Source: an uncultured bacterium (GTDB taxonomy: Bacteria > Cyanobacteriota > Vampirovibrionia > Gastranaerophilales > Gastranaerophilaceae). Taken from it: DNA of 47,471 nt. A program made the translations under genes and the position numbers. The stretch spans positions 1 through 47,471 of the forward strand of contig CADCNV010000007.1 in assembly GCA_902802825.1 (NCBI GenBank), written 5' to 3'. Within the stretch, counting starts at the first letter, position 1. Each line of letters opens with the position of its first letter. This document shows positions 1 to 47,471 of this stretch, in pieces. Under the pieces are notes generated by a model, which worked only from the letters and a program-made list of their open reading frames with translations, was not told the DNA's origin and did not search any database.

Positions 1-25
1 CTATTCTTTCTGATAATCTTGTCAT
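1..25 (-). CDS. Start of an unidentified leftward gene (partial)
   Basis: An ATG on the minus strand at 25-23 opens a frame reading MTRLSERI to the window edge. On that strand a GGAG lies 9 nt upstream of the ATG, which is good ribosome binding site spacing. Only eight codons are visible, so no function can be given. It would be divergent from pheT. Confidence 0.45.
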
Positions 26-116
26 TTAATATCGCTCCAATTTTTTTCATTATACAAAAATTCTTACAAAAACTCAAATAAATTGCACATATAAAGAATC
101 GTAAAGAATTGTAGAA

Positions 117-141
117 TTGTAGGTTGGGTGAAACCCAACAA
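117..141. repeat. GTTGGG palindromic repeat, copy 1
   Basis: GTTGGGT and ACCCAAC arms (124-130 region and 133-139) with a very short loop, preceded by TTGTAG and followed by an A run. It belongs to the dispersed family also seen near 3160, 37186, 37218, 37358, 37907, 39826, 41147 and inside nadB. Confidence 0.7.
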
Positions 142-148
142 AAAAAAG

Positions 149-174
149 TAAGTCGGCATAGTAATGCCGACTTA
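149..174. repeat. Perfect 11-bp hairpin with TCGGCA arms
   Basis: The arms TAAGTCGGCAT (149-159) and ATGCCGACTTA (164-174) are perfectly complementary around a 4-nt loop. On the minus strand it is followed by a T run (147-141), so it could terminate leftward transcription, but no leftward gene lies to its right before pheT. A degenerate relative is at 2937-2955. Confidence 0.6.
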
Positions 175-186
175 TTAAATTGATTT

Positions 187-287
187 GTCATTGTGAGCGA
201 ATGCAATGAGCGTAACAATCTCATAATTCAACGTTGTGCGGAATTAAATAATGGGATTATTACGTCGCTGCCACTCTTCATAATGAC
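187..287. repeat. GTCATT...AATGAC element, copy 1 (101 bp)
   Basis: Begins GTCATTGTGAGCG and ends CTTCATAATGAC, giving imperfect terminal inverted repeats. The interior is AT-rich without an ORF. Related elements lie at 5183-5226 and 37248-37352. The gene-free stretch 26-404 therefore holds copy 1 of the GTTGGG palindrome, a strong hairpin, this element and the pheT promoter. Confidence 0.6.
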
Positions 288-339
288 ATGTTTATGGCAA
301 AATCATAAGTTGGGTATTTTTGCCTGACATAAGATTATA

Positions 340-368
340 TTTACATTGTTTTGGTTTTGTAATACTAT
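340..368 (+). promoter_or_regulatory. Predicted sigma70 promoter of pheT
   Basis: TTTACA at 340-345, a 17-nt spacer and TACTAT at 363-368, which lies 36 nt before the pheT ATG. GAGGG follows at about 392-396 as the ribosome binding site. Confidence 0.55.
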
Positions 369-404
369 CAAAATGTATTTAAGAGAAAAACGAGGGATTA
401 TATA

Positions 405-2885
405 ATGCAAATATCATTGAACTGGCTGAATGAATTAGTTGATTTATCGGATAAAGAACCGTCACAAATTGCGCATGAGCTTACTATGAGTGGTTTGGAA
501 GTAGAAGCGGTAGAGGATTTAAAACCGTCTTTTACGGATATAAAGACAGTAAAAATAGAAAAAATTGATAATCATCCCAATTCAGATCATTTGCATTTGG
601 TTACAGTAAATACCGGAACAGGTGTTAAAACTGTTGTTTGCGGAGCTCAAAATATAAAAGAAGGTCAGATTGTTCCTTATGCAAGTGTCGGTTCAAAAGT
701 TTTGGACAGAAAAACAGGAGAACAGTTTGAGCTTACGCCTGCCGTAATTCGTGGCGTAGAATCTCAGGGAATGTTGTGTTCTGCTGATGAATTAGGAGTT
801 TCTGACAGAAATTATCAGGATGAAGACGGTATTTTGGTTTTAAACAGAATTTTTCCAGAAGTTCAGATTGGTGTTGATGTAAAAGATGTTTTAGGTTTTG
901 AAAAAGATACAATAATTGATGTTGCACCGACCGCAAACAGAGGAGATCAGATGTCTGTTATCGGGGTTGCAAGAGAATTGAGCGCATTATTTGACAGACC
1001 GCTGAAATTTAATCCGATAGAATGTACAAAAGATTTGACAACAGACAAATTTAAAGTTGAAATCATTGATAAAGATGTCTGCAAATATTATTCAGTTGGA
1101 CTTTTGAAGAATGTAAAAATTAAAAAATCACCGGAATGGATGCAAAAACGACTTATTGCATCAGGCATGCGTCCAATAAATAACGTTGTAGATATTACAA
1201 ATTATGTAATGCTGGAATACGGATGTCCGCTGCATGCATTTGACGGGGATAAACTAGACGGATATTTGTGCGTAAGACGTGCACAAGATGGCGAAAAAAT
1301 AATAACATTAGACAGTGTAGAAAGAGAATTGACTCATGACAGTGTGTTAATTGCAACAAAAGATAAAGGTGTTTGTCTGGCAGGTGTATTTGGAGGTGAA
1401 AATTCAGAGATTGATGATAATACAACATCAATGGTGTTAGAAGCAGCATATTTTACTCCTGTTTCAAACAGAAAATCAGCCCGCAGTGTCGGCTATCGCA
1501 GCGAAGCAAGTGCAAGATTTGAAAGAGGAATCGATATAGAAGCAGTTAAGCCGGCTTTGATGCGTGCAATGCAGCTTTTGGTTGAATATGCGAATGCAGA
1601 AGTAACAGGTGTTGTTGAAGATGGTGAAAATAAGCTTCCTCCAATAGATATAACATTACGTTATGCTCAGATAAAAAGAATTTTAGGATGTGAAATTCAA
1701 CCCGAAAAATGTATAAACATTTTGGAAAAATTAGGTTTTGAAAAATTGGGCGGAAACGAACTTGCTGCAAAATTTGCCGTTCCGAGCTTCAGAGCAGGTG
1801 ATGTAACAAGAGAAATAGATTTAATAGAAGAAATTGCAAGAATAAACGGTTATGACAAGATTTCACCGTCATTACCAAATAAAACAGAATTACCTGAAAT
1901 TTCATTAGAAGAAAAAGTTATATCAAAAGTTCGTGAAGTAATGCAATGTGCCGGCTTAAACGAAATTCAGACAAGTTCATTGATAGGTAAATCATTATTA
2001 GATAAATTTAAAATGACTTATGATGATGAAAACGCAGTAAAAGTCGCAAATCCGGCAAGTGAAGAATTTTCGATGTTAAGACAAAATCTTGCAGTAAGCG
2101 TTTTAAATTGTATGAAAACCAATTTTGATAACGGACAAAAGACATTTTGGGCTTATGAAATCGGCAAAACATATATAAAAGTTGGTGAGGCCGACGAAAA
2201 AAATACCGGCGTGAAAGAAACAAGAGTGTTAGAAGGTATTTTAACGGGTGAAGTTCAAAACTCCAAATGGGAAGTCAAAACAGAAACGGGATTTTACTAT
2301 GTAAAAGGAATTATTGAAAATCTGTTTAATGAACTGGAAGTATCAAGAAGAATTAAATTTGAATCACTTGATAAAACCGAATTAGCAAAAACGCATAACG
2401 TACTACATCCATACAGAACCGGTGTAATAATGCTTTTAGGTAAAAAACCGACTCCTATCGGATATTTTGGTCAGTTACATCCGACAGTTGAAGACAAACT
2501 GAAATTAAACCAAAAAGCATATTTGTTTAAGGTTGATTTGAATGAATTAATTGGTGCAGTAAAAGAAACTGTTCCGAGATTTAAACATATTCCTCAGTTC
2601 CCTGAAGTTCGCAGAGATATTGCATTTATCATAAATGAAGATGTGACTTGTGAAGATATACAAAAAGTCATTAAGGGTTCGGTAAAACAAAATATATTTA
2701 AAGGTTCGGAAATTTTTGATATTTATCAGGGTGAACATGTTGAAGACGGGTTTAAATCCGTTGCGTTCAGAATAAAAATGCAGGATGAAACAGCAACATT
2801 GACTGATGAAATTATTGAACAGCAAATGCAGTCCGTTCGTGAAAAACTTCAAAAAACTTATGCTCAAATAAGTTTCAGAGAGTAA
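405..2885 (+). CDS. pheT: Phenylalanine--tRNA ligase beta subunit
   Basis: The beta chain of the heterotetrameric phenylalanyl-tRNA synthetase, which charges tRNA-Phe in the cytoplasm together with PheS. At 826 aa it has the full bacterial length. The N-terminus MQISLNWLNELVDL is typical. An EMAP-type OB-fold tRNA-binding domain covers about residues 40-150 (HPNSDHLHLVTVN, VVCGAQNI), the B3/B4 editing domain about 225-385 (MRPINNVVDITNYVM), B5 about 405-475, a catalytic-like core follows, and a ferredoxin-fold anticodon-binding domain closes the protein (FPEVRRDIAFII near 735). GAGGG ahead of the ATG supports the start. No pheS is adjacent, so the two subunits are encoded apart here. Identification is very secure. 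Confidence 0.97.
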   Translation: MQISLNWLNELVDLSDKEPSQIAHELTMSGLEVEAVEDLKPSFTDIKTVKIEKIDNHPNSDHLHLVTVNTGTGVKTVVCGAQNIKEGQIVPYASVGSKVLDRKTGEQFELTPAVIRGVESQGMLCSADELGVSDRNYQDEDGILVLNRIFPEVQIGVDVKDVLGFEKDTIIDVAPTANRGDQMSVIGVARELSALFDRPLKFNPIECTKDLTTDKFKVEIIDKDVCKYYSVGLLKNVKIKKSPEWMQKRLIASGMRPINNVVDITNYVMLEYGCPLHAFDGDKLDGYLCVRRAQDGEKIITLDSVERELTHDSVLIATKDKGVCLAGVFGGENSEIDDNTTSMVLEAAYFTPVSNRKSARSVGYRSEASARFERGIDIEAVKPALMRAMQLLVEYANAEVTGVVEDGENKLPPIDITLRYAQIKRILGCEIQPEKCINILEKLGFEKLGGNELAAKFAVPSFRAGDVTREIDLIEEIARINGYDKISPSLPNKTELPEISLEEKVISKVREVMQCAGLNEIQTSSLIGKSLLDKFKMTYDDENAVKVANPASEEFSMLRQNLAVSVLNCMKTNFDNGQKTFWAYEIGKTYIKVGEADEKNTGVKETRVLEGILTGEVQNSKWEVKTETGFYYVKGIIENLFNELEVSRRIKFESLDKTELAKTHNVLHPYRTGVIMLLGKKPTPIGYFGQLHPTVEDKLKLNQKAYLFKVDLNELIGAVKETVPRFKHIPQFPEVRRDIAFIINEDVTCEDIQKVIKGSVKQNIFKGSEIFDIYQGEHVEDGFKSVAFRIKMQDETATLTDEIIEQQMQSVREKLQKTYAQISFRE

Positions 2886-2936
2886 TTTTTACATGGTTTA
2901 AAAAGGCGATAGAATTAGGATTGGTATAGTAAGCAG

Positions 2937-2981
2937 GTCGGCATTTATATCCGACATTAGTTTCCTCCCCAAAGCGGGAGG
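2937..2981. repeat. Two adjacent hairpins after pheT
   Basis: GTCGG/CCGAC arms at 2937-2955 are followed by CCTCCC/GGGAGG arms at 2964-2981 ending in GGTACGAA. The second matches the GGGAGGG repeat that flanks the DUF559 gene at 11.5-11.9 kb. The pair may end pheT transcription, but there is no T run. Confidence 0.55.
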
Positions 2982-3050
2982 GTACGAACAGTATATGTAA
3001 CAAATTGTAAACACGAATTTAAACGGCTCAAACTCAAGTATAATCGCTAT

Positions 3051-3070
3051 ATGATATGATATGATATGAT
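3051..3070. repeat. ATGAT pentanucleotide tandem repeat (4 units)
   Basis: Four exact copies of ATGAT lie just downstream of a TATAAT (3039-3044) and 135 nt before the ORF at 3205. The gene-free stretch 2886-3204 holds the two hairpins, this tract and a GTTGGG palindrome; I see no gene in it. Confidence 0.7.
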
Positions 3071-3159
3071 GTGGTGGGGCGGGGCAATCCTTTTGGCTTG
3101 AATGTTTTTATAAATGTACAGGGGAAAACGTTTTTCGAGGATTAAGTACATTTAAGAAA

Positions 3160-3186
3160 TTGTAAGTTGGGTTTACAACCCAAAAA
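3160..3186. repeat. GTTGGG palindromic repeat, copy 2
   Basis: TTGTAAGTTGGGT and ACAACCCAA arms end 18 nt before the start of the gene at 3205, so this copy would lie in its 5' leader. Confidence 0.65.
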
Positions 3187-3204
3187 TTCAGAAAGGGAAA
3201 AATT

Positions 3205-3666
3205 ATGGGATTAGTATCTAAAGTCGGATTGAAAATGGGACAAAAATTATTGAATTGTTTTAAATCTTCTCGTTCTATTGGAGAACCAATAAATATTGGA
3301 GAATTGTTGAAAGATGCTTCGCGAGTAAAAGTTGGTCTTTTTGACAAAAAAGAAATAAGTGCTATTACTTCAAAATCATCTAAGAAACCTTATGAACCTC
3401 TTGCAAATATGTTGTTAAAACCTTTAGTTGAAAGATTCAGAATAGCAAGAGAATTTTTAAAACATGGTCATAATCCATCTGAAATGGTTTCAAAATCAGA
3501 AGTAGAAAAATTATTGGCAGAAAAACTTAAAAATGCTACAGAGATAAAATTACCTGTATATAAAAAGAAAATTGTAAATAAAGAGTTGGAAAATGTAACG
3601 TTTATAAAATCGCAAATAGAAGAAGATATAAATGCGGGAAAAGAAATGTTAAAAATTCTTGTGTAA
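3205..3666 (+). CDS. Uncharacterised 153-aa basic protein
   Basis: I do not recognise this protein. The start MGLVSKVGLKMG follows AAAGGGAAAAATT, a reasonable ribosome binding site. The sequence is Lys-rich and soluble-looking. The first 15 residues could form an amphipathic helix, but there is no clear signal peptide or membrane segment. Two Lys/Glu-rich helical stretches occupy about residues 90-115 and 125-150. It is a single gene between pheT and a convergent neighbour. A short-period tandem repeat and a GTTGGG palindrome lie in its leader. Codon use looks like its neighbours, so it is probably a real lineage-specific gene. Confidence 0.6.
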   Translation: MGLVSKVGLKMGQKLLNCFKSSRSIGEPINIGELLKDASRVKVGLFDKKEISAITSKSSKKPYEPLANMLLKPLVERFRIAREFLKHGHNPSEMVSKSEVEKLLAEKLKNATEIKLPVYKKKIVNKELENVTFIKSQIEEDINAGKEMLKILV

Positions 3667-3692
3667 ATTTTAAAACGAAAATCGCATAAACG

Positions 3693-3725
3693 TAAGATGG
3701 GTAAAGCGAAAGCATGCCCATCTTT
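3693..3725. terminator. Bidirectional hairpin between convergent genes
   Basis: AAGATGGG (3694-3701) pairs with CCCATCTT (3717-3724), and an inner GCGAAAGC forms a GNRA-like mini-hairpin. It separates two convergent genes. It also resembles the GTTGGG repeat family in arm sequence, so it may be a repeat reused as a terminator. Confidence 0.55.
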
Positions 3726-3727
3726 AA

Positions 3728-4615
3728 TTAATCTTCAAACTTTAATTCCAGCTGTTTTGGTTCTTTGTGAATAAATGTCGGTTTCGGTTCGGTTTTTGGG
3801 GGCTGATTTATTGCCTGAGGGGTGTCAATTTTAGGGTATAAAACTTTGTCTATATCATTAAAATGAACTCTCCTTTTGAGAATTGTATTTAAATGGTATT
3901 CAATGGTTTTTTTGATTTCTTCAAGCATACCTCTTGATTGTTTAAAACGTATAAAATTCGGGTTGACAGGTGCAAGTGTACGTTTTGTATAATTTGTGTG
4001 AAATTCAAAATCATCAAGCTCAAATCTTTCGACTCCGGATTTTTTACCGAGAGGTTTGAATATTGCTTTAAGCATAATTTCTTTATTTGTCGGGGAATGA
4101 AGCAGTACATTGTCGTGTTGTACAAAATCTAATGCATTATTTTTCACGGCTTTTGAAAGAGCTTTTACATATTGATTGTGTGCATCACCCTGTGTCCAAA
4201 GAGAATCCGATTTGGCAAGCCCGATTTGTTTAAATCCTTTGAGATTTTCGATAATGGAAACATCCGCGCCGGTTGCAATGTAGCCAAGATTATTTCTGCG
4301 GTAAACAGAGCGAACAACATTGAATTTTGCATAATCGTCATCAATTTCTCTTAATTTTGCGGCCATTTCTTTATGTTTCGTGGTTTCCGGCTGTGTTTTT
4401 TCAACTTTGCGCGGAAGCCCGTATAAGCTGCGCAAATTGTTGTAATAATCATCATTGAGCCATCCGACAATTTTTGCATTAAGTTTTTTGTATAGCTTAT
4501 TATTTTCTGACGGATTAATAAATTTTACAACACCATCAGCATCTTTGGTGCAGATGCTTACTCTGAAAGAATGACCGAATGATGTATTGTTATTATTTAT
4601 GGATGAAATTTGCAT
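3728..4615 (-). CDS. FG-motif hypothetical protein (295 aa)
   Basis: I do not recognise a known domain. I chose the ATG at 4615 because AAAGGA lies 8 nt upstream of it; an upstream in-frame ATG at 4642 lacks such a site. The mature start MQISSINNNNTSFGHSFRV carries an Asn-rich stretch ending in Phe-Gly, shared in style with the proteins at 9050 and 36402. The body is hydrophilic and the last 40 residues are Pro/Lys-rich (about 255-290) ending in QLELKFED. No signal peptide or membrane segment is visible. It is monocistronic and divergent from acpP. The role is unknown; it may be a lineage-specific protein of a family defined by the N-terminal motif. Confidence 0.7.
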   Translation of the reverse strand: MQISSINNNNTSFGHSFRVSICTKDADGVVKFINPSENNKLYKKLNAKIVGWLNDDYYNNLRSLYGLPRKVEKTQPETTKHKEMAAKLREIDDDYAKFNVVRSVYRRNNLGYIATGADVSIIENLKGFKQIGLAKSDSLWTQGDAHNQYVKALSKAVKNNALDFVQHDNVLLHSPTNKEIMLKAIFKPLGKKSGVERFELDDFEFHTNYTKRTLAPVNPNFIRFKQSRGMLEEIKKTIEYHLNTILKRRVHFNDIDKVLYPKIDTPQAINQPPKTEPKPTFIHKEPKQLELKFED

Positions 4616-4668
4616 GAGATTGTTTCCTTTTTGTAGTGGCAAAATCCAATTTGTGTATTTAATATAAT

Positions 4669-4704
4669 CTTAGTGCCCTAGTGCCCTAGTATTCTAGTGC
4701 CCTT
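4669..4704. repeat. CTTAGTGCC period-8 repeat, copy 1
   Basis: Tandem units of CTTAGTGC/CCTAGTGC/CCTAGTAT/TCTAGTGC type lie 54 nt upstream of the leftward FG-motif gene. Copies of the same family occur at 22621, 39899, 41111, 41192 and 43653. Confidence 0.7.
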
Positions 4705-4782
4705 ATATAATACCCAAACAAAACTTTTTTTGCTCAAATTTATAAAGTTTTATAACAAAATATTTCACAATTTGTAAAATTC

Positions 4783-4810
4783 TTGCAAAAAAAAATTGTT
4801 CACATATAAT
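4783..4810 (+). promoter_or_regulatory. Predicted promoter of acpP
   Basis: TTGCAA at 4783-4788, a 16-nt spacer and a consensus TATAAT at 4805-4810, 61 nt before the acpP ATG. A strong promoter is expected for an abundant protein. Confidence 0.7.
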
Positions 4811-4871
4811 TATTGAAGAGAAGTATTTAATAGTAATACATTTTTATTACAAAAAAAGAGGAAAGAAAAAC

Positions 4872-5108
4872 ATGAGTACATTAGACACAGTTAAAAAAGT
4901 TGTAGTAGATCAATTAAGTGTAGATGAAAAATTAGTTACACCTGAAGCACGTTTTACAGATGATTTAGGTGCTGATTCATTAGACACAGTTGAATTAGTT
5001 ATGGCTTTAGAAGAAGAATTCAAATGCGAAATCCCTGATGAAGACGCAGAAAAAATTCAAACAGTTCAAGATGCTGTAGCATATATCGACAGCAAATTGT
5101 CTCACTAA
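4872..5108 (+). CDS. acpP: Acyl carrier protein
   Basis: Carries growing acyl chains as thioesters on a 4'-phosphopantetheine arm during type II fatty acid synthesis in the cytoplasm. The 78-aa length, acidic character and the motif [18 protein letters not shown] are diagnostic; the Ser of DSL (about residue 37) is the phosphopantetheine site. GAGGAAAG precedes the ATG with good spacing. fabF follows in the same orientation 158 nt downstream, the usual acpP-fabF pairing. The fabD and fabG genes that often precede acpP are not adjacent: a fabG lies about 5.5 kb away. Identification is secure. Confidence 0.97.
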
Positions 5109-5182
5109 TTTGAGTTTTAAAATTGAATTTTATAAATATGGGAGTGGGACACTTACGTTTCGCTCCCGTATTGTTTGTAAAG

Positions 5183-5226
5183 GTCATTCTGAGCAGGATT
5201 CTTCGGGCGGTTGCCCTCTGAATGAC
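5183..5226. repeat. GTCATT...AATGAC element, copy 2 (44 bp)
   Basis: Begins GTCATTCTGAGC and ends CTCTGAATGAC, so it is a short palindromic version of the elements at 187-287 and 37248-37352. It lies between acpP and fabF. Confidence 0.55.
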
Positions 5227-5266
5227 AGGTATAAAGCGAAGAATCTTTTAATAAGGAAAATATAAA

Positions 5267-6520
5267 ATGGAAAAAAGAAGAGTAGTTATAACCGGTTTAG
5301 GAGCAGTTACCCCATGTGGTATCGGTGTTAATAATTTCTGGAAATCAATGCTTGAAGGCAAAAGCGGTGTTTCTTTAACCGAAAGAGTTAATACGGATAA
5401 ACAGACAGTGAAAATTTCTGCTGAAATTAAAGATAAAGATTTTAACCCTGAGGATTATCTTGATCCGAAAGAAGCAAAAAGAATGGACAGATATACTCAG
5501 TTTGCAATGGTTGCGGCTGATGAAGCAATTGCAGATGCCGGACTTGATGATGCCGGATATGATCCGTACAGAATCGGCGTAATTGTAAGTTCTGCTGCAG
5601 GCGGGTTCAAAACATTTGAAACAAACCACCTTGCGATGCTTGAAAAAGGACCTACAAAGGCATCACCTTTCACAGTTCCTATGTTGATCGTTGATATCGG
5701 TTCAGGAAGAATTTCTATTAAGCATGGTTATAAAGGATTAAATAAGGTTGTTTGTTCTGCTTGTGCAACGGGAACACATTCTGTTGGCGATGCATTCCGT
5801 TCAATTCAGTATGGAGATGCTGATGCTGTTGTCGCAGGCGGTTGTGAGGCAACTATTACAACATTAGGTATCGGTGCATTTACGGCATGCCGCGCATTAT
5901 CAAAGAGAAATGATGAGCCGGAAAAGGCCTCACGTCCTTATGATAAGGATCGTGACGGTTTCATTATGGGCGAAGGTGCTGCAGTTCTTATTCTTGAAGA
6001 ATATGAACATGCAAAAGCCCGTGGTGCAAAAATGTATGCAGAAATTGTAGGTTATGGTCAAACAGCAGATGCTTATGATATTGTTGCTCCTGATCCGGAA
6101 GGTAAAGGTGCATTGAAGTCAATGGAATTTGCTTTGAAAGATGCCGGTCTGAAACCTGAAGATATTCAATATATAAATCCGCACGGAACAAGTACAGGGT
6201 TGGGTGATATGGCTGAATCAAAAGCTATTGAGCAAATATTCGGCGATAAAGAACAAAATCCAAACTTGCTTGTTTCTTCAACAAAGAGTATGCATGGTCA
6301 CATGCTTGGAGCAACAGGTGCTATCGAAGCTTTGGTTTGTGCCAAAGTTATAAATGAAGGTAAAGTTCCTCCTACAATAAATCTTGATAATCAGGATGAA
6401 CACGTTGCAAATCTTGATTATGTACCTCATAAAATGAGAGAAAAGAAAGTTCATGCGGCCTTATCAAATTCATTCGGATTTGGGGGACACAATACTACTT
6501 TGGTTTTCAAAGAAGTATAG
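5267..6520 (+). CDS. fabF: Beta-ketoacyl-ACP synthase II
   Basis: Condenses malonyl-ACP with acyl-ACP to elongate fatty acids. The 417-aa length and the N-terminus RRVVITGLGAVTPCG are typical of KAS II. The thiolase-fold catalytic triad is visible: Cys in VCSACATGTHS (about residue 165), His in NPHGTSTGLGD (about 305) and His in SMHGHMLGATGAIEAL (about 343). The glycine-rich C-terminal SNSFGFGGHNTTLVF is intact. AAGGAAAATATAAA precedes the ATG. It lies after acpP and is closed by a strong terminator at 6543. FabB/KAS I is a less likely label given the acpP linkage and length. Confidence 0.96.
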   Translation: MEKRRVVITGLGAVTPCGIGVNNFWKSMLEGKSGVSLTERVNTDKQTVKISAEIKDKDFNPEDYLDPKEAKRMDRYTQFAMVAADEAIADAGLDDAGYDPYRIGVIVSSAAGGFKTFETNHLAMLEKGPTKASPFTVPMLIVDIGSGRISIKHGYKGLNKVVCSACATGTHSVGDAFRSIQYGDADAVVAGGCEATITTLGIGAFTACRALSKRNDEPEKASRPYDKDRDGFIMGEGAAVLILEEYEHAKARGAKMYAEIVGYGQTADAYDIVAPDPEGKGALKSMEFALKDAGLKPEDIQYINPHGTSTGLGDMAESKAIEQIFGDKEQNPNLLVSSTKSMHGHMLGATGAIEALVCAKVINEGKVPPTINLDNQDEHVANLDYVPHKMREKKVHAALSNSFGFGGHNTTLVFKEV

Positions 6521-6542
6521 TTAATTATTATTCCAAATTTAA

Positions 6543-6570
6543 AAAAGCCCTGCAAGTTTGCAGGGCTTTT
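6543..6570. terminator. Bidirectional intrinsic terminator
   Basis: AAAAGCCCTGCAA and TTGCAGGGCTTTT form a perfect 13-bp stem with a 2-nt centre and U-rich tails on both strands. It lies between convergent fabF and the GGDEF/HD-GYP gene. Confidence 0.9.
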
Positions 6571-6605
6571 ATTTTATAAGTTTTTTGAAAATTTAATTAT
6601 TAAAA

Positions 6606-8588
6606 CTATACTTTAGTCGTCAAAGACGGTGCAATTGCAATAAATGCTCTGACCAGATCAGAATCCCACTGAACCCCTGCACCTTCCTGTAAAATTGCGC
6701 ATGCCTTTTCTATCGGCATGCCTTTTCTGTAAGGCCTGTCGCTGACAAGTGCGTGGTAAGCATCTGCAACGGATACAATACGGGCTTCAAGCGGAATATC
6801 TTCCCCTTTAAGATTGTCAGGATAACCGCTTCCGTCCAATCTTTCATGGTGATGTTTTACAATAGGTATAAATTCTCTTAAAGCTTCATTAGGAGCAAGA
6901 ACTTTTTCTGCACCAATTGTCGGGTGCTGCTTCATAATTTCCCATTCATCATCATTCAGCTTGCCCGGTTTTTTAAGAACATTTTCAGGGATGCCGATTT
7001 TTCCGATATCGTGAAGCATAGCACCAATTTTAATTCTTTCAACTTCCGCTTCAGGCAAATGAACGGCTCTTGCAAGGGCTTCCGAGTATCTTGAAACACT
7101 TGTTGAATGACCTTTTGTATAAGGGTCTTTTGCATCGATTGCACCTGCAAGTGATGTAACCATTTCCATCAGGTTATTGTGGTTGAGAATATCAACATTA
7201 TTTATCTTTTTAACAAGTTCGTCTTCAAAATTAATACCGTTTTCAAAATGACGTTTTGCAAGAATTTCAGCAAATGAATTTACTGCAACATCATCCCAGA
7301 AATTGAAATCTTCCGTACTGATAATCGCAGACATTCCTTCTTTGTAACCTTTTGCCTGTGAAATGTACATTGCCTGTTCTGCTAACAGTAATAATTTTTC
7401 CTGATCCTGTGCGCAATCAGGGTATGTTGCAACCCCGACAGATACTTTTACCGGTCCGACATCATCAACAAAACAACAAGACAAACAATAAGTAATATAT
7501 TCTGCCATGTATTTTGCATTTTTCGTATCTGTTTCAGGCATAATGACGGCAATTTCATCTCCGCCGTATCTGCCTGCGGAATCCGTATTTTTAATATTCT
7601 GTTTAACTTTATCAGCAATAATTTTAATAACTTCGTCCCCTTTGGCATGACCGAGTTCTCTGTTAATTTTTGTTATGTTATTAACGTCAAACATAATGAC
7701 AGATAATGGGGTTTTGTTATCATTTGCCTTTGCAATTTCTTTTGCCAAAATTTCCTGAAAGCCCCTGTGAGTGTATAAAGAAGTCAGAGTGTCAGTGTTG
7801 GCAAATTTATTTGTTTGTTCTAAAAGCTGAATATTGTGAATATACATTCCCATATAGTTTGCGAGGAATGTTGAAAGATTAATATTCAATCTCGAAATGC
7901 TCTTACCGACAAGCATTACACCGACACATTTATCAACAGACATCATCGGAATAATAACTGAGCCGGTTTTGCTTAGGTAAGGAATATTTATATAATCAAT
8001 GTTATCCTGATCAATTATTGATTTTGAATTGAAACATTGTACAATCGGATTTGTATCATCTGATAAAAATACCTTTGAATTATAAGAATTTCCTGCTTTT
8101 GAGTAAAGCCGAATATTGAGGCATTTTGATTTTTCATGCAGCAACCCGAACCCGATAAAATTCCATTTTTGTTTTTTGACAAAAATGTCGTTTAAACGGG
8201 AGAAAAGGTTTATCAAGCTTGAATTATGCGTAAATGCATCTGAAATATTTTTCATAATTTCCGCATAATTAACCGCAACGGGCGCCGATGTTTGCTCTTC
8301 AGGATAAGGAATGAACGGATGTGCTTTTGTTTTGTCAAGATTGAAAGTATTAATTGTTTCAACAATACTGCTAAAGCTCTGATTCTCTCCGTACGGATTT
8401 CTTTTTACAGGTTTTTGGATTTCAACAGGAGTTGAAGTTTCCGTACGATAAGGATTATTCTTATTACCGGAAACATTTGGCAAAGCTTCTTCAATCCTGT
8501 CGATAATGTTTTCGATAGGATTTGAACTCAAACTTTTTTTTACAGACTGAGCTTTATCTGTTTCAGTTTTTTTGTTTGTCTTTTCCAA
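6606..8588 (-). CDS. GAF-GGDEF-HD-GYP cyclic-di-GMP turnover protein
   Basis: A soluble 660-aa signalling protein joining a diguanylate cyclase domain and an HD-GYP phosphodiesterase domain. An unstructured N-terminus (1-110) is followed by a GAF-like sensor (about 115-255). The GGDEF domain (about 265-420) has the signature YGGDEIAVI. The inhibitory RxxD site is changed to KNTD, so classic product inhibition may be lost. The HD-GYP domain (about 470-650) has intact HDIGKIGIPE, the HHHERLDGSGYP block and RPYRKGM, so phosphodiesterase activity is plausible. The start is TTG at 8588: an in-frame stop lies just upstream, AGG sits about 10 nt before it, and the next in-frame Met is far inside. 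No membrane segment is present. Confidence 0.9.
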   Translation of the reverse strand: MEKTNKKTETDKAQSVKKSLSSNPIENIIDRIEEALPNVSGNKNNPYRTETSTPVEIQKPVKRNPYGENQSFSSIVETINTFNLDKTKAHPFIPYPEEQTSAPVAVNYAEIMKNISDAFTHNSSLINLFSRLNDIFVKKQKWNFIGFGLLHEKSKCLNIRLYSKAGNSYNSKVFLSDDTNPIVQCFNSKSIIDQDNIDYINIPYLSKTGSVIIPMMSVDKCVGVMLVGKSISRLNINLSTFLANYMGMYIHNIQLLEQTNKFANTDTLTSLYTHRGFQEILAKEIAKANDNKTPLSVIMFDVNNITKINRELGHAKGDEVIKIIADKVKQNIKNTDSAGRYGGDEIAVIMPETDTKNAKYMAEYITYCLSCCFVDDVGPVKVSVGVATYPDCAQDQEKLLLLAEQAMYISQAKGYKEGMSAIISTEDFNFWDDVAVNSFAEILAKRHFENGINFEDELVKKINNVDILNHNNLMEMVTSLAGAIDAKDPYTKGHSTSVSRYSEALARAVHLPEAEVERIKIGAMLHDIGKIGIPENVLKKPGKLNDDEWEIMKQHPTIGAEKVLAPNEALREFIPIVKHHHERLDGSGYPDNLKGEDIPLEARIVSVADAYHALVSDRPYRKGMPIEKACAILQEGAGVQWDSDLVRAFIAIAPSLTTKV

Positions 8589-8967
8589 AATTTAACTACC
8601 TGTTTTTTTTCATTAAGTTGTGTAATAAAAATTTTTTGACAAATTTCAAGAAATTATTTACATTACTTAAATAATTCTACCCTATTTCAGATACGATGTA
8701 ATACTCCAAACAGATGGATTATACCGGAATTTCCTTGTACTTTTGCCCTAAATACTCATAAATTCATTACTACATTTATAGTATAAAGCATGTTTTGTGC
8801 TTTTCCAACAAAAGTTTAAGAATTGTAAAAGAGCAAAGTCTAAAAATAATAAATTTTAAAATTCTAAAAGCATATACAAGCAGGAATAAGTGTACTTTTT
8901 GCACTTTATGCTAAAACCTTCGGCTAGTCTATATTTCCAATTTCTTAACAAAAGTTCATAAGGGGTA

Positions 8968-8996
8968 TTGACAAAATAATTATTATGATTTATAGT
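8968..8996 (+). promoter_or_regulatory. Near-consensus sigma70 promoter
   Basis: TTGACA at 8968-8973, a 17-nt spacer and TATAGT at 8991-8996. AAGTGT/ACACTT inverted arms (9011-9029) lie in the predicted leader and could be an operator or hairpin. The rest of the gene-free stretch 8589-9049 is AT-rich; I see no gene in it. Confidence 0.75.
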
Positions 8997-9049
8997 ATTT
9001 GTGTCAAATGAAGTGTTGAATTTACACTTAATCCCGAAAGGAGGACAAG

Positions 9050-9328
9050 ATGATTACAATAAATCCTATAAAATTAACAACAATAAAGCCGATTACATTC
9101 GGTGACAATAATAATAGTTCAAGAGTAGGTTTGATGAATTTGGACAAAAATTCAAACAACAAAATCAATTTTGAAAAAGACTTATTTATCACTCAACAAG
9201 CTGATTTTGTTCATTCAAACCCGTTAAAAGCGTTAAAATACAGTTTTGTTAAGGCTTATAATATACTTGCAACCCCAAAAAGAAATACTGAAGATACAAA
9301 CTATATCCATATACCATATATGGCATAA
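9050..9328 (+). CDS. Small FG-motif protein (92 aa)
   Basis: I do not recognise a domain. The ORF is convincing because of a near-consensus promoter at 8968, a strong AAAGGAGG ribosome binding site 6-7 nt before the ATG and a terminator at 9405. The protein starts MITINPIKLTTIKPITFGDNN, sharing the style of short N-terminus ending in Phe-Gly with the proteins at 3728 and 36402. The rest is Asn/Lys-rich without signal peptide or membrane segment. The regulation signals suggest high expression, unusual for an uncharacterised 92-aa protein. Confidence 0.65.
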   Translation: MITINPIKLTTIKPITFGDNNNSSRVGLMNLDKNSNNKINFEKDLFITQQADFVHSNPLKALKYSFVKAYNILATPKRNTEDTNYIHIPYMA

Positions 9329-9404
9329 TGAATATAATTTAACTCCTATATTTACCCCTATAAACCCCATAAATACAGTCGAAAGACTGATTACCCCAAA
9401 AAAG

Positions 9405-9439
9405 AAACTCAAGCAATTTACCCCAAACTGCTCGAGTTT
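9405..9439 (+). terminator. Intrinsic terminator after the small FG protein
   Basis: AAACTCAAGCA pairs with TGCTCGAGTTT with one mismatch and is followed by a T-rich tail (TTTTTATTTTTTT). Confidence 0.75.
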
Positions 9440-9461
9440 TTATTTTTTTATATGATTATAA

Positions 9462-10496
9462 TTATACAATTTGTTTAATCCAGCCCTGCGGAGCTTCGAT
9501 TTTACCATATTGAATACCTGTGAGGGTATCATATAGTTTTTTGGTAATTTCACCCGGAGCATCCATGCCTGACGGGAAGTTTATTGATTTTCCGTGATCA
9601 TCAATTTTGCCGACAGGTGAAATGACAGCTGCAGTACCGCAAAGACCACATTCTGCAAAATCTTTCAATTCATCAAGATAAACTTCTCTTTCTTCAACTT
9701 CAAGTCCCAAGTAGTGCTGTGCAACGTACATCAGAGAACGTCTTGTAATTGACGGTAATATACTTGATGATTTTGGTGTAACTACTTTGCCGTCTTTTGT
9801 GACAAATAAGAAGTTTGCTCCGCCTGTTTCTTCAACTTTCGTGCGGGTTTGCGGGTCAAGATATAAATTTTCCGCATAGCCCTCTTTGTGTGCTGTAACT
9901 CCTGCGTGTAAACTCATTGCGTAGTTTAATCCGGCTTTAACATGACCGGTGCCGTTTGGTGCTGCTCTGTCAAAATCGCTGACTTTTAATGTAATAGGTT
10001 TAGAACCGCCTTTAAAATAAGGCCCGACAGGAGATACAAATATTCTGAACATAAAATCCTGTGCCGGCTTTACACCCATGACAGGAGAATAACCAAATAA
10101 ATATGGTCTTATATATAAGCTTGCACCTGTTCCATAAGGAGGTACAAATTTTAAATTTGCTTTTACAACTTTTTCAACTGCTTCAACGAATTTATCTTCG
10201 GGGTATGGCTGCATTTCTAATCTTAAAGCAGTATCATGCATTCTTTTGGCGTTCAAATCCGGTCTGAAAATAACAATATGTCCATCAACCGTTTCGTATG
10301 CTTTCATTCCTTCAAAACAAGTTTGTGCATACTGTAAAACGCAAGCACATTCGTTCATGGTAATATTTTCATCATCTGTAAGCTGACCTTCATCCCATTT
10401 TCCGTCTTTAAACATTGAAACAAATCTTTTGTCTGTTTTGTAATATCCAAAACCTAAATTAGCCCAGTCTATATTTGCTTTTTCCATAGTTTGCAT
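9462..10496 (-). CDS. ilvE: Branched-chain amino acid aminotransferase
   Basis: A PLP enzyme of fold type IV that interconverts Leu/Ile/Val and their 2-oxo acids with glutamate, the last step of branched-chain amino acid synthesis. At 344 aa it is of the longer BCAT type found in many bacteria and eukaryotes. Visible signatures are CFEGMKAYE (about 60-68), the PLP Lys in GHVKAGLNYAMS (K187), and the PLP-phosphate region EETGGANFLFV followed by SSSILPSITRRS. GGAGGG lies 7 nt before the ATG at 10496, so I keep the first Met. It is monocistronic and divergent from fabG. Confidence 0.95.
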   Translation of the reverse strand: MQTMEKANIDWANLGFGYYKTDKRFVSMFKDGKWDEGQLTDDENITMNECACVLQYAQTCFEGMKAYETVDGHIVIFRPDLNAKRMHDTALRLEMQPYPEDKFVEAVEKVVKANLKFVPPYGTGASLYIRPYLFGYSPVMGVKPAQDFMFRIFVSPVGPYFKGGSKPITLKVSDFDRAAPNGTGHVKAGLNYAMSLHAGVTAHKEGYAENLYLDPQTRTKVEETGGANFLFVTKDGKVVTPKSSSILPSITRRSLMYVAQHYLGLEVEEREVYLDELKDFAECGLCGTAAVISPVGKIDDHGKSINFPSGMDAPGEITKKLYDTLTGIQYGKIEAPQGWIKQIV

Positions 10497-10572
10497 AAAA
10501 TATCCCTCCTGATAAGTTTAGTATAACATAAAAAAAGATAACAAGGCACTGATTCAGCAGGGTAATAAGTTC

Positions 10573-10599
10573 TTTACAATATTATGTTTATGTTATAAT
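10573..10599 (+). promoter_or_regulatory. Predicted promoter of fabG
   Basis: An extended -10 TGTTATAAT (TATAAT at 10594-10599) with an upstream TTTACA at 10573-10578. The 15-nt spacer is short, so the extended -10 may carry most of the strength. Confidence 0.5.
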
Positions 10600-10668
10600 T
10601 TGAAAGTTAAGAAGAGATATGTAGGTTAGCTGTATAAAGCTGACAATAAAATAAGGAGAAAGATTAAA

Positions 10669-11400
10669 ATGACTGAAAGAAAAATTGCTTTAATTACAGG
10701 CGGTTCAAGAGGGATTGGTTTTAGTTGTGCAAAAGAATTAGCACATGCCGGCTGTGACATCATTATCAACGATATTTGTGATGCTGCAACAGCTCAACCG
10801 GCTATTGACGAAATCAAGGCAATCGGTGTTAATGCTTGGTTTTATCAATTTGACGTGTCAAATGATGAACAGGTTAAAGCCGCTGTTGATAAAATGATTG
10901 AAGAACACGGACATATTGATGTTCTTTTGAATAACGCCGGTATTACAAAAGACGGTTTATTCTTGCGTATGGATGCTGAACAATGGGAAAGAGTTATCAA
11001 AATTAACCTTGGTTCAGCTTATTATGTAACTCATGCAGTTATCAAATATATGATGAAGGCAAGACAGGGTTCAATTATCAATATGTCATCAATCGTTGGT
11101 GTTCATGGTAATGCTGGTCAGGCAAATTATTCTGCTTCAAAAGCCGGTTTAATTGGTTTGACAAAAACTCTTGCAAAAGAATTTGGTTCAAGAAATATCA
11201 GAGTTAACGCTGTATGTCCGGGATTTATTCAAACTGCAATGACTGCAAACTTGGGTAATATCGAAGAATACGCAGCAGCAATCCCGATGAAGAGATTCGG
11301 TACTCCTGAAGATATTGCTAAAGTTGTAAAATTCTTAGCACTTGATACAGATTATGTAACAGGTCAGGCAATCGAAGTTGCAGGCGGTTTGATGCTGTAA
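10669..11400 (+). CDS. fabG: 3-oxoacyl-ACP reductase (SDR family)
   Basis: NADPH-dependent reduction of 3-oxoacyl-ACP in fatty acid elongation. The 243-aa short-chain dehydrogenase has the nucleotide-binding TGGSRGIG (about 9-16), NNAG (about 90), the catalytic Ser in MSSIVG, YxxxK in YSASKAG, and a C-terminus TGQAIEVAGGLML typical of FabG. AAGGAG precedes the ATG. It stands alone rather than in a fab cluster, so another SDR reductase such as acetoacetyl-CoA reductase (PhaB) cannot be fully excluded. The FabG-like VTGQ and VAGG ending favours FabG. A perfect terminator follows at 11463. Confidence 0.88.
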   Translation: MTERKIALITGGSRGIGFSCAKELAHAGCDIIINDICDAATAQPAIDEIKAIGVNAWFYQFDVSNDEQVKAAVDKMIEEHGHIDVLLNNAGITKDGLFLRMDAEQWERVIKINLGSAYYVTHAVIKYMMKARQGSIINMSSIVGVHGNAGQANYSASKAGLIGLTKTLAKEFGSRNIRVNAVCPGFIQTAMTANLGNIEEYAAAIPMKRFGTPEDIAKVVKFLALDTDYVTGQAIEVAGGLML

Positions 11401-11462
11401 GAATAAATCGTGAAGACGATAAGACGTCAGGACGATAAGTTCATTAAATAAATTAAAATTGC

Positions 11463-11496
11463 AAAAACGAGAATTTTTAATATAATTCTCGTTTTT
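11463..11496 (+). terminator. Intrinsic terminator after fabG
   Basis: AAAAACGAGAATT (11463-11475) and AATTCTCGTTTTT (11484-11496) form a perfect 13-bp stem ending in a T run. In the 60 nt before it, GACGATAAG occurs twice as a short direct repeat. Confidence 0.9.
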
Positions 11497-11507
11497 GTTA
11501 TGATATT

Positions 11508-11948
11508 CCCTCCCTTTTGAGGGAGGGTCAGGGTGGGTGCTGTTTATAAATTTTGTGTTATCATACAACCATGAATAAATTAACTCTCAATGCAAGAAAT
11601 TTAAGAAAAAATATGACAACCCAAGAAAGAAAGCTTTGGAACATCATAAAAAATAAACAATTTTACAATTATAAATTTTTGCGTCAATATGTCATAGGCG
11701 GATATATTGTTGATTTTATATGCAGAGAAGAAAAAATTATAGTAGAAATAGATGGCGGACAGCATAACCAAAATGAAAATATTAAATATGATAAAAATAG
11801 AAACAAATATCTTGAAAATTTAGGTTATAAAGTAGTAAGATTTTGGAATAATGAAATTGATGATAATATAGAAGGTGTTTATCGAAAATTGCAAGAAATT
11901 TTTATGATAAAAACGGCACCCACCCTAACCCTCCCTCGTAAGGGAAGG
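11508..11948 (+). mobile_element. DUF559 gene flanked by 38-bp inverted repeats
   Basis: The left arm (11508-11545) and the right arm (11911-11948) are inverted copies identical at about 33 of 38 positions by hand alignment. Each arm contains its own CCCTCCC/GGGAGGG hairpin followed by an AGGGTGGGTGC block. They enclose a single ORF whose C-terminal residues are encoded by the right arm. The arm family has another member at 2964-2981. This is the layout of a minimal mobile or repeat-associated endonuclease unit; movement is inferred, not shown. Confidence 0.5.
11556..11564 (+). promoter_or_regulatory. Extended -10 promoter of the DUF559 gene
   Basis: TGT followed by TATCAT (11559-11564), then 6 nt and the ATG at 11571. 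There is no Shine-Dalgarno sequence, so the mRNA is predicted to be leaderless. Confidence 0.45.
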
Positions 11949-11975
11949 TACGAAAAAACAAGTATTAAAAAATGA
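11571..11975 (+). CDS. DUF559 (Vsr-like) endonuclease domain protein
   Basis: A 134-aa protein of the DUF559 family, predicted to have the restriction-endonuclease-like fold of very-short-patch repair enzymes. The pattern LRKNMTTQERKLW, VDFICREEKIIVEIDGGQH (catalytic-type Asp and EIDGGQH), the YDKNRNKYLENLGYKVVRFW block and a following NEI is characteristic. I start at 11571 rather than the upstream in-frame ATG at 11553 because family members begin near this Met and a -10 box lies 6 nt before it. Residues after about 114 (APTLTLPRKGRYE) are read from the right inverted repeat, so the natural domain probably ends just before. The stop overlaps an ATG of the next frame. Biochemical activity of this family is largely unestablished. 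Confidence 0.85.
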   Translation: MNKLTLNARNLRKNMTTQERKLWNIIKNKQFYNYKFLRQYVIGGYIVDFICREEKIIVEIDGGQHNQNENIKYDKNRNKYLENLGYKVVRFWNNEIDDNIEGVYRKLQEIFMIKTAPTLTLPRKGRYEKTSIKK

Positions 11976-11989
11976 AAAAAGGAATAAGT

Positions 11990-13294
11990 ATGAAAAAGTT
12001 TGGTGTTTTATTATTTATAAGTGTTTTAGGAATTTTTACGATTGTGCAGAACCCTTCGCATGGAATTGTTGTTACTGCTAACAGTGTAAATAACAATACT
12101 GTAAAAACTTATACTGCATCAATGCCTTATGCAAATTATCTGAAATTTTATATTATTGACGCTGAAAGAGTCAAACTTACTTTCAAGCACATGAATGAAG
12201 AAAGTGAGAAAAACTATATTCGCAATCTGACAAAAGAAGAAAAACAAGATTATAAATATGTTAAAAAAATTCAACAGCTAATTGATAAAGGCGCATGGGG
12301 TGAAGTTTTATACAAATATCCGAATTTTTATCCTGCTTTGGTGCAGTATTATAACAATTGCGTAGAAAAAAATCTGTATGAAGAGGCCCTGAGGACTATG
12401 GATAAAATCAGAATGGCTGACCGAAATTATCAGATTTTTTCAAAAAATACGATAAATAATGAACTCGGTACTTTATACATTAAAAATAAACAGTACCAAA
12501 AAGCTTTGGAAGTTTATAAATTATATGAAAATAGTGCGGATGACAGTGTTTATTCTTCTATGGCTCAATGTTATTATGGTTTGGGCGATTATCAAAATGC
12601 TCTGTATTATCTTGGCAAAATTTGCAACAAAAAATATGAAGATAATGAACTTGTTTATACTGTTTACTTAGAAAAAAATGACATAAAAAATGCTCATAAA
12701 GCGGCAATGACGTTAAATAATCAAAAATATAATTTTGAAAATCTTATGCGTATTCAAAAAACATCTCAAAATGACACTGATAAATTGAAATATGCTTATC
12801 AGGCGCGCAATACAACCATGAATGAAGCAGATATCGATATGGTAAATAAGATTATTGCTGACTTGGAACAAAAAAAACTTGATAAACAGCTTTCAACGCT
12901 GAAAATGTTTGTGAAAGCTCCAAATTGGGAATATTTCAGAAATCAATTGCCAGAAAATATTACTGCTGCAGAACTTTGCCAAAAACAGGATGAATTTTTC
13001 AGAACCGCAAATCAGTATTTGATTCGATATGACGGTCAGCAGTTGACTAATGCCTTTTATTCGCTAAATCAGGATTATATGAACTATGTACTTGCAAAAA
13101 AAGAACAATACTACAAAGAAAAACAAGCAGAAGCAGAACAGGCAATGCTTGAAATGCAGGCACAGCAACAGTACATAAACGAACAACTTATTCAGCAGCA
13201 GCGTATGCAAAACTATATTCGTATGCAGCGTATTCAAAATCTAGGGAATCACGCATACTATTCTAATCCTCTGATGTATGATCCGTTTTGGTAG
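11990..13294 (+). CDS. Exported TPR protein
   Basis: A 434-aa protein with an N-terminal signal peptide (MKKFGVLLFISVLGIFTIV then QNPSHG) and a helical repeat region resembling tetratricopeptide repeats at about 120-250 (NELGTLYIKNKQYQKALEVY, YSSMAQCYYGLGDYQNALYY). The C-terminal 100 residues are Gln/Glu/Met-rich and likely coiled coil, ending in aromatic residues. I start at 11990 because AAAAGGA precedes it and the Met at 11972 only adds six residues ahead of the signal peptide. TPR modules usually bind other proteins, so an envelope scaffolding role is plausible; no specific function can be given. Confidence 0.8.
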   Translation: MKKFGVLLFISVLGIFTIVQNPSHGIVVTANSVNNNTVKTYTASMPYANYLKFYIIDAERVKLTFKHMNEESEKNYIRNLTKEEKQDYKYVKKIQQLIDKGAWGEVLYKYPNFYPALVQYYNNCVEKNLYEEALRTMDKIRMADRNYQIFSKNTINNELGTLYIKNKQYQKALEVYKLYENSADDSVYSSMAQCYYGLGDYQNALYYLGKICNKKYEDNELVYTVYLEKNDIKNAHKAAMTLNNQKYNFENLMRIQKTSQNDTDKLKYAYQARNTTMNEADIDMVNKIIADLEQKKLDKQLSTLKMFVKAPNWEYFRNQLPENITAAELCQKQDEFFRTANQYLIRYDGQQLTNAFYSLNQDYMNYVLAKKEQYYKEKQAEAEQAMLEMQAQQQYINEQLIQQQRMQNYIRMQRIQNLGNHAYYSNPLMYDPFW

Positions 13295-13297
13295 AAT

Positions 13298-14269
13298 TTA
13301 AACGGATATTTCATTTTGATTTAAAATGTCTTGTAATGTTTTTGCCGAATCATGAAGTTTTGATATTTCTTCTTCATTCAATTGGATAGGAATATGTGTT
13401 TCTATGCCGTCTTTTCCAACAATAGCAGGCATGGACAATGAAATCCCTTCAATTCCGTATTGTCCGTGCATCATGGAAGAAATAGGTAAAATAGATTTTT
13501 CATCTCTGATAATAGCTTCACATATTCGTTTTACTGCCATTGCAACGCCAAAATATGTTGCTTTTTTCTTTTCAATAATCTCATACGCGCTGTTTTTTAC
13601 ATCGAGAGCAATTTTTTTCATATTTTCTTCGTGGTTGCAGTACCCGCGCATTTCACAAAACTTATGTAACGGGACACCTGATACGTTTGCACTTGACCAT
13701 GCAGCAATCTCACTATCTCCATGTTCTCCTATTATGAAAGCGTGAACGCTTCGTGAATCAACATTTAAATGATTGCCCAATTCGTGTTTTAATCTTGCCG
13801 TATCCAAAACTGTTCCCGAACCTATAACGCGATTTTCAGGCAGTTCTGAGAGTTTTATTGCAACCGTTGTTAAGATATCAACAGGATTTGCAACGATAAG
13901 TAAAATTCCTTTAAAATCGCGTTTTTTAATTTCAGGAATAATCGATTTAAAAATAGAAATATTTTTCTTAACAAGATCAAGTCTTGTTTCTCCCGGTTTT
14001 TGGTTTGCGCCTGCGCTAATAATAATTAGTGATGCATTTTTAATATCATCATAATCTCCTGCATAAATCTTTATCGGTTTCGCAAATGGCACTCCATGAC
14101 TGATATCTAAAGCTTCTCCCTCAGCTTTGGCTTTGTCAGCATCAATGAGAACCATTTCAGAAAATAATCCTGATTGCATAATTGAAAAACAGCATGCTGC
14201 TCCTACAAATCCGCATCCTATCATTACAACTTTTCTGACATTTGTGCAGTTTAAACAATTTTTGTCCAT
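13298..14269 (-). CDS. ldh: L-lactate dehydrogenase
   Basis: Reduces pyruvate to L-lactate with NADH, regenerating NAD in fermentation. The 323-aa protein has the NAD-binding GCGFVGAACCF, the substrate loop AGANQKPGETRLDL whose Gln indicates lactate rather than malate dehydrogenase (which has Arg there), NPVDILT, GSGTVLDTARL and the catalytic His of IGEHGDSE. AAGGA lies before the ATG at 14269. The gene starts 24 nt after the end of the flavodoxin-like gene and is probably the last cistron of the leftward operon beginning at 17117. The 20-residue N-terminal extension contains a CLNC pair, slightly longer than many LDHs. Confidence 0.93.
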   Translation of the reverse strand: MDKNCLNCTNVRKVVMIGCGFVGAACCFSIMQSGLFSEMVLIDADKAKAEGEALDISHGVPFAKPIKIYAGDYDDIKNASLIIISAGANQKPGETRLDLVKKNISIFKSIIPEIKKRDFKGILLIVANPVDILTTVAIKLSELPENRVIGSGTVLDTARLKHELGNHLNVDSRSVHAFIIGEHGDSEIAAWSSANVSGVPLHKFCEMRGYCNHEENMKKIALDVKNSAYEIIEKKKATYFGVAMAVKRICEAIIRDEKSILPISSMMHGQYGIEGISLSMPAIVGKDGIETHIPIQLNEEEISKLHDSAKTLQDILNQNEISV

Positions 14270-14293
14270 AAATAATAATCCTTATATTTAAAT

Positions 14294-14836
14294 TTATATA
14301 TTTTTACCTAAATCGTATGCTTTTTGTAAAAGTTGAGAATTTTGTTTTGCGTCATTTGGTTCTTCTAAACCTCCGCCGTTTAAAAATCCTTTTATACTTG
14401 TTCCCGGCAGGCATGCGCTCCAGCCATTCAAACCGTTGATTACTGTCTGAACAGTATTTTCTGCACCGTCAGCAGATGTTGTAATTACATATACGTCTTT
14501 GAAGTTATATCCTGTAGCGTAAATTGAGTTAGCTCTGTCTATAAGTGTTTTCATCTGTCCTGACATCTCGTAGTAATAAACAGGTGTTGCCCAGACAATG
14601 ACATCTGAATTTTTCATTTTTTCGGTTATTGCATTTGCATCATCGTTAATAACGCAGTGCCCGAGTTTTTGGCATGCCATACAACCCTTGCAGAAGCCGA
14701 TATTCTTATCTTTTAACGATATAAATTCTACCTGATGTCCTGCATCTGTTGCCCCGCGTTCGGTTTCATGTGCAAGAATTTCTGAATTTGCATTGTTTCT
14801 TAAACTTGTAGAAATAATTAAAACTTTTTTAGTCAT
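14294..14836 (-). CDS. Flavodoxin-fold NAD(P)H-dependent oxidoreductase with Cys cluster motif
   Basis: A 180-aa flavodoxin-like protein of the NADPH-dependent FMN reductase family. The FMN phosphate loop is STSLRNNANSE (about 9-19). A Cys motif GFCKGCMACQKLGHC (about 47-61) resembles iron-sulfur flavoproteins, and WATPVYYYEMSGQMK is the typical isoalloxazine-contact segment. It overlaps the upstream acetyltransferase gene by 8 nt, so translation is probably coupled. Substrate unknown; such proteins pass electrons to quinones, azo compounds or small redox proteins. Confidence 0.85.
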   Translation of the reverse strand: MTKKVLIISTSLRNNANSEILAHETERGATDAGHQVEFISLKDKNIGFCKGCMACQKLGHCVINDDANAITEKMKNSDVIVWATPVYYYEMSGQMKTLIDRANSIYATGYNFKDVYVITTSADGAENTVQTVINGLNGWSACLPGTSIKGFLNGGGLEEPNDAKQNSQLLQKAYDLGKNI

Positions 14837-15404
14837 TTTTCACCTTCCTTAGTATTTTTGCAGGTATTCCCGCAACGATTGTATTTTGTGACACGTCATG
14901 TGTCACAAGAGCATTTGCACCTATAATTGCTCCGTCTCCTATGGTTACTCCCGCAAGAATTGTTGCATTAGAGCCAATCCAGACATTATTTCCGATTTTT
15001 ATAGGTTTTGGATAAATATATTGTCTGAATTGCGGGCGTTCATCATGATTCAATGTTGCTATTGTTACATTATGTCCGATAAGCACTCCATCACCGATTG
15101 TAATTCCTCCCTGATCCTGAAATTTGCAGCAGGCATTTATAAATACATTTTTACCAACGGTTATATTTTTTCCGCAATCGGTATAAAACGGCGGAAACAA
15201 ACGAAAGCTTTCATCAACCTGTTTGCCTGTTAATTCAGAAAATAAATCCGCAATTTCTTTGGGAGTATGATATTTGTTATTTATTCCCATTGTAATCTTT
15301 ATGGCTTGCTGACTAAGCTCGTTGAAGATTTTTAGCATATCATCTTCAACAAGTTTACCACTTGCCATATATTCATAAAATTCATCTAAATTAATATTAT
15401 CCAT
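14829..15404 (-). CDS. Hexapeptide-repeat acyltransferase (maltose/galactoside acetyltransferase-like)
   Basis: A 191-aa left-handed beta-helix transferase of the LacA/Maa group, which acetylate sugars or related alcohols with acetyl-CoA. An N-terminal helical region precedes hexapeptide turns from about residue 75 (GITIGDGVLIGHNVTIAT, IGNNVWIGSNATILAGVTIG, GAIIGANALVTHDV). The catalytic His is in LNHDERP (about 116). It overlaps both neighbours by 8 nt and sits between two flavodoxin-like reductases, as in similar gut bacterial operons with small redox enzymes. The physiological acceptor cannot be told from sequence. Confidence 0.88.
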   Translation of the reverse strand: MDNINLDEFYEYMASGKLVEDDMLKIFNELSQQAIKITMGINNKYHTPKEIADLFSELTGKQVDESFRLFPPFYTDCGKNITVGKNVFINACCKFQDQGGITIGDGVLIGHNVTIATLNHDERPQFRQYIYPKPIKIGNNVWIGSNATILAGVTIGDGAIIGANALVTHDVSQNTIVAGIPAKILRKVKND

Positions 15405-16074
15405 TTGGATTCATTTCCGTTAATTTTTTGCCCAGATTAAAAGATTTTTCCATATCAATCGGGAATTGTTTTTCCTGAACTTCATTTTTATGGTTTTCAT
15501 CAAACAAATCGCAATTATATTTAGAAAAATCTGCAAATTGTTTTGTATCGTGTGAATAAACGCTTTCTGCATAACCCATTATGTGATTTAAAGAATTTAC
15601 ATTTTCATCAAGAATAGTGAAATAATTTATTCCTCTTGCCATTTCTTCAGGGCAGTTCATAGTGAAAATTACACCTGTTGGAATTATTTTGTTTAAACGT
15701 CTTTTCAGACCGCCATGTTCTTTATCAACCATATATGTGTGATTTGCAAACATTAATCGTTCTACAAAACTTCTGAATACTCCTGTCGGGTATGAAAAAT
15801 AAACAGGAGTTCCAATTATTATTGCATCAGCGTTAATACATTTTTCCAAAACCGGCTTTAAATCATCTCTGATGGCACAAACGCCTTCTGTGGTGCTGCC
15901 TTTTCTCTGGCAGGCAAAACAGCTCATACAACCCTTGAAATTCAAATCATAAAGATTAATAAATTCTGTTTGCGCTCCTGCTGCTTCAGCTCCTCTTTGT
16001 GCTTCTTTTAATAATTTTGCAGTATTAAAATTTTTTCTCGGGCTTCCGTTTAAAATTATTACCTTTTTACTCAT
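15397..16074 (-). CDS. NADPH-dependent FMN reductase-like protein
   Basis: A 225-aa flavodoxin-fold protein. The FMN loop LNGSPRKNFNTAKLL (about 8-22) is clear, CMSCFACQRKGSTTEGVC (about 49-66) holds a Cys motif similar to the one in the gene at 14294, and IIGTPVYFSYPTGVFRSFVERL is the flavin-contact segment. AAGGAG precedes the ATG. It is a distant paralogue of the gene at 14294 within the same operon. A role in reducing quinones or xenobiotics is possible; no substrate is indicated. Confidence 0.87.
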   Translation of the reverse strand: MSKKVIILNGSPRKNFNTAKLLKEAQRGAEAAGAQTEFINLYDLNFKGCMSCFACQRKGSTTEGVCAIRDDLKPVLEKCINADAIIIGTPVYFSYPTGVFRSFVERLMFANHTYMVDKEHGGLKRRLNKIIPTGVIFTMNCPEEMARGINYFTILDENVNSLNHIMGYAESVYSHDTKQFADFSKYNCDLFDENHKNEVQEKQFPIDMEKSFNLGKKLTEMNPNG

Positions 16075-16085
16075 AATTATCTCCT

Positions 16086-17117
16086 TTATTTTAAATTTTT
16101 ATTGTAAAAGTCAGTAATTTTATCAAAAGGAATTTTTTTCATATTGTCATATAAATCAACGTGATTTGCATCTTTTACAATATAAAGCTCCTTATTGTCA
16201 CCGGTTAATTTTTTGTATGCATCTTCTCCAAAATATCTGCTGTGTGCTTTTTCTCCGTGAACTATCAAAACCGGAGTTCTGATTTCATTCGCATATTGTA
16301 AAATAGGCATATTTATCAGTGAAAGAGAAGATGTTTTATTCCAATTTCCGTTTGAATTTATTGAACGTTGATGGAAACCTCTTTTAGTTTTGTAATATTC
16401 CCAATATTCTTTTACAAATTGCGGTTCTTTCCCTGTCAATTTATCAGGCAGTCCCTGTGATTTGGCATAATTTCCGTTTTGAAAATCAATTGTTCTTTGA
16501 GTATTAAGCTGTTTTTTCAGTTCATAGCGGGCATTTTCATCCATGCTGTCATTGTACCCTTTTGCACTTACTCTTGTCATATCATACATTGTGGATGCTA
16601 CGGTTGCTTTAATTCTTGTATCTATGGCAGCAGCATTGATTGCAAATCCTCCGAATCCGCAAATACCTAAAATGCCGATTTTATCCGGATTTACGTTTTT
16701 GTGATTACTCAAATAATCAACAGCCGCAGAAAAATCTTCGGTATTAATATCAGGACTTGCAACATCTCTTGGAGTTCCGCTGCTTTCTCCTGTATAAGAA
16801 GGATCAAATGCAAGAGTGATAAATCCTTTTTGTGCCAAAGTTTGGGCATATAATCCGGAAGATTGTTCTTTAACGGCACCAAATGGACCTGAAATTGCTA
16901 TTGCAGGCAATTTATCTTTCTTTTTCATCTTTTTGGGAGTGTATAAATCCCCGGTTAACATTATGCCGTATCTGTTTGTGAATTGTACTTTTTCAACATT
17001 TACATTTTTGCTCTTTTCAAAAACTTTATCCCAATCATTTGATTTTGCATCGCATACAACAGCGGTTCCGATAGTTAATAAAATTGCCGCAAAAAATAAT
17101 AAAAACTTTTTAAACAT
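16086..17117 (-). CDS. Exported alpha/beta hydrolase (dienelactone hydrolase-like)
   Basis: A 343-aa alpha/beta-hydrolase with a signal peptide (MFKKFLLFFAAILLTIGTAVVCDA). The nucleophile elbow reads GICGFGG (about 150-156), so the expected nucleophile is Cys as in dienelactone hydrolases instead of Ser. An acidic residue near FGEDAY and the catalytic His in KDANHVDLYD (about 322) complete the triad. AAAGGAGG lies before the ATG at 17117. It is the first gene of a tightly spaced leftward operon with two flavodoxins, an acetyltransferase and probably ldh. Substrate unknown. The signal peptide places it outside the cytoplasm, apart from the other operon products. Confidence 0.85.
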   Translation of the reverse strand: MFKKFLLFFAAILLTIGTAVVCDAKSNDWDKVFEKSKNVNVEKVQFTNRYGIMLTGDLYTPKKMKKKDKLPAIAISGPFGAVKEQSSGLYAQTLAQKGFITLAFDPSYTGESSGTPRDVASPDINTEDFSAAVDYLSNHKNVNPDKIGILGICGFGGFAINAAAIDTRIKATVASTMYDMTRVSAKGYNDSMDENARYELKKQLNTQRTIDFQNGNYAKSQGLPDKLTGKEPQFVKEYWEYYKTKRGFHQRSINSNGNWNKTSSLSLINMPILQYANEIRTPVLIVHGEKAHSRYFGEDAYKKLTGDNKELYIVKDANHVDLYDNMKKIPFDKITDFYNKNLK

Positions 17118-17176
17118 ATAATCCTCCTTTATTACAGTATATATTAAACAAGGAAGTAATAAATAAATTTATTTTA

Positions 17177-17199
17177 AAAAAAGACCTCTTTCGAGGTCA
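17177..17199 (-). terminator. Orphan leftward terminator-like hairpin
   Basis: On the minus strand GACCTC-GAAA-GAGGTC is followed by seven T. It lies about 60 nt upstream of the hydrolase ATG with no leftward gene to its right, so it may be an attenuator in a long leader or the end of a short RNA. Confidence 0.5.
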
Positions 17200-17379
17200 G
17201 GTTGGTTATTTTTGGTTATGTTATAGTATTATGTCAGTTAAAAAACTGTATATAGGTTTTGTATTTATTGTATCTTTTCTCTTTTCTTAATAATCCTCAA
17301 GATTAAGTTTTGCTTATTTTTAGAGATATATTTACAAAAATTAACAAATTTTGAGAGGTTTTAATACTATCATGTATAT

Positions 17380-17820
17380 ATGTTTGAAAAATTCAGAAAA
17401 TGGATATGGGCAAATGTTTTCAGAAAGCACTATTGGCGTACCGGAAAATGCAAAGGTTGCGGTCAGTGCTGCACTCATATTTATGTGAAACATTTTAAGC
17501 ATGTTCTAAATGATGAAAAAGAATTTGAAAAGCTGCAGGGACTTTTTAGTTTTTATTCCGGATTAAAAATTATTGGTAAAGACGAACTGGGTTTAATTTT
17601 TGAGTGTAAACATCTTGATGCGGAAACCAAAAGATGTAAGATACATTTTTGGCGTCCGCCTATTTGCCGTCGTTATCCTCAGGAAGAATTATTTGCCATG
17701 GGCGGGACTTTGTCTGACGATTGCGGTTTCAAGATGGAGCCGATAATTCCGTTTAAAGATGTTCTGAATAAAATTCAGAAAAAAGAAGAACGCAAAATTA
17801 AAAAAATTATCCGTTCGTAG
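17380..17820 (+). CDS. YkgJ-family Cys-cluster protein
   Basis: A 146-aa protein of the YkgJ/UPF0153 group, proposed to bind zinc or an iron-sulfur cluster. The eight-cysteine pattern is present: CKGCGQCC (about 24-31), FECKHLDAETKRCKIHFWRP (about 70-89) and PICRRYPQEE then DDCGF. No membrane segment is visible and the N-terminus is basic. No Shine-Dalgarno sequence precedes the ATG. Instead TATCAT (17368-17373) ends 6 nt before it, with TTAACA-N18-TACTAT as an alternative, so a leaderless or near-leaderless mRNA is likely. Biological role is unknown for the family. Confidence 0.85.
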   Translation: MFEKFRKWIWANVFRKHYWRTGKCKGCGQCCTHIYVKHFKHVLNDEKEFEKLQGLFSFYSGLKIIGKDELGLIFECKHLDAETKRCKIHFWRPPICRRYPQEELFAMGGTLSDDCGFKMEPIIPFKDVLNKIQKKEERKIKKIIRS

Positions 17821-17897
17821 TAGCTTTATTGTTAATATTTTGCCGAATAAAATTTTAATAAAAATATTTCATAATTTGCTTAATGGAGGTGTAAATT

Positions 17898-18182
17898 ATG
17901 AAAAAGTTTATTATATTCAGTTTAATTGCTCTTGTCATTACGGCATTACATGCAAATGGGGCCTGCCTTTTACAGGATTTGAAAAAAGAACAAAATTGTA
18001 CAGGCGGAGCATCAGGTATTGAACCGTCTGATCAAAAAATCAACCGGCAGAACAATTTTGAAACAAAAGAAGAATTGCAAAAAATGTATCAAATACCGAC
18101 AATGTCTTATCCTGTGCCGTTTAAATTCGGATTCCCCGCATTAAACCAAACCTGCATGTTCGGTGCTTGTTTTCCTAAATGA
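17898..18182 (+). CDS. Small exported protein (94 aa)
   Basis: Not recognised. It has a signal peptide (MKKFIIFSLIALVITALHANGA) followed directly by Cys (ACLLQ). The residues before that Cys do not make a good lipobox, so it is more likely a cleaved secreted protein than a lipoprotein. Four Cys occur in the mature part (C23, the CTGG region, and CMFGAC near the end) and could form disulfides. GGAGGTG precedes the ATG with good spacing. It follows the YkgJ-family gene and converges end to end with the FAD oxidoreductase gene. Confidence 0.65.
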   Translation: MKKFIIFSLIALVITALHANGACLLQDLKKEQNCTGGASGIEPSDQKINRQNNFETKEELQKMYQIPTMSYPVPFKFGFPALNQTCMFGACFPK

Positions 18183-19559
18183 TTATCCTCTTTCGCAGAT
18201 GGTTCTTGCAACATAAACACCGGAAGCTGATGCCTGCAAAAGACCTCTTGTTACACCTGCACCATCGCCGATTGTAAAGAGATTTTTCACTCCTTCTGTT
18301 TCAAGTTCATTTGTAAGTTTTACTCTTGCCGAATAGAATTTGACTTCTATACCGTACAGTAAAGTATAGCGTGATGCGGTTCCCGGACAAAGTTTATCAA
18401 GTGCTTTAAGCATTTCTATGATACTTGTCATTTGTCTGTAAGGAATAACAAGACTCAAATCCCCCGGAGTTGCGCAGGTCAGGGTTGGAGTAATTACGCT
18501 TGATTTAATTCTTTCGGGAGTGGAACGTCTGCCTTCAAGCAAATCGCCGAATCTTTGCACCAAAATTCCGCCTGCAAGCATATTTGCTAATCTTGCAATA
18601 TGTTGACCGTACTGAATCGGTTCTTTAAATGGTTCTGTGAACTTTTCACTTACCAGCAATGCAAAGTTTGTATTAGGAGTTTTGAAATTAGCATAACTGT
18701 GACCGTTTACTGTTGCTATACCGGAATAATTTTCCTGAACAACTTCACCATTTGGGTTCATACAGAATGTTCTTACTTCATCTCCAAATGTCGGAGAGTG
18801 ATAAATAAGCTTTGATTCATATAGTTTTGATGTTAGCGGTTCAAATACAGGTGCAGGAAGTTCAACTCTAACACCAACATCGACCGCATTATTTACCATA
18901 CCGATTTTATGTTTTGCAAATTCCTGAGTTAACCAGTCAGCACCTTCTCTGCCCGGAGCTATAATCGTATATTCCGCACAAATGGTTTCACCGTTATCAA
19001 GTTCAATACCTTTAACCTGTTCACATTCAACAATCAAAGATTTTGCGCAGACATTGTTTAAAATAGTAATTCTCTCATCAAGATAATCCTGCATATTTTT
19101 AAGAACATCTAAACTTCTTTCCGTGCCTAAGTGTCTGACAGGTGAATGAACGAGTTTTAATTCGGCAAGAACTGCCTGATGTTCAAGTTCTTCAAAAACT
19201 TTTATATCTGTTCCGAAAACTTCGTCTGTTGCACCGTATTTTAAATATAAATCATCAGCATATCCGATTAAATCTTCAGCTTGTTTTCTTGACATATATT
19301 CAGCTAAATGTCCGCCGACATCGGGAGTAAGAGTTAATTTTCCGTCAGAAAATGCACCTGCTCCGCCCCAACCGCAAAGGAGTCCGCATTTTTTACAATT
19401 TACGCATTTTGGGGAACCCTGACGTAAAGGACATTTTCTTGTTTCAATTCTTTGACCTTTTTCAATTAAAACAACTTTCCATTCAGGTTTAAGTTTCATG
19501 ATTTCCAAAGCGGCAAAAATTCCTGCAGGTCCTGCTCCGATTATCGCGACATTATACAT
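18183..19559 (-). CDS. NAD(P)/FAD-dependent oxidoreductase (COG2509-type)
   Basis: A 458-aa FAD-dependent dehydrogenase of the uncharacterised group found in many anaerobes. The dinucleotide-binding GAGPAGIFAA is at about 9-18. A Cys-rich insert CPLRQGSPKCVNCKKCGLLC follows at about 45-64, then WGGAGAFSDGKLTLT. The C-terminal FTIGDGAGVTRGLLQASASG closes the FAD site. I start at 19559 because GGGAG lies just before it; a longer frame to 19634 has no such site and adds unrelated residues. The Cys-rich part could bind a metal or cluster. Substrate unknown. Confidence 0.85.
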   Translation of the reverse strand: MYNVAIIGAGPAGIFAALEIMKLKPEWKVVLIEKGQRIETRKCPLRQGSPKCVNCKKCGLLCGWGGAGAFSDGKLTLTPDVGGHLAEYMSRKQAEDLIGYADDLYLKYGATDEVFGTDIKVFEELEHQAVLAELKLVHSPVRHLGTERSLDVLKNMQDYLDERITILNNVCAKSLIVECEQVKGIELDNGETICAEYTIIAPGREGADWLTQEFAKHKIGMVNNAVDVGVRVELPAPVFEPLTSKLYESKLIYHSPTFGDEVRTFCMNPNGEVVQENYSGIATVNGHSYANFKTPNTNFALLVSEKFTEPFKEPIQYGQHIARLANMLAGGILVQRFGDLLEGRRSTPERIKSSVITPTLTCATPGDLSLVIPYRQMTSIIEMLKALDKLCPGTASRYTLLYGIEVKFYSARVKLTNELETEGVKNLFTIGDGAGVTRGLLQASASGVYVARTICERG

Positions 19560-19683
19560 CTTTTTCTCCCTATTCATTTTATTTTTCTGACTTTGTGCTG
19601 ATTTAGTCAAGCTTGTACAGTTTATCTCAAACAAAGTATATTTTCAATACTTTATCAGATGTTATTAAGAATTTATATACAAC

Positions 19684-19711
19684 TTGAAAAACATAAAAAA
19701 TCATTTATAAT
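19684..19711 (+). promoter_or_regulatory. Predicted promoter
   Basis: TTGAAA at 19684-19689, a 16-nt spacer and TATAAT at 19706-19711, close upstream of a GGAGG ribosome binding site. Confidence 0.65.
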
Positions 19712-19727
19712 ATAGTGGAGGAAAATT

Positions 19728-20372
19728 ATGAAAAGAATATGTTTATCAATAATAATGGTGCTGTTTTTAGCGCTCGGGGTATGTGCAAAAGACATTATTC
19801 CGGTAAATACGTCAATGGATGGTGTCCGTACGGTGGGTTTATATCAGGTAAAAGATGATATAAATATTTATAAATTTCCCGATGAGGAAGCTCAAATTCT
19901 TTATCGTGTGAGATGGAACAGTGAAGAATTTTTTCCTGAATCGATTGGGGCTAATAATTTCTTTTCGGTATTTGTAGCAAAAAAAGATTTGGCTTATGTA
20001 AATGTTGTCGATATAGTTGACGGATGGGTCGAAATTGTTTATGACAATTCAAAGGGCTTAACCGGTTGGATAAAAGAAGATGATCCGTATAAATTTATGA
20101 CATGGACAAATTTTTACACTACTTACGGGAAAAAGTACGGGCTAAATATTTTAAAAGGTGCTCCTGCTACTTGTAAGGATATTAAGGGCTCTCCCGATGA
20201 TTTGGCTCAGACAATTTCTACAATTAATATGCCGCAAAAAATTCATTTGAATGTTATCAGAGGGAATTTTGCATTGGTTAGTGTAATGGACATGGATAAA
20301 ACACCTAAAACAGGTTATATCAGATGGCGTGGCGATAATGGTGTAAGATACTTTTTCCCTTCAATAAAATAA
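19728..20372 (+). CDS. Exported protein with possible SH3-like module
   Basis: A 214-aa protein with a clear signal peptide (MKRICLSIIMVLFLALGVCA). The segment VDGWVEIVYDNSKGLTGWIK (about 103-122) resembles the core of bacterial SH3-like domains, which often bind peptidoglycan. No catalytic motif is visible. GGAGG precedes the ATG and a good promoter lies at 19684. It converges with the zinc alcohol dehydrogenase gene, only 2 nt separating the two stop codons. Function unknown; a periplasmic or cell-wall role is the best guess. Confidence 0.7.
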   Translation: MKRICLSIIMVLFLALGVCAKDIIPVNTSMDGVRTVGLYQVKDDINIYKFPDEEAQILYRVRWNSEEFFPESIGANNFFSVFVAKKDLAYVNVVDIVDGWVEIVYDNSKGLTGWIKEDDPYKFMTWTNFYTTYGKKYGLNILKGAPATCKDIKGSPDDLAQTISTINMPQKIHLNVIRGNFALVSVMDMDKTPKTGYIRWRGDNGVRYFFPSIK

Positions 20373-20374
20373 AA

Positions 20375-21412
20375 TTATGCCCACGGTTTAATTAAAAATT
20401 TGATGGCTTTACCTTCTATGTGTTGTTGCATTGCATATTCAACTTTTTCAAGCGGAAGAGTATCTGTTATCAATTTTTCTACTTCAATTTGTCCTGATGC
20501 AATGTATTCCAGTGCTTTTCTGAAATATTCAGGTGTATGATGAAAAACACTCATCATTTTAATATCGCCATAGTGCATTTTTGTAGTATCAAAACTTACT
20601 CTTGAGCCGGATTTGCATCCTCCGAAGAAATGTACTGTTCCTCCCGGGCGTACGCAACCAAAAATTTGCTCCCAAATTTCAGGTAAGCCAACACATTCAA
20701 TTGCAACATCAAGTCCTTTGCCTTCGTCAGAAAAATCTTTAAATATTTTTTCGGGATTAGGGTATTTTTTTAAATCAACAATTTCATCAGCATGTGCAAA
20801 ATCTTCTGCCATTTTGAGTTTAACAGGATTTCTTCCTGCAACGATTACTCTTGCACCCATAAGTTTTGCTACTCTTGCAAACATTAAACCAATGGGACCG
20901 ATTCCTATTATCCCAACGCTTTGACCTTCTTTTATTTCGGTTCTGTATGCTCCATGCACAACATTTGCAAGCGGTTCGCAAAATGCTGCTTTATCAAAGC
21001 TTAAATCATCAGGTAAAATGAGCATATTCTTTTTTACAATCCGCGCAGGAACGGTTATATATTGAGCATAAGCACCATTTAACAAATCTAAATTTTCACA
21101 CAGATTATATTCCTTGCGCTTGCAGTAAAAACATTTTCCGCATGGGGCTGAATTAGCAGCGACTACTCTGTCACCGACTTTAAAACCTTCAACATTTTCA
21201 CCGACCATGTCAATAATTCCGGCAAATTCGTGCCCAAAACCTGACGGAACTTCTTTTATCAATACAGGGTGCCCTCTGCGAAAAGTTTTCACATCTGTTC
21301 CGCAAGTAAGTGCCGACATTATTTTGACAACAACTTCACCCTCTTTGGGCGGCTTAACCGGAATTTCTTCACATTGAATATTTTTTGGTCCGTAATACTG
21401 AATAGCTTTCAT
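20375..21412 (-). CDS. Zinc-dependent medium-chain alcohol dehydrogenase
   Basis: A 345-aa MDR-family dehydrogenase of the sorbitol/threonine dehydrogenase type. Catalytic zinc ligands are expected at Cys in LTCGTDVK (about 37) and His-Glu in GFGHEF (about 60). The structural zinc site has four Cys in APCGKCFYCKRKEYNLC (about 93-109). The Rossmann motif is GIIGIGPIG (about 167-175). The substrate is probably a polyol or similar secondary alcohol. The start has no Shine-Dalgarno sequence; TGTTATAAT ends exactly 6 nt upstream, so the mRNA is predicted to be leaderless. Confidence 0.9.
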   Translation of the reverse strand: MKAIQYYGPKNIQCEEIPVKPPKEGEVVVKIMSALTCGTDVKTFRRGHPVLIKEVPSGFGHEFAGIIDMVGENVEGFKVGDRVVAANSAPCGKCFYCKRKEYNLCENLDLLNGAYAQYITVPARIVKKNMLILPDDLSFDKAAFCEPLANVVHGAYRTEIKEGQSVGIIGIGPIGLMFARVAKLMGARVIVAGRNPVKLKMAEDFAHADEIVDLKKYPNPEKIFKDFSDEGKGLDVAIECVGLPEIWEQIFGCVRPGGTVHFFGGCKSGSRVSFDTTKMHYGDIKMMSVFHHTPEYFRKALEYIASGQIEVEKLITDTLPLEKVEYAMQQHIEGKAIKFLIKPWA

Positions 21413-21418
21413 AAAGTC

Positions 21419-21427
21419 ATTATAACA
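21419..21427 (-). promoter_or_regulatory. Extended -10 promoter of the zinc dehydrogenase gene
   Basis: On the minus strand TGT plus TATAAT (21424-21419), then 6 nt (GACTTT) and the ATG at 21412. There is no clear -35 box, and the extended -10 would compensate. Confidence 0.6.
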
Positions 21428-21438
21428 TTAACAAAATA

Positions 21439-22599
21439 TTATTTATTAAACATATATTCCGTTTTAGTGTTCAAATCATCAAGAATTTCATTATAATTTA
21501 CTGTTACGGGGGTCGGAACGGAATTTATTGCAGTATCCAAAAATGCCTGTGAATTTTTTGGTTTCTTATTATCAAGAAAATATTTTGAATTTGCGCTGTC
21601 GATTCTGGCGGGTACTATCAAACCGCTCTGTGCAAATTTTTGTGAATTTTTTTCAGATGCCATGAATTTTATTAATTTAATTGCTTCTTTTTTCTTTTTT
21701 GAAGATTTGGAAATTGCCCAGCCGGAAGAGTCCATAAACATTTTATGCGGGAATGAAACTACATCCCAATCAAATTTTGCTTCCTGACGATATTTGGGAA
21801 CCATCCAGCGCCCTGACAGATGCATTCCGATTTTACCCTGCAAAAACATTTGTGCCATTGTTGCGCTTCCGATTTCTTCTTTTTTGGGTGCAACGTGATA
21901 TTTTCGCCTTAAATCAGCATAAAAATCCAATCCTTTTTTGTTTTCCGGCTCAGATAAAACATCTCTTATAAAATAATTTTGGCTGTCATTTGGCTTCCAG
22001 CCCCCGTAATAAAGCATATATGGCAAATAATATAACGGTTTTTCTTCAAAAGAAATACCAAATGTTGAAGGTGTAGTGAGTTTTTGGGCTATATTCAACA
22101 AATCATCCAAAGTCCAATTTTTATCAGGGTATGATAAACCTGATTTTTTAAACATATCTTTATTGTAAAAAATTACTAAATTCGACATATCGCGTGGAAG
22201 TGCGTATATTTTTCCTTTATATTTCATTGCATCAACGGATTTTTTATAATATTTGTTAAATTCTAATTCATCGTATGTGCTCAAATCTTCGAGTACTCCT
22301 GCATTTGCATACATCGGTAAATATAAATTGTTGATAAAAACTACATCAGGAGCTGTGTTTGATGCAAACAAAAGATGAATTTTTTGAAAATAATTCTGTG
22401 GAATGTGCATTAAATCAATTTTGATGTCCGAATTTTCTTTTTCAAATTCTTCAATCATCGGTTTCAAAATGTTTAATTCAGATTCAGAGCCCCAGGTGGC
22501 AAATTGAATATGCGTGTAATTATCATTTTTTTTGTTTTGATTAAAACAAAAAAATAAAACTAATCCTAATATTAAACAATATAATAAAAACTTTTTCAT
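21439..22599 (-). CDS. ABC transporter sugar-type substrate-binding protein
   Basis: A 386-aa extracellular solute-binding protein of family 1 (MalE/UgpB-like). The N-terminus MKKFLLYCLILGLVLFFC is a signal or anchor segment; its Cys does not fit a classical lipobox well. The lobe signature ITFATWG-type region is read here as IQFATWGSESE, followed by LFASNTAPDVVFINNLYLP (about 73-91) and the C-terminal GIMLSGRW-type block IGMHLSGRWMVP. No permease or ATPase genes are adjacent, so the transporter partners lie elsewhere. A CTTAGTGCC repeat lies 22 nt upstream of its start, and no good ribosome binding site is visible. Confidence 0.88.
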   Translation of the reverse strand: MKKFLLYCLILGLVLFFCFNQNKKNDNYTHIQFATWGSESELNILKPMIEEFEKENSDIKIDLMHIPQNYFQKIHLLFASNTAPDVVFINNLYLPMYANAGVLEDLSTYDELEFNKYYKKSVDAMKYKGKIYALPRDMSNLVIFYNKDMFKKSGLSYPDKNWTLDDLLNIAQKLTTPSTFGISFEEKPLYYLPYMLYYGGWKPNDSQNYFIRDVLSEPENKKGLDFYADLRRKYHVAPKKEEIGSATMAQMFLQGKIGMHLSGRWMVPKYRQEAKFDWDVVSFPHKMFMDSSGWAISKSSKKKKEAIKLIKFMASEKNSQKFAQSGLIVPARIDSANSKYFLDNKKPKNSQAFLDTAINSVPTPVTVNYNEILDDLNTKTEYMFNK

Positions 22600-22620
22600 T
22601 ATAAACCAACCTGAAAAGGG

Positions 22621-22648
22621 CTTAGTGCCTTAGTTTCTTAGTGCCTTT
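22621..22648. repeat. CTTAGTGCC period-8 repeat, copy 2
   Basis: Three to four units (CTTAGTGC, CTTAGTTT, CTTAGTGC) fill the gap between the AMIN-domain gene and the binding-protein gene. Confidence 0.7.
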
Positions 22649-22650
22649 TA

Positions 22651-24645
22651 TTATATTTCAAGTAAAGTTCCCATTTTATCTTCGGCTACATCAACAAGAC
22701 ATTTGAAGTTTCCTGCTTTTACGATATATACATTGCCGTAATCTAATCTTACCTGAAGCGGTTTATTTATTACTTTATCAAATTTCTTCAATACATATAC
22801 GTTTTCGCCGATTTTACCGATAATAGATGAAATTCCGTCAGATTCAACCATCATAATACTTTTATTATTATCTATATCATATTTAGATTTTATAGAAATA
22901 TTTAAATCTGATGATTTTGTCTTTTTGTGTAAAGATATTTTCTGCATTGGATTAGTAACGCTCATCATTTCAGCACGACTGCGTTTCGGAATCATGTTTG
23001 TAATTTCTTCGGTAACATTTGTTTCATTTGATACAGGCGCATTTTCTTTATCCAAAATATCTAAATATTCTTCCATGGAAGATACGATATATTCTTCCTG
23101 TACCTGATTCATTTCTTCCGTTACATCATTCTTAGGTAAAAATCTTCTGCCGGTCCTTACCAAATCCGAAATGCTGAACCCATGACCGCCGATATTTCTT
23201 TGTGCCATTGTAAGTCCGCTGTTTTTAAGTTTTACCAAAGGACCTTCTTTTAAAGGTTCTGTAACTGTTTTATTTTCATCGTTGGCAAGTTGTTGTCTGC
23301 TGGTTTCTTTAAGATTAATATTTTTGGCAAAGGATTTCAAATGAAGTCCTGACATCTTTTTCATAATAGCTTCATCTTCTGAATGAACACCTTTATTTGG
23401 TGCTTTAAATTCAGTCATAGACGGAGTTTGTGAAAGTGCGTGTTCCATTTGAGAAATGCGGGCAGCCATATCGTCCATTACGACACCTTTTGTACCTTCC
23501 ATATTTGTAACGTAAGATGGCTGTGACGAATTATTTACAGAATCTTTTGCTTCCGAATATAATTTATATTTTTCCTGCCAACTTAAATTATCATTATCCA
23601 TAATTTGCTGATAATTTTCAGTATTTGCCTTTTCAGGTTCTGAATTGTAGTTTTCAAGATATTCTTTTAATTTTGTATTGTTCTTAATTGCTTTTGCAAT
23701 AATATTCATTAAAGCTCCCAAAAGGAATATACCTATAACTGATAATGCTCCGGCAATCGGAATGATAGGCAAATTCTTGTGGGTTTTTGTTTTTACATGT
23801 TTTTGAACTTTCTTTGAGTTGTTTACTTTTGCATTTTTTGATTCTGCCGGAGGGTTTTTGAGTTCAAAAGAAGGTTTTACCTCTTTAGAAGCTACTGCCG
23901 GCTTAGTATTTTTCACTTCTGCTATTTCGTTTTTCGGTTGTATTTTCTCATTTTTTACAATAGTTTCTTGTTTTGCTGCAGTTTTGGTATCTGCCTGCTT
24001 AACAACAGGGGTAATTTTTGTTGATACTGCAACGGGTTTAAGTGCAATTGTTGTTTGTGCAGCAACTGTTTTAGAAGCAGACTTTTGTGTTTGAGCAATT
24101 TTTGCATCAGATGTTTTTGTTGTTGAAACTGCAGGTTTTACGGCGTTAGTTTTTGTTTGTGTAGTTGCATTGCTTGCTTTTTTGAAATTTTCCATCTTCT
24201 TATCAGGATCGAATTTACTGTTTTGGGCAATTAAGTTTTTATAATCCTGCTGAGCTTTTGTTAGCGGTGCAGTTCTTTTCGTTGCAGTCTGAATTTTTAC
24301 GGGTTTTGTCGTATTAAATGTAACCTTTGTGTAGCCGCCGATTCCGTCATCAATGTTTTTTACACTGACATTAGATACCAAATCTTTAACGCCGCCCAAT
24401 GAAGGTACAATTGATTGATTCCCTGCCACATTCGGTAAAAGGACTACATAAGTATTGTTTGATTTTCTTGTTACAACAGTATTTGTAGGTGCTCCTGTTG
24501 TATAAAAAGTTACATCAACCGTGTCATCTGAAGATGCTTTTTTTACATCCATTCTTAATAAGTCACTTGAATCTGCGATTGCGCTGTTACCTGCAATTAA
24601 AAATACTGACAGGACAGTTGTAATTATAAATTTTCTATTAATCAT
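22651..24645 (-). CDS. AMIN-like envelope protein with central membrane segment
   Basis: A 664-aa protein. A signal peptide (MINRKFIITTVLSVFLIAGNSAIA) leads into a region of about 100 residues that resembles an AMIN domain (VDVTFYTTGAPTNTVV, NTYVVLLPNVAG, GYTKVTFNTTKPV). AMIN domains target AmiC and PilQ in other bacteria to the cell wall and are common in cyanobacteria. A long Lys/Ala/Thr-rich linker (about 120-290) precedes one membrane helix (IPIAGALSVIGIFLLGALMN, about 296-315). The C-terminal half looks cytoplasmic and ends in a small beta-rich domain. The layout suggests a protein linking cell wall and cytoplasm. The AMIN call is from pattern only. Confidence 0.65.
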   Translation of the reverse strand: MINRKFIITTVLSVFLIAGNSAIADSSDLLRMDVKKASSDDTVDVTFYTTGAPTNTVVTRKSNNTYVVLLPNVAGNQSIVPSLGGVKDLVSNVSVKNIDDGIGGYTKVTFNTTKPVKIQTATKRTAPLTKAQQDYKNLIAQNSKFDPDKKMENFKKASNATTQTKTNAVKPAVSTTKTSDAKIAQTQKSASKTVAAQTTIALKPVAVSTKITPVVKQADTKTAAKQETIVKNEKIQPKNEIAEVKNTKPAVASKEVKPSFELKNPPAESKNAKVNNSKKVQKHVKTKTHKNLPIIPIAGALSVIGIFLLGALMNIIAKAIKNNTKLKEYLENYNSEPEKANTENYQQIMDNDNLSWQEKYKLYSEAKDSVNNSSQPSYVTNMEGTKGVVMDDMAARISQMEHALSQTPSMTEFKAPNKGVHSEDEAIMKKMSGLHLKSFAKNINLKETSRQQLANDENKTVTEPLKEGPLVKLKNSGLTMAQRNIGGHGFSISDLVRTGRRFLPKNDVTEEMNQVQEEYIVSSMEEYLDILDKENAPVSNETNVTEEITNMIPKRSRAEMMSVTNPMQKISLHKKTKSSDLNISIKSKYDIDNNKSIMMVESDGISSIIGKIGENVYVLKKFDKVINKPLQVRLDYGNVYIVKAGNFKCLVDVAEDKMGTLLEI

Positions 24646-24737
24646 ATTACCCGCTACTTTTAAAAAACTACACTTATATTCTATATAATAGTCGAGAATA
24701 AAAAAATTTGCTACTTTATTAATATTTGGTAAATTTA

Positions 24738-24746
24738 TGTTACAAT
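24738..24746 (+). promoter_or_regulatory. Extended -10 promoter of era
   Basis: TGT plus TACAAT (24741-24746), then 6 nt and the ATG at 24753. No -35 box or Shine-Dalgarno sequence is visible, so a leaderless mRNA is predicted. Confidence 0.5.
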
Positions 24747-24752
24747 ATGTTC

Positions 24753-25643
24753 ATGAAATGCGGTTTTGTAACAATAATAGGACGCCCGAATGTAGGCAAA
24801 TCGACCCTTTTAAATCAGATTTTAGGGCAAAAGATTGTTATTGCAACGGATAAGCCACAAACAACAAGAAAAAGAATTAAAGGTATTCTTACAAATGAGC
24901 AGGGGCAAATAATTTTTATTGATACTCCGGGGATTCACCGACCGCTTAATAAATTGGGTGAATTTTTAATTGATGAGGCAAAAATTGCAATTCCTGATGC
25001 TGATTTAATTTTGTTTCTTGTTGATGGTTCTGAACCGGCAGGAAAAGGGGATAAATGGATTGTTCAAAATCTTTTGGAAACAAAAATTCCGATAATTATT
25101 GTGATGAACAAGGTTGATAAAATTAAAAAGCCGGAAAAAATAGAGCAAAATTTATTAACATATAAAACTTTGTTTAATGAAAATTTGCCTGTTGTGCGAG
25201 TTTCTGCAAAAACGGGGCGTAATATTGATACCTTGCTTAAAAATATTTATAAAAAACTTCCAGACGGAGAAATTATGTACCCTGAGGATGTGGTTACAGA
25301 AGAAACAATGCGCGATGTTGCTCAGGAAATAATAAGAGAAAAAATTTTACTCAACACGTCTGATGAAATTCCTCATGCAGTTGCTGTCAAAATTGAAAAC
25401 TATTTTGAACAGGATGAAATTGATAAAATTTATGCAAATATTTATTGCGAAACAAAAAGTCAAAAGGGTATTTTAATAGGTAAAGGCGGCAATTTGCTAA
25501 AAAAAATCGGTACAGAAGCAAGACAGGATTTAGAAAAAATAATTGAAAAGAAGGTATTTTTAGGACTAGAAGTCAAAGTTGAAAAAGACTGGCGCAAAAA
25601 AGATAATATATTGAATGATTTTGGATATAAACAGGATAAATAA
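24753..25643 (+). CDS. era: GTPase Era
   Basis: An essential Ras-like GTPase that binds 16S rRNA and aids 30S maturation. The G motifs are GRPNVGKST (about 8-16), the effector region TTRKRIKGI, DTPG (about 55-58) and NKVD (about 118-121). A C-terminal KH domain follows (GKGGNLLKKIGTEARQDLE, about 250-268). I start at 24753 (MKCGFVTIIGRPN), the usual Era start; upstream in-frame ATG at 24747 and TTG at 24726 overlap the -10 box. The 296-aa length is normal. It is monocistronic, divergent from the AMIN-like gene. Confidence 0.96.
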   Translation: MKCGFVTIIGRPNVGKSTLLNQILGQKIVIATDKPQTTRKRIKGILTNEQGQIIFIDTPGIHRPLNKLGEFLIDEAKIAIPDADLILFLVDGSEPAGKGDKWIVQNLLETKIPIIIVMNKVDKIKKPEKIEQNLLTYKTLFNENLPVVRVSAKTGRNIDTLLKNIYKKLPDGEIMYPEDVVTEETMRDVAQEIIREKILLNTSDEIPHAVAVKIENYFEQDEIDKIYANIYCETKSQKGILIGKGGNLLKKIGTEARQDLEKIIEKKVFLGLEVKVEKDWRKKDNILNDFGYKQDK

Positions 25644-25676
25644 CCCCTTACATTTAATAGTGGCTGAAAAGCGGAA

Positions 25677-25705
25677 TTTTCAAATAATATATAAAATTTT
25701 ATAAT
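25677..25705 (+). promoter_or_regulatory. Predicted promoter of the 25744-27132 gene pair
   Basis: TTTTCA at 25677-25682, a 17-nt spacer and TATAAT at 25700-25705. Confidence 0.5.
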
Positions 25706-25716
25706 ACTCCTTGATT

Positions 25717-25730
25717 TAGATTTAAATCTA
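25717..25730. promoter_or_regulatory. 14-bp perfect palindrome, candidate operator
   Basis: TAGATTTAAATCTA lies 11 nt after the -10 box and directly before the GGGAG ribosome binding site, so a bound protein would block transcription or translation of the gene at 25744. Confidence 0.5.
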
Positions 25731-25743
25731 GGGAGAAATATAA

Positions 25744-26673
25744 ATGGCAAATTTAAAAGATTTTTTCAATAAAATTTCAAACAACAACAGAATATTTACT
25801 GCAGAAGACATTGGTGAAATGTCAGGTAATGAGTATACCCAAAATGAAAAGGCAATTTTTCATCAACTGCAAAATTTAGGAATTCCAAGACGAAATCAAC
25901 TTAATGGGAACCCTGATGTTATATATGTGCATGCATATACCAAGGCAGACGGGACACATGTAAAAGCACACTATCGTTCAAGAAACGGAAGTTTTGCAAC
26001 AGGATATGCGACAAATACAAATAATACATATAATAGCAATAAACCCAAAATAAAAGAAATAAAACCTGCTGATTTTTCTAATTTGGAAAAATATAATTCA
26101 ATAACAAAATCGTTATTAGAAATTAATGAAAAATTAAATTATAACCGTCCTGATGCACGCGAATTGATGAATATCGGGTTATCAGGTTTTGAAAATTTAC
26201 CTGAACATTCAGAATTTAGCGTATTTCAACCGGAAGCAGTTGAATATGTCAATAATCAATTAAATATAAAAAATTCAAAAGGTTTAGTAATACCAAAAGG
26301 TTGGAACGGGGTAATATATGATAAAAATAGCGGATTTAGTAAACGATTATCAAATTCGCCCGAGTTGCAAAAACAAGTTATGAAATATTATGATAACAAA
26401 ACAAAATCGTTTACTTCAAATCAAATATTGATAGATTTCAAAGAAGATAAAAATTTGTGTTATTCAATAGGACACGGTACTGTTTTAAATCCAAGAATTG
26501 AAAATGAAGAATTTAAAGCTATTTTATTTGATAAATATGATTTTCAGTGGCTTAATAAAGAAAAATTGCCAGATGATCATATGCGTTTTATTAATAATGG
26601 TGCAGCATTTGCAGAACTTACTCCAATACTTACAAATTATTATGTTATAATACCTATAAGATTTAAATTATAG
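25744..26673 (+). CDS. Uncharacterised 309-aa protein, possible effector
   Basis: I do not recognise the whole protein. Residues about 57-85 (NPDVIYVHAYTKADGTHVKA then HYRSRNG) match a short module seen in proteins that end in similar KADGT.VK.HYRS sequences in gut bacteria and phages, from memory. The rest is Asn/Lys-rich, with a conserved-looking C-terminal block (GLVIPKGWNGVIY, about 178-190; YSIGHGTVLNPR, about 239-250). There is no signal peptide. GGGAG precedes the ATG. A small four-helix membrane protein follows 9 nt downstream, an arrangement seen in toxin-immunity pairs. That role is only a hypothesis. Confidence 0.65.
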   Translation: MANLKDFFNKISNNNRIFTAEDIGEMSGNEYTQNEKAIFHQLQNLGIPRRNQLNGNPDVIYVHAYTKADGTHVKAHYRSRNGSFATGYATNTNNTYNSNKPKIKEIKPADFSNLEKYNSITKSLLEINEKLNYNRPDARELMNIGLSGFENLPEHSEFSVFQPEAVEYVNNQLNIKNSKGLVIPKGWNGVIYDKNSGFSKRLSNSPELQKQVMKYYDNKTKSFTSNQILIDFKEDKNLCYSIGHGTVLNPRIENEEFKAILFDKYDFQWLNKEKLPDDHMRFINNGAAFAELTPILTNYYVIIPIRFKL

Positions 26674-26682
26674 AATTGATGT

Positions 26683-27132
26683 ATGCATAACTTTTTAAAA
26701 AATATATTTTGCTTATTAATTATAAACCTTGTTGCAAGCATGGGGTATTTAGTATTGTTTATACTAGTATTTGGAATGATGATGAGTGGTGAAAGTGAAC
26801 TAAGGTTTAATATTTCTCTTGCAACAATTCTAATCATTATTTTTGCTCGATTGTTTGTGCTGCCAATAGCATATAAAAAATTAGAAAACTCACGAAAAAC
26901 TGAATTAGCAGCTAAATTTATACAAAAATTAAAGCATTCTTTTTATTTAAAAGTCATTATTTTAATTGTTGCATATATATATGATATAATTGCTTGTCTT
27001 ATAATATTTAGGAATGTAGAATATGCGTTCCAGATAGTTGATATTTTAATTCAAAGTCTATTATTTTGCTATATTGTTTTATTTATTTATTGGTTTGTAG
27101 AAGATAAAATTAAACAATTAAGAGAAAAATAG
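26683..27132 (+). CDS. Small four-helix membrane protein
   Basis: A 149-aa integral membrane protein with four hydrophobic segments at about residues 8-32 (CLLIINLVASMGYLVLFILV), 43-63, 89-110 and 116-138, and a charged C-terminus. I recognise no family. It follows the 309-aa ORF by 9 nt and is surely cotranscribed. No strong Shine-Dalgarno sequence is visible, so translation may depend on the upstream gene. It could be an immunity protein or transporter-like partner of the 25744 product. The sequence is more AT-rich in composition than nearby housekeeping genes, though I have not measured this. Confidence 0.65.
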   Translation: MHNFLKNIFCLLIINLVASMGYLVLFILVFGMMMSGESELRFNISLATILIIIFARLFVLPIAYKKLENSRKTELAAKFIQKLKHSFYLKVIILIVAYIYDIIACLIIFRNVEYAFQIVDILIQSLLFCYIVLFIYWFVEDKIKQLREK

Positions 27133-27211
27133 TTTGTAGATTCTCAACAACACTAGCTTATGTAAAAGATTGGTCGCTGCTATATAAATCATAATTAATC
27201 TATATGCATAA

Positions 27212-27997
27212 TCACTCTGATTTTACATCCAAATTATAGTGCAAAATATCTTCTGAGGCGGTATTATTTACCCATGATGTCTGAATTTCGCAAATTGATG
27301 CATCGTCTTTGGTTATTATATGAGCATATGTATCAGGTTTGTCGGTTTTATAAGTCGCACATACCAAAACATCCTCAAGGAATGATTCTCTGTTGAATTT
27401 TATATTCAGTGTTTTGAGAGTATGTGATTTTTTAAATTCATCAGTCGATGTTGCTTCTGCAATATTTATATAGCTTTTGTTATTAACGTGATTGTTAAAA
27501 TCTAAATCGGATAAATTGTTTTTGTGAACAATTTCACTTACTTTATCTTTAATCTCACCGAGAGTAAATTTTTTGTGTTCGCCCAAAACAAGCTCAGGAC
27601 ATATTTTAAAGTGTTCCGTAATAATATCGGTTTTTGCGGGACGTTTTGTTTCCTGATCAAGAATGAACCAGCATCCGTTACCTTGTGCAAAAACTTCCCC
27701 TCTGTAATATAGTTTAAAGTCTGTGTAAATCTTCAGTTTTGTAATCTCTGAAATCCATATTTCTGTTGTAATTTCTTCTGACCAAAATGGTGTTTTTGAT
27801 AAAAATTCAATATTAAATTCCGAAACAATCCAGTATAAATTTTGCGGGAACAAATCATAAGCTGCCATTTTTCTTGTTGCACAGTATCTTGCAAATGTGT
27901 CCTGCAAATACATAATTGCAGAAATAGGTCTTAGCCGGTACTCGTTTAAATCCATATTATCCAAAATTACATTATAATTATGCGAATATTTGCTCAT
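27212..27997 (-). CDS. Acyl-ACP thioesterase
   Basis: Hydrolyses acyl-ACP to free fatty acid and ACP. The 261-aa double hot-dog protein belongs to the FatA/FatB-like bacterial group. Key features are the N-terminal hot-dog (QDTFARYCATRKM, about 32-44), the Trp-rich strand ITTEIWISEITKL, and the C-terminal catalytic block SDLDFNNHVNNKSYI (about 160-174), whose Asn and His are the expected active-site residues. GGAGAG precedes the ATG. With acpP, fabF and fabG nearby it adds to the lipid theme of the window, although it is not in their operons. Confidence 0.9.
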   Translation of the reverse strand: MSKYSHNYNVILDNMDLNEYRLRPISAIMYLQDTFARYCATRKMAAYDLFPQNLYWIVSEFNIEFLSKTPFWSEEITTEIWISEITKLKIYTDFKLYYRGEVFAQGNGCWFILDQETKRPAKTDIITEHFKICPELVLGEHKKFTLGEIKDKVSEIVHKNNLSDLDFNNHVNNKSYINIAEATSTDEFKKSHTLKTLNIKFNRESFLEDVLVCATYKTDKPDTYAHIITKDDASICEIQTSWVNNTASEDILHYNLDVKSE

Positions 27998-28062
27998 AAA
28001 TCAATCTCTCCATTATCAAAAAAATTATAACATAATCATATATAAAAATGTGATTTGAAGTA

Positions 28063-28071
28063 TGCTATAAT
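28063..28071 (+). promoter_or_regulatory. Extended -10 promoter of the lipase-like gene
   Basis: TGC plus TATAAT (28066-28071), followed by a 31-nt leader with a CGGGAAG-like ribosome binding site before the ATG. Confidence 0.5.
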
Positions 28072-28102
28072 ACATTCAATAGAATAGCGGGAAGTAAAAA
28101 AT

Positions 28103-29269
28103 ATGTTTGAAAGAAAAATTAAAACGGATTATTTAAAATTAGCAAAAATAGTTTATGGCGGCGAATTTTATTTTGAATTAAAAAAGTATATACTTAAAGA
28201 AGTAACTTTTAAAAATCTGAAAATAAGAAAATATATTGACAGTTTGTTAAGCAAAAACGGAAATGAGAATTTTTTTGCATACAAAAATGATGAGAGCGGT
28301 TTTGTAGGGAACCTTTTTGAAAATACGCAAACAGGTGAACTTGTGGTTGCATATAGAGGAACGGAAAGACCCGGATTAGGGGAAAATGTTTCTGATTTTA
28401 ATGCTTTTATGAAGGATGTTGGTACAGATATCAGCTTAATGACATGTGATTTTGATATGCAGTTTGAATATGCGTGGGAATTTTACAAGGCAGTTAAAAA
28501 ACAGTATCCGAAAAGGAAAATTGTTATTGTCGGTCAGTCATTAGGCGGGGCGTTGGCTCAGATTGTTGCAGCAAAAGAATATACAGTAAATCGTAAAAAA
28601 GTTGAAACTTATACATATAATGCTCCCGGGTGTTCTCATCTTTTGGATACTTATGACTGCAATACAAAATTCGGATACTCATTTATTACAAATTATTCTG
28701 TAATGAATGACTGGTGCGGTATGTTCGGGGAACACGTTGGACAAAGATATTTGATTCTACCTTTGAGAATTCCTGAAAGTATGACAAATGAAACAGAAGA
28801 ATTAATTAAAAATATTCTTCTTATGACTCATGAAGGAATTTTTGAATATTCTGAAGAAAGTATGGGAAAAGTAATAAGAAAACCAAAAGATTTCAATCAA
28901 AAAGAAGGGCTTTCTTTGTGGTATTTTGATAAAAATAATATATTAAATACATACGGAAGTACGTCAGAATGTATAAATGCCGGGCTTCAGCAAAAAAGTA
29001 TGTCGCAGGATTTTATGAACAGTCCTTTTTTCAAACAGGCAGAAAAATTTTTTGCTGATAATATTCCAAAAGAAGTACAGAATTCCGACGTAGCGATAGC
29101 AATTAAAAATGCAACAGATAATTTTGTACAGACGCAAAGTGAAAATTTTAATAATTGGATGAATAACAATGCTCTTGCTGTTGTAACAAGAACTTTAGAC
29201 TCTTTAATAGCTGAACTTTCACAGGAAAGTTATGACAGGGCAAAAGCAATTTTGGCAAAATTTTTATAG
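28103..29269 (+). CDS. Lipase-like alpha/beta hydrolase (DUF2974/Mbeg1-like)
   Basis: A 388-aa alpha/beta hydrolase. The class 3 lipase-like region includes ELVVAYRGTERPG (about 80-92) and the nucleophile elbow VIVGQSLGGALAQ with Ser146. A following YNAPGCSHLLD gives the usual Asn-Ala-Pro-Gly context. No signal peptide is present, so the protein is probably cytoplasmic or exported by another route. The C-terminal 100 residues are helical and unassigned. The glycosyltransferase gene follows 24 nt downstream in the same direction. Substrate unknown. Confidence 0.8.
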   Translation: MFERKIKTDYLKLAKIVYGGEFYFELKKYILKEVTFKNLKIRKYIDSLLSKNGNENFFAYKNDESGFVGNLFENTQTGELVVAYRGTERPGLGENVSDFNAFMKDVGTDISLMTCDFDMQFEYAWEFYKAVKKQYPKRKIVIVGQSLGGALAQIVAAKEYTVNRKKVETYTYNAPGCSHLLDTYDCNTKFGYSFITNYSVMNDWCGMFGEHVGQRYLILPLRIPESMTNETEELIKNILLMTHEGIFEYSEESMGKVIRKPKDFNQKEGLSLWYFDKNNILNTYGSTSECINAGLQQKSMSQDFMNSPFFKQAEKFFADNIPKEVQNSDVAIAIKNATDNFVQTQSENFNNWMNNNALAVVTRTLDSLIAELSQESYDRAKAILAKFL

Positions 29270-29293
29270 TATTATAATTATGCGAGGTTAAGC

Positions 29294-30949
29294 ATGAAAA
29301 AAAGCATTTTTATAATATTACTGTTATTTGCGGTTGCAATTTGTTTAAGATTTTTATATACAGATAACGCGCTTTGGTATGATGAAGCTTGTTCCTGGGC
29401 AACTTCAACAGATGGTGCCGGAATTATGCATAATTTGTTGCATGTTGACCTGCAGCATACTCCGTTATATTTCGTACTGCTGAAATTATGGATGAATTTA
29501 TTCGGGCAGAGCGAAGCCGCAATGCGGGTATTATCTTTAATTTTCGGGGCATTAACTGTTCCGTTGTCTTATATCGTCGGCAAAAAAATTTCAAAAAATG
29601 CATTCTTTTCTGCAATGATTTGCGCCGTTAGTCCTTTGTTAGTACTGTTTTCAACAGAGGTAAGAATGTATTCACTTGTTGTCTTTTTGGTTTTATTTTC
29701 GCTTAACTATCTTATAGATTTCGAGCAAAAAGGTGACAAAAAATCCTTAATAAAACTTGTGGCGGTAAATATTCTGATTCCATACTCATTTGTTGGCGGA
29801 ATTTTATATAACTTATCATTATTAATTTGTTATTTATCGTATTTATATAAAAATCGCAGAGAGAAATTCAGACAATATCTGAGTTTTGAATTTATAGAAT
29901 TTATATGTTTAATTCCTTATTTTATTTTAATTCTATATTATGCCAAAATGCGTAGTATATTTGTAATAAGTCATGAAGGAATTTTGAAATTTGCTCATGT
30001 TATTGATGCGGTGCGTAATTTCTTTGGTGCAACGATTGAACAAAACGTTTATTGGGTAAATGACGGAAATTATCACTTAAATTTCTGGTTTACTTTATTT
30101 GTTATTATTCCTTGTATATATTTTATTATCGGTTTTATCAAATCTTTGAAAAGTAATGATAAATTTATCAAAACATTAAGTGCAATTATATTAACTAATT
30201 TTATTTTTGCTGTGATTTTTGCAATATTTAAAGTAAATATTTTTACATCAAGATATATTTTATATCTTTTTCCGCCTTTAATAATGCTCTGTGTTATGGG
30301 TTTGAGCGAAAAGTATAATTCTAAAATTCTCAAAACCGGTTTGGTTTTGTATATGATTGCTTGTGCAGTATTTAATGTCCAAAATGCATCAGTGATGAGA
30401 AAGAATAAAGAACTTGCAATGAAAAGTGCAGCTATTGAATGTGATCAAATCGGATTAAATTCGTATGATGTTGTGATATTACCTTTTGGTGCCGATGCTC
30501 CTTATTATTTCAGAAGTTTGACAAGACCAAGAGTTTTTAATTCTGATTTTCACAAAGTCGCAAGAAATCCTTACGGTATTTACTATGATAAAAAAGACCA
30601 AAAAACTATGGCAGGTAAAGGTAAATATAAACTGATTTTAGATAAAATAAACAGAGATGAAGTATTTTCACAATCTTATCTGGATTATTTTAAGGAAAAT
30701 GTGTCTGATGCTGTTCCAAAAGGGAGATATGTGATGATTGCAATGTATGGAAATGATAATAATGCAATTGTTGATATTGAAACATTAAGAAAACAGGTCA
30801 AAAAAGTTAATGAAAATAATATACTTGATTCGTTATTTAAAAAATATATGTGCGATACAATCGCAATGCTGAATATGAATTTTACTTTTGTAAAATCGTA
30901 TCGAAAAGATAATTTTACATATTATATTTTTCAGAAAGTTACGGATTAG
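29294..30949 (+). CDS. Membrane GT-C glycosyltransferase (GT39/ArnT-like)
   Basis: A 551-aa multispanning protein of the PMT/ArnT superfamily, which transfers a sugar from a polyprenyl-phosphate donor outside the membrane. The first periplasmic loop has TDNALWYDEACSWATS (about 24-39), with the Asp-Glu pair expected to be catalytic, then DLQHTPLYFVLLKLWM (about 55-70). About ten hydrophobic segments follow to residue 370. A soluble C-terminal domain of about 180 residues ends the protein. GAGG precedes the ATG. The acceptor (protein, lipid A-like or other glycan) cannot be inferred. Confidence 0.85.
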   Translation: MKKSIFIILLLFAVAICLRFLYTDNALWYDEACSWATSTDGAGIMHNLLHVDLQHTPLYFVLLKLWMNLFGQSEAAMRVLSLIFGALTVPLSYIVGKKISKNAFFSAMICAVSPLLVLFSTEVRMYSLVVFLVLFSLNYLIDFEQKGDKKSLIKLVAVNILIPYSFVGGILYNLSLLICYLSYLYKNRREKFRQYLSFEFIEFICLIPYFILILYYAKMRSIFVISHEGILKFAHVIDAVRNFFGATIEQNVYWVNDGNYHLNFWFTLFVIIPCIYFIIGFIKSLKSNDKFIKTLSAIILTNFIFAVIFAIFKVNIFTSRYILYLFPPLIMLCVMGLSEKYNSKILKTGLVLYMIACAVFNVQNASVMRKNKELAMKSAAIECDQIGLNSYDVVILPFGADAPYYFRSLTRPRVFNSDFHKVARNPYGIYYDKKDQKTMAGKGKYKLILDKINRDEVFSQSYLDYFKENVSDAVPKGRYVMIAMYGNDNNAIVDIETLRKQVKKVNENNILDSLFKKYMCDTIAMLNMNFTFVKSYRKDNFTYYIFQKVTD

Positions 30950-30987
30950 TTTATTTATTGTATAATGTCTTTTACGAGGTATTTAAT

Positions 30988-32235
30988 ATGAAAATGGAAA
31001 AATTGTTTAACGAAGATGTAATGGCGTTAGATACATATATAATGGTTCGTTTAAAAGAAAGAACCGCACAGTTGAAAGATAAATTGACACAAAAAAACAG
31101 AGCCCCGATTTCTTTATCTATGGGTGCTCCGACATCTGCCCCGCCATCAGCATTGATAGATAAATTGAAAGAATTTTTAACGGAAGATAATATTCATTCT
31201 TATTCTGTTACAAGGGGAGAAAGTTATTTCAGAGAGGCATGTGTCCAAAGAATGAAAGACCGTTTTGGTGTTGTACTTGATTCTAATGATGAGGTTTGTT
31301 CGGTTTTGGGCTCAAAAGACGGATTAGCGAATCTTATAAGATTTTTAATTTATCCGCAGCATGAAGAATTTCAAAAAGACATAATTTTAATTCCTGATCC
31401 GGGGTATGCATCGTACTCTCAAATGGTTGGCTGCTCAGGCGGGAAAGCTTATCCGATGGCTTTAACTCCTGAAAATAATTATCAGCCGGATATGGAGCAG
31501 GTTTGGGAACAATTGAAAAATGACGGTTACGATGAAAATAAAGTCAAAGCAGTAATTATAAATTATCCGAATAATCCGCTTGGTGTTATGGCAACAAAAG
31601 ATTATGTTCAAAAAGTTGTTGATTTTTGTAAAAAGCATGATATTTTGTTGATTTCCGATGCGGCATATTGCGATTTGTATTTTGATGAAGCTCACAAACC
31701 GTTTAGTGTATTTGAATTGAAAGGTGCAAAAGATATTGCGGTTGAAATGTTTACATTGTCAAAGCCGTATGCTGTTACAGGTTGGCGTCTTGGTTGGATT
31801 TGCGGAAACAAAGAAGTTGTTTCAAGATTTGCTAAAGGTAAATCAACTATTGATAACGGTATGTTTAAGGCACTACAAAAGGCGTGTGCGTACATTATGA
31901 CATCTGCTGAAGGGGATGAATATATTGCTCAGGGAAATATTTCATACAAAAGAAAACAGAGCATTTTGGTAAAGGGCTTGAAAGAACTTGGTTGGGAAAT
32001 TGATGAAAATAATATTCCTAAAACAACTTTTTATTTGTGGCTTCCTATTCCGAGAAAATATGATTCCTGTGTAAAATTCTGTCAGGATATGCTTGAAAAA
32101 TCAGGCATTGTTGTTGTTCCGGGGACTGCTTTTGGAACTTACGGTGAAGGATGCTTCAGAATTTCTTATGTATGTTCCGATGAAAAATTACAGGAAGTTG
32201 TTGACCGTATGAAAGCTGACGGCTTTAGGTATTAA
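30988..32235 (+). CDS. Class I/II PLP aminotransferase
   Basis: A 415-aa fold type I aminotransferase of the aspartate/LL-diaminopimelate aminotransferase group. Recognised motifs are INYPNNPLGVMA (about 187-198), the Asp-Tyr pair region ISDAAYCDLYFD, and the PLP Lys in TLSKPYAVTGWRLGW (about 245-260). The C-terminal Arg in GCFRISYVCSDE binds the substrate carboxylate. The ATG at 30988 has GAGG 8 nt upstream; the longer frame from 30958 starts at a non-ATG codon and overlaps the TATAAT at 30961. A terminator follows at 32262. Exact amino acid specificity is not clear. Confidence 0.85.
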   Translation: MKMEKLFNEDVMALDTYIMVRLKERTAQLKDKLTQKNRAPISLSMGAPTSAPPSALIDKLKEFLTEDNIHSYSVTRGESYFREACVQRMKDRFGVVLDSNDEVCSVLGSKDGLANLIRFLIYPQHEEFQKDIILIPDPGYASYSQMVGCSGGKAYPMALTPENNYQPDMEQVWEQLKNDGYDENKVKAVIINYPNNPLGVMATKDYVQKVVDFCKKHDILLISDAAYCDLYFDEAHKPFSVFELKGAKDIAVEMFTLSKPYAVTGWRLGWICGNKEVVSRFAKGKSTIDNGMFKALQKACAYIMTSAEGDEYIAQGNISYKRKQSILVKGLKELGWEIDENNIPKTTFYLWLPIPRKYDSCVKFCQDMLEKSGIVVVPGTAFGTYGEGCFRISYVCSDEKLQEVVDRMKADGFRY

Positions 32236-32261
32236 AAATTCTCTGAATTATGATGAATAAC

Positions 32262-32294
32262 AAAAAAGGTTGAAATTTAATTTCAACCTTTTTT
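32262..32294. terminator. Bidirectional intrinsic terminator
   Basis: AAAAAAGGTTGAAAT and ATTTCAACCTTTTTT form a perfect 15-bp stem around a 3-nt loop between two convergent genes. Confidence 0.9.
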
Positions 32295-32318
32295 ATAATT
32301 TAAATTATTCTTCACTTA

Positions 32319-33179
32319 TTAAAAAGTAGCTGTTGCAGGTTTTTTAGCAGGAGCTGCACCAGGAATTGATTGCCAGTTTGCAGCCATAATCTTTTTGAAA
32401 GATTTCAAAGCTGTATCTTCTAATTCTCCCAATTCTTCAGCTTCCATAATAAGTTCTCTTAAAGGCATCAATGCTCTTGTATCACGCAATACACCTAACG
32501 CTGCAGCTGCACCTGCTCTGACAAGTTCATTTTCGTTACGGTTTTTCATAACGTCAATCAATGCAGGAACTGCTTTTTGATCGTTTAATTTACCTAAAGA
32601 TGTAACAGCATAAATTCTGACATTTACCCATTCGTCATATAACATATTGATAACTTTATCAACGGCTTTTTTGTTGCCGATTTCACCTAATGCTCTTGTT
32701 GCATCACATCTTACGTTAACTTTTTCGTGATCTAATGATTCAATTAAAGCATCTGTTGCAACATCACCGATTTCAATCAAAGCATCTGTTGCTGTAATGC
32801 AAACTTGTGGGTTTTCATCATTTAAAGCTTCAACTAACGGTTCAACAACAATGGCACCGCCTAAACGGCCCAAAGCTCTTGCTGCGCGAACTCTTACGTC
32901 AACGTTTCTGTCTTCTCTTAAAGATTCAATCAAGTGAGTTGTTGCTTTGCAGTCACCCAATTCACCTAATGCTCTTGCTGCATATAATCTTACAGAACCG
33001 TTTTTATCATGTTTCAAGACATCGATTAATGGTTCAACTGCTTTTGAATCGCCCATTTCACCTAAAATACGGGCTGCATTGTAACGAACCTTTTCAGAAT
33101 TGCTTCCTGTCAAATCGTTTAACAATTCATCAAATGTCTTTTTAACTTGTTTTTTCTTGCTGTTCACACTAATTGTCAT
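32319..33179 (-). CDS. HEAT-repeat protein (phycobilisome-lyase-like repeats)
   Basis: A 286-aa protein made of about eight HEAT repeats of the type found in cyanobacterial phycobilin lyases and many scaffold proteins. Recurring units such as RYNAARILGEMGDSKAVEPL, RLYAARALGELGDCKATTHL and RVRAARALGRLGGAIVVEPL fill residues 25-250. The N-terminus is basic and the C-terminus Ala/Pro-rich. GGAGG lies 6 nt before the ATG at 33179, so I reject the upstream ATG at 33197. Such solenoids bind proteins. A lyase role is unlikely here because no phycobiliprotein genes are seen. The gene-free stretch 33180-33515 downstream of the kinase gene shows nothing I can name. Confidence 0.88.
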   Translation of the reverse strand: MTISVNSKKKQVKKTFDELLNDLTGSNSEKVRYNAARILGEMGDSKAVEPLIDVLKHDKNGSVRLYAARALGELGDCKATTHLIESLREDRNVDVRVRAARALGRLGGAIVVEPLVEALNDENPQVCITATDALIEIGDVATDALIESLDHEKVNVRCDATRALGEIGNKKAVDKVINMLYDEWVNVRIYAVTSLGKLNDQKAVPALIDVMKNRNENELVRAGAAAALGVLRDTRALMPLRELIMEAEELGELEDTALKSFKKIMAANWQSIPGAAPAKKPATATF

Positions 33180-33515
33180 TATTTTCCTCCGACACACAAT
33201 TTTTTATTCACACTACTTACTTCTATATAAAAAATTTTTTGTGAATAAAATTGCTTTTTCTTTTTATTTTATGTTAACTTTTTTTACAATTCATAAATGA
33301 AATTTCTGATTTTTCTTACCTACTGCGATTTGGGTCAGAAACAAATTAAGGGTAATACTGACACTTATTCCTTCAGTATCTTTATTATAATACATATTTA
33401 CATTTAATTCATGAGTTTAATTAATATTTTTAGAAATCTTTGTAACATGTTTTTTTAAAAATAAATGTAATTCAGTAATAAATAAAAATAAAAATTCTTA
33501 TTCCGTTACATTTTA

Positions 33516-35174
33516 CTACTCACAAGGGATAGTAATAATAAATTCTGAACCGACTCCTAATTCACTTATAACACGGATTTTACCATTATGTTTATCAATT
33601 ATTTTTTGGCTTATTGCCAGTCCTAAACCTGTACCTACTCCTACACCTTTTGTAGTAAAGCCGGCTGTAAATATTTTATTGAGATTTTCTTTTGGTATTC
33701 CTTTTCCTGTATCTTTTATTTTTATTTCAAGCATGTGTTCTTTTAATTCGGTTGATATGGTTATTTTTCCTTTATTTTCAATTGATTGGCATGCGTTGAT
33801 TAAAATATTTGTAAATACCTGATTAAGCATGTTAGGATAACATTTAATCTGCGGAATGTTTCCGTAATGTTTTTCAATTTCTACTTTATTTTTTGTTTCG
33901 TGTCTTACAATTTCAAGAGTCAGATCCATTTCTTTATTTATATCTGCAAGTTGGAGTTCTGCTTCATCAAGGCGGACAAATTTTTTGAGCGATACGACAA
34001 TTTTGCTTATTCTTTCTATGGCTTCTTTATCAATTTGGTTTATTTCTTCAAACATTTGTTTAATATTTTCGTCTTCAATTTTAGAAGTTAATTTTGCCAG
34101 AATATCATTATTTGATTTTATCGATGCAACCGGAGTATTAATTTCGTGTGCAATTCCCGCTACAAGTTGGCCTAATGATGCCATTTTTTCTGAATTTATA
34201 AGTTGTAATTGAGTTGCTTTAAGTTCATCGAGTGCTTGTTTTAATTCTTTAACGTTTTGAGCATTTTTGCGGTACAATTCGGCTCTTATAATTGCGTTTC
34301 CAAGTTGTGATGATACGGCATCGAGGATTTCAAGTTCCTCGTTAAGTTCCCGTTTTTGGTAACTTAGAAGTACAACTACGCCTATCATTTTTTGGAGATG
34401 AAATATTGGAACTACAATTTTCAATACGGATTGTTTAAATGGGGTTGCACCCACATATTCTGATAGTGAATAGCCGATGGAAATTTCCTGATTATTAATT
34501 TTTGACATTACTATTTCATCAAATTTTATTGGAATTTCTTTTTTTATATTATTTTCACCATATGATTCGGTAATTGTAAATTCTTCATTGTTGTATTCTG
34601 CATAGTATGCCTTAAAGCATCCAAACATCATTGAAAGTTCTTTCAAAACAGAGTTTTGAATAATTTTTATATCCATGGATTCTCTGATGATATTTGAAAC
34701 TTTATTAATCAAAGCAATTCTAAATGCCTGTGTCTGGGCATTTTGCTTAATTTTTTGGAGTTCATCATTTTCTTCTTCGAGTTGTTTAAGTTTTTCGTTG
34801 TATTTTTGTTGTTCTTTTTCATTATTTTCAAGCAATATATCTGAGCTTACGTCTGTGAAAAAAAGTATTGTATATGCTCCGCGTTTTACGGATGTCATAT
34901 CATAATATAATATTTTGCCTGCATTATTTGTATATGAAATGCGTGCAAAAAAGTTTTCTTCAGATGTAATTGCCTGAAAAATCGGAGAGTATAAATCGAC
35001 GTTTTCGCTATCCAAAGGGCACATATCAAAATTTATTTTGTGTGCAAATCTTTTTATATCCGTAAACTGATTAAAAATACGGCAAAAAGAGTTGTTTTTA
35101 AAAACAACTTCGTCGTAATCTTTAATAACTATTACCGGATCCCTGTACTGATTAAAAAAGTCAAACTTTTTCAT
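33516..35174 (-). CDS. Soluble sensor histidine kinase (PAS-GAF)
   Basis: A 552-aa histidine kinase without membrane segments. A PAS-like N-terminus (about 1-115) is followed by a coiled coil (about 115-150), a GAF-like domain (about 155-300), a second coiled coil, the HisKA dimerisation helix with the phospho-acceptor His in AGIAHEINTPVAS (about 346), and an ATPase domain with NQVFTNILINACQ (N box), DTGKGIP (G1), TKGVGVGTGLGLAIS (G2) and GSEFIITIP. No response regulator is adjacent; the NarL-type regulator at 43840 is a possible partner only by proximity. The start has no Shine-Dalgarno sequence, and a good promoter ends 6 nt before the ATG. Confidence 0.93.
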   Translation of the reverse strand: MKKFDFFNQYRDPVIVIKDYDEVVFKNNSFCRIFNQFTDIKRFAHKINFDMCPLDSENVDLYSPIFQAITSEENFFARISYTNNAGKILYYDMTSVKRGAYTILFFTDVSSDILLENNEKEQQKYNEKLKQLEEENDELQKIKQNAQTQAFRIALINKVSNIIRESMDIKIIQNSVLKELSMMFGCFKAYYAEYNNEEFTITESYGENNIKKEIPIKFDEIVMSKINNQEISIGYSLSEYVGATPFKQSVLKIVVPIFHLQKMIGVVVLLSYQKRELNEELEILDAVSSQLGNAIIRAELYRKNAQNVKELKQALDELKATQLQLINSEKMASLGQLVAGIAHEINTPVASIKSNNDILAKLTSKIEDENIKQMFEEINQIDKEAIERISKIVVSLKKFVRLDEAELQLADINKEMDLTLEIVRHETKNKVEIEKHYGNIPQIKCYPNMLNQVFTNILINACQSIENKGKITISTELKEHMLEIKIKDTGKGIPKENLNKIFTAGFTTKGVGVGTGLGLAISQKIIDKHNGKIRVISELGVGSEFIITIPCE

Positions 35175-35180
35175 AATAGA

Positions 35181-35209
35181 ATTATAGATTATTTATTGGC
35201 TGATATCAA
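35181..35209 (-). promoter_or_regulatory. Promoter of the histidine kinase gene (leaderless)
   Basis: On the minus strand TTGATA (35209-35204), 17 nt, TATAAT (35186-35181), 6 nt, ATG at 35174. It abuts the hemW promoter back to back. Confidence 0.7.
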
Positions 35210-35237
35210 TTTGTTAAATTTATAATTTTGCTATAAT
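35210..35237 (+). promoter_or_regulatory. Promoter of hemW (leaderless)
   Basis: TTTGTT at 35210-35215, 16 nt, TATAAT at 35232-35237 preceded by TGC as an extended -10, then 6 nt and the ATG at 35244. Confidence 0.65.
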
Positions 35238-35243
35238 AACAAT

Positions 35244-36347
35244 ATGCCAAATAGTGTTTACATTCATATACCGTTTTGTAAATCAAAATGTCATTATTGT
35301 TCTTTTATTTCTTATCCGAAACTGGAAATGAAAAAAGATTATCTTAAAATTTTGGAAAAAGAAATCAACTCAACATACAATAATGAACAATTAAATACTT
35401 TGTATTTTGGCGGAGGAACACCGTCTTTACTTGAACCGGAAGAATTTAATTCTCTTATCAAACATTTTAATATTAATAAAAATACCGAAATCACGACAGA
35501 ATTGAATCCTGACGGTATAAATTCTCAGGGTTTAAGTTTTGATTATCTAAGCTCATTACATGATATCGGAATAAACAGAATAAGTATCGGAGCTCAAAGT
35601 TTTAATGATAGTATTTTAAAAATAATAAATCGCAGACATGATTCGCAACAAATAGTAAATGCTGTTTGTAATACACAAAAAGCGGGTTTTGATAATATCA
35701 GTATGGATTTTATATACGGTTTGCCAAATCAGACGGAAGATATGTTTCTTGATGATTTAAAAAAGGCCGTTGATTTAGGAATACAACACATTTCTCTTTA
35801 CGGATTATCAATAGAAAAGGGTTGTTTTTTCTATGACAATAAGCCGCAGAATATTGCGGACGATGATACTCAGGCAGATATGTATCTTAAAGCGGTTGAA
35901 TTGTTACCTTCATTGGGTTTTGAACATTATGAAATAAGTAATTTTTGTGTTCACGGGTACGAATCAAAACATAATTTAAATTATTGGAACAACGAAGAAT
36001 ATTATGGTTTTGGGGTTGCTGCGCATGGTTACGTTAACGGTATCCGCTATGGAAATAAAACTATTATTGAAGATTACATAAATAATCCTTTTGAAAAAAA
36101 TGAAGAACGTACAGAATCAACAAAAGATAAGCTGGAAGAAGAAATTTTTCTTGGTTTACGCAAAATGAAGGGGATTGATATAAAGCAGATTAATTCAAAA
36201 TATAATATAGATTTTGAAAAAAAATATATGAATATTCTGAAAAAATACGAGGATTTGAGTCTTCTTGAAAGGACTTTGGCAGGGTATAAATTAACTCCTC
36301 GTGGTATATTGGTCAGCAATACGATTTTGGCGGATTTTTTAGAATAA
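35244..36347 (+). CDS. hemW: Radical SAM heme chaperone HemW
   Basis: A 367-aa radical SAM protein related to coproporphyrinogen III dehydrogenase, shown in other bacteria to bind and deliver heme. The cluster motif is CKSKCHYCSF (Cys at about 11, 15 and 18), the GGGTPS motif is at about 56-61, and the HemW-specific HNLNYWNNEEYYGFG occurs at about 247-261, with an extra C-terminal domain. The first Met matches the family start (MPNSVYIHIPFC). No Shine-Dalgarno sequence precedes it, in line with the leaderless promoter. HemN is unlikely because it lacks the HNxxYW signature and has an N-terminal extension. Confidence 0.93.
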   Translation: MPNSVYIHIPFCKSKCHYCSFISYPKLEMKKDYLKILEKEINSTYNNEQLNTLYFGGGTPSLLEPEEFNSLIKHFNINKNTEITTELNPDGINSQGLSFDYLSSLHDIGINRISIGAQSFNDSILKIINRRHDSQQIVNAVCNTQKAGFDNISMDFIYGLPNQTEDMFLDDLKKAVDLGIQHISLYGLSIEKGCFFYDNKPQNIADDDTQADMYLKAVELLPSLGFEHYEISNFCVHGYESKHNLNYWNNEEYYGFGVAAHGYVNGIRYGNKTIIEDYINNPFEKNEERTESTKDKLEEEIFLGLRKMKGIDIKQINSKYNIDFEKKYMNILKKYEDLSLLERTLAGYKLTPRGILVSNTILADFLE

Positions 36348-36401
36348 ATTATTTTTAGCAAAAAAAAATTTTACGATTTTTTTCATTTTAAAAGGATTTA
36401 T

Positions 36402-37175
36402 ATGAATATAACTTTTCAACCGCAAAACAACAAATATAATCCGCATTTTGGTGCAATTCCGCTTGCCAAATACGGTTATTTGCATGACAAAAAACAGGAT
36501 GTAACGGTTTATCAGCTTGAAAAACGTGATGTGGATTATTTGCAATATATATCGGATAACATTGACGGATTTTATAAAAAGCACGATATAAAAGATGATT
36601 CAACAAAGCAGGTTGTAAAAGAGGCTGTTGATGCGGGAATAGAAATTTTGCAAAGTAAATATGAAAAAAAAGCAAAGGTAATGCTTGCATTGTCTGATGA
36701 GGAACCAAGTGCTATTTTAATCGGTAATGTTTTAAAAGTTGATAAAAACGGAGGATTTCATTATTCAAGCAGAAAAAATCATTCAAAAGATGAAACAGAA
36801 CTTGATTGGCTTGCGACATGGAATAAGAAAATATTCGGGGAAGGCAAAGTAATTGTAACGGAATTTTTCCATTCCGTATTAAAAGACGGATTTAAGCAGG
36901 TTTATGTACGTTCGGAAGTTCCTGAAAAATCTTTTGCAATGGATTTTTACAAAAAAATGGGATTTGAACCTCTTTCAGATGAACAGAGAGAAATTCAAAG
37001 AGAAAATGATAATCGGTATTTAATTGGTGATTATGATGCTTTAGAGGACAATATCATTCCGATGAAAGCAACAACAAGAGATATTAAACACAGTCTGAAA
37101 AAACGCGCAAAAGAACTTGAACGTAAAGAGTTCAGAGATTATATGAGCGTAGATTTACCCAAAAAAGAATTGTAA
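36402..37175 (+). CDS. FG-motif protein with GNAT acetyltransferase-like domain
   Basis: A 257-aa protein beginning MNITFQPQNNKYNPHFGAIP, the same style of short Asn-rich N-terminus ending in Phe-Gly as the genes at 3728 and 9050. Residues about 130-195 look like a GNAT N-acetyltransferase core: ELDWLATWN, then GKVIVTEFFHSVLKDGFKQV, the acetyl-CoA region, and FAMDFYKKMGFEPL, the typical C-terminal strand-helix-strand. The last 50 residues are Lys/Arg-rich and helical. AAAGGA precedes the ATG. Substrate unknown. GTTGGG repeats follow the stop codon. Confidence 0.75.
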   Translation: MNITFQPQNNKYNPHFGAIPLAKYGYLHDKKQDVTVYQLEKRDVDYLQYISDNIDGFYKKHDIKDDSTKQVVKEAVDAGIEILQSKYEKKAKVMLALSDEEPSAILIGNVLKVDKNGGFHYSSRKNHSKDETELDWLATWNKKIFGEGKVIVTEFFHSVLKDGFKQVYVRSEVPEKSFAMDFYKKMGFEPLSDEQREIQRENDNRYLIGDYDALEDNIIPMKATTRDIKHSLKKRAKELERKEFRDYMSVDLPKKEL

Positions 37176-37185
37176 TAATAATATC

Positions 37186-37212
37186 TTGTTGGGCAAGTAT
37201 GCCCAATCTACG
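37186..37212. repeat. GTTGGG palindromic repeat, copy 3
   Basis: GTTGGGC and GCCCAA arms around AAGTAT, with the flanking TTG and TCTAC typical of the family. Confidence 0.8.
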
Positions 37213-37217
37213 TTACT

Positions 37218-37241
37218 GTTGGGCTGAAAGCCCAACTTACA
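37218..37241. repeat. GTTGGG palindromic repeat, copy 4
   Basis: GTTGGGC and GCCCAAC arms around TGAAA, followed by TTACA, 6 nt after copy 3. Confidence 0.8.
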
Positions 37242-37247
37242 TATTAC

Positions 37248-37352
37248 GTCATTGCGAGTGAGTGAAACGAACGTGGCAATCCCATTAATTCAATATCGTT
37301 CAATTGTTGATTTTATGAGATTACTACGCAAACTTCGTTTGCTCGTAATGAC
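37248..37352. repeat. GTCATT...AATGAC element, copy 3 (105 bp)
   Basis: GTCATTGCGAG at the left end and CTCGTAATGAC at the right end form 11-bp terminal inverted repeats with one mismatch. A weak rightward ORF across it is not considered a gene. Confidence 0.7.
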
Positions 37353-37357
37353 ATGGT

Positions 37358-37383
37358 GTTGGGCAGGTATGCCCAATCTACAT
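37358..37383. repeat. GTTGGG palindromic repeat, copy 5
   Basis: GTTGGGC, AGGTAT, GCCCAA, then TCTACA, directly after the GTCATT element and 4 nt before the stop of the small HTH-like gene. Confidence 0.8.
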
Positions 37384-37386
37384 TGG

Positions 37387-37599
37387 TTACTTTTCTTTTA
37401 TAACGAGCTCATAACCGAGGAAATCAAGAATACATTGAACTTCATTAAATCTTATGGTTTTCTTGTTAAATTTATTTGATAAACCGCCTTCTTTGGGGAT
37501 TTTAGTTAAACCTTTTTCGCGTAAAAGGGCTGCAACTTTGCGCATTGATAAACCTTTTCTTAATAATAATATTCTTACTTCTTCATATATATCTATCAT
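37387..37599 (-). CDS. Small HTH-like protein (70 aa)
   Basis: A 70-aa basic protein. The helix-turn-helix-like segment LLRKGLSMRKVAALLREKGL (about 11-30) is followed by FNKKTIRFNEVQCILDFLGYEL (about 44-65). This pattern resembles small Cro/C1-type or phage-like regulators. I recognise no specific family. No Shine-Dalgarno sequence is present, and TACACT ends 6 nt before the ATG with TTGTCA 16 nt further up, so the mRNA is predicted to be leaderless. Its promoter overlaps the divergent promoter of the ORF at 37679, so it may regulate both. Confidence 0.6.
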   Translation of the reverse strand: MIDIYEEVRILLLRKGLSMRKVAALLREKGLTKIPKEGGLSNKFNKKTIRFNEVQCILDFLGYELVIKEK

Positions 37600-37605
37600 A
37601 AGTAC

Positions 37606-37633
37606 AGTGTATTCTATTTTATATTATTGACAA
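37606..37633 (-). promoter_or_regulatory. Promoter of the small HTH-like gene
   Basis: On the minus strand TTGTCA (37633-37628), 16 nt, TACACT (37611-37606), 6 nt, ATG. Its -35 box overlaps the divergent TTGACA at 37627-37632. Confidence 0.55.
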
Positions 37634-37655
37634 ATATATAAATCACTGATATATT
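37627..37655 (+). promoter_or_regulatory. Near-consensus promoter of the ORF at 37679
   Basis: TTGACA at 37627-37632, 17 nt, TATATT at 37650-37655. Transcription should start about 17 nt before the ATG at 37679. Confidence 0.6.
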
Positions 37656-37678
37656 ATGAACTACAATGTAATTATATA

Positions 37679-37900
37679 ATGACAAATATTAAGACGATGT
37701 TTGATTGTAAAGATATAAATGTTTTGGAATATTATGACCCTGAAGATGATGTGATTCTGCCTGATACAATATGGGGTGAATTGTATTACATTTATTGCAA
37801 TTTAGAGGATATTATTTTTAACAGGTGCAACAGAAAAGAATCATTGCGCAGACTAAGTGTGCAAATCAAAATTTACATTCGTTGGAGAAAGAACAAATAG
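37679..37900 (+). CDS. Uncharacterised 73-aa protein
   Basis: Not recognised. The N-terminal half is acidic (DPEDDVILPDTIWGELYYIY) and the C-terminus basic (RRLSVQIKIYIRWRKNK). Evidence for it is mainly the near-consensus promoter at 37627. No Shine-Dalgarno sequence is visible before the ATG. It is divergent from the small HTH-like gene and shares its control region. It could also be a non-coding transcript, so the call is tentative. Confidence 0.45.
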   Translation: MTNIKTMFDCKDINVLEYYDPEDDVILPDTIWGELYYIYCNLEDIIFNRCNRKESLRRLSVQIKIYIRWRKNK

Positions 37901-37906
37901 CATAAT

Positions 37907-37970
37907 GTTTGGTATGTATGCCCAACCTACTATCTGTAACAGATTTTCTGGATTAAAAGCCCAACTTATA
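37907..37970. repeat. Degenerate GTTGGG palindrome and half copy
   Basis: A decayed copy with mismatched arms (TTTGGTATG, then ATGCCCAACCTAC) and a lone AAAGCCCAACTTATAA half at 37953-37970, both in the gap before the DUF805 gene. Confidence 0.55.
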
Positions 37971-38022
37971 AATTACGTTTTATTAATATGGGAACGCTTG
38001 TCGCTTTGCCCATTCTGCATAA

Positions 38023-38451
38023 CTAGGGTTTTAAATCTTCATGTCGAATTTGATTTTGACCGGATAATTTTCCTGGTATAAAACAAAGCAATATAAACGC
38101 TATAATTTGTAGTACACCTGAAGTAAAAAAACTAAAGAAAGTGATAAAAATAGTAATAAATAATGCTTTAATTTTGTTTGCTGAAACATCCCAAATTCTT
38201 TTTAGCATCAACACAAAAGTTAGGTAAATTCCAACCAAAATGATTATTATTAATAATAACAATGCCAAAAGTCCTAAAATAGCCATAGTATCAGATATAT
38301 CAGTTTTTGGTATACGTTGCAATTTGAACAAAAAAGTCGTTGCGGGATAAAAAAACATTGCAGAAATTAATCCTACCCAAAAAGTAGTCAAAAAATATTC
38401 CCATCTGCCAATAGGCTCACTTAAGTTAAATACTTTTTTTAATATACTCAT
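38023..38451 (-). CDS. DUF805-like membrane protein
   Basis: A 142-aa protein with four hydrophobic segments (about 19-42, 57-85, 98-118 and 115-130). The start MSILKKVFNLSEPIGRWEYF and LMLKRIWDVSANK (about 80-92) correspond to the G-R..Y/F and R.HD-type signatures of DUF805 membrane proteins. Function of the family is unknown. GAGGAAAG precedes the ATG. It follows accC by 12 nt and is the last gene of the efp-accB-accC run, so it is probably cotranscribed with it. Confidence 0.75.
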   Translation of the reverse strand: MSILKKVFNLSEPIGRWEYFLTTFWVGLISAMFFYPATTFLFKLQRIPKTDISDTMAILGLLALLLLIIIILVGIYLTFVLMLKRIWDVSANKIKALFITIFITFFSFFTSGVLQIIAFILLCFIPGKLSGQNQIRHEDLKP

Positions 38452-38463
38452 TTAACTTTCCTC

Positions 38464-39813
38464 TTACAACCCTTTGCGTTTATAAAAATCTTCAATGAAG
38501 CCGGTATTGAAGTTTCCGCTAATGAATACTTCATCTTCAATAATTGCCTGGTGGAACGGAATTGTTGTTTCAACACCTGTTACAACATATTCTTTCAATG
38601 CGCGGTACATTCTTCTGCGGGCTTCGTTTCTGTCCCTGCCCCAGCAAATTAATTTTCCTATCATTGAATCATAATAAGGCGGAATTGCATAATCCTGATA
38701 AACATGAGAATCAACCCTTATTCCGAAACCGCCCGGAGCAAGATATCCTGAAATTACACCCGGATTTGGCATAAAATCTTTTCTCGGGTCTTCAGCATTG
38801 ATACGACATTCAATAGCATGCCCTTTGAGTTCAATATCATCCTGAGTATATTTTAATTTTTCCCCTGATGCAATGTATATTTGACCTTTTACAATATCTA
38901 CATTTGAAATCATTTCGGTAACGCAGTGTTCAACCTGAACACGGGTATTCATTTCCATAAAATACCATTTCCCATCATGGTCAAGTAAGAATTCACATGT
39001 TCCTGCACCTTCATAGTTTATTGCCTTAGCTGCACGTACGGCTGCTGCACCCATTTGAGCTCTTGTTTCAGGGTCAATAGCAGGTGATGGTGCTTCTTCG
39101 AGTAATTTCTGATGACGTCTTTGAATTGAGCAATCTCTTTCGCCTAAGTGAATAACATTACCGTAACTGTCACCTAAAATCTGAACTTCGATATGTCTCG
39201 GGTTTTCAATATATTTTTCTGCATAAACATCAGGATTGCCGAAGAAATTCTTAGCTTCACTCTGGCAAAGCTCCATATTGATTTCAACTTCTTCATCGCT
39301 GCGGCAAATTCTCATACCCTTGCCGCCGCCGCCTGCCGTTGCTTTAAGAATAATCGGGTAACCTACACGATTTGCAAACTCCTGAACTTCTTCAACAGTT
39401 TTAACAATACCTGTTCCCGGGGTAACAGGTACATCGTTTTCTATCATTGTTTTACGTGCAGTGGCTTTATCACCCATTTTGCGCATAGCTTCCGAACTTG
39501 GGCCGATAAATTTTATTCCCTGTTTTTCGCAAATTTCGGCAAAATCAGCACGTTCTGACATAAATCCGTAACCGGGGTGAATGGCATCAGCCCCTGAAAC
39601 CATTGCAGCAGACATAATTGACGGAATATTCAGGTAGCTGTCAGCGCTCTTTGCAGGCCCGATACAGTATGCTTCGGTTGCCAAACGTACGTGCAACGAA
39701 TTTGCATCTGCCTGAGAGTATATTGCAACCGTCGGAATCCCGATTTCTCTGCAAGCTCTTATAATTCTTACGGCTATTTCACCTCTGTTTGCGATTAAAA
39801 CTTTTCTAAACAT
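38464..39813 (-). CDS. accC: Biotin carboxylase subunit of acetyl-CoA carboxylase
   Basis: ATP-dependent carboxylation of biotin on AccB, the first half-reaction of malonyl-CoA synthesis. The 449-aa ATP-grasp enzyme has MFRKVLIANRGEIAVRI at the start, the Gly-rich ATP loop KATAGGGGKGMRI (about 159-171), ERDCSIQRRHQKLLEEAPS (about 225-243) and the catalytic EMNTRVQVEH (about 288-297). The ATG at 39813 has GAGGG upstream; the longer frame to 39846 reads through the GTTGGG repeat at 39826 and is rejected. It follows accB in the same direction and probably in the same transcript. Confidence 0.97.
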   Translation of the reverse strand: MFRKVLIANRGEIAVRIIRACREIGIPTVAIYSQADANSLHVRLATEAYCIGPAKSADSYLNIPSIMSAAMVSGADAIHPGYGFMSERADFAEICEKQGIKFIGPSSEAMRKMGDKATARKTMIENDVPVTPGTGIVKTVEEVQEFANRVGYPIILKATAGGGGKGMRICRSDEEVEINMELCQSEAKNFFGNPDVYAEKYIENPRHIEVQILGDSYGNVIHLGERDCSIQRRHQKLLEEAPSPAIDPETRAQMGAAAVRAAKAINYEGAGTCEFLLDHDGKWYFMEMNTRVQVEHCVTEMISNVDIVKGQIYIASGEKLKYTQDDIELKGHAIECRINAEDPRKDFMPNPGVISGYLAPGGFGIRVDSHVYQDYAIPPYYDSMIGKLICWGRDRNEARRRMYRALKEYVVTGVETTIPFHQAIIEDEVFISGNFNTGFIEDFYKRKGL

Positions 39814-39825
39814 TTTTATCCCTCT

Positions 39826-39853
39826 TTGTTGGGCAAGTATGCCCAACCTACAA
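39826..39853. repeat. GTTGGG palindromic repeat, copy 6
   Basis: TTGTTGGGC, AAGTAT, GCCCAACCTACAA, about 13 nt upstream of the accC ATG and overlapping the region just before its ribosome binding site. Confidence 0.8.
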
Positions 39854-39898
39854 ACTAACGATAGAACAGATACTGCTTCAATCTATAAATCTTACCGG

Positions 39899-39927
39899 CT
39901 AAGTATCTTAGTGCCTTAGTGTCTTTA
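39899..39927. repeat. CTTAGTGCC period-8 repeat, copy 3
   Basis: Units CTAAGTAT, CTTAGTGC, CTTAGTGT lie across the end of accB (stop at 39925) and the accB-accC gap. Confidence 0.65.
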
Positions 39928-40389
39928 CTCCACATACATCAAAACCTGTCCAAATTCAACAGGTTGTCCGTCTTCAACACAAATTTCTACAATTTTACCT
40001 GTAATTTCAGATTTGATTTCGTTCATCATTTTCATTGCTTCAATGATACAAACAACATCACCCTGTTTTACACTGCCTCCGACTGAAACAAACGGAGCGG
40101 AATCAGGTGATGGAGCCATATAGAAGGTTCCAACCATCGGAGATGTAATCGGGGTACCTGATTTTTTCTCTTCTTTAGCTTCTTGTGCAGGTGTTGCAGC
40201 AGGAGCTGAGGCAACAGCCGCAGGTGCAGCGACAGGTGCACTTGCAACAACAGCAGGTGCAGAAGCTACAACTACATCTTTTCTCAATGTAATTGCCTGT
40301 TCACCGTCTTCTAAAGATATTTCAGTCAAATCTTGTTCTTTAATAATTTTGGCCAGTTTTTCTATATAATCTGTTTCAAATTTCATCAT
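39925..40389 (-). CDS. accB: Biotin carboxyl carrier protein of acetyl-CoA carboxylase
   Basis: Carries the carboxylated biotin between AccC and the carboxyltransferase. At 154 aa it has an N-terminal helical region (1-40), a flexible Ala/Pro-rich linker (about 42-75) and a C-terminal biotinyl domain with the biotin site EAMKMMNEI (about 116-124). GAGG lies upstream of two adjacent ATG codons (40389 and 40386); the second has the better spacing, but I list the first. It lies between efp and accC, an arrangement common in cyanobacteria and other phyla. Confidence 0.96.
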
Positions 40390-40412
40390 ATTACCTCTTC
40401 ATTATATTTAAT

Positions 40413-40431
40413 GGCGGGATTTTATCCCGCC
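40413..40431. repeat. GGCGGGAT hairpin between efp and accB
   Basis: GGCGGGAT (40413-40420) and ATCCCGCC (40424-40431) are perfect arms around TTT. There is no T run on the transcribed strand, so it is more likely a processing or stability hairpin than a terminator. Confidence 0.6.
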
Positions 40432-40450
40432 TAAAAATGATTTTTAAAAA

Positions 40451-41008
40451 TTAAACTCTGTCTAAGTATTCATTTGTTCTTGTGTCAACTCTTATGATAT
40501 CGCCGTTAGCAACGAAGAACGGAACGTTTACAACAGCACCTGTTTCCAATGTTGCAGGTTTTGTGCCGCCCTGAGATGTATTTCCTTTTTCAGAAGGAGG
40601 AGTATCGACAACTTCAAGTTCAACGTGTGCAGGAATATCTACACCGATAACCTTGCCTTCGTGTAATAAAATCATTACATTCATGTTTTCTTTAAGATAT
40701 TTTTTGCCGTCGCCGACCTGAATTTCAGATACATGTAATTGATCATAAGTTTCATTATCCATCATTACATAATCAGCGCCTTCTTTATATAAGTACTGCA
40801 TTTCACGTCTGTCCAAAGTAGCTTTTGCAACTTTTTCACCGGCTCTGAATGTTTTTTCAACAACCTGACCGGTCATAACGTTTTTCAATTTTGAACGTAC
40901 AAACGCAGAACCTTTACCCGGTTTAACGTGTAAAAATTCAACAACAGACCACAATCCGTTATCTAATTCAATTGTTAAACCTGTTTTAAAATCGTTTACT
41001 GAAATCAT
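40451..41008 (-). CDS. efp: Elongation factor P
   Basis: Binds the ribosome and relieves stalling at polyproline stretches. The 185-aa length and three beta-barrel domains are standard. The functional tip is [14 protein letters not shown], with the Lys at about residue 32 being the residue modified in many bacteria. The C-terminal signature [26 protein letters not shown] is intact. GGGG precedes the ATG at moderate spacing. It is probably the first gene of the leftward efp-accB-accC-DUF805 run. Confidence 0.96.
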
Positions 41009-41110
41009 ATTTTTCCCCTTTTTAAAAGTAAAATCCTTCTTTGTGAGTTAATATTATCATAAAGTGGAAAATTTTTCAAAAATTTAGAAAAAAGTTGTTA
41101 CAAATAAATA

Positions 41111-41203
41111 AGGCATTAAGGCACTAAGATACTAAGGCACTAAGAATTGTAGGTTGGGTATACTTTAAGAAACCCCAACTTACATAAATAACTTAGTGCC
41201 TTA
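41111..41203. repeat. Nested repeat: CTTAGTGCC arms around a GTTGGG palindrome
   Basis: TAAGGCACTAAG (41133-41144) and its exact reverse complement (41192-41203) enclose a GTTGGG palindrome whose own arms lie at 41147-41158 and 41173-41184. Further period-8 units extend left to 41111. It fills the gap between nadC and efp and may also act as the nadC terminator. Confidence 0.7.
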
Positions 41204-41212
41204 CGGCTTATT

Positions 41213-42043
41213 TTACATATCCAATCCCAAATCGAGAGCAGGTGCTTTTGCAACAATTGCACTTGAAGATATAATATCAACTCCGCACTCTGCAATAGAA
41301 CGAACCGTATTTAAACTGACATTTCCGCTTGCTTCAACTATTGCTTTATGATTTATCAGTGCAACTGCTTCTTTCATCTGCTCTAAACTCATATTATCAA
41401 GCATTATTATATCAACACCCAAAGGCAATGCCTCTTTCACCTGTTCCAGGTTATCACATTCAAGCTCTATTTTGTGAGCGTGAGAAAGGTTTGCCTTAAC
41501 CGTTTTAACAGCATTAGTTACTCCGCCTGCAACCTGAATATGATTGTCTTTAATCATTGCACAGTCTGAAAGATTAAATCTGTGTAATGCTCCGCCTCCG
41601 CACTTAACAGCATATTTTTCAAATGCTCTGAAATTAGGAGTAGTTTTTCTTGTATCGACGATTTTGCATGGCAATTCACCTATTGCATCTTGGTATTTTC
41701 TCGTTTCTGTTGCAATACCGCTCATACGCTGTATGTAATTTAGTGAAACTCTTTCTCCAAGTAATATATATTTGGCAGGCCCCTTAATTTTCGCAAGTAC
41801 ATCGCCTTTTGTAATTTTATCGCCATCTTTAAATAATAAATTTACTTCAACTTTATCGGACAAAATTTTAAAAACGGTTTTAAAAACCTCTAAACCGCAA
41901 ACAATTCCTTCAACTCGAGAAGTTAGTTTTGCTTCAAAAATTTTATCTTCAGAAATTATACTTTCTGTTGTAACATCGCCAAAGCCAATATCTTCCTGCA
42001 AGGCATTTTTTACATGTTCTTCTACATAAAAATTACTTAACAT
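41213..42043 (-). CDS. nadC: Quinolinate phosphoribosyltransferase (carboxylating)
   Basis: Converts quinolinate and PRPP to nicotinate mononucleotide, the third step of de novo NAD synthesis. The 276-aa protein has the family signatures EDIGFGDVTTESI (about 17-29), RMSGIATETRKY, the active-site KIVDTRKTTPNFRAFEKYAV (about 129-148), GGALHRFNLSDCAMIKDNHI and the C-terminal VEASGNVSLNTVRSIAECGVD. AAAGGA precedes the ATG. It starts 12 nt after nadB and is cotranscribed with it. nadA, the remaining step, is not in the window. Confidence 0.96.
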   Translation of the reverse strand: MLSNFYVEEHVKNALQEDIGFGDVTTESIISEDKIFEAKLTSRVEGIVCGLEVFKTVFKILSDKVEVNLLFKDGDKITKGDVLAKIKGPAKYILLGERVSLNYIQRMSGIATETRKYQDAIGELPCKIVDTRKTTPNFRAFEKYAVKCGGGALHRFNLSDCAMIKDNHIQVAGGVTNAVKTVKANLSHAHKIELECDNLEQVKEALPLGVDIIMLDNMSLEQMKEAVALINHKAIVEASGNVSLNTVRSIAECGVDIISSSAIVAKAPALDLGLDM

Positions 42044-42055
42044 AATATAATCCTT

Positions 42056-43639
42056 TTATTTTGTAAATTCACTGTGTTTTGCAATTTCATCAGTCTGCAA
42101 AAAATCTGTTCTGTAATGTGCGCCCCGGGATTCTTTTCTTTGCAGTGCTGATTTGATTACAAGTTTTGCAACAATAATCATATTTCTCAATTCGTATTCA
42201 CCAATATTAGCACAATAATCCGGTTTATTAAATTCTTGTTCAATTTGTTCAATATCGTGGAGAGCTTTATTGAGGGATTCTTCATTTCGGTAAATTCCGA
42301 CATTTTGCCACATTGTTGTTTTGAGTTTGGATTTTAAATCTTCAATCAAATTCTCACCAAAATTTTTGAATTCTACGTTATGCTCAGGTTGAAATTCTAC
42401 TTTGTCATATTGGCACGGGGAATTATTATTCTTTAAATATTCTGCTGTTTTGTATGCGCAAACGACACATTCCAATAGCGAATTGCTTGCAAGCCGGTTT
42501 GCGCCATGCAGGCCGGTTGAAGCACATTCACCTATTGCAAAGAGATTTTTAACAGATGTTTCGCCATTGAGATTTGTTTCAATTCCGCCCATAAAGTAGT
42601 GTGCGGCAGGTGCAACAGGAATTAAATCCTTTGTAATATCAATTCCGAATTGTGCGCATTTTTTGGTAATTGTCGGAAATCTTTTTGACGGATTCTCAAG
42701 TTTTGTCGCGTTTAAATATACACAATCAGAATTCGTTTTGTTCATTTGTGAAAAATTAGCTCTTGCCACAATATCACGGGGAGCGAGTTCTTCACGCTTG
42801 TCATAATCTTTCATATAATAATAATTGTTTTTATCACAGAGCTTTGCACCTTCACCGCGTACGGCCTCACTTATCAAAAATCTGTTATGATGTTCAGAAT
42901 CATCAATGGCAAGCGCTGTCGGATGAAATTGCACAAATTCCATATCTCTTAATTTCGCTCCTGCGCGGTATGCAAGGGCAAATCCGTCGCCTGTTGCCCC
43001 AAGCGGGTTTGTTGTGTATTGATATATCTGTCCCAAACCCCCTGTTGCAAGGATTACAACTTCTGAATGGATTTGTTCATAATTATTATTACTAAAAGCT
43101 ATCAAGCCGTTGCATATATTATTTTCTGCAAGCAAATCAATTGCTATTGTATTTTCACGTATTTCAATATTATTGTTTTCTTTAACAGTTTTAATAAGGG
43201 CTTTTTCTATTTCTCTGCCTGTTGCATCTCCGCCGCAATGCAGAATTCTGTTTACGCTGTGAGCCGCTTCTTTAGTCAATTTAAAATTTCCGTTATCATC
43301 TCTGTCAAATTCAACTCCAAAATTGAGCAAATCTTTTACAACTTCATCAGAATTTTCACTGATAAATTTCACTGCATTTTCATCATTGAGTCCTGCACCT
43401 GCAACCAAAGTATCATTAATGTGGGATTGTACCGAATCATTTTTATTATCTTTTAAAACGGCAACCATACCGCCCTGAGCATAATACGAATTACTTTCAC
43501 CCAAAACGGATTTTGTAATGAGTAAAATCTTTTGTTGGGCAGGTATGCCCAACTTACAATCCTCAGCCAGCTTTAATGCGGTATATAAACCTGCAATTCC
43601 ACTCCCTACAATAACCGTTGAATATTTTGAATGTTTCAT
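42056..43639 (-). CDS. nadB: L-aspartate oxidase with a repeat-encoded insertion
   Basis: FAD enzyme oxidising L-aspartate to iminoaspartate, the first step of de novo NAD synthesis. The FAD motif is VGSGIAGLYTALKLAE (about 11-26), SNSYYAQGG follows, then HFMGGI-type HYFMGGIETNLNGE (about 352) and ASTGLHGANRLASNSLLE (about 374). At 527 aa it is of normal length. Residues 28-36 (CKLGIPAQQ) are encoded by a GTTGGG palindromic repeat and have no counterpart in E. coli NadB, where the FAD-fold helix runs straight into the next strand. The insertion is in frame and lies in a surface turn, so the enzyme is probably still active. No Shine-Dalgarno sequence is visible before the ATG. Confidence 0.96.
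   Translation of the reverse strand: MKHSKYSTVIVGSGIAGLYTALKLAEDCKLGIPAQQKILLITKSVLGESNSYYAQGGMVAVLKDNKNDSVQSHINDTLVAGAGLNDENAVKFISENSDEVVKDLLNFGVEFDRDDNGNFKLTKEAAHSVNRILHCGGDATGREIEKALIKTVKENNNIEIRENTIAIDLLAENNICNGLIAFSNNNYEQIHSEVVILATGGLGQIYQYTTNPLGATGDGFALAYRAGAKLRDMEFVQFHPTALAIDDSEHHNRFLISEAVRGEGAKLCDKNNYYYMKDYDKREELAPRDIVARANFSQMNKTNSDCVYLNATKLENPSKRFPTITKKCAQFGIDITKDLIPVAPAAHYFMGGIETNLNGETSVKNLFAIGECASTGLHGANRLASNSLLECVVCAYKTAEYLKNNNSPCQYDKVEFQPEHNVEFKNFGENLIEDLKSKLKTTMWQNVGIYRNEESLNKALHDIEQIEQEFNKPDYCANIGEYELRNMIIVAKLVIKSALQRKESRGAHYRTDFLQTDEIAKHSEFTK
43532..43558. repeat. GTTGGG palindromic repeat inside nadB, copy 8
   Basis: GTTGGGC (43534-43540), AGGTAT, GCCCAAC (43547-43553) and TTACA match the intergenic copies. 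It occupies exactly nine codons of nadB. Confidence 0.85.
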
Positions 43640-43652
43640 GATTTTAATTGAA

Positions 43653-43681
43653 TCTTAGTGCCTTAGTATCTTACTGCCTTT
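43653..43681. repeat. CTTAGTGCC period-8 repeat, copy 5
   Basis: Units CTTAGTGC, CTTAGTAT, CTTACTGC lie 14 nt upstream of the nadB ATG, where a ribosome binding site would be expected. Confidence 0.75.
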
Positions 43682-43839
43682 CTATAAATATACTCCAAAC
43701 ACTTCATTTTATCCATAAAATTTTGATTAAAATAAAAATCCAAAAATAATAATTTAAAATAATAGTTTATTTTATTTCTGATTGTCGGTTGGTGTTTTAG
43801 TGTCCGCGTCAGAATATTATTAAATAAAGGAGATATGTT

Positions 43840-44508
43840 ATGATAAATACACCTATAAAACTAATGTTAGTAGAAGATCATAAACTTATGCGTGTCGGTT
43901 TAAAATCTCTTTTTGAGCCAAAAGACGGAATGGAAGTGACATCAGAAGCACAATCAGGTAAAGATGCAATTGAAAAATTCCGTACAACACATCCGGATGT
44001 AACTTTAATGGACATAGGGCTGCCTGATATAGACGGAATAGAAGCTACAAAACAAATACTTGAATTAAACACAAATGCAAAAGTTATAATTTTAACATCT
44101 CATTTAAGCGAAAAAGAAGTCACAGACGCACTTGAATCAGGAGCATGTGCATATGTGATGAAAGATATAAATACTGATGTGTTGAAAATGATAATAAAAA
44201 CAATTAAAGACGGGGCAATGTGGATAGATCCGCTCGCTGTACCTATTTTGAGAGATAAAAACAGCGGACTTGTTCCGCAAAGAAAAATGTCGCGTGCGAT
44301 GTTTCGCAATCAGCACGCAGACTTGACCCAAAGAGAATATGAAGTTCTAAAACTAATTGTAGACGGCAAATCAAACAATGAAATTGCACAGGAATTGACA
44401 ATCTCATCCCATACTGCAAAAGCCCATGTTTGCAATATTATCCAAAAACTCCTCGTGGATGACAGGACTCAGGCCGCCGTTAAGGCACTAAAGGAAGGGC
44501 TTGTTTAG
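43840..44508 (+). CDS. NarL/FixJ-family response regulator
   Basis: A 222-aa transcription regulator with a receiver domain (about 8-125; acidic pair VEDHK, phospho-acceptor Asp58 in VTLMDIGLPD, Lys at about 109 in VMKDI) and a LuxR-type helix-turn-helix (about 158-215, LTQREYEVLKLIVDGKSNNE then ISSHTAKAHVCNII). AAGGAG precedes the ATG. No kinase gene is adjacent. The last 29 nt overlap, in antisense, the end of the gene at 44480. Target genes unknown. Confidence 0.93.
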   Translation: MINTPIKLMLVEDHKLMRVGLKSLFEPKDGMEVTSEAQSGKDAIEKFRTTHPDVTLMDIGLPDIDGIEATKQILELNTNAKVIILTSHLSEKEVTDALESGACAYVMKDINTDVLKMIIKTIKDGAMWIDPLAVPILRDKNSGLVPQRKMSRAMFRNQHADLTQREYEVLKLIVDGKSNNEIAQELTISSHTAKAHVCNIIQKLLVDDRTQAAVKALKEGLV

Positions 44509-44800
44509 TGCTCATGATGTAATCATGAACATTTCGTGCCACAAACCCCTGAACAGTTCTGTCTGCGTCTTTTAAACATTCAAACGCATAGAAAACCGTT
44601 TTGTTGTAGTCATACCATCTTTTCATGGAATATTCTTTCAGCTTGGCATCAAATTTGTGCGGTACAAAATTGTACCCCGCTTTTTTAAGTTCCAAAAGAA
44701 TTTTTCCTGCATACTTGATTCTGTCATCACCTAAAGCCAATTCGATTTTCCCGAGCAGAATGCACACATCAGGTGACATTTCGTACCAGCGTTTATCCAT
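44480..44800 (-). CDS. Conserved-looking 106-aa helical protein
   Basis: I do not know its function. The protein starts MDKRWYEMSPDVCILLGKIE and is mostly helical and charged, with Cys at about 13 and no signal peptide or membrane segment. I have a memory of similar DKRWY-starting small proteins in gut Melainabacteria, which I cannot verify here. The ATG at 44800 has GGAG 5 nt upstream and is preferred to the frame from 44836. Its 3' end overlaps the response regulator gene tail by 29 nt in opposite orientation. Confidence 0.7.
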   Translation of the reverse strand: MDKRWYEMSPDVCILLGKIELALGDDRIKYAGKILLELKKAGYNFVPHKFDAKLKEYSMKRWYDYNKTVFYAFECLKDADRTVQGFVARNVHDYIMSTKQALPLVP

Positions 44801-44975
44801 ATTAACTCCGTTTCCCTTGGGTAAATATATCCTCAATATATATTATCCTTCATGTTTATATAAATTTAAACCCTAATTCGAAAGAATTAATATAAAAGTT
44901 TACAATTGTTTCGAATATTTTTCTTACGGCTTATATTTTACAGACTTTTATAATTAATATCCGACATTAAAACTA

Positions 44976-45004
44976 TTTACTTGATTCAGAATACACAATA
45001 TAAT
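44976..45004 (+). promoter_or_regulatory. Promoter of the oppD-like gene (near-leaderless)
   Basis: TTTACT at 44976-44981, 17 nt, TATAAT at 44999-45004, then 7 nt and the ATG at 45012. Confidence 0.6.
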
Positions 45005-45011
45005 TATTTTG

Positions 45012-45952
45012 ATGTCAGTATTAAAAGTAAAAAATTTAAATTTAGGTTTTACGGTTGAAAATGATTTTCATCAGGCATTGTTTGATGTAAATTTTTCACT
45101 TGAAAAGGGGCAAACACTTGCTCTTGTCGGTGAATCCGGCTGCGGAAAAACAATGAGTGCGATGAGTATTTTGAATCTTATCCCCAAAACCGCAAAAATA
45201 ACGGGCGGAGAAGTTTTATACAATGGTGAAAATCTCTTGGATAGAACCCAAAAAGAAATGAGCAAAATCCGAGGGGGAAAAATTGCGCTTATTCCACAGG
45301 ATCCTATGACGTCATTAAATCCTTTATACACTGTCGGAGATCAGCTTTTGGAAGTAATAAGAAAACATAAAGGATTAAGGGGCAAAGAAGCACAAAAGCA
45401 AGCGATAGAGGCATTTGAAGCAGTACAGATTCCTGATGCAAAAAATCGTTTAAACAATTATCCTCATCAATTTTCAGGTGGAATGAAGCAGAGGGCGGTT
45501 ATTGCTATGGCATTGGCAACAGATGCGGAAATTCTTATTGCTGATGAACCGACAACTGCGCTTGATGTTACTATTCAGGCACAAATTATGAAGCTTTTAA
45601 ATGATATTAAACAAAATAATCAAACTGCTATTTTGTTAATTACTCATGATTTGGCGCTTGTCAGTGAAAATGCTCAGCAAATTGCAGTTATGTACGCAGG
45701 CAGAATTGTCGAACAGGCAAATGCAAAAGACTTTTTTATAAATCCAAATCATCCGTATTCAAATCAATTCCGTCAAAAAATCAGACAAAGCTTGAAACTA
45801 TACAAGGGCAGCCGCCGACGCTTTCTCAAAAAATTGACGGATGTCGTTTTAATCCGAGATGCAGTTTTTGCGGGGATATTTGCAAAATACAGGTTCCGGA
45901 ATTGAAAGAAATTGCGCCGAATCACTTTAGTGCGTGTTTTTTGAATAATTAA
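45012..45952 (+). pseudogene. Oligopeptide ABC transporter ATPase (OppD/DppD-like), frameshifted near the end
   Basis: The ATPase core is intact: Walker A GESGCGKT (about 38-45), Q-loop PQDPMTSLNP, signature SGGMKQR (about 156-162), Walker B ILIADEP and the switch His of LLITHD. After HPYS (about residue 246) the open frame, which ends at 45905, becomes unrelated. A second frame from just there reads FKSIPSKNQTKLETIQGQPP, then CRFNPRC and CKIQVPELKEIAPNHFSACF, ending at TAA 45950-45952. That is the normal OppD C-terminal region. A deletion of about 13 nt between the Tyr of HPY and the Phe would explain it. No permease or binding-protein genes are adjacent. The product may be inactive or the deletion may be a sequence error. 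Confidence 0.8.
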
Positions 45953-45963
45953 TATACAGATTA

Positions 45964-46413
45964 TTAGCGATCATAACGATCTTTTTTTATCAAATATGAA
46001 ACTCTTTCAAATGTAAAAGTAATATCTATATATTCCCCAAAAATATTTTTAGGTAGCGGAGCAACTTTACCTGTTTGCTGAACGGCTTTAATGGCATCTG
46101 TGTCAAATTGTTTATCCCCTGAAGATTCGCTTACCTTCGAACTCTTTATGGTTCCGTCGCGCATAACCTGAAAGGTAACAACTGTTTTGTTTCTGAAATT
46201 ATCTTCCGGAGGAAGCCAATTCGATTTTATGCGATGTTCCATATCTTTCATATATGAATTCATAACATCTTCAGTGGAGATGTTATTATGAACGGTTTTG
46301 ACAGGGGCTTTTCCTTGAAACCCTGCAAGGCGCATATCTTCTCCAAATGATGCATTTGCAAAAAATATAACAAATAATACCAAAAATACCTGAACAAATT
46401 TTTTCAAATTCAT
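45964..46413 (-). CDS. Exported TonB C-terminal-like protein
   Basis: A 149-aa protein with a signal peptide or anchor (MNLKKFVQVFLVLFVIFFANASFG) and a TonB/TolA-type C-terminal domain (about 55-140): IKSNWLPPEDNFRNKTVV, FQVMRDGTIKSSKVSESSGD, FDTDAIKAVQQTGKVAPLP. This fold contacts outer membrane receptors or Pal-like partners, which argues for a diderm cell. It lacks the long Pro-rich linker of TonB. No exbB, exbD or tolQ gene is nearby. There is no Shine-Dalgarno sequence and a promoter ends 6 nt before the ATG. Confidence 0.8.
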   Translation of the reverse strand: MNLKKFVQVFLVLFVIFFANASFGEDMRLAGFQGKAPVKTVHNNISTEDVMNSYMKDMEHRIKSNWLPPEDNFRNKTVVTFQVMRDGTIKSSKVSESSGDKQFDTDAIKAVQQTGKVAPLPKNIFGEYIDITFTFERVSYLIKKDRYDR

Positions 46414-46419
46414 ATCAAG

Positions 46420-46448
46420 ATTTTATGTAATTTTTAAAACTAATTCAA
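46420..46448 (-). promoter_or_regulatory. Promoter of the TonB-like gene (leaderless)
   Basis: On the minus strand TTGAAT (46448-46443), 17 nt, TAAAAT (46425-46420), 6 nt, ATG at 46413. Confidence 0.6.
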
Positions 46449-46482
46449 TAAACCAAAAGGAGGATTTACTTATAGTTCAGTA

Positions 46483-46514
46483 AAAAAGCGGACAATTTAT
46501 ATTGCCCGCTTTTT
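46483..46514 (-). terminator. Intrinsic terminator of adhE
   Basis: On the minus strand GCGGGCAAT and ATTGTCCGC form a stem with one G-U pair, flanked by A5 and T6 runs. On the plus strand the same position would be an A-C mismatch, so it is built for leftward transcription. Confidence 0.85.
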
Positions 46515-46535
46515 AACATTAATTTTGTCAAAATA

Positions 46536-47471
46536 TTATTTTGATTTTTTCTTTGAAGATTTTGCCGGGTAGTAATCTCTTACAACACCGTTGAATGCGT
46601 CGATATAAATTTCTTTAATGTCGCTCATTAACGGATATGCAGGGTTAGCACCTGTGCATTGATCGTCAAATGCCAATTCTACCATTTCATCAAGTTTTTC
46701 GTAGAATTCTTCTTCTGTTACACCGAAATCTTTGATTGAATTTGGTAAGTTGATTGATTTCATAAGCTTATCAATTGCCTTGATGTATAATTCAACTTTT
46801 TCATCTAAAGTTTTTCCGCCTAAGCCAAGTTCATCAGCGATTTGTGCGTATTTTTCTTTGGCATTCGGATATTTATACTGAGGGAATGTTGCCTGTTTGT
46901 GCGGATAATCAACAGCATTGTATTTAATTATTTGTCTGAATAACAATGCGTTAGCAACACCGTGCGGAACGTGGAACATAGCACCCAATTTGTGAGCCAT
47001 AGAGTGGCATAAGCCCAAGAAAGAGTTAGCAAATGCCATACCTGCAATAGTTGCGGCATAGTGCATTTTTTCTCTTGCTTTAGGATTGTTAGCACCTTCA
47101 CTCCATGATGGTTCTAAGTATCTGAATACTAATTTAATAGCTTCTAAAGCGTTTGAATTTGTAAAGTTTGTAGCCATACAAGATACATAAGCTTCAGTTG
47201 CGTGGACTAAAGCATCAATACCTGATGCGGAAGTTAAGCCCTTTGGCATGCCATCAACAAAGTTAGGGTCAATGATTGCCATATTCGGAGTTAATGCATA
47301 GTCTGCAATTGCATATTTAACGTGTGATTCGTCATCAGTAATAATTGCAAACGGTGTAACTTCCGAGCCGGTACCTGATGTTGTAGGAATTGCAACCATT
47401 GTTGCTTTTTTACCCAAATCAGGAATAGAACAAATTCTTTTTCTGATATCCATAAATCTCATTGAAATATC
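46536..47471 (-). CDS. adhE: Bifunctional aldehyde-alcohol dehydrogenase, C-terminal part (partial)
   Basis: The iron-dependent alcohol dehydrogenase half of AdhE, which reduces acetyl-CoA to acetaldehyde and ethanol. The frame stays open through the window edge, so the start is outside. Visible blocks are DISMRFMDIRKRI, the NAD-binding PTTSGTGSEVTPFA, SGIDALVHATEAYVS, GLCHSMAHKLGA and VPHGVANAL, which supply the expected Asp and three His iron ligands, and FDDQCTGANPAYPLMSDIKEI at the end. The RFMDIRKRI lead-in and FDDQCTGANP ending are typical of AdhE instead of stand-alone iron ADHs. A short Lys/Ser tail (SSKKKSK) follows. The aldehyde dehydrogenase half is not in the window. Confidence 0.9.
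   Translation of the reverse strand, partial: DISMRFMDIRKRICSIPDLGKKATMVAIPTTSGTGSEVTPFAIITDDESHVKYAIADYALTPNMAIIDPNFVDGMPKGLTSASGIDALVHATEAYVSCMATNFTNSNALEAIKLVFRYLEPSWSEGANNPKAREKMHYAATIAGMAFANSFLGLCHSMAHKLGAMFHVPHGVANALLFRQIIKYNAVDYPHKQATFPQYKYPNAKEKYAQIADELGLGGKTLDEKVELYIKAIDKLMKSINLPNSIKDFGVTEEEFYEKLDEMVELAFDDQCTGANPAYPLMSDIKEIYIDAFNGVVRDYYPAKSSKKKSK

Follow-up and report, generated by a model that had tools for sequence, protein, structure and literature searches.

A DUF559 endonuclease gene between inverted triplex-type repeats, probably one member of a widespread mobile pair of nuclease and palindrome

The window, the whole 47,471-nt stretch of DNA that was analysed, is contig C7 of a 1.62-Mb genome. 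It contains a DUF559 nuclease gene enclosed by two inverted copies of a short GC-rich repeat. The features of the locus, and one related element elsewhere in the window, are the following.

2964..2988, plus strand: degenerate solo half-copy, whose outer end GGGAGGGTACGAA is common to the right arm (GGGAAGGTACGAA)
11462..11497, no strand assigned: terminator-like hairpin, abutted by the unit and present in the empty allele
11500..11979, plus strand: whole inserted unit, with approximate outer limits based on comparison with the empty allele in a relative (genome G284, locus L293)
11508..11545, plus strand: left arm, triplex-type repeat CCCTCCCT-TTTG-AGGGAGGG-TCA-GGGTGGGT
11571..11975, plus strand: DUF559 (YcjD/NGO0050-like, EDxHD) nuclease gene, 134 aa (Pfam PF04480, E=8.5e-40)
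11911..11948, minus strand: right arm, inverted copy, CCTTCCCT-TACG-AGGGAGGG-TTA-GGGTGGGT when read on the minus strand

The right end of the unit is ambiguous by about 5 nt because of an A-run at this position. The terminator-like hairpin is older than the insertion, since the empty allele has it. The initial annotation described the gene as lying between 38-bp inverted repeats with about 33 identical positions, and alignment of 11508-11545 with the reverse complement of 11911-11948 gives this same count (33/38). Around the gene the inverted repeat extends to 54 nt with 78% identity. Both arms consist of a hairpin followed by a GGGTGGG block, and in the left arm the hairpin points outward and the third block faces the gene. 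The arms are predicted to fold as hairpins (z=-4.3 for the left and -1.9 for the right arm). With three mismatches allowed, the two arms are the only places in the window that match the 20-nt sequence of the left hairpin (0 in 100 shuffles). The right arm also encodes the last ~20 codons of the gene, including the C-terminus ...IKTAPTLTLPRKGRYEKTSIKK, as had been annotated. The extended -10 promoter that was proposed for the gene is no better than chance (7 promoter-like sites compared to 4.2 +/- 1.9 in shuffles). The solo hairpin that was reported at 2964-2981 has its outer end in common with the right arm but is degenerate, lacks a third block and does not match the left hairpin at three mismatches in the window scan. 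Two better solo repeats lie outside the window, on contigs C8 and C17; the genome is incomplete and contains seven hairpins and four full copies of the repeat. A different element, the G-rich, leader-like GATATGATGTGGTGGGGCGGGGCAATC, occupies 3063-3089 of the window and is recurrent: a 32-nt form lies 3' of an unrelated gene in three relatives from the genus (L354, L355 and L356:1925-1956).

An AlphaFold2 model of the window protein (pLDDT 89.5) was compared with known structures by Foldseek. The matches are NGO0050 (3hrl, E=1e-7) and the catalytic domain of I-Bth0305I (3r3p, E=3e-6), with Vsr weaker. The model thus has a Vsr/EDxHD-like fold, in line with the Vsr-like nuclease initially named, and is predicted to combine the EDxHD fold with the active site of homing endonucleases. 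The catalytic residues D, E-x-D and H are invariant among DUF559 proteins. In NCBIfam, the protein comes near PRK09767 and stays under the cut-off of that model. The Caulobacter DUF559 protein VsrA is SOS-induced and triggers a DNA-damage response in vivo (PMC12907096), which makes it likely that the family is active.

DUF559 loci were sampled from the family of the window, from other (non-Gastranaerophilales) cyanobacteria as a second clade and from other phyla (80 of at least 579 loci). For the contig scan a narrower profile was used, the broad profile being too diverse. Flanks were counted as matched when the local alignment of the left flank with the reverse complement of the right flank scored at least 16; locus L163, which scored only via runs of N, was left out. 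Matched inverted flanks are present at 130 of 171 DUF559 loci (76%) compared to 10 of 1075 neighbouring genes (0.9%), and several of these ten control genes owe their score to A/T-rich or IS-related matches. This frequency agrees with the parallel to REP sequences and their RAYT transposases that was drawn at the outset. The DUF559 loci with matched flanks comprise 58/75 from the family of the window, 28/40 from other cyanobacteria and 44/56 from other phyla; about 24% of all DUF559 loci have no scored repeat pair.

The flanking element is a GC palindrome whose sequence is specific to each locus. Among the family loci, 77% of the left and right flanks reach the threshold with their own partner and 10% when partners are swapped between loci. 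Within 130 nt of DUF559, 149 repeats were counted in 20 kb, compared to 41 in ~794 kb at distances beyond 600 nt, so that repeat density close to the gene exceeds the background ~140-fold. The pairing of DUF559 with this repeat is real and general across many phyla. It appears to be unreported as far as the literature searched shows: no link between the two was found there, subscription papers and bioRxiv lying outside the search. In some cyanobacteria (L142-L145), DUF559 and translated arms are located within open frames of ~1400-1550 codons, possibly restriction enzymes.

Repeats of the type termed BoxC, PIT or TM have been known in E. coli since the 1990s, occur in more than 260 genomes and are associated with genome instability. 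To our knowledge, they have no known function, means of spreading or mobility enzyme. They have been described as purine-motif intrastrand triplex elements by Holder et al. 2015 (PMC4666352), who found no mobility genes near them and made no mention of DUF559 or any endonuclease. Judged by their sequence, the repeats flanking DUF559 are of this class. In 192 distinct units, the G-rich third block is a mirror image of the hairpin's purine strand: G faces G, and an A of the hairpin faces A or T (the latter in 309 of 337 cases). The mean mirror score is 0.81, compared to 0.62 +/- 0.012 with tails swapped. The left arm in the window scores 8/8 and the right arm has identical B and C blocks. Both groups have the same layout of hairpin, 3-nt loop and mirrored third block, dispersed copies, inverted pairs, and loop-2 sequences that include TTA and CCG; the commonest loops in the present units are TTG, TTA, CTG and CTA. 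The multicopy character is most pronounced in G025, the richest genome sampled, with 168 dispersed copies. No match was found in Rfam. In contrast to BoxC/PIT/TM elements, the repeat described here is tied to a nuclease gene, and the blocks of the window arms measure 7-8 nt (CCCTCCC/GGGAGGG/GGGTGGG) instead of 9. With such short blocks, the window arms belong to the class but depart from its strict consensus in E. coli, CCCTCNCCCN3-6GGGNGAGGGN3GGGNGAGGG.

In E. coli, the DUF559 protein bears the annotation YcjD, and its gene lies between sapF and fabI. The Cedecea gene matched E. coli by tblastn but not as a DNA query. The repeat directly 3' of ycjD is a listed TM-ECO sequence (number 9, also 16, 19 and 22) and is one of 22 such places in a single E. 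coli chromosome. In strain M00057 the 3' end of ycjD overlaps a fuller TM repeat, from which K-12 has lost 12 nt that are retained in other strains (L323:1830-1870 compared to L319:1345-1385). This loss accounts for the 12-nt length difference noted in PMC12817139. An inverted pair of TM repeats between hrpB and mrcB has its tails directed inward, as in the gene unit, and encloses no gene. Its outer end GACCGATCGAGC is common to that of ycjD, GGCCGACCGAGC (consensus G(A/G)CCGA(T/C)CGAGC). This pair is absent in ST131 and a single hairpin is left of it in O111. Strains with ycjD have 12-27 matching places and strains without it 2-17 (p=4e-9, few lineages sampled), yet E. coli of the O157 lineage lack ycjD and still have ~12 copies. 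The absence of ycjD in O157 and B2 was considered as an empty unit site and rejected, as it is tied to the eefRABCD locus (PMC12817139).

The number of repeats follows the presence of the gene. In the family of the window, the median number of palindromes is 14 in genomes with DUF559 (n=49) and 0 in those that lack it (n=58; p=3e-14, phylogeny partly corrected); a reversed-pattern control gave counts near 0. The difference holds within genera g1, g2, g4 and g10, but not in g5; in g2 the counts are 6-168 with and 0-1 without the gene. Other cyanobacteria have 2.4 repeats per Mb with DUF559 and 0.33 without it (p=7e-8, phylogeny partly corrected). Furthermore, 9 of 41 solo repeats are closest to the resident arms of their own genome, where 0.9 would be expected (p=6e-4 in 17 genomes, phylogeny partly corrected). 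That genomes free of DUF559 are nearly free of repeats favours the gene as the maker of the repeats rather than as a gene that homes to them.

An empty allele of the window site is found in G284, where the gene downstream of the unit is 92-99% identical. Relative to this genome, the unit (~11500-11979) has replaced ~35 bp that resemble the old promoter region of the downstream gene. Other members of the genus have kept these ~35 bp, so that the empty site is ancestral. At C8 of the window genome, a solo repeat of ~85 bp is missing from G284, with 98% identical flanks. In E. coli, a filled and an empty allele at lldD-trmL differ by ~24 replaced bp, the direction being unpolarised. The comparison of empty and filled sites suggested in the initial annotation has thus supplied the empty site, but neither clean boundaries nor a target duplication. 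Unlike at classical IS elements and MITEs, no target-site duplication is seen at the window site and at two E. coli loci, where flanks are replaced; for the C8 solo, a TTT leaves this ambiguous. In the closest relative that has no repeats the gene is missing as well, which again agrees with the parallel to REP and RAYT. In other relatives (L289, L291 and L292), a tiny hydrophobic ORF (e.g. MKFCITEKALWLILLIIIALYFTK) with a strong ribosome site is located in this same spacer, between fabG and the TPR gene, and resembles a type I toxin.

In many relatives, a DUF559 unit with both arms is inserted in frame within PriA, IspE, PrmA, a UvrD-like helicase or an M14-like peptidase. These host genes were named from their conserved motifs. 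The insertion point in PriA is just 5' of the Walker A motif GVTASGKT. The helicase insertion is also present in the window genome itself (C9), and a further unit is located C-terminally in a HydE/BioB-like protein. For PriA and IspE, filled and empty alleles coexist, and the empty alleles of sister genomes have a short variable linker. In the DUF559 tree, copies cluster by insertion site (15 changes compared to 38 when shuffled), and at least two entries each are required for IspE and the UvrD-like gene. The host frame stays open through the arms and the nuclease at these in-gene insertions, which would argue against residence in an intron. EDxHD homing endonucleases (I-Bth0305I, Vsr-like) resemble DUF559 in fold, catalytic residues and patchy distribution, and likewise enter recurrent places in conserved genes. 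They differ in that the DUF559 nuclease and its arms lie in frame within the host protein and that the unit brings its own dispersed repeats.

The window unit is probably a member of a widespread mobile pair, composed of a small EDxHD endonuclease, DUF559/YcjD, and a triplex-forming palindrome of its own (BoxC/PIT/TM). For a wider proposal the chances are about even: DUF559 and BoxC/TM would constitute a new, nearly pan-bacterial mobile class, in which the nuclease recognises the folded triplex, spreads single repeats, pairs and repeat-gene-repeat units, and colonises essential genes in frame. The gene-bearing form would be repeat-gene-repeat, with solo repeats and gene-less inverted pairs as its non-autonomous counterparts, in the way that REPs and REPINs relate to RAYT. 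When the DNA is single-stranded, the repeat strand would fold into the hairpin and its third strand, and the cognate nuclease would cut at or beside the folded repeat, or at the target. Repair of the break would then copy the repeat or the repeat-gene-repeat unit to a new place, often with loss of 10-35 bp of target and no duplication. A copying step by host break repair would fit the small target deletions and the missing duplication. Joining of strands is beyond a PD-(D/E)XK nuclease by itself and requires either host repair or an unknown partner. Units whose repeats can be read as coding sequence may persist even in conserved genes. The association is observed; cleavage and the transposition step by DUF559 are what we infer from it.

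The passage of the window site from no repeat to a full unit is difficult to reconcile with DUF559 genes as mere passengers, which home into or recombine with inverted pairs that were already in place and had spread otherwise. The gene-less inverted pairs of E. coli, with the same inward-tail geometry, fit such a history, and the nearest characterised relative of the enzyme is a homing endonuclease. However, arms match far better within a locus than between loci and repeats are almost missing from genomes without DUF559, and this explanation is considered unlikely. Slightly less probable still is a structure-specific repair or fork-rescue function of DUF559 that makes triplex repeats tolerable, so that they accumulate passively. 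Polymerases are blocked in vitro by BoxC/PIT elements (PMC4666352), and the SOS induction and DNA-damage response of VsrA are in accordance with such a role. It leaves unexplained, however, why the gene sits between matched copies, moves together with them and enters host genes in frame. The initial annotation had left open whether DUF559 mobilises, repairs or selects for the palindromes; mobilisation is favoured because of the empty sites and the in-frame insertions, and would be the function of the enzyme. Overall, the initial reading of a DUF559-palindrome unit is partly supported.

A movement of the repeats by RAYT/TnpA-REP or other Y1 transposases, with DUF559 incidental, is very improbable. 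Some genomes do have Y1 genes, and among genomes without DUF559 these have a small effect (2 compared to 0 repeats, p=5e-4). In genomes that lack a Y1/RAYT-type transposase, however, the median is 18 repeats with DUF559 and 0 without it (p=3e-11, phylogeny partly corrected), Y1 makes no difference once DUF559 is present (p=0.85), and no Y1 match was found in G025 with its 168 copies. RAYT as the driver of repeat number was rejected on these comparisons. The least credible explanation takes the arms for ordinary transcription terminators or GC palindromes. Hairpins are common near gene ends, but matched inverted flanks are rare among the control genes, and neither matched arms nor covariation of a third block is expected of plain terminators. 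Moreover, PIT elements reportedly have no terminator activity (PMC4666352), and inside PriA and IspE the arms are read through in an open frame.

A close functional parallel is the REP/REPIN-RAYT (TnpA-REP) system, in which a gene likewise lies between inverted cognate palindromes, with many solo copies and mosaic clusters, and solo copy number depends on the gene. The enzyme is a PD-(D/E)XK (EDxHD) nuclease here and an HUH/Y1 transposase there, and a triplex third block stands in place of the GTAG/CGTC tag. By eye, no such tag is present in the window arms and the printed units; its position is taken by the short loop 2 and the G-rich third block. As both enzyme and tag differ, the DUF559 pair would resemble REP/RAYT in the way it works without belonging to it. 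From the pairing, DUF559 gains a likely role, and REP-like repeats gain a second, unrelated route. Since the same pairing is found in many phyla, DUF559 is the first good candidate for an enzyme that spreads BoxC-type repeats. The pairing links BoxC/PIT/TM to a nuclease family of solved structure, and so to a first testable enzyme that is present in E. coli K-12.

Palindromic repeats in frame within unrelated host proteins are also a property of the Rickettsia palindromic elements (RPE, reviewed in PMC10969869). RPE differ in their length of ~150 bp and in having no nuclease gene known to be attached. Whole nuclease units in frame in PriA and IspE indicate how such elements can colonise essential genes. 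In the PrmA open frame of L065, several tandem translated repeats (PLEGGSKSSISGWG...) precede the DUF559 unit, a sign that the repeat has expanded locally within the gene. The ispE gene of the window genome (L325, C37) contains two other in-frame inserts, CHCEEFNNKILRGKILCHSEQSVESENFTPLN and NNTPPTALRATSPFQGAES, which suggest that more families of in-frame repeats exist in this lineage.
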